IMG/VR virus record: IMGVR_UViG_3300012919_001762
Location: 1-25,381 of that record
Direction: 5' to 3' (one strand)
Length of the DNA: 25,381 nucleotides
Source: a virus
Shown: piece by piece, positions 1 through 25,381 of the stretch
Numbering within the stretch: the first letter of the stretch is position 1
Layout: each line of letters begins with the position of its first letter
The notes under the pieces: model-generated
Told to the model about the DNA's origin: nothing
Seen by the model: the letters and a program-made list of their open reading frames with translations, nothing else
Database searches by the model: none
Position numbers and translations under genes: made by a program

Positions 1-1
1 A

Positions 2-43
2 AGAAAACCGTTTGAACCAAAAATTGAACCAGAATTAGGATGA
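2..43 (+). CDS. Probable 3' end of an upstream gene (partial)
   Basis: From base 2 one frame reads RKPFEPKIEPELG and then stops at TGA 41-43. That stop overlaps the speD start ATG at 40 as ATGA, the same junction seen at 2729 and 24536, which supports it as a real gene end. The tail is rich in Pro, Glu and Lys and is probably a flexible C terminus. Only 13 residues are visible, so no function can be given. By T4-like synteny it could belong to another baseplate or structural gene, but that is a guess. A second short frame stops at 36-38 and cannot be fully excluded. Confidence 0.35.
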   Translation, partial: RKPFEPKIEPELG

Positions 44-390
44 AAAACGTAAAAAATGCTCACATGGGTACACATTTACTTGTTGAAGTGTATAATGTAC
101 CCTTTGAGAAATTAAATGATAGAGATAAAATCGAAAAAGTGTGCGTTAGTGCTTGTAAAACTGAAGGTTTAGAGGTTTTAAACACTTATACTCATCAATT
201 TGACCCTTATGGGGTGACTTGTACCGTAACTTTAGGTGAAAGTCACCTTTCTTGCCATACTTGGCCCGAAAAAGGGTGCGTTGCAATCGATATTTTCACT
301 TGTGGAGCGAAAAATCCACGTTCTGTAGCATGGTGGTTGCTAAATTATTTCGATTCTGATGACTATAATATGAATCAGCTAAATAGATAG
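40..390 (+). CDS. speD: S-adenosylmethionine decarboxylase proenzyme (SpeD-like, pyruvoyl type)
   Basis: A 116-residue protein of the small bacterial/phage SpeD family. These enzymes cleave themselves to make a pyruvoyl cofactor and decarboxylate S-adenosylmethionine, giving the aminopropyl donor for spermidine. The signature is clear: GESHLSCHTWPEKG at 66-79 and AIDIFTCG at 82-89. By family knowledge cleavage falls between Glu67 and Ser68, Ser68 becomes the pyruvoyl group, and His73 and Cys88 are the processing/catalytic pair. The ATG at 40 overlaps the preceding stop (ATGA). Met9 (base 64), giving MGTHLLVEVYN and 108 residues, is an equally normal family start, and neither has a good Shine-Dalgarno. 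It ends two bases before a late promoter, so it probably belongs to the preceding transcription unit. Some phage SpeD homologues are reported to have changed substrate to arginine or ornithine, so substrate is inferred from family only. Confidence 0.93.
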   Translation: MKNVKNAHMGTHLLVEVYNVPFEKLNDRDKIEKVCVSACKTEGLEVLNTYTHQFDPYGVTCTVTLGESHLSCHTWPEKGCVAIDIFTCGAKNPRSVAWWLLNYFDSDDYNMNQLNR

Positions 391-391
391 G

Positions 392-399
392 TATAAATA
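392..399 (+). promoter_or_regulatory. T4-type late promoter TATAAATA upstream of gp25
   Basis: An exact TATAAATA lies in the 27-base gap between the speD stop (388-390) and the gp25 start (418), 18 bases before the ATG. In T4-like phages this -10 motif is read by RNA polymerase carrying the phage sigma factor gp55 with the sliding clamp. It heads the overlapping gp25-gp6-gp7 unit. Promoter identity is inferred from exact motif and position. Confidence 0.8.
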
Positions 400-417
400 G
401 ATAAAAATCATCGTTTA

Positions 418-831
418 ATGGCGATTACACGAATATCAAGAGCATTTAAGGATATAAGTCTGTCTTTTAAGAGGCATCCAGTGACAAACGATATTGGTGT
501 GCTTAAAAATGAGAATGCAATTAAGAAATCTGTAAGGAATCTTGTTCAAACAATTCCAAGTGAAAGATTTTTTAATTCTACACTTGGATCTGATGTAAGA
601 GATAGTTTATTTGAAAATGCACCCGGTTTTATTGACTTTGGAACAGCGTCAATTATAGAAAGACAAATTCAAACAACTATTGAAAACTTTGAACCAAGAA
701 TTGCAAATGTAGACGTAAATGTTGAACCAAGACCAGATACAAATGAATTTGAGGTTAACGTTTTCTTTGATATTATTGGACAAGAGTTCCCAGAACAAGA
801 ATTTTCATTCATACTTAAAGCAACAAGATAA
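418..831 (+). CDS. gp25: Baseplate wedge protein gp25-like
   Basis: A 137-residue protein of the gp25/GPW_gp25 family, a core baseplate subunit. In T4 it sits in the inner wedge with gp6 and forms the platform where the contractile sheath starts to polymerise. What shows this is the length (T4 gp25 is 132 residues), the N-terminal stretch with SFKRHPVTNDIGVL at 16-29, the central SERFFNSTLGSDVRDSLFE, and the conserved NFEPRI around 90-95, the EPR core motif of this family. A second EPR follows at 103-105. The stop TAA 829-831 shares one base with the gp6 ATG at 831, suggesting translational coupling. No clear Shine-Dalgarno precedes the ATG; the leader is short and AT-rich. Nothing looks broken. 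Confidence 0.93.
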   Translation: MAITRISRAFKDISLSFKRHPVTNDIGVLKNENAIKKSVRNLVQTIPSERFFNSTLGSDVRDSLFENAPGFIDFGTASIIERQIQTTIENFEPRIANVDVNVEPRPDTNEFEVNVFFDIIGQEFPEQEFSFILKATR

Positions 832-2732
832 TGCCAGTTACTAAATTTACTAATCTTGATTTTGATCAGATTAAAACTCAAATAAAGGACTATTTAAGAG
901 CAAATTCAAACTTCACTGATTTTGATTTTGAAGGTTCTAACTTTTCAGTCTTAATTGATGCTCTGGCATACAATACATATATCTCTGCATTCAACTCAAA
1001 TCTTGTTGTGAATGAGTCTTTTCTTGATTCTGCAACCTTAAGAGAAAACGTTGTATCTTTAGCAAGAAATATAGGTTATGTACCCCGTTCAAAATCAGCA
1101 GCAAGAGCATCAATAACATTTAACGTTACTGCGAACTCTACAAGTTCTTCAATAACCTTACAACCAGGCCTAGTGTGTGTAGGTAGATCGAATGACTCAG
1201 ATGTAGTGTTTTCAATTTCTGAAGAGATTACTTCAGCAACTACAGTTAGTGGTGGAATAGCATCTGCATCTTTTGGTTCTGCAATATCTCCTATTGAAGT
1301 TTTAGAGGGAACATTTTTAACCTCGCAGTTCATTGTTGATGGGTCTCTAGAGCAGAGATTTATATTAGATAACTCAAACATCGATACTTCCTCAATTGTC
1401 GCTTACGTGGGGTCTCCGGGTGTTCTGGGTAAACAATATAAGATGATTGATAATATAGTTGGTATCAGTTCAATATCAGATACGTATTTAATTCAGGAAG
1501 TTCAGGATGAAAGATATGAACTTTTATTTGGGGATGGAATATTTGGTCGTAAACCTGAAAATGGTGCAGTCATAACTGTTCAATATATTGTTACATCTGG
1601 TTCAGAAGGCAATGGGCCAAGTAATTTTAATTTTGCTGGTAACTTCTTAGGTGATAGTGGTCAGGTCATTGTTCCATCCTCTACTCCTACAATTAATACT
1701 ATTAATGCAGCATCTAATGGAGGTGATATTGAGAGTGTTGATTCAATTAAGTATTTTGCACCTAGACTATATTCTTCGCAATATAGGGCGGTTACAGCAC
1801 GGGATTATGAATCAATAGTACAACAAGTATATCCAAACACTGAAAGTGTATCAGTTGTTGGTGGTGAAGAAGTTGATCCACCACAGTTTGGGACTGTGTT
1901 AATAACAATTAAACCAAAGAATGGTGAATTTGTATCAGATTTTGATAAAACACAAATACTCACAAAGTTAAAAAGTTATTCATTAACAGGTATTAATCAA
2001 AAAATAGTTGACTTACAAGTTCTTTATGTTGAGATAGAATCTTTTATCTACTATGATACAACAAAGATAAGTGCAGTAAATGATCTTAAAACAAAAATTA
2101 CATCAGCACTTACCACTTATTCAAAATCAGGTGATGTTAACAAATTTGGTGGTCGATTTAAGTATAGTAAAGTTTTAAATGTTGTTGATAATATTGATAA
2201 GGCAATCACTTCAAATATCACGAGAGTAAGAATTCGTCGTAATCTTAATGCTCTTGTGAATCAGTTTGCACAATATGAATTATGTTTTGGTAATCAATTC
2301 AATGTAAAACCAGAGGGATTGAATATAAAGAGCACTGGATTTAAAATACAAGGAACTATTGAAACTGTATTCTTTACTGATGTTCCTAACGCAGATAAGT
2401 TAACAGGAACTGTCTCAATCGTTAGAAAAAATGCAAGTGGCGAAACGATTGTTGTTGTAAAATCAGCTGGAGTGGTTGATTATGTACATGGTGAGATTAA
2501 TTTATCAACTATTAATATAATTTCTACAGATAAACCTAATAATATTATTGAGATTCAAGTATTCCCTGAATCAAATGATATCATTGGATTACAAGATTTA
2601 TACCTAGATTTTAACATCCCAAGTAGTCAAATAAATATGGTTAAAGATACAATTACATCAGGAGAACAAATATCTGGTGTTGGTTATAAGGTAACATCAA
2701 GTTACTCTAACGGAGAACTATCAAGAACATGA
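831..2732 (+). CDS. gp6: Baseplate wedge protein gp6-like
   Basis: A 633-residue homologue of T4 gp6 (660 residues), the wedge protein that forms the dimeric ring around the baseplate hub and joins neighbouring wedges. The N-terminal part holds the family's conserved block: DFDFEGSNFSVLIDALAYNT at about residues 36-55, then a stretch ending in NIGYVPRSKSAARA. Later features are LLFGDGIFGRKPENG near 230-244 and ARDYESIVQQVYPN followed by GGEEVDPPQFG near 322-352, as in other gp6 and baseplate J-type proteins. Unlike the next three genes it is normal size and free of the repeat modules. Its start overlaps the gp25 stop by one base, and its TGA overlaps the next ATG as ATGA (2729-2732), so gp25, gp6 and the giant gene form one coupled unit. 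It contains the window's single CCWGG-type Pro-Gly codon pair (near 1166). Confidence 0.95.
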   Translation: MPVTKFTNLDFDQIKTQIKDYLRANSNFTDFDFEGSNFSVLIDALAYNTYISAFNSNLVVNESFLDSATLRENVVSLARNIGYVPRSKSAARASITFNVTANSTSSSITLQPGLVCVGRSNDSDVVFSISEEITSATTVSGGIASASFGSAISPIEVLEGTFLTSQFIVDGSLEQRFILDNSNIDTSSIVAYVGSPGVLGKQYKMIDNIVGISSISDTYLIQEVQDERYELLFGDGIFGRKPENGAVITVQYIVTSGSEGNGPSNFNFAGNFLGDSGQVIVPSSTPTINTINAASNGGDIESVDSIKYFAPRLYSSQYRAVTARDYESIVQQVYPNTESVSVVGGEEVDPPQFGTVLITIKPKNGEFVSDFDKTQILTKLKSYSLTGINQKIVDLQVLYVEIESFIYYDTTKISAVNDLKTKITSALTTYSKSGDVNKFGGRFKYSKVLNVVDNIDKAITSNITRVRIRRNLNALVNQFAQYELCFGNQFNVKPEGLNIKSTGFKIQGTIETVFFTDVPNADKLTGTVSIVRKNASGETIVVVKSAGVVDYVHGEINLSTINIISTDKPNNIIEIQVFPESNDIIGLQDLYLDFNIPSSQINMVKDTITSGEQISGVGYKVTSSYSNGELSRT

Positions 2733-5700
2733 TTGGAACTGGAATAGACAAACGTATACAAGTTCAACAAATAATAGAGCATCAACTTCCTGAGTTTATA
2801 AGGACAGAGAGTCCTTTAGCGGTTGATTTTCTAAAACAGTATTACATTTCTCAGGAACATCGTGGTGGTGTTGTAGACCTGACTGATAATTTAGATCAAT
2901 ATATTAAACTTGATAATTTAACTCCGGAAGTGATTGTAGGTGTTACAACACTTTCATCAGGAATAAGCACCTCTGATACTACAATAAGTGTTTCATCAAC
3001 TAAAGGATTTCCAAATGAATACGGATTATTTAAAATTGATGATGAAATTATTACGTACACTGGAATAACAACAAATTCATTTACCGGGTGTGTGAGGGGA
3101 TTTAGTGGTATTACTTCGTATACAGATCCTGTTAATAAAGGTGAACTCGTATTTTCAACAAGTGTTGCAGGTATTCACACAGCAACATCAAATGTTCAAA
3201 ATTTAAGTGTTTTATTTCTCAAAGAATTTTATCAAAAAGTTAAATCTTACTTAACTCCCGGATTAGAAGATACTAAGTTGAGTGAGGATGTAGATATAAG
3301 TAATTTTATAAAAGAATCTAAATCATTATACAAATCTAAAGGAACTGAAGAGTCATTCAGAATATTATTTAATGTTTTGTATGGGATTACTCCTAAAATT
3401 GTAGATTTAGAGAATTTTCTTATTAAACCATCATCCTCAGAGTATATTCGTAGAGAAGTTGTTGTTGCTGAAAGAATATCTGGTGATCCAAATAAACTTA
3501 TAGGACAAACTATAACAAAATCAACAGACTTAACAACTTCTGGATCAGTATCGGAAGTTGAAATTTTCAGTAGGTCTGGTAACTTAGGCATTACAACATA
3601 TTATAAGTTAAATTTATTTGTGGGTTATGACGAAAGATCTGCAATTCAAGGAACATTTACCATTCCCGGAAAAACAAGGGTAGTTGAAGATGCACCTATA
3701 AATTCAACTGTTTTAACTGTAGATTCGACAGTTGGTTTCGGAACCACAGGAACTGTGATTACAAATGGTGTTAATGGTATTAATACGATTACATATGGTG
3801 ATAAATCTATAAATCAATTTCTCCTTTGCACTGGAATAGGTAATTCAATTAGATCTACTGATGATTTAAGAAGTGATGAATTTATATTTGGATATGAAAA
3901 CGGAGATTTAACAAAGAGGGTTGAATTAAGAATAACTGGAGTATTATCTGATTTTGAACTTTTACCTAGCAGTGGATCAAGTGTAACCCTTGAAGGAGAA
4001 AAAATTACAGTCAAGAACTTAGGTGAAGAAATACCAAATCCAACTTTACCGAGTGATAAATCAAGAAAGACTGTATTTTTCAATTCATGGATTTACAACA
4101 CTGCAAGTCGAATTAAACTCGATATCCCTGCTTCTACAGCAGTTAATTCAACAACATCTAATTTTGACCATAAATCAAAAATTGATAAGTCACAACTAAT
4201 AACAGGTGATAAAGTTTCTGTTTTTAGAAGAGGTGAATTTATACCATTTTTAAGAAATATAACTGTCACTGTTGGTACAAATGATATTAGTTTAAGCACA
4301 CCATTACTTAATGATGGAATATCAGAATATGATATTCAAAGAGAATTGAAAAAAGCAAAAGCTGCAAGTGATATTGATTTGCAATTTGGAAATGATATAA
4401 TCACATCGGATGTTCAAAATACTTACAATGATGGAGATGAAAATTATTATGTTGCGTCATCATCCATGCCTTCTTATCTTATTGAAAAGAAGGTTGTTAA
4501 AGAGACACTTGGTAGTATAACTGGTGTCGGGACAACTGCAGTTTATTCATCATCTGGAATTCCACAAGCAGATGTTCAAGGAACAGGATCTGGTAATTTT
4601 CAATTACTTGAAAAAAATCTCACAACTGGATTATATTCAAAATTACAATTTAATTCTCCCGTAGATTTCATAACTGGTGATGCAGTTGTATATTTACCCA
4701 ATGAAACTCCTTTAGTTGGATTATCAACTGGCACAATATATTTTGTTCAAGTACTAGATTCAAACACTCTAAGTAATAACGTTATCAGATTATATCCATC
4801 AAGATCTTTTATTACTGTAACAAATATAGAGGCATCAAATCCACCATATATTGAATTTGATAATTCAAATCAATCATCATCTACAGCAGAGCACAAATTT
4901 GTGCTACTCAGGCATAGAAATGAGCAGATAGGTGTACAAAAAGTTCTAAGGAAATTTCCTGCAAATGTAAACATAAAATCAGGTGAGTCCATTAAAACTG
5001 AATCTGGTACAACAGGTATTCTTAAAAATGGTGTAGAAATTGCAAATTATAAATCTCTTGATAAAATATATTTTGGGCCACTTTCAGACTTTAAAATTTT
5101 AAATCAAGGTAAGAATTTTGATGTAATAAATCTTCCTACAATTAGTATACCTTCACCGGGAACTGGTACCACTGCAATCGTTCAACCAGTTGTTAAAGGA
5201 TCAATAAAAGAGGTATTAGTTGATCAACAACATTTTGATGTAGAAAGAGTCATGTCAGTTACCATATCAGGTGGTAATGGATCTGGATCTGTCTTAAAAC
5301 CTGTTGTTACAAAAAGACAGAGAGAAATTGAATTTGATGCTAGGTTGAAGAGTGTACAAGGTGGAGTTGATCAAATAAATGATATTATTGAATTTAAGAG
5401 ACCTCATAATTTAGAAAACGGAGAACCACTAGTTTATAGTAACAATGGTAATTTATCTCTTGGTGTTGGAACTTTTCTGGGAGCAAATACTGCTCAAAAT
5501 AAAACATTAGTAAATGGTGCAACTTATTACCCACAAGTGGTTGGTATAAGTTCAGTTTACTTATATGAAAAATTTAGTGATTACACCGCTGGTATTAATA
5601 CTGTTGGATTTACTGTTGAAAATACAGCAGGTACACATAAATTTACCTTCTTAAATTTAAAAAATCATCTTAAAGCAGTAAAAGTCATTGACCCCGGTTC

Positions 5701-8700
5701 AAATTATACAAATCGAAAGTTAATTGTCAAACCTGTTGGTATTCACACTGTTGACAATTCAATTAATTTCAAAAATCATGGATTCAATACAGGAGATTTA
5801 GTTCAATATGCACCATCAAGTGGTAATGCAAGTCACTCACCTGTAGGACTTGGAGTAACTACACGTTATCGTGTTTTAAAATTAGATAATGACAAATTTA
5901 GACTTATTGACGTTGGTATAGGTGCAACAGATCCAAATTCAAATTATTTAAGAAAAAATTTCCAAAGAATTTCTCAAGTATTTACTTCAACTAATCATGA
6001 ATTTTTCTTTGAACCAATTGTAGTAAGAGTAGACGCAATTTATTCACCAGTGTCTGCTGGTCGCACAGAATCTTTAGTCATAACGCCTAAAATACGTGGG
6101 CCTCTAGTGGACGGATATCTACATGAACCCGGAACTAACTACGGATCGGAAATTTTAAATTTTGAGAAGAAACCAAATATAAAAATTTTAAATGGTAAAG
6201 AAGCAGAATTAAGAGCAATAGTTTTTGATGGAAAAATTATTGGGTGTGATGTCATGTTTGGTGGTAAAGAGTATACATCTGCACCAGATTTAGATTTAGT
6301 AGGTATCGGCACAGGAATAGGTGGAAAACTAAGAGCAGTTGTAACTGATGGCAAAATAACTGACGTTAAGGTTATCAATCCGGGTATTGGATATACTGTG
6401 TCCCCTGATGTTAAGATAACACCCAACGGATCAGGATTCATAGTTGACTCTGCTGTAAGAGATTTAACTGTTAATAATCTTGTTCGATTTGGTGATGAGA
6501 TATTATTAAGAGAAGCAGAGTCAAATCTACAATATTCAGTGGTTGGATATTCTAATAAAATACAGGGTGCTTTTTCTGATGTGGCAACAACTCCCCAACT
6601 TCACTCACCAATTATTGGTTGGGCATATGATGGTAATCCAATATACGGCCCTTATGGATATTCAGAAGCAGATAATAACAACTCACCATCTAGAATAATA
6701 ACATCTGGATATGACTTAGATCCTACAGAGGTAATTAATAGACCACCAGTTAGCAGTTTTGCTTCTGGATTCTTTATTGAAGATTATAAATTCACAAACT
6801 CTGGTGATTTAGATGAGAGTAATGGTAGATATTGTAAGACACCTGATTTTCCAAATGGTACTTATGCATATTTTGCTGGTATCAATACGACTACCTCTCA
6901 ACCAGAATTTCCATATTTCATAGGTGATACTTATAGATCAGAACCCATAGATGATAATTTTTTATTAACGCAATCAATTTTTGATTTTAACAACTCAAAT
7001 TTAACTCGTAATTCGCTACCATATAAGTTAGATGATGAAAATGCTGATTATAATTTTGTTATAGAATCTTATGAAATAAATCAACAGACATCAATTATTG
7101 AATCAGTTACAAGTGGAAACCTTAGTGATTTCCAAATTGTTTCTGCAGGGAGTAATTTTAAAGTTGAAGACTCTCTTAACTTTGACAATTCAAATACTGA
7201 TGGTGGTGGTGCTGCTGCAAAAGTATCAAGTGTTGAAGGTAAAGAAGTTGATAACGTTACTGTCGGAATTACAACATATAATGATGTTGTGCTTGTTCGT
7301 GGAGGAAATGGATCAGTTTCTGGATTTATTTCTACAACACATACTTTGAACACAAGTGATACTGTTGTAATATCTGGATTAACAACTAGTATACCTAAAC
7401 TTTCAGGATCTCACAAAATTGGTGTTTCTTCTGAAAGAACAGTTTTATATAAAGATGTTCCGGCAAACGCTACAGCAGGTATTATAACTGATATCTATTT
7501 GGCAAGAATACCAAATTCAGTATCAGTTGGAAGTAGTATTGGAATTGGAACTGAAAAATTATTAGTTCTCAATGTATTTGAAGATAGAAGTATTTTAAGA
7601 GTAAAAAGAGGTATCGTAGGTTCCGCAAATACTGCATCTCATGTTTTAGGTGGATTAGTTGAAACCATACCACAAACAATCAATTTGGAATCATCAGATA
7701 TTGGTGAATTTGTATCTAAGAAGAATGATATAGTCTATTTCAATCCTGCAGAAGCAGTTGGTGTAGCTGTAACATCAGGTAGATCAGTTTCTATTGGAAA
7801 ATCTTATACAATTGGTGAATTAGCAGAGGTGATTTCGATTCCGGCAAAAGGAATATTTTTACCAAATCATCCTTTCAAAGATAATCAGGAAGTAATTCTT
7901 AGAAAACCATCAGGTGCTGCAACACAGTTTACAATTGGTCTTGGTGATCGATTCCAAGTAGGAGCAGATTTTAATTTACCATCTTCTGGAAATAGTCAAA
8001 CTGTTTATATAAGAAAATTATCTGAGGATGTTGTAGGACTTGCTTTAACTGTAAATACGACTCCTGTATTCTTTAAAACTGGTAGTTTTGATAATTTTGA
8101 ATATTCATTAGAATCAAATTATCCTCAAGTAAAAGGTAAAATAGAGAGAATTACTGCTAATGTTGGTATTGCAACCGTATCAGTAGGATCCACATTACAT
8201 GGACTTCAAAATAATGATAATATTGAACTTGAAGTACTATCGACACAAACAAAAGGTGTTGGTGCAGGTGCAACCTCAGTAGTTGTTAAGTATAGTGCTC
8301 AAAATGATAAACTTTTAATAAATCCAATATTATTTACAAATTCATCAGTTAATACTGATTCTATTAATATTGCAAATCATGGATTTAAAACTGGTCAAAA
8401 ATTATTCTATGATGGATCTCCAGCAACAGGTTTAACATCACAAAGATCATATTTTGTCTATAAGACTGATGATAGTAACTTCCAGTTGGCAGAAACAAGA
8501 TATGATGTTATAAATGAACCACCTAAAGTTGTAAGTATAACTGCAAATAGTGGTGGAAATCAAGAATTATCACTTGTAAATCCTCCTTTAGAAGTTGTAA
8601 GAAATGATAATTTATTATTCTATGTCTCTGATCCATCTTTGAGTGGATATAATTTAAATTTCTATTTTGATAGTCAGTTTAAGAACAGGTTCGTATCTGC

Positions 8701-11700
8701 AGGGTCAACAATTGATTTTGGTGTTACCGGTGTTGGAACTGTTGGTGTTGGCACAACTTCAACAGTAACTTTAAGATTTGATAAAACAAATCCAGAAAAA
8801 ATATTCTATACTCTTGAAAAAACAGGATTTATTAGTACATCTGATCCAGATGTAAAACATGCATCACAAATTTCTTATGTTGACAGTGAATTTAGTGGAA
8901 ATTATGTTGCTTTTGGTGTTACTACTGGTGGATTTAATATATCACTTAATGATGTTCCAGAACAAGGATCATATACTGCTGGTGCTGCATCTACAATTAC
9001 ATACGATACTTCATCTTTAACTGCTACAGGTGGAATAAGTAAAATTAATTTAACATCCGGTGGATTTGGATATAAAAATGTTCCCGGAGTTTCAAGTGTC
9101 ACATCCGCAAATGGAACTGGTGAAAATATTTTATGTTTATCTCAAAATATTAATAATATCAATACTGTCAGAATCACTGATCCCGGATTTGATTATCATT
9201 CAGATAAAACTTTAAGACCAGAGGCTAGACTTTCTCCAACTGTTACTTTAATAAATTCTGATTCAATAACTGATATTACAATATCTGATGGAGGTTCAAA
9301 TTACACTGATGCACCTGATCTTGTAATTGTTGATCCAGATACAGGAAAATTAACTGCAGATCAAGGTGTTATTCAATTAGATTTATCTGCTAGTTCTTTA
9401 GGAAACGTTAATATTTTAGAATCACCAAGAGGACTTACATCAAAACCTCAAATTTTAAGAACAATAAACAATACTAATGGATATCGTGTTACTGAGGTTG
9501 AAAGTAGTAATAGTGGTATTGTTACATGTGTGCTTAAAACACCTATAAATGGATTCGCAACTCCACAATTCACTGTTGGAGAGCAAATTTTTGTTGAAAA
9601 TATAGGTATTGGAACAACTGGTGATGGATTAAACTCTGCAGATAACGGATTTGTATTCTTTGATGTGGTTGAGTATAACAACACTGATCCAGCAATTGTT
9701 AAATTTGAATTACCTAAAACTGCCACTAATCCCGGAATCGCTGCATCTACACAAAATTTTGCTACTATAATTAAATTCAGCGATTATCCTAAATTTACGG
9801 TTACACAAAAAACTTCAGAGTTTAGAACTGGAGAAAAATTAGCAGTTAAAGTAAACAATGTTTTCATAAGTACAGGTCTACTAGTTATTGATAATCGTCC
9901 CGATGAATTTATTAAAATAGAAGGAAGATATGAAGTTATAGTTGGTGATGTTATTCGTGGAGAAAATTCTGGAACAATTGCTACGATTAACTCAATTGTC
10001 AATAATAAAGGAAGATTTACAATCGACTACTCCTTAAGACAAGATAAGGGATGGAACGATGAAATTGGTAGATTGAGTGAGGACTATATGGTTCTAGCAG
10101 ATAATGATTATCATCAAAATTTATCATATACAATTCAAAGTCCCAAAACTTTTGATGAAATAGTTGATCCTGTAAATAGATTACTTCATACTAGTGGACT
10201 TAAAAACTTTGCTGATACTGGCATATCATCAAGAGCAAGTGTTGGAATTGCAATTACAAACGCAACTGTGGTCTCGGCAGATGTTATTACAGAACAAAGA
10301 GTAGATGCCATTAACAATTTTGATCTTGGTAGAGATATTGATACGATTTCAAATGGATCAAAATCTAAATTTATTCAACTCGTAAATACAAAATTAGCAA
10401 ATTTTGTAAGATGTAATACGAATAGGGTCTTAAAGATAGATGATATTAGTAATGAATTTTCTGATAGTGAAGCAAATTTAACTGGAAATATATCTATTCC
10501 TATTCAAGAGACTTTTGCTAGATTCTTAGTACAATCAAGAAACATCAGTAATGGTGAAATTCAAGTAGATGATGTAGTTATTTTTAATGATAACACAGAT
10601 ACATTTACATTTGAAAAAAATAGCATTGTATCAACTGCATCAACAATTGTTGAAGTTGAGGGAAAAACTGTTAATGGTAGTAGAAATTTAGTTATCTCAC
10701 CTCTTGATCCAAATAATGATGATATTGATATCAAGGTATATAAAAATAGTTTTAATGAGCAAAATTTAAGAAGTGGTACACAAGCGATTGGATTCGTTAA
10801 TTTAGTGGGTGTATCAACAGTTGTAAGTGTTGGAACTACAGCAGAACCAATTGCAACTGGATCTACAACATCTGTAGATGCTTTCTATGCCACAATAGAG
10901 GTGGTTAATACAGATTCTGGTGAGAAGAATCATGTGGACATTTATGCGACTCATGATGGCACAGACTCATACTATAGTGAATATTATGCTGATACATCAT
11001 CACAAAATAATTTTTCATCTAACTTTATAGGAACATTCAGATCAAGAATCCATAATAATGTTTTATCTCTTGATTTCGATAATTCTGTTGGAGTAGCATC
11101 AACAGTCAGAATAAATGCAAAAGTTATCGGATTCAATACAACTGGTGGAAATGATGTCTTTAGATTTAAAGATAATGCTCAACCTGCAGGTGCAGAGAGA
11201 ACAATTAATTTAAGATCTGGAATTACAACTAGAACTAACACTGCGAACTTTATTTCATTAGATAAAAATAATTTTAGTGCAGTTAAGAGTGTTGTTAGAA
11301 TTCAATCTGCTACAGCGAGTGCAGTACATCAAGTTTTAGCTATACATGATGGCACAGATACTCACACAATTCACTATCCATTTATTTCAATTGGAAGCAC
11401 TTCTGGTATAGGTACATTCTCATCTAATTTAACCGCATCTAATTTTGTTGTTAAATTTCATCCAGATTCAGGAACTGGAAGTCACACTGTTCAACATTAT
11501 AGTGAAGAGGTTTATAGAGACATTGATATTTTAAACACACCACCAACATTAGGTTATGGTCGTGTAAATGAGTCTTTGAGTGCGTTCCAATATAATGCTG
11601 TCAATGGTATTAGGTCAAATAAAAAACAATTCACATTAAAACATAACACAATTCCAATTTATGAAAAAGGTTTTGATCCAGAAGATACTTCAAAACTTAA

Positions 11701-14700
11701 TAGATCTACAGGTGTATTCACTATTCCAAATCATTTCTTCTCAGAAAATGAAGAGTTAATTTACACTCCATTATCAACATTTGCCGGAGTTGGTGCAACT
11801 GCACTACAAATGTCTGGTGGATCTAATTTACCTACAACTGTATTTGTTAAAAAAATAGATAATAGTTCATTTAAATTAGCAACATCTAGTGGTGGATCTG
11901 CAGTTACATTTACATCTGTAGGTGCTGGTAATTCACATCGATTGACAATGGCCAAACGCACTGAGAAGAGCGTTCTTGTCATTGATGGTATCATTCAATC
12001 ACCGATGTCATTTACTCCTGTTACAACCACTTTAGTAAACAATTCAGGTAGTGGTATATCAACTACAACAACTGATTTTTGTGTCAATTCTACTGCAGAT
12101 ATAAACCTTGGAGATCATCTCAAGTTTGCTGATGAATTTATGCTTGTAACCTCTGTCGGTATTGCAACAACTACAACAGGGCCTGTTTCTGGTATTGGTA
12201 CTTTTAACATTATTGGGGTTGATAGAGCAGCACTTGGAACACTTGCTGCGTCTCATAATAATTCTACTGTAGGTAGAGTATTTTCTGGATCATTTAATAT
12301 TATTGGTTCTGATGTATTCTTTACAAATGCACCAAGAGGAACAAATAATATTGCAAGGAATTTATCAAATCTCAAAACACCACGATCTGTTTTCCAAGGT
12401 AGAACATATCTAAGAAAGACCTACACTAACAATAGGATCTTTGATGATATATCAACAGAATTTACTGGTATTGGTGCAACATTTAGAATGAAAGTTGGTG
12501 GTGCCAATACAACTGGTATAAGCACTGGTAGTTCATTAGTTTTGATAAATGGTATTTTCCAAAAACCAACTACCGAAAATAATTTAAGTAATAATTATGT
12601 ATTTGTTGGTATCGGAACCACAGCACAAGATATTGAATTTACAGGTATTTCATCATTTGGAACCAATAATCAAATTATAAGTGAAGTAGATGTAAATCAG
12701 AATAGATTACCAAGAGGTGGTAAAATAGTTTCATTAGGATCAACTGGTGGATTAGGAGTTGCTCCATTAGTTGGTGCTGCTGTTACTGGTATATTAAATC
12801 AATTTGGTGTAATTACATCTGTGGGTATAGGATCAACAGTGTATAATCAGTCTGTGTCTCCTTCAAGACCTCCTGAAACGTTAACATTTGGTTCTGGATA
12901 CCGACCAGTTGGTGGTACAGTTTCAATCGGTATCACTGACCTTGCATATGAGCATCGATTTGTAAGTGCTGGTGTTGGATCAATTAGGACAAACGCATCA
13001 GGTAGTAATATATTTGCTGGAACACAAAGAACTGCAACTGATGCATCGTATATTTCACATACAGGATTGCTTACTTTAACAATTGCAAATCATGGATTAA
13101 GTGTTGGTAATTTTGTTGGTATTGATACTGGAAGTTTAGTATTTACATGTTCGAGAGATGATTTCCAGTCAAATCACGCATATCCTCGTGCACTTTCTAA
13201 AACAACAGGACTACCTGATCCAATCGCTGGAATAGCGACTGTAATTACTGCTGTGACTACAAATACCATTACTGCTTTCATTGGTTTTGGTGGAGGTGCT
13301 GGAACTGGTGCTTCAGCTACAGGAAACATTGGTATAGGTGGAACATTAGATATTAATATAGGTGCTGGTGGAACGAATTACGTTAATCCAAGATTCCAAT
13401 TCCCACAACCAAATTATGAAAATATGGAGATTGAAGGTGTATCAAGGAATGGTATTTCAACAACTGACACTGGATCTAATCTCCTTGTTACCTTAAATGT
13501 AGGAGCGAGTTCCACTGTAGGTATAGGATCTACATTATTTGAAATAACATCCTTTGAAATTGCGAGAGATGGATATGCCTTTAAACGTGGCGATAAAATA
13601 AAACCAGTTGGATTAGTTACCGCAAGAGGGGCAGATCTTGAAGATTATATTTTAGAAGTAACAGAAATTTATAATGATAAATTTACTTCATGGGATTTCG
13701 GTGAATTTGATTTTATAGATCCTATCGTTAATTTACAGGATGGTGTAAGAACAAGATTCCCACTAAGGGTGAATGGTGAATTATTGAGTTTTGATATTGG
13801 ACAGACTGTTGATTCTCAACAGATTGATATGAATGCATTATTAATAATATACGTTAATAATGTACTTCAAGATCCCGGAGAGGCATATTCATTTGAAGGT
13901 GGAACTACCTTTGAATTTACAACAGCACCTGAAGCAAATGATGATATTGCAGTATTCTTCTACAAAGGAACTGCATCAGAAGATGTTCAAGAAATTAATG
14001 TAGTTGAAACTATTAAGAATGGTGATGTTGTTAGATTACAAGCAAACGATGATACAAGTATACTTACAAATCAAAATACAAGAAGATTAATTGATTTAGA
14101 GCAGAGAAAGAGAACAGTATCTGGTATTACCACTACTGATACTCTTGAAACTGAAATTTATACTGGTGTTGGAATAAATGACTCTGCTACAAATAAACCT
14201 CTTACATGGATCAAACAAAAAGAGGATAAAGTTGTAAATGGAATTGTTGTTTCAAAAGCAAGAGATTCTATTGAACCACTAATATATCCAACAGCAAGAA
14301 TTATTGGAGACATAGGCACCGGATCAACAAGTAAAATTTACGTTGATGATGCTAATTTCTTCCAGTATGAGGCAAATGAGGACTCTGCGATTAATGACAT
14401 AAACTTTGATGCTTTGATCGTAAACGACACTAATCCAATATCTGCATCATTTAACGCTACAGTGTCAACTGCTGGTACAATTTCAGCGATAGCGGTTGTT
14501 GATGGGGGTAGTGGATATGTTGGCAACTCAACATCTGTGCATATTTCACAACCACCAGTTCCGATGAAAGTATCTCCAGTAGCAACTGGAATAGGATCTA
14601 CTGCTGTAGCAACAGCAAATATAACAAATGGCACTATTACCTCAGTTACTATTAACAGTGGTGGTATTGGATACTCCACTTCAGTTACACCAAAAGTAAT

Positions 14701-15643
14701 CGCATTCGCTCATAAACCAGTAACTGAATTAATTGAGTCCATTGATACTTCAAGTGCAAACTTTGCAGGATTCTCTGGAATCGTGACTGGTATTTCTACA
14801 GTTATGATAGGATCAACTATGGGACTTAAGTTTGGATTATCAAGATCTGGTGCTTTCACTAATCTAAAAGAAACTATGCCCATCTACATTTCTGACACAT
14901 CAGTTGGGCACGGGGTTACAAGTTTAAATGAGAGTGGTGCAGACACAGATGTTGTTGCAATAGGTAGAACATTTGTAGATAATGTTTATATGATTAAAAA
15001 TATTACTAGACACTCAAATGCTGCAGAGATTGAAGTTAACGTTCATTCTGGTATTAATACAACTAGTATTGATCTAGCAAAAACTAATTTACCATTCACT
15101 GTGACATTTGGTAGTGTTGGATCAGGAAATACATCATACATTGGTAGTGGTAAGCATAGAGGTGAATTTAGCACACAACCAACTTTATCAGGTGTTCATA
15201 ATCCTACAATTTATGTTGAAAAGGGTGATATTTTAAGTATCGCAAATGGCACTGGTGGACATACATTTACAATCAAACGAACATTAGGTGGATCAAACTA
15301 TACCACAGGAATTACTGGTTCCGGAGCAAATGGTTCAACTCTTGTATTCAATACCTCACAAATCGGTGCAGGTAGCACTTCATTCTTCTACCAGTGTACA
15401 AATCATCCAAATACAATGTATGGACAGATTATTGTTAAAGATATAGAAAAAGGAAAATTCTCTTTTGGAGTTCTTACACCAGCATCCGGTAATTTTGTAA
15501 GAAACAATCCAATCGCAATCGGGGTTACTGGAAATACAGTAATTACCGGTGAAGGACTGGGTATTTCAACATTCCCAACCATTCAAAGAAGGGGTTTTGG
15601 GTTCCGTGATGGTGGTGGAATTAAGAGGTCTCATACACCATGA
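2729..15643 (+). CDS. Giant gp7-like baseplate wedge protein, 4304 residues, multi-modular
   Basis: The largest gene here, about four times T4 gp7 (1032 residues). It follows gp6 and precedes gp8, the gp7 position, and its N-terminal ~240 residues look like the wedge-anchoring part: IEHQLPEFIRTESPLAVDFL at 16-35 and KGTEESFRILFNVLYG around 203-219. The rest is modular and beta-rich: an E-x-I-x-Y/RG module (about 75-150) recurring near 1572-1645 and 3105-3185; several HG-x-x-TGD modules; Gly-x-x-Tyr modules near 1123-1238, 2104-2206 and 3915-3992; a YHYH-like domain at 1290-1406; an HDGTD tandem pair at 2725-2930; INGxxQxP-type segments; a domain at about 3650-3880; a cupredoxin-like domain at 4158-4238; and a tail with FPTIQRRGFGFRDGG. 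GGAG at 2712-2715 is a weak ribosome site. There is no transmembrane segment or signal peptide. The gp7 name rests on synteny and the N terminus; the modules suggest surface exposure, possibly host contact. Confidence 0.75.
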   Translation: MIGTGIDKRIQVQQIIEHQLPEFIRTESPLAVDFLKQYYISQEHRGGVVDLTDNLDQYIKLDNLTPEVIVGVTTLSSGISTSDTTISVSSTKGFPNEYGLFKIDDEIITYTGITTNSFTGCVRGFSGITSYTDPVNKGELVFSTSVAGIHTATSNVQNLSVLFLKEFYQKVKSYLTPGLEDTKLSEDVDISNFIKESKSLYKSKGTEESFRILFNVLYGITPKIVDLENFLIKPSSSEYIRREVVVAERISGDPNKLIGQTITKSTDLTTSGSVSEVEIFSRSGNLGITTYYKLNLFVGYDERSAIQGTFTIPGKTRVVEDAPINSTVLTVDSTVGFGTTGTVITNGVNGINTITYGDKSINQFLLCTGIGNSIRSTDDLRSDEFIFGYENGDLTKRVELRITGVLSDFELLPSSGSSVTLEGEKITVKNLGEEIPNPTLPSDKSRKTVFFNSWIYNTASRIKLDIPASTAVNSTTSNFDHKSKIDKSQLITGDKVSVFRRGEFIPFLRNITVTVGTNDISLSTPLLNDGISEYDIQRELKKAKAASDIDLQFGNDIITSDVQNTYNDGDENYYVASSSMPSYLIEKKVVKETLGSITGVGTTAVYSSSGIPQADVQGTGSGNFQLLEKNLTTGLYSKLQFNSPVDFITGDAVVYLPNETPLVGLSTGTIYFVQVLDSNTLSNNVIRLYPSRSFITVTNIEASNPPYIEFDNSNQSSSTAEHKFVLLRHRNEQIGVQKVLRKFPANVNIKSGESIKTESGTTGILKNGVEIANYKSLDKIYFGPLSDFKILNQGKNFDVINLPTISIPSPGTGTTAIVQPVVKGSIKEVLVDQQHFDVERVMSVTISGGNGSGSVLKPVVTKRQREIEFDARLKSVQGGVDQINDIIEFKRPHNLENGEPLVYSNNGNLSLGVGTFLGANTAQNKTLVNGATYYPQVVGISSVYLYEKFSDYTAGINTVGFTVENTAGTHKFTFLNLKNHLKAVKVIDPGSNYTNRKLIVKPVGIHTVDNSINFKNHGFNTGDLVQYAPSSGNASHSPVGLGVTTRYRVLKLDNDKFRLIDVGIGATDPNSNYLRKNFQRISQVFTSTNHEFFFEPIVVRVDAIYSPVSAGRTESLVITPKIRGPLVDGYLHEPGTNYGSEILNFEKKPNIKILNGKEAELRAIVFDGKIIGCDVMFGGKEYTSAPDLDLVGIGTGIGGKLRAVVTDGKITDVKVINPGIGYTVSPDVKITPNGSGFIVDSAVRDLTVNNLVRFGDEILLREAESNLQYSVVGYSNKIQGAFSDVATTPQLHSPIIGWAYDGNPIYGPYGYSEADNNNSPSRIITSGYDLDPTEVINRPPVSSFASGFFIEDYKFTNSGDLDESNGRYCKTPDFPNGTYAYFAGINTTTSQPEFPYFIGDTYRSEPIDDNFLLTQSIFDFNNSNLTRNSLPYKLDDENADYNFVIESYEINQQTSIIESVTSGNLSDFQIVSAGSNFKVEDSLNFDNSNTDGGGAAAKVSSVEGKEVDNVTVGITTYNDVVLVRGGNGSVSGFISTTHTLNTSDTVVISGLTTSIPKLSGSHKIGVSSERTVLYKDVPANATAGIITDIYLARIPNSVSVGSSIGIGTEKLLVLNVFEDRSILRVKRGIVGSANTASHVLGGLVETIPQTINLESSDIGEFVSKKNDIVYFNPAEAVGVAVTSGRSVSIGKSYTIGELAEVISIPAKGIFLPNHPFKDNQEVILRKPSGAATQFTIGLGDRFQVGADFNLPSSGNSQTVYIRKLSEDVVGLALTVNTTPVFFKTGSFDNFEYSLESNYPQVKGKIERITANVGIATVSVGSTLHGLQNNDNIELEVLSTQTKGVGAGATSVVVKYSAQNDKLLINPILFTNSSVNTDSINIANHGFKTGQKLFYDGSPATGLTSQRSYFVYKTDDSNFQLAETRYDVINEPPKVVSITANSGGNQELSLVNPPLEVVRNDNLLFYVSDPSLSGYNLNFYFDSQFKNRFVSAGSTIDFGVTGVGTVGVGTTSTVTLRFDKTNPEKIFYTLEKTGFISTSDPDVKHASQISYVDSEFSGNYVAFGVTTGGFNISLNDVPEQGSYTAGAASTITYDTSSLTATGGISKINLTSGGFGYKNVPGVSSVTSANGTGENILCLSQNINNINTVRITDPGFDYHSDKTLRPEARLSPTVTLINSDSITDITISDGGSNYTDAPDLVIVDPDTGKLTADQGVIQLDLSASSLGNVNILESPRGLTSKPQILRTINNTNGYRVTEVESSNSGIVTCVLKTPINGFATPQFTVGEQIFVENIGIGTTGDGLNSADNGFVFFDVVEYNNTDPAIVKFELPKTATNPGIAASTQNFATIIKFSDYPKFTVTQKTSEFRTGEKLAVKVNNVFISTGLLVIDNRPDEFIKIEGRYEVIVGDVIRGENSGTIATINSIVNNKGRFTIDYSLRQDKGWNDEIGRLSEDYMVLADNDYHQNLSYTIQSPKTFDEIVDPVNRLLHTSGLKNFADTGISSRASVGIAITNATVVSADVITEQRVDAINNFDLGRDIDTISNGSKSKFIQLVNTKLANFVRCNTNRVLKIDDISNEFSDSEANLTGNISIPIQETFARFLVQSRNISNGEIQVDDVVIFNDNTDTFTFEKNSIVSTASTIVEVEGKTVNGSRNLVISPLDPNNDDIDIKVYKNSFNEQNLRSGTQAIGFVNLVGVSTVVSVGTTAEPIATGSTTSVDAFYATIEVVNTDSGEKNHVDIYATHDGTDSYYSEYYADTSSQNNFSSNFIGTFRSRIHNNVLSLDFDNSVGVASTVRINAKVIGFNTTGGNDVFRFKDNAQPAGAERTINLRSGITTRTNTANFISLDKNNFSAVKSVVRIQSATASAVHQVLAIHDGTDTHTIHYPFISIGSTSGIGTFSSNLTASNFVVKFHPDSGTGSHTVQHYSEEVYRDIDILNTPPTLGYGRVNESLSAFQYNAVNGIRSNKKQFTLKHNTIPIYEKGFDPEDTSKLNRSTGVFTIPNHFFSENEELIYTPLSTFAGVGATALQMSGGSNLPTTVFVKKIDNSSFKLATSSGGSAVTFTSVGAGNSHRLTMAKRTEKSVLVIDGIIQSPMSFTPVTTTLVNNSGSGISTTTTDFCVNSTADINLGDHLKFADEFMLVTSVGIATTTTGPVSGIGTFNIIGVDRAALGTLAASHNNSTVGRVFSGSFNIIGSDVFFTNAPRGTNNIARNLSNLKTPRSVFQGRTYLRKTYTNNRIFDDISTEFTGIGATFRMKVGGANTTGISTGSSLVLINGIFQKPTTENNLSNNYVFVGIGTTAQDIEFTGISSFGTNNQIISEVDVNQNRLPRGGKIVSLGSTGGLGVAPLVGAAVTGILNQFGVITSVGIGSTVYNQSVSPSRPPETLTFGSGYRPVGGTVSIGITDLAYEHRFVSAGVGSIRTNASGSNIFAGTQRTATDASYISHTGLLTLTIANHGLSVGNFVGIDTGSLVFTCSRDDFQSNHAYPRALSKTTGLPDPIAGIATVITAVTTNTITAFIGFGGGAGTGASATGNIGIGGTLDINIGAGGTNYVNPRFQFPQPNYENMEIEGVSRNGISTTDTGSNLLVTLNVGASSTVGIGSTLFEITSFEIARDGYAFKRGDKIKPVGLVTARGADLEDYILEVTEIYNDKFTSWDFGEFDFIDPIVNLQDGVRTRFPLRVNGELLSFDIGQTVDSQQIDMNALLIIYVNNVLQDPGEAYSFEGGTTFEFTTAPEANDDIAVFFYKGTASEDVQEINVVETIKNGDVVRLQANDDTSILTNQNTRRLIDLEQRKRTVSGITTTDTLETEIYTGVGINDSATNKPLTWIKQKEDKVVNGIVVSKARDSIEPLIYPTARIIGDIGTGSTSKIYVDDANFFQYEANEDSAINDINFDALIVNDTNPISASFNATVSTAGTISAIAVVDGGSGYVGNSTSVHISQPPVPMKVSPVATGIGSTAVATANITNGTITSVTINSGGIGYSTSVTPKVIAFAHKPVTELIESIDTSSANFAGFSGIVTGISTVMIGSTMGLKFGLSRSGAFTNLKETMPIYISDTSVGHGVTSLNESGADTDVVAIGRTFVDNVYMIKNITRHSNAAEIEVNVHSGINTTSIDLAKTNLPFTVTFGSVGSGNTSYIGSGKHRGEFSTQPTLSGVHNPTIYVEKGDILSIANGTGGHTFTIKRTLGGSNYTTGITGSGANGSTLVFNTSQIGAGSTSFFYQCTNHPNTMYGQIIVKDIEKGKFSFGVLTPASGNFVRNNPIAIGVTGNTVITGEGLGISTFPTIQRRGFGFRDGGGIKRSHTP
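6596..6946 (+). other. YHYH-like domain inside the giant gp7-like protein
   Basis: Residues about 1290-1406 contain IIGWAYDGNPIYGPYGY, then LDESNGRYC, then FPNGTYAYFAG, then a PYFIGD-type segment. This order (a G-x-A-x-DG-x-PIYG motif, a LDE-x-NGR motif, then P-x-GTY-x-Y) is the pattern of the YHYH family, as recalled from family knowledge. The His residues that name the family are replaced here (GTYAYF), so this is a variant. The family's function is poorly known; in a virion protein it may be purely structural or take part in binding. Confidence 0.7.
10901..11518 (+). repeat. Tandem pair of HDGTD modules in the giant gp7-like protein
   Basis: Two diverged protein repeats lie at residues about 2725-2802 and 2854-2930. 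Each has a VV-x-I/N lead-in, a conserved A-x-HDGTD core (nucleotides near 10946 and 11340), a Tyr/His-rich strand, a GTF-x-S segment, and a closing beta strand. They match at protein level, not as DNA repeats, which points to an old duplication or two insertions of the same module. Confidence 0.6.
15200..15442 (+). other. Cupredoxin-like domain near the C terminus of the giant gp7-like protein
   Basis: Residues about 4158-4238 read like a small blue-copper fold: NPTIYVEKGDILSI, then GGHTFTIK, then a final FFYQCTNHPNTMYGQIIVKD. The possible type-1 copper ligands are His4178, Cys4223, His4226 and Met4230; C-x2-H-x3-M lies between the C-x2-H-x2-M loop of amicyanin and the C-x2-H-x4-M loop of plastocyanin. 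Whether metal is bound is inference; similar YQC-x-x-H segments occur in other phage structural proteins, as I recall. Confidence 0.65.
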
Positions 15644-15653
15644 CGATTTCCTG

Positions 15654-15661
15654 TATAAATA
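15654..15661 (+). promoter_or_regulatory. T4-type late promoter TATAAATA upstream of gp8
   Basis: An exact TATAAATA lies in the 37-base gap between the giant gene's TGA (15641-15643) and the gp8 ATG (15681), 19 bases before the start. Motif and spacing match the copy before gp25. It helps place the gp8 start at 15681, because the open frame reaches back to 15549 through the promoter and into the giant gene. Confidence 0.82.
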
Positions 15662-15680
15662 TAGAAAAAAACATATAATA

Positions 15681-17237
15681 ATGCCAGCAATTGTTACAGA
15701 CCAGTTCAGAATATTAAATGCAAGTAATTTTGTTGCAGGGGTTTCTTCGTCTACCAATTCATATTACATTTCTTTAGGTTTACCCAATCCTCAACCAGCT
15801 TCTGTTGGTTTTGGAAGGGCAAATAATTGGAATACTGCTACTCCTAATCCAGTAGATAGTTTTTCAGATATTGGACATATCGGTGATACAACTCAATTTG
15901 GTAAAAGAGTCACAGAAGCAAATGTAAGAAGATTAGTTCGTCGTATTGATTGGACTAAAGGAATCAAATACGATATGTATCGTCAAGATTATAGCACTAC
16001 AAATAGTGCTCCAAACACAGGAGCAACACGCTTGTATGCTGCAAACTACTATGTTATGAACAGTAATTTCAATGTTTATATTTGTATTGAGAATGGATCA
16101 TCGGGTATAAACACTACAGGAAATGCATCTGAGGATGAACCAACGTTTACTGACTTAGAACCATCAAAAGCTGGAGAAAGTCAAGATGGATATGTTTGGA
16201 AATACCTGTTTACTGTAAATCCAAGTGATATTATTAAATTTGACTCAACTGATTTTATTGCACTACCAAATAATTGGAGCACAAGTACTGATGCACAAAT
16301 TCAAGCAGTTCGTGAGAATGGTGATTCAGACATAAACAATAATCAAATCAAAACTGTCTATATTGCTGATCAAGGAAATAATTATACTACGACTGGTGGA
16401 GAATTTGATATTTTAGGTGATGGAACTGGTGGAAAAGTTGTTGTTGAAGTTTCTGGTAATAAAATAACTAAATGCACAGTTTCAAATGGTGGTAAAGGAT
16501 ATACGTACGGAGTTGTTGACTTAGGAACAATTAACAGTGGTGCAGTTGCCGGAAGCACTCCTGCTAAATTAATTCCAATCATTCCACCTTCAAAAGGACA
16601 TGGATTTGATTTATATAAAGAACTTGGAGCAGATCGTGTGCTTGTTTATGCAAGATTTGATGATTCCACGAAAGATTTTCCAATTGATGCTCAGTTTGCG
16701 CAAGTTTCATTGGTTAAAAATCCAACATCTTTTGGAACAACTTCAATTTATACAGGAAGCACTTTTTCCGCATTGAAATCGATTAAATTCTCGACAATAT
16801 CAGGAACACCAGCAGTTGGTGGTATATTACAACAAACTGTAGGAACAGGACAAACTGCTTTTGGTTATATAAGTTCTTATGATAGTGATGTAAATGTAAT
16901 TAAATACATTCAAGATAGATCATTGTATTTTGGTAATAAAAATGACCAAACTGACTATGCAAACGTGACAAATGGGTCACAACAATTTGATTTTGTATCA
17001 ACTACAAGTCAAATTGCATTTCCCGGAGGAAGTGGATCAGTTGAAACAACATTTAGTTCTGGTATTACAACAGACGTAAACAATAATAATGTTGCTTTAG
17101 GTGTTTCATTCACAAGTGGTCTCGCTTCACCTGAGATAAATAAAGGGTCAGGTGATTTATTGTACGTTGACAACAGAGCAAAAATCTCAAGAAATTTGAG
17201 ACAAAAGGAAGACATTAAAATTATTCTGGAATTTTAA
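15681..17237 (+). CDS. gp8: Baseplate wedge protein gp8-like
   Basis: A 518-residue homologue of T4 gp8 (334 residues), the wedge protein that as a dimer links gp7, gp6 and gp10. The match covers both ends: an N-terminal AIVTDQFRILNA block, RRIDWTKGIKYDMYR in the region of T4's RRDW motif, QDGYVWKYLFTVNPSD near residue 168 (T4: GDGYVWEYLF), and a C-terminal LLYVDNRAKI followed by KEDIKIILEF, matching T4's IYMENR and EEINILFTF ends. The added length lies in the middle: a Gly-x-x-Tyr module at about 217-293 of the type seen in the giant protein. The start is MPAIVTD at 15681, not the upstream ATG at 15549, which would overlap the giant gene and translate the late promoter. No Shine-Dalgarno is visible. 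The next gene starts three bases after the stop. Confidence 0.92.
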   Translation: MPAIVTDQFRILNASNFVAGVSSSTNSYYISLGLPNPQPASVGFGRANNWNTATPNPVDSFSDIGHIGDTTQFGKRVTEANVRRLVRRIDWTKGIKYDMYRQDYSTTNSAPNTGATRLYAANYYVMNSNFNVYICIENGSSGINTTGNASEDEPTFTDLEPSKAGESQDGYVWKYLFTVNPSDIIKFDSTDFIALPNNWSTSTDAQIQAVRENGDSDINNNQIKTVYIADQGNNYTTTGGEFDILGDGTGGKVVVEVSGNKITKCTVSNGGKGYTYGVVDLGTINSGAVAGSTPAKLIPIIPPSKGHGFDLYKELGADRVLVYARFDDSTKDFPIDAQFAQVSLVKNPTSFGTTSIYTGSTFSALKSIKFSTISGTPAVGGILQQTVGTGQTAFGYISSYDSDVNVIKYIQDRSLYFGNKNDQTDYANVTNGSQQFDFVSTTSQIAFPGGSGSVETTFSSGITTDVNNNNVALGVSFTSGLASPEINKGSGDLLYVDNRAKISRNLRQKEDIKIILEF

Positions 17238-17240
17238 AAA

Positions 17241-20200
17241 ATGCCACAAAAAACGAATTTAAATATAAGTCCATATTACGACGATTTTTCCAAGGATAAT
17301 CAGTTTTATAGAGTTCTATTCAATCCGGGTAGACCTGTACAGGCTCGTGAATTAACAACTTTACAATCAATATTACAAGATCAAGTTGAATCATTTGGTA
17401 GTCATATGTTTAAAGAGGGATCGATGGTCATCCCCGGAAACACTAGTTATGACTATGAATATTATTCAATCAAATTACAAAGTGATCATTTAGGTGTTCC
17501 TGTATCACTATACGTTGAAAATTTAAAAGGAAAAACATTAAAAGGTCAAGATACTGGTATTAGAATCAAAGTTGATAACTATGCACTCCCTGAAGATTCA
17601 TCTGATATCACAGATTTAACTCTATTTGTTAAATATCTTGATTCTGGTGATACTAATGAAGTTTCCTTCATGGGAGATGGTGAAAATTTAATTTTAGAAG
17701 AGTCATTCATATATGGTAATACTCAAATAACTGCAGGGGAAACAGTTGCATCTTTGATAGATCAAGATGCATCAAAAGTTGGATCAGCTGTTTCAATTGC
17801 TGATGGTGTTTTCTTTATTCGTGGTCATTTTGTAAACGTATCTGCTGATAAAATTGTACTTGACCCATACTCAAATGTTCCAAATTATAGAGTTGGTCTT
17901 TTTATTCAAGAAGAAATAGTTCAATCAAAAGACGATTCTTCATTATTTGATAATGCAAGAGGATTTTCTAACTTTGCAGCACCCGGTGCAGATCGATTAA
18001 AAATAAAAACTACTTTAACAAAAAAACCACTAACAGACTACAATGACAAGAATTTTGTTGAATTAGTTCGTCTTGATAATGGCCAACTTAAGAAAAATGA
18101 GCAAAAACCAGATTATGCACTAATAAAGGACTATTTTGCAAAGAGAACATATGAAGAATCTGGAAATTATTCTGTTGGTAACTTCAAGGTTGATGTTGCA
18201 GAGTGTTTAAATGATGGTGTATCAAATGAAGGTGTATTTTTATCAAACGAAAAAACAGATCAAAGAAATACTCCTGAAGAACCTTTAATGTGTGTGAAAG
18301 TATCACCCGGAAAGGCATATGTAAGAGGACATGATATTGAAAAATCTGGTACGACAGTTATTGATGTAGACAAACCAAGAGATAAAGAGGAATTTAAATC
18401 ATCTAAGGTTAATTTTAAACTTGGGACACTATTTAAGTTAAATAATGTTCATGGATCACCAGAAATAGGTTTAAATAATTCTCTTGCAAATTCAGTTGTT
18501 ACTTTAAGATCTCGAAGAAAAGGAAGTGGTACTAATCCAAGTGCTGCAGGAGATGAAATTGGTAGAGCGAGGGTATATTCATTTGAAAACTCTGATAGTG
18601 GTTATGAAGGTCTATCAACAAAATTTGATCTTTACTTATTTGATATTCAATTATATACAAACTTAACAGTAAATGTTGCATTATCTAACACTGAATTACC
18701 CGTATCATCTTTTGTAGAAGGATTGAGTAGTGGTGCGACTGGATTTGCAAAATCACAAGGTGGTGGATCTGCAGTAATAGATTTAGATCAAGTATCAGGA
18801 ACCTTCATAGAAGGTGAACAAATAAAAATAAATGGCGATGATTCATTAACCAGATCAATTAAAACTGTTCAAAAAAATGGTCTTGAGAATATAAAGTCAG
18901 TTCATCAACAACATACATTCATATCAGGTGCTGATTTTTCTGGTGATTTAGTTTTACAACCTAAAGTAATAAAAGAATTAGGACTTGGAGATGAAGTTAA
19001 TATTACTACAGCTTCAGGAGGTGTATCCGAATTAACATGTGCAGGTAAAACATTTGGATCTTTAAAGGTAGATGATATTATTATTGTTAACTTAACAACA
19101 GACTCAGCACCAAGATTTAATAGAATTCATGCTATCTCTTCAGATCTTAAAACACTTTCACTTAGAGCAGACAATAATGTTGCAGGTGTCAGTGTCGGAA
19201 CTGTTTTGTCAAACATATCAGCAACTGGTATTCATGTTGGTCGTCCACAAATATTTTTGAATGATGCTGGATTATATGCTGAACTTCAGAAGAAAAATGT
19301 TTCTGACGTATCATTAGCACAATCTAAATTATTAATTAAATCACAGGTTGAAAAAAGTGCATCTTCTAATACTTTAACTGTAAGTGTTTCTGATCTAACA
19401 GACGTAACTAGTGCATCCTTTGCTCCATACGATGGTGATCGTTATAGTATTTCCCATAAAACATCATCTGACACCAGACATGAAGTATTAAAAGAAAGTC
19501 AAGTGGTAATGGGTGCTAATAATCAGTCAATAACTTTTAATAATATTACAAATGGTGCAAAGGTTGTAAACGTAACTCTTGAAAAAGACATTATTTCACA
19601 AAAAACTAAAAATGTTTCTAGAAGTAATAGTTTAATAGTAAATGATACAAATCAAGTCGGCATAGCAACTAATGGTCTAACTCACAGTAAAGGTTATGGA
19701 GTAAGAGTTCAAGATAAAGAAATATCTCTACAAACACCAGATGTATTTAATATAGTCGGTGTATATGAATCAGTTAATTTAGCGAATCCAATATTGGATA
19801 AATTAGTTTTTGTAAGTGGATTATCATTGAATACAACCACAGTTTTAGGTGAGAAAATCAAAGGTGCAACAAGTGGTGCAGTTGCTGTTTTAGTTGGACA
19901 AACAAATGCAACAACCCTTGAGATTGCTACACTTACTCAATCAAAATTTATTATTGGTGAATCAATTACCTTTGAAGAATCAAATATCACTACAAACTTA
20001 CAAGGTATTGTTGCAGGTTTATTCTTAGACGTAACATCAAACTATATTCTTGATGATGGACAAAGAGAAGAATTTGCTGATTATTCTCGAATTGTTAGAA
20101 AAGATGGTGCAACAATTCCATCAAGAAGATTAAGAGTTATCTTTGATAAGTTTACAGTTCCGGCAAACGACACCGGTGATGTGTTTACTGTTGGATCATA

Positions 20201-23200
20201 TTCAGCAAATAATTTTAAAGATATTCCACTCCTTAGAAATGGACTAAGAGCAAGTGATACACTAGATTTCAGACCAAGAGTTGCTGATAATATATCTGGG
20301 GTTACTGGTTCAGTTTTTGCTTTTGCAAATAGAACATTTAACACATCAGGAACTAACCCAACATTAATTCCTGCACCAAACGAATCCTCAACTCTAGATT
20401 TTAAATTCTACTTACCTAGAATTGACAAATTAATTTTAGATGCAAGTGAATATACCGATAAAGCGTACACGAGCGGTCAATTCCAAGTTATTAAAGGAGT
20501 TTCATCGCAAAATCCTGTTGTTCCAGCTGATGTAGAAACTGCGATGACGATTGGAACAATTGAAGTTCCTGCATATCTTTATGATGTAAAAGATGCTGTT
20601 GTAACTGTTGTTGATAATCGTCGTTATACGATGAGAGATATTGGTGGTTTAGAAGATAGAATTGAATCTTTAGAAAAACTAACATCATTATCATTGCTTG
20701 AATTGGATACAAAAGCACTTCAAATACAAGATGCTGATGGTTTGTCTAGATTTAAAACAGGATTCTTTGTTGATGATTTCAAAGATACAAATTTATTAGA
20801 TCGTAGAAATCCTGATTGTAAGTGTGATGTTATTGCAAGTTCTCAAAACTTAGTTACTCCAACTGATTTTTATACTATAAAACCAGAATTAGCACTTAAT
20901 AATTCTTTAAATCCAAGCACTGCTGATTTTTCTGATAATTTAGCATTATTAGATCCCGGTGTGAGAAAAACTGGTGATTTAATCACTCTTGATTATGATG
21001 AAGTTGTGATGCGTGAACAACCACTCGCATCCAGAGTTGAAAATGTAAACCCATTTAACATAGTTACATTTAGAGGAAGAATGATATTAAGTCCAAGTGC
21101 CGATACATGGACAAGGAATATTATTCTTGATGATGGAACAAGAACAGTTTTAGGAGATACCGCAGAAACATTTACAAATGATCGTATTGTTAGTAGTGAA
21201 CCTGACACACATATTAGGTCTCGAAATGTTGCTTTCGATGCAAGTGGACTTAAACCTACTACAAGATTTTATGCTTTCTTTGATAGTGCATCAGGAATAG
21301 ATATTATTCCTAAATTGATTGAAATATCGATGGATTCAGGATCATTTGATGTAGGTGAAACAGTCGAAGGTTTCGATGGAGCAGACCGTATATTTGCTGT
21401 AAGAACAAACGCACCAAACCATAAAACAGGAAGTGCAAGTTCACCAACCACAGTTTATACAACTAACCCTTATAATACTGCTCTAACTCTACCAAGTCTT
21501 TATTCTGCATCATCAACTGTTTTAAATATTGATGTCGCTTCTTTAGTTGAAGAGGCTCAAGGTAGATTTTTTGGATATATTGAGCAGGGAATAAAATTAG
21601 TCGGTGAGATGAGTGGAGCAACTGCAACAGTCAGACCAATAAGACTTATTTCTGATGCTGTTGGTGCTTTAAAGGGATCATTCTTTTTCCGTGATCCATT
21701 TGGAACCCCTGTTCCACAATTAAGATTTCAAAATGGTACAAAAACATTTAAACTCACATCCAGCGAAGATAATGGAAGACCACTTCTTGGTGATCCATCT
21801 ATAAGTGAGGTAGAGCAGACATATCGCACAAGTGGTGTGGTAGATACATTTAGACAATCAACAGTTGTTGTACGTATTCCACCTCCACCCCCACAACCAG
21901 TTGTTTTTAATATTACAAATGAGTTTATTACAAATGAAATTACTAATGTCACTAATGTAACTGAAGTAACTAATGTAACAAACGTAACTAACAATATTAC
22001 TGAAGTAACTGAGGTTACTGAGGTTATCAGAGAGGTAGTTAGAATTGAAGATGATGATCCTCTTGCACAATCATTCACTGTAGAGGGAAGTGGTGCATTC
22101 TTGACATCAGTTGATTTATACTTTAGATCAAAGGATGTAAAAGAACAATTAACAGTTCAAATCAGAACAGTTGAATTAGGTACACCCACTCTTGTTCTTA
22201 TTCAGGATTATGCACAGGTTGTTTTAGATCCATCTCAAATTAATGTGTCTGAGGATGCCTCTGTAGCAACAAGAGTTACATTCCAATCACCAATTTACCT
22301 TGAGGGTGGACAAGAGTATGCTGTGGTTCTTCTGGCTCCTTCTAGTAACAACTATGAAGCATGGGTTGGTAGAATGGGTGAACCAACGATTGAAACTCAA
22401 AGTTTACCTGATGCAGAAAGTATCGTTATTTCAAAACAGTATATCGGTGGTAGTTTATTCAAGTCACAAAACGGTTCAATCTGGACTGCAAGTCAATTTG
22501 AAGATCTTAAATTTACTTTATATAAAGCGGACTTCTCTAAATCGAGAGATGCGGAGGTTATCTTCTATAATCCAGAATTAAATTATGAGAGTAGTTTGAT
22601 TCCAACTCTGAAAAATAATGCAATCAGAACTTTACCAAGAAAGATGAAGGTGAAGATTGATACAGGTGCTACAGCATCTGAGATTGCAGTTGGTAAGAGA
22701 ATAGGTGCTGGTGTTGCCGGTGTTGCTAATACTACACCAAATGGAATTGTTGAAAGACTTGGTGGTGTTGTATCTGCCGAATCACTTGAAGCAGGTGGAT
22801 CTGGATATGAGGCAAGTCTTTCTGGTCAAACTGTTAGCACATTCAATGTAACTGGTAATGGAACAGGTCTTACTCTTGATGTAAGTTCTGGATCAGATGG
22901 AGTTATAACCGGTGCTGCGATAAATGCTAATGGAACTGGTTATTCTGTAGGAGATCTTGTGGGAATCGTCACATCGACTCTTGGTGCTGGACAACAATCT
23001 GGATCTGGAGCATTATTCTCAATTGATTCAATTTCCGCAACTGATACTTTATATCTTACAAATGTTCAGGGTCAGACATTCTCAAACAATGCAGCACTTC
23101 TTCATCATAATGGAACACAGTTTGTTGCTTTAACAGGAAATATACAAGTTAATGGAACTGTAAATACACCAATTGACTCACTTCATGATGGAAATGTAAT

Positions 23201-24539
23201 TGAGATTACTCAATACAATCATGGTATGCATTCTGGAAACAATAAATTAGAAATTTCTAATGTATTACCAACAACTTCTCCAGTAATCTTAAATGCAGCT
23301 GTAGGATTATCTACATCTGTGGCATTACTTGATGATCCTGCAAGCGGAGCAAATGCAACAGTATCATTTGCTGAGTTTGAAGGCAAACCTGCTACAACAG
23401 GATTTGTTAAAATTAATAATGAAATTATGAGATATACTTCAATTGATTCAAGTAATGAATCATTATATATTTCTGACAGAGGTGTAAGTGGAACAGCAAT
23501 TCGTGAACATGCAAAAGGAAGTTTAGTTTACAAATATGAATTTAATGGATTCTCACTGACTGGTATCAATACTGATCATCAATTACCTTCAACAGAATTA
23601 CTTAGAACTAAAAGTGATATTGACAAGTATTACATTGAAGTTCCAAGAAGTGCTGGAAGAACATCTGGTGATGATATGATGAATTTCTTTGATGATTCAT
23701 TTGGTGGTGGTAAAGAAATATTTGTCTCACAGAATATACAATTTAATCAAATATATCCTTTAATTAATCATATTACACCCGGACAAACTGCTTTATCTGC
23801 TCGTACAAGAACAGTGAGTGGTACAAGTGCTGGTGGTAGTGAGGTATCATTCCTTGATCAAGGATTTGAAGATATTCAGTTAAATTCAATTAATCCTCTT
23901 AGCACACCTAGATTGGTTGCATCTCCGATTAATGAAACAGAAAGATTGAATGATCTTCCATTAAATAGATCAAATACGATAGCAATTCGATTGCTATCCG
24001 GTGATAAAAATTTATCGCCAATTATTGATACAATGAACAGTTCAATCAGTTATATCAGAAACAGATTGAATAATCCAATTGACGATTATGCATTAGATTC
24101 GAGAGTTAAGTTAAACTCTAATGATCCACATGCAGGAGTTTATATCTCTAATCGTGTTGACTTGAAACAACCTGCAACTTCACTACAAGTGTTTATAAGT
24201 GCACAAAAATCTGAATCTGCTGATTTTAGAGTTCTATACAAATTATTTAACTCTGAAATTCCAGATGGAGAACAATCATATGACTTGTTCCCCGGATTTG
24301 ATAATTTACTTGATACAGATGGTGATGGTTTTGGTGATCAGGTCATCAATGCTGCTAAGAATAGTGGTAGACCAGATGCGAAGGTTGGATCAAGTACAGA
24401 TGGTGAATTTTTAGAATATCAGTTTACTGCTGATAATCTATCAGAATTTACTGGCTTTGTAATTAAAGTGGTGTTTAGTGGCACAAATGAAGCAGAGGCA
24501 CCAAGATTAAGTGATCTACGAGCAATTGCATTAGCATGA
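17241..24539 (+). CDS. Large virion structural protein in the gp9/gp10 position (DUF4815-like N terminus)
   Basis: A 2432-residue protein directly after gp8. Its N-terminal region, with NLNISPYYDDF at 6-16, RVLFNPGRPVQARELTTLQS at about 24-43 and HMFKEGSMVIPGN, resembles the phage DUF4815 family as I remember it; SPGKAYVRGHDIE near 355 fits the same region. Further on are a PPPPPQP tract at 1547-1553, a TNVT/TEVT-repeat segment at about 1557-1600, a conserved block beginning DDDPLAQSFTVEGSGAFLTS at about 1603-1780, Gly-x-x-Tyr modules near 1845-1907, an RG module near 2017-2095, and DTDGDGFGD at 2358-2366, which has the shape of a calcium-binding loop. It has no promoter of its own and starts three bases after gp8. 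In T4 this position holds gp9 and gp10 (602 residues), the pin and fibre connector; a similar peripheral role is inferred. Its stop overlaps the next ATG (ATGA). Confidence 0.75.
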   Translation: MPQKTNLNISPYYDDFSKDNQFYRVLFNPGRPVQARELTTLQSILQDQVESFGSHMFKEGSMVIPGNTSYDYEYYSIKLQSDHLGVPVSLYVENLKGKTLKGQDTGIRIKVDNYALPEDSSDITDLTLFVKYLDSGDTNEVSFMGDGENLILEESFIYGNTQITAGETVASLIDQDASKVGSAVSIADGVFFIRGHFVNVSADKIVLDPYSNVPNYRVGLFIQEEIVQSKDDSSLFDNARGFSNFAAPGADRLKIKTTLTKKPLTDYNDKNFVELVRLDNGQLKKNEQKPDYALIKDYFAKRTYEESGNYSVGNFKVDVAECLNDGVSNEGVFLSNEKTDQRNTPEEPLMCVKVSPGKAYVRGHDIEKSGTTVIDVDKPRDKEEFKSSKVNFKLGTLFKLNNVHGSPEIGLNNSLANSVVTLRSRRKGSGTNPSAAGDEIGRARVYSFENSDSGYEGLSTKFDLYLFDIQLYTNLTVNVALSNTELPVSSFVEGLSSGATGFAKSQGGGSAVIDLDQVSGTFIEGEQIKINGDDSLTRSIKTVQKNGLENIKSVHQQHTFISGADFSGDLVLQPKVIKELGLGDEVNITTASGGVSELTCAGKTFGSLKVDDIIIVNLTTDSAPRFNRIHAISSDLKTLSLRADNNVAGVSVGTVLSNISATGIHVGRPQIFLNDAGLYAELQKKNVSDVSLAQSKLLIKSQVEKSASSNTLTVSVSDLTDVTSASFAPYDGDRYSISHKTSSDTRHEVLKESQVVMGANNQSITFNNITNGAKVVNVTLEKDIISQKTKNVSRSNSLIVNDTNQVGIATNGLTHSKGYGVRVQDKEISLQTPDVFNIVGVYESVNLANPILDKLVFVSGLSLNTTTVLGEKIKGATSGAVAVLVGQTNATTLEIATLTQSKFIIGESITFEESNITTNLQGIVAGLFLDVTSNYILDDGQREEFADYSRIVRKDGATIPSRRLRVIFDKFTVPANDTGDVFTVGSYSANNFKDIPLLRNGLRASDTLDFRPRVADNISGVTGSVFAFANRTFNTSGTNPTLIPAPNESSTLDFKFYLPRIDKLILDASEYTDKAYTSGQFQVIKGVSSQNPVVPADVETAMTIGTIEVPAYLYDVKDAVVTVVDNRRYTMRDIGGLEDRIESLEKLTSLSLLELDTKALQIQDADGLSRFKTGFFVDDFKDTNLLDRRNPDCKCDVIASSQNLVTPTDFYTIKPELALNNSLNPSTADFSDNLALLDPGVRKTGDLITLDYDEVVMREQPLASRVENVNPFNIVTFRGRMILSPSADTWTRNIILDDGTRTVLGDTAETFTNDRIVSSEPDTHIRSRNVAFDASGLKPTTRFYAFFDSASGIDIIPKLIEISMDSGSFDVGETVEGFDGADRIFAVRTNAPNHKTGSASSPTTVYTTNPYNTALTLPSLYSASSTVLNIDVASLVEEAQGRFFGYIEQGIKLVGEMSGATATVRPIRLISDAVGALKGSFFFRDPFGTPVPQLRFQNGTKTFKLTSSEDNGRPLLGDPSISEVEQTYRTSGVVDTFRQSTVVVRIPPPPPQPVVFNITNEFITNEITNVTNVTEVTNVTNVTNNITEVTEVTEVIREVVRIEDDDPLAQSFTVEGSGAFLTSVDLYFRSKDVKEQLTVQIRTVELGTPTLVLIQDYAQVVLDPSQINVSEDASVATRVTFQSPIYLEGGQEYAVVLLAPSSNNYEAWVGRMGEPTIETQSLPDAESIVISKQYIGGSLFKSQNGSIWTASQFEDLKFTLYKADFSKSRDAEVIFYNPELNYESSLIPTLKNNAIRTLPRKMKVKIDTGATASEIAVGKRIGAGVAGVANTTPNGIVERLGGVVSAESLEAGGSGYEASLSGQTVSTFNVTGNGTGLTLDVSSGSDGVITGAAINANGTGYSVGDLVGIVTSTLGAGQQSGSGALFSIDSISATDTLYLTNVQGQTFSNNAALLHHNGTQFVALTGNIQVNGTVNTPIDSLHDGNVIEITQYNHGMHSGNNKLEISNVLPTTSPVILNAAVGLSTSVALLDDPASGANATVSFAEFEGKPATTGFVKINNEIMRYTSIDSSNESLYISDRGVSGTAIREHAKGSLVYKYEFNGFSLTGINTDHQLPSTELLRTKSDIDKYYIEVPRSAGRTSGDDMMNFFDDSFGGGKEIFVSQNIQFNQIYPLINHITPGQTALSARTRTVSGTSAGGSEVSFLDQGFEDIQLNSINPLSTPRLVASPINETERLNDLPLNRSNTIAIRLLSGDKNLSPIIDTMNSSISYIRNRLNNPIDDYALDSRVKLNSNDPHAGVYISNRVDLKQPATSLQVFISAQKSESADFRVLYKLFNSEIPDGEQSYDLFPGFDNLLDTDGDGFGDQVINAAKNSGRPDAKVGSSTDGEFLEYQFTADNLSEFTGFVIKVVFSGTNEAEAPRLSDLRAIALA
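21909..22038 (+). repeat. TNVT/TEVT low-complexity segment in the 2432-residue structural protein
   Basis: Residues about 1557-1600 are almost entirely Asn, Thr, Val, Glu and Ile in a period of three: ITNVTNVTEVTNVTNVTNN and then ITEVTEVTEV. It follows a proline tract at 1547-1553 and leads into a conserved domain. At DNA level the codons vary (act/aca, gta/gtc/gtt), so the repeat is selected at protein level. The regular Val/Ile pattern suggests a fibrous rod, perhaps trimeric, joining two halves of the protein. Confidence 0.8.
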
Positions 24540-24736
24540 TACGAGTAGAAGGACATAAACATCTTTATCGTGATGAAAAAACAGGAGCAATCATAAATTG
24601 CGATACTTCTGGATATATGCGATATAAAAAGATGAGAAACAAAAAATTAACTGAGAAATCGGAAATAGATGCTCTCAAATCTGAGATAGATACTCTCAAG
24701 GGACTTCTGAACGAACTAATTATAAATAAACTATAG
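24536..24736 (+). CDS. Small conserved-looking protein with C-terminal coiled coil
   Basis: A 66-residue protein whose ATG overlaps the stop of the large structural gene (ATGA 24536-24539), so it is probably translationally coupled to it. Residues 1-38 form a charged N-terminal part containing LYRDEKTGAIINCD at 10-23 and then a Lys/Arg-rich stretch. Residues 41-62 (EKSEIDALKSEID and on through LLNELI) have a heptad pattern that predicts a short coiled coil. There is no signal peptide or membrane segment. I do not recognise a function. The context suggests a small virion or assembly factor, with the coiled coil mediating oligomerisation. A late promoter for the next gene lies inside its last codons. 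Confidence 0.7.
   Translation: MIRVEGHKHLYRDEKTGAIINCDTSGYMRYKKMRNKKLTEKSEIDALKSEIDTLKGLLNELIINKL
24721..24728 (+). promoter_or_regulatory. T4-type late promoter TATAAATA upstream of the 113-residue gene
   Basis: An exact TATAAATA spans 24721-24728 inside the final codons of the 66-residue gene, 30 bases before the ATG at 24759. The spacing is longer than at the other two copies (18 and 19). It would start the third late unit: the 113-residue gene, the 75-residue gene and the gene entering at 25330. Confidence 0.72.
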
Positions 24737-24758
24737 ATCATACTATATCATTGCATAA

Positions 24759-25100
24759 ATGTCAGTATATGTTAGCAATCTTGTAATCAACACAGGTGCT
24801 ACCTTCCAACAAACATTTTCATTAGAAAATATCACATCTAATTCTGCGTTAGATCTTAACGGATTTACTGCAGCGTCTCAGATGAGAAAACATGCTGGAA
24901 GCACAGGTATTGCAGCAACCTTTACAGCGTCAATTCAAAACGCAGATAATGGTCAGGTGCAAGTTGGTTTGTCAAGTGTTAGCACTGCTACGTTAAAACC
25001 CGGAAGGTATGTTTATGACGTAATCGTTTCCGATAGTGTAGGTGAAGTAACAAGAGTTGTTGAAGGATCTGTTTTAGTAAGACAAGGAGTGACCCGTTAA
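24759..25100 (+). CDS. Conserved phage structural-type protein, 113 residues
   Basis: A 113-residue protein predicted to be mostly beta strand: a start with VSNLVINTGATFQQTFSLEN at 5-24, a central SQMRKHAGSTG at about 40-50, and a C-terminal KPGRYVYDVIVSD then VVEGSVLVRQGVTR. The alternation of strands, the PGRYVYDV hairpin and the length suggest a single Ig-like or BppU-N-like beta sandwich. I recall similar small proteins in marine T4-like phages but know no proven function. It is the first gene after the third late promoter, and its TAA shares one base with the next ATG (25098-25102), so the two are probably coupled. A role in the virion or as an adaptor near the tail is inferred from context. 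Confidence 0.75.
   Translation: MSVYVSNLVINTGATFQQTFSLENITSNSALDLNGFTAASQMRKHAGSTGIAATFTASIQNADNGQVQVGLSSVSTATLKPGRYVYDVIVSDSVGEVTRVVEGSVLVRQGVTR
25084..25089 (+). promoter_or_regulatory. Shine-Dalgarno AAGGAG before the 75-residue gene
   Basis: AAGGAG lies within the end of the preceding gene, 10 bases before the ATG at 25100. It is the best ribosome site in the window and supports this start. Most other starts here have only AT-rich leaders. Confidence 0.75.
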
Positions 25101-25327
25101 TGGCAAACATTAGAGTCCGTGTTGGACAACAAAATGCAACCAAAGTCGTATCCTCATTAGCAGGAAACGTAAGTGGTACACTTGCAGGTCTTAGTGATAC
25201 AGAAGTCAATAACCCACAAAATGGAATGGTTTTAGTTTTCAATTCAGCAACACAAAAGTTTGAAGCAACTTTAACATTAACACCCGGATCGACACAAAAT
25301 TTGGATATCAATGGAGGTAACTTTTAG
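25100..25327 (+). CDS. Small phage protein, 75 residues, unknown function
   Basis: A 75-residue protein beginning MANIRVRVGQQNATKVVSS. The middle contains LSDTEVNNPQNGMVLVFNSA, a pattern that in phage fibre proteins forms a short strand-turn-strand (D-x-x-x-NPxNGxVLxY, as recalled). The C terminus is Thr/Leu-rich and ends NLDINGGNF. It has a clear ribosome site and overlaps the preceding stop by one base; the next gene begins two bases after its stop. It is compact and soluble with no membrane segment. It is most likely a small virion or fibre-associated protein, inferred from the motif and neighbours. I cannot assign a specific role. Confidence 0.7.
   Translation: MANIRVRVGQQNATKVVSSLAGNVSGTLAGLSDTEVNNPQNGMVLVFNSATQKFEATLTLTPGSTQNLDINGGNF
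25313..25317 (+). promoter_or_regulatory. Shine-Dalgarno GGAGG before the last partial gene
   Basis: GGAGG (followed by T) lies in the last codons of the 75-residue gene, 12 bases before the ATG at 25330. It supports that ATG as a true start. Confidence 0.6.
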
Positions 25328-25329
25328 AA

Positions 25330-25381
25330 ATGGCTAGTATTATACGAGTAAAAAGATCTACGGGTACAACAGCTCCCGGTA
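25330..25381 (+). CDS. Start of a tail-fibre/structural-type gene (5' partial)
   Basis: Only the first 17 codons are in the window: MASIIRVKRSTGTTAPG. This opening, a short strand of the form I-R-V-K-R-S/T followed by a Thr/Ala/Pro stretch, is typical of the N terminus of phage receptor-binding and tropism-determinant proteins (Mtd-N-like) and of several marine T4-like virion proteins. The Shine-Dalgarno at 25313-25317 and the two-base gap to the preceding stop support the start. The rest lies outside the window, so length, domains and role are unknown. It would be read from the third late promoter with the two small genes before it. Confidence 0.6.
   Translation, partial: MASIIRVKRSTGTTAPG

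Follow-up and report, generated by a model that had tools for sequence, protein, structure and literature searches.

The window, by which we mean the whole 25,381-base stretch of viral DNA that was analysed, carries in order speD, gp25, gp6, the gene of a 4,304-residue protein, gp8 and the gene of a 2,432-residue DUF4815 protein. The giant protein is a member of phrog_2885, a baseplate-wedge family (E=0), and over its first 1,000 residues it is 44–47% identical to gp7 of P-SSM2, S-SRM01 and S-SKS1, the closest cyanophages, in which gp7 is labelled 'baseplate wedge initiator'. The core order gp25–gp6–gp7–gp8 is common to the window, P-SSM2 and S-SRM01. Homology over the length of the protein, together with this gene order, identifies it as a gp7-type baseplate wedge protein of cyanomyoviruses, and the family match and the gp7 identity support the location in a baseplate protein that an earlier note on this DNA had given for the domain described below. 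The source is an uncultured myovirus related to the marine cyanophages. Its host is probably a picocyanobacterium, because gp7 and gp6 are both nearest to cyanophage proteins (gp6 to those of Synechococcus phages, at about 60%). Wedge proteins of the gp7 and gp8 types have been detected by mass spectrometry in purified virions of cyanophage S-CREM2, a result that concerns the wedge proteins and not the cupredoxin domain (PMC10665884). The mechanically called gp8 frame begins at a GTG inside gp7 (15549–15681); its family match starts from residue 45, and the true start is likely the ATG at 15681. The DUF4815 protein contains, at 21909–22040, a striking low-complexity stretch of 44 residues, NITNEFITNEITNVTNVTEVTNVTNVTNNITEVTEVTEVIREVV.

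Table 1 Features of the gp7 gene and its inserted domain (positions in the window).
Feature	Position	Strand	Basis
gp7-type baseplate wedge protein that hosts the cupredoxin domain, 4,304 aa	2729..15643	+	phrog_2885, gp7 identity, gene order
Strand of gp7 immediately preceding the insertion, aa 4098-4105	15020..15043	+	low-confidence second model; alignment to insert-free proteins
Inserted cupredoxin domain, gp7 aa 4120-4237	about 15086..15439	+	alignment limits (S-SRM01 gp7, L250-L253), fold, profile matches
His4178, first candidate copper ligand (CAT)	15260..15262	+	PDB alignment, conservation
Cys4223, candidate copper ligand at strand end (TGT)	15395..15397	+	PDB alignment, conservation, fold model
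His4226, candidate copper ligand (CAT)	15404..15406	+	PDB alignment, conservation
Met4230, candidate axial copper ligand (ATG)	15416..15418	+	PDB alignment, conservation
Strand of gp7 immediately following the insertion, aa 4243-4251	15455..15481	+	low-confidence second model; alignment to insert-free proteins

Near the C-terminus of gp7 lies a cupredoxin domain, the single copy in the window, which by alignment is a clean insertion. When the protein is aligned with S-SRM01 gp7, window residues 4005–4119 correspond to 3715–3825 and residues 4238–4300 to 3829–3893, so that an insert of about 118 residues stands in place of three S-SRM01 residues. The domain is absent, with a clean junction, from the sister gp7 proteins of S-SRM01, P-SSM2 and four uncultured contigs (L250–L253), and it is present in the window lineage and in the relatives that were read (L224–L248). 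The earlier note had set the domain at 15200–15442; its place within gp7 stands, and its start has to be moved about 38 residues upstream, to about 15086, to take in the first strands. A free auxiliary plastocyanin gene was rejected as a candidate, as the domain sits within the gp7 frame. Folding of the 305-residue C-terminus of gp7 gave a mean pLDDT of 58.6 and a good model for the inserted domain only, and the model therefore says little about the orientation of the domain on gp7.

That the insert has a cupredoxin fold, which had first been read from motifs, is borne out by two lines of evidence. Family profiles built on 23 diverse phage homologues matched amicyanin (2e-6) and plastocyanin (7.7e-6 and 1.6e-5) in the PDB, and the same search also matched rusticyanin and copper nitrite reductases. 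AlphaFold2, run on a 68-row alignment, gave a confident beta-sandwich of ten strands (pLDDT 90.9, pTM 0.87), whose best matches in a PDB fold search were cupredoxins or the cupredoxin domains of multicopper enzymes, at TM-scores of about 0.4–0.64 (2dv6, TMq 0.59; 5fc9, TMt 0.64; 2w88, TMt 0.56). The predicted fold is thus the one proposed and not another, and both topology and a significant sequence relationship place the domain in the cupredoxin superfamily, as a distant member given the moderate TM-scores. Pfam PF00127 (Copper-bind) matched 25 of 68 family members at E≤0.01. Among predicted viral proteins, the best fold matches were cyanophage tail-fibre connectors, tail fibres and peptidase-domain proteins. 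Searches with a single sequence came back empty for the window copy: Pfam models did not match it, and phmmer with its 82-residue sequence found nothing useful in the PDB (best E 0.9, a viral VP5). This would fit a chance or convergent motif on some other fold, but such a reading is scarcely credible, since the pattern H-x(25-70)-[FY]-x-C-x2-H-x(2-4)-M arose in 0 of 5,000 shuffles of the protein and the profile matches, the AlphaFold2 model and the fold matches all contradict it; we have rejected it.

The candidate ligands His4178, Cys4223, His4226 and Met4230 are numbered exactly as in the earlier note, and the FFYQC strand and C-x2-H-x3-M loop it had pointed out are present. In the printed alignments with amicyanin and plastocyanin, the His, Cys, His and Met of the domain fall on the known ligands, which, with their conservation in relatives, supports a complete candidate set. 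Both the order of the ligands and their placement on the strands match a type-1 copper site: His4178 lies a little ahead of a strand, Cys4223 closes one, and Met4230 comes just before the last. In length the ligand loop lies between those of plastocyanin (C-x2-H-x4-M) and amicyanin (C-x2-H-x2-M); the His–Met spacing is of the amicyanin type in 56 of 68 aligned homologues and of the x3 type in the other 12. By fold and sequence the window domain is a cupredoxin and not a plastocyanin, given its C-x2-H-x3-M loop and its position inside a structural protein. It shares fold, order and the spacing His...Y-x-C-x2-His-x(2-4)-Met with the blue copper proteins (amicyanin, plastocyanin and pseudoazurin; PF00127); unlike them, it is embedded in a phage baseplate protein, has three residues between His and Met, and has a copper site that is predicted.

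Type-1 copper sites carry electrons and this one is complete, which could speak for a redox-active domain that exchanges electrons with photosynthetic or respiratory partners of the host or acts as a sensor of the envelope's redox state. We regard such a role as very doubtful: no redox partner is encoded nearby, gp7 of the sister phages works without the domain, and the domain forms part of a structural protein instead of a free carrier. Redox activity, cell-surface sensing and contact with copper-rich host proteins, all of which had been suggested for it, are without direct support here.

A YHYH domain is also found in gp7 (6575–6892, aa 1283–1388; Pfam 2.3e-25). A zinc-hydrolase site has been proposed for such domains (PMC7824862). 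The eponymous motif reads Y-A-Y-F in the window protein (GTYAYFAG), likewise VYAYFA in P-SSM2 and S-SRM01, and by this reading the zinc site is probably incomplete, in contrast to the intact copper site of the same gp7.

The four candidate ligands hardly vary in the family. Across 23 clusters at below 60% identity, a set that is partly circular because one contributing scan used a pattern containing the Cys and His, conservation reaches 100% at the four ligands, at Tyr4221 and at a small number of further Gly and Tyr positions, against a column median of 52% identity. In searches that for the most part did not depend on the ligands, all four are present in 81 of 83 distinct copies, the remaining two being incomplete there; homologues that keep the fold thus keep the ligands, which was one of the tests proposed in the earlier note. 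They are present in 36 of 38 copies from a scan of gp9 with patterns outside the site (the two others are gapped or cut at the Met), in 18 of 18 from tblastn of phage records, and in 27 of 27 in the gp7 set; for that set every pattern of the second scan lay entirely outside the domain, and one of the six in the first held the Cys and His. In the gp7 relatives the loop varies in length by one residue with the ligands retained, and the codons of three ligands vary synonymously. The domain as a whole evolves at about twice the dN/dS of its gp7 surroundings with the copper site fixed: the median is 0.31 in the domain versus 0.14 around it, and the domain value is higher in 67 of 73 gp7 pairs, which are not independent of one another. 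This rise may reflect relaxed constraint and not an interaction with the host.

Invariant ligands strongly imply that the site would bind metal, and it can likely bind copper. The four ligand residues hardly ever change in relatives, for which reason these virions probably carry the metal. The sandwich might instead be used without metal in the virion, in the manner of an immunoglobulin-type domain that lends rigidity or adhesion, with Cys, His and Met retained because they help packing or as an ancestral legacy. Beta-sandwich domains are common phage decorations, free copper is very low in the cyanobacterial cytoplasm, and the site has been partly or wholly lost in one copy each of two multi-domain proteins with several cupredoxin copies (L149, ORF aa 581–681; L199, ORF aa 1334–1449). 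These site-less copies are still recognisable, and the fold may accordingly not need copper. Such loss is rare, however, a full set of ligands is seldom needed for packing alone, and the four ligands and a few Gly and Tyr residues stay invariant across the 23 clusters while the loop changes in length. We therefore consider a metal-free role rather unlikely.

The same module recurs in other adsorption proteins. It forms the last part of gp9 in all 33 sampled loci, lies at most 10 residues from the C-terminus in 52 of 66 other loci, and occurs in the tail fibres of many cyanophages; tblastn at E≤1e-3 found it in 177 phage records, nearly all of Synechococcus or Prochlorococcus phages. The C-terminal domain of gp9 of P-SSM4, Syn19 and S-RIM2, a baseplate wedge tail fibre connector whose records carry no cupredoxin annotation, belongs to the same family and has the same four ligands, with 42–44% identity over the ligand-bearing part. 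The cyanophage gp9 copy ends a protein of about 410 residues and has a C-x2-H-x2-M loop, whereas the window copy is inserted in gp7. None of the annotated isolate matches inspected lies in gp7, and the gp7 form therefore seems limited to uncultured phages. Cellular members come chiefly from marine Flavobacteriaceae (L206–L215); they are of the same sequence family and 40–50% identical to the phage query used, and often stand at the C-terminus of a long protein that is probably on the surface. The published tail structure of cyanophage A-1(L) is built of different proteins (PMC10966104). That the module keeps returning at the ends of adsorption proteins suggests that it is an accessory part facing outwards.

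Metal in the adsorption apparatus has a parallel in the HxH iron sites of tail fibres (T4 gp37 and alterophage R22Y), for which a 'Trojan horse' use of the iron has been proposed (PMC11705849). There, paired histidines hold iron in the fibre; here the candidate is a mononuclear Cys/His/Met site in a globular domain. By analogy, and in view of its recurrence in gp9, tail fibres and gp7, the module could offer copper as cargo or lure to the host's copper uptake or copper-binding surface proteins. No receptor for such an offer is known. Type-1 sites usually hold their copper tightly and buried, which also speaks against it, and we find this use quite improbable.

The reading that we prefer, to which as a whole we give a probability of roughly 0.55, is a domain that binds copper and sits exposed on the virion surface, where it would serve for decoration or adhesion and not as an electron carrier. 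The gp7 of a cyanophage-related myovirus would have acquired a cupredoxin domain near its C-terminus, and this domain would retain a complete type-1 site of His, Cys, His and Met. Each copy would bind one copper ion once the particle encounters the metal in seawater or in the cell envelope; uptake as early as assembly is uncertain, given how little free copper the cytoplasm holds. In this view the domain is part of the adsorption apparatus and is locked by its metal: copper would keep the ligand loop and the sandwich rigid and leave the exposed exterior free to vary and adapt. The analysis shows the fold relationship, the clean insertion, the invariant ligands, a protein evolution faster than that of the gp7 surroundings and the return of the module in gp9 and tail fibres; that the site is loaded with copper, that the domain lies exposed on the virion and that it stabilises or adheres are inferences. 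A bolder proposal, that marine cyanophage-type virions hold real type-1 copper centres in a mobile gp7, gp9 and tail-fibre module and use the copper in attachment or baseplate triggering, seems to us improbable.

The cupredoxin fold and the type-1 site are themselves already known. To our knowledge, copper is a metal not known from phage virions. In the literature searched, which included few subscription papers, we found no account of cupredoxins or blue copper domains, whether in cyanophages or in tail proteins, nor of a mobile module that keeps its site conserved in the baseplate and fibre proteins of phages; the nearest published idea is tail-fibre HxH iron (PMC11705849). Should the site prove to be loaded, copper would be part of the attachment machinery of many marine phages. 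Organically bound copper of this kind might amount to a marine pool, and the encounter between cyanophages and their hosts would become open to concrete study. Syn19, S-RIM2 and P-SSM4, cultured relatives that have the same domain in gp9, make the question directly testable.

The family also touches on annotation. Small phage proteins of the cupredoxin family call for caution, since they can be misread as products of petE, a photosynthesis gene. A 168-residue protein annotated PetE in Synechococcus phage S-SCSM2R (L029:776-1282) belongs to the virion-domain family. Its N-terminus resembles that of a tail fibre and no signal peptide is evident; from these features the protein is probably not a metabolic plastocyanin. 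Two records filed as Euryarchaeota metagenome-assembled genomes (L204 and L205) contain copies close to those of viral contigs, in long frames that resemble structural proteins, and are probably misbinned viral DNA.
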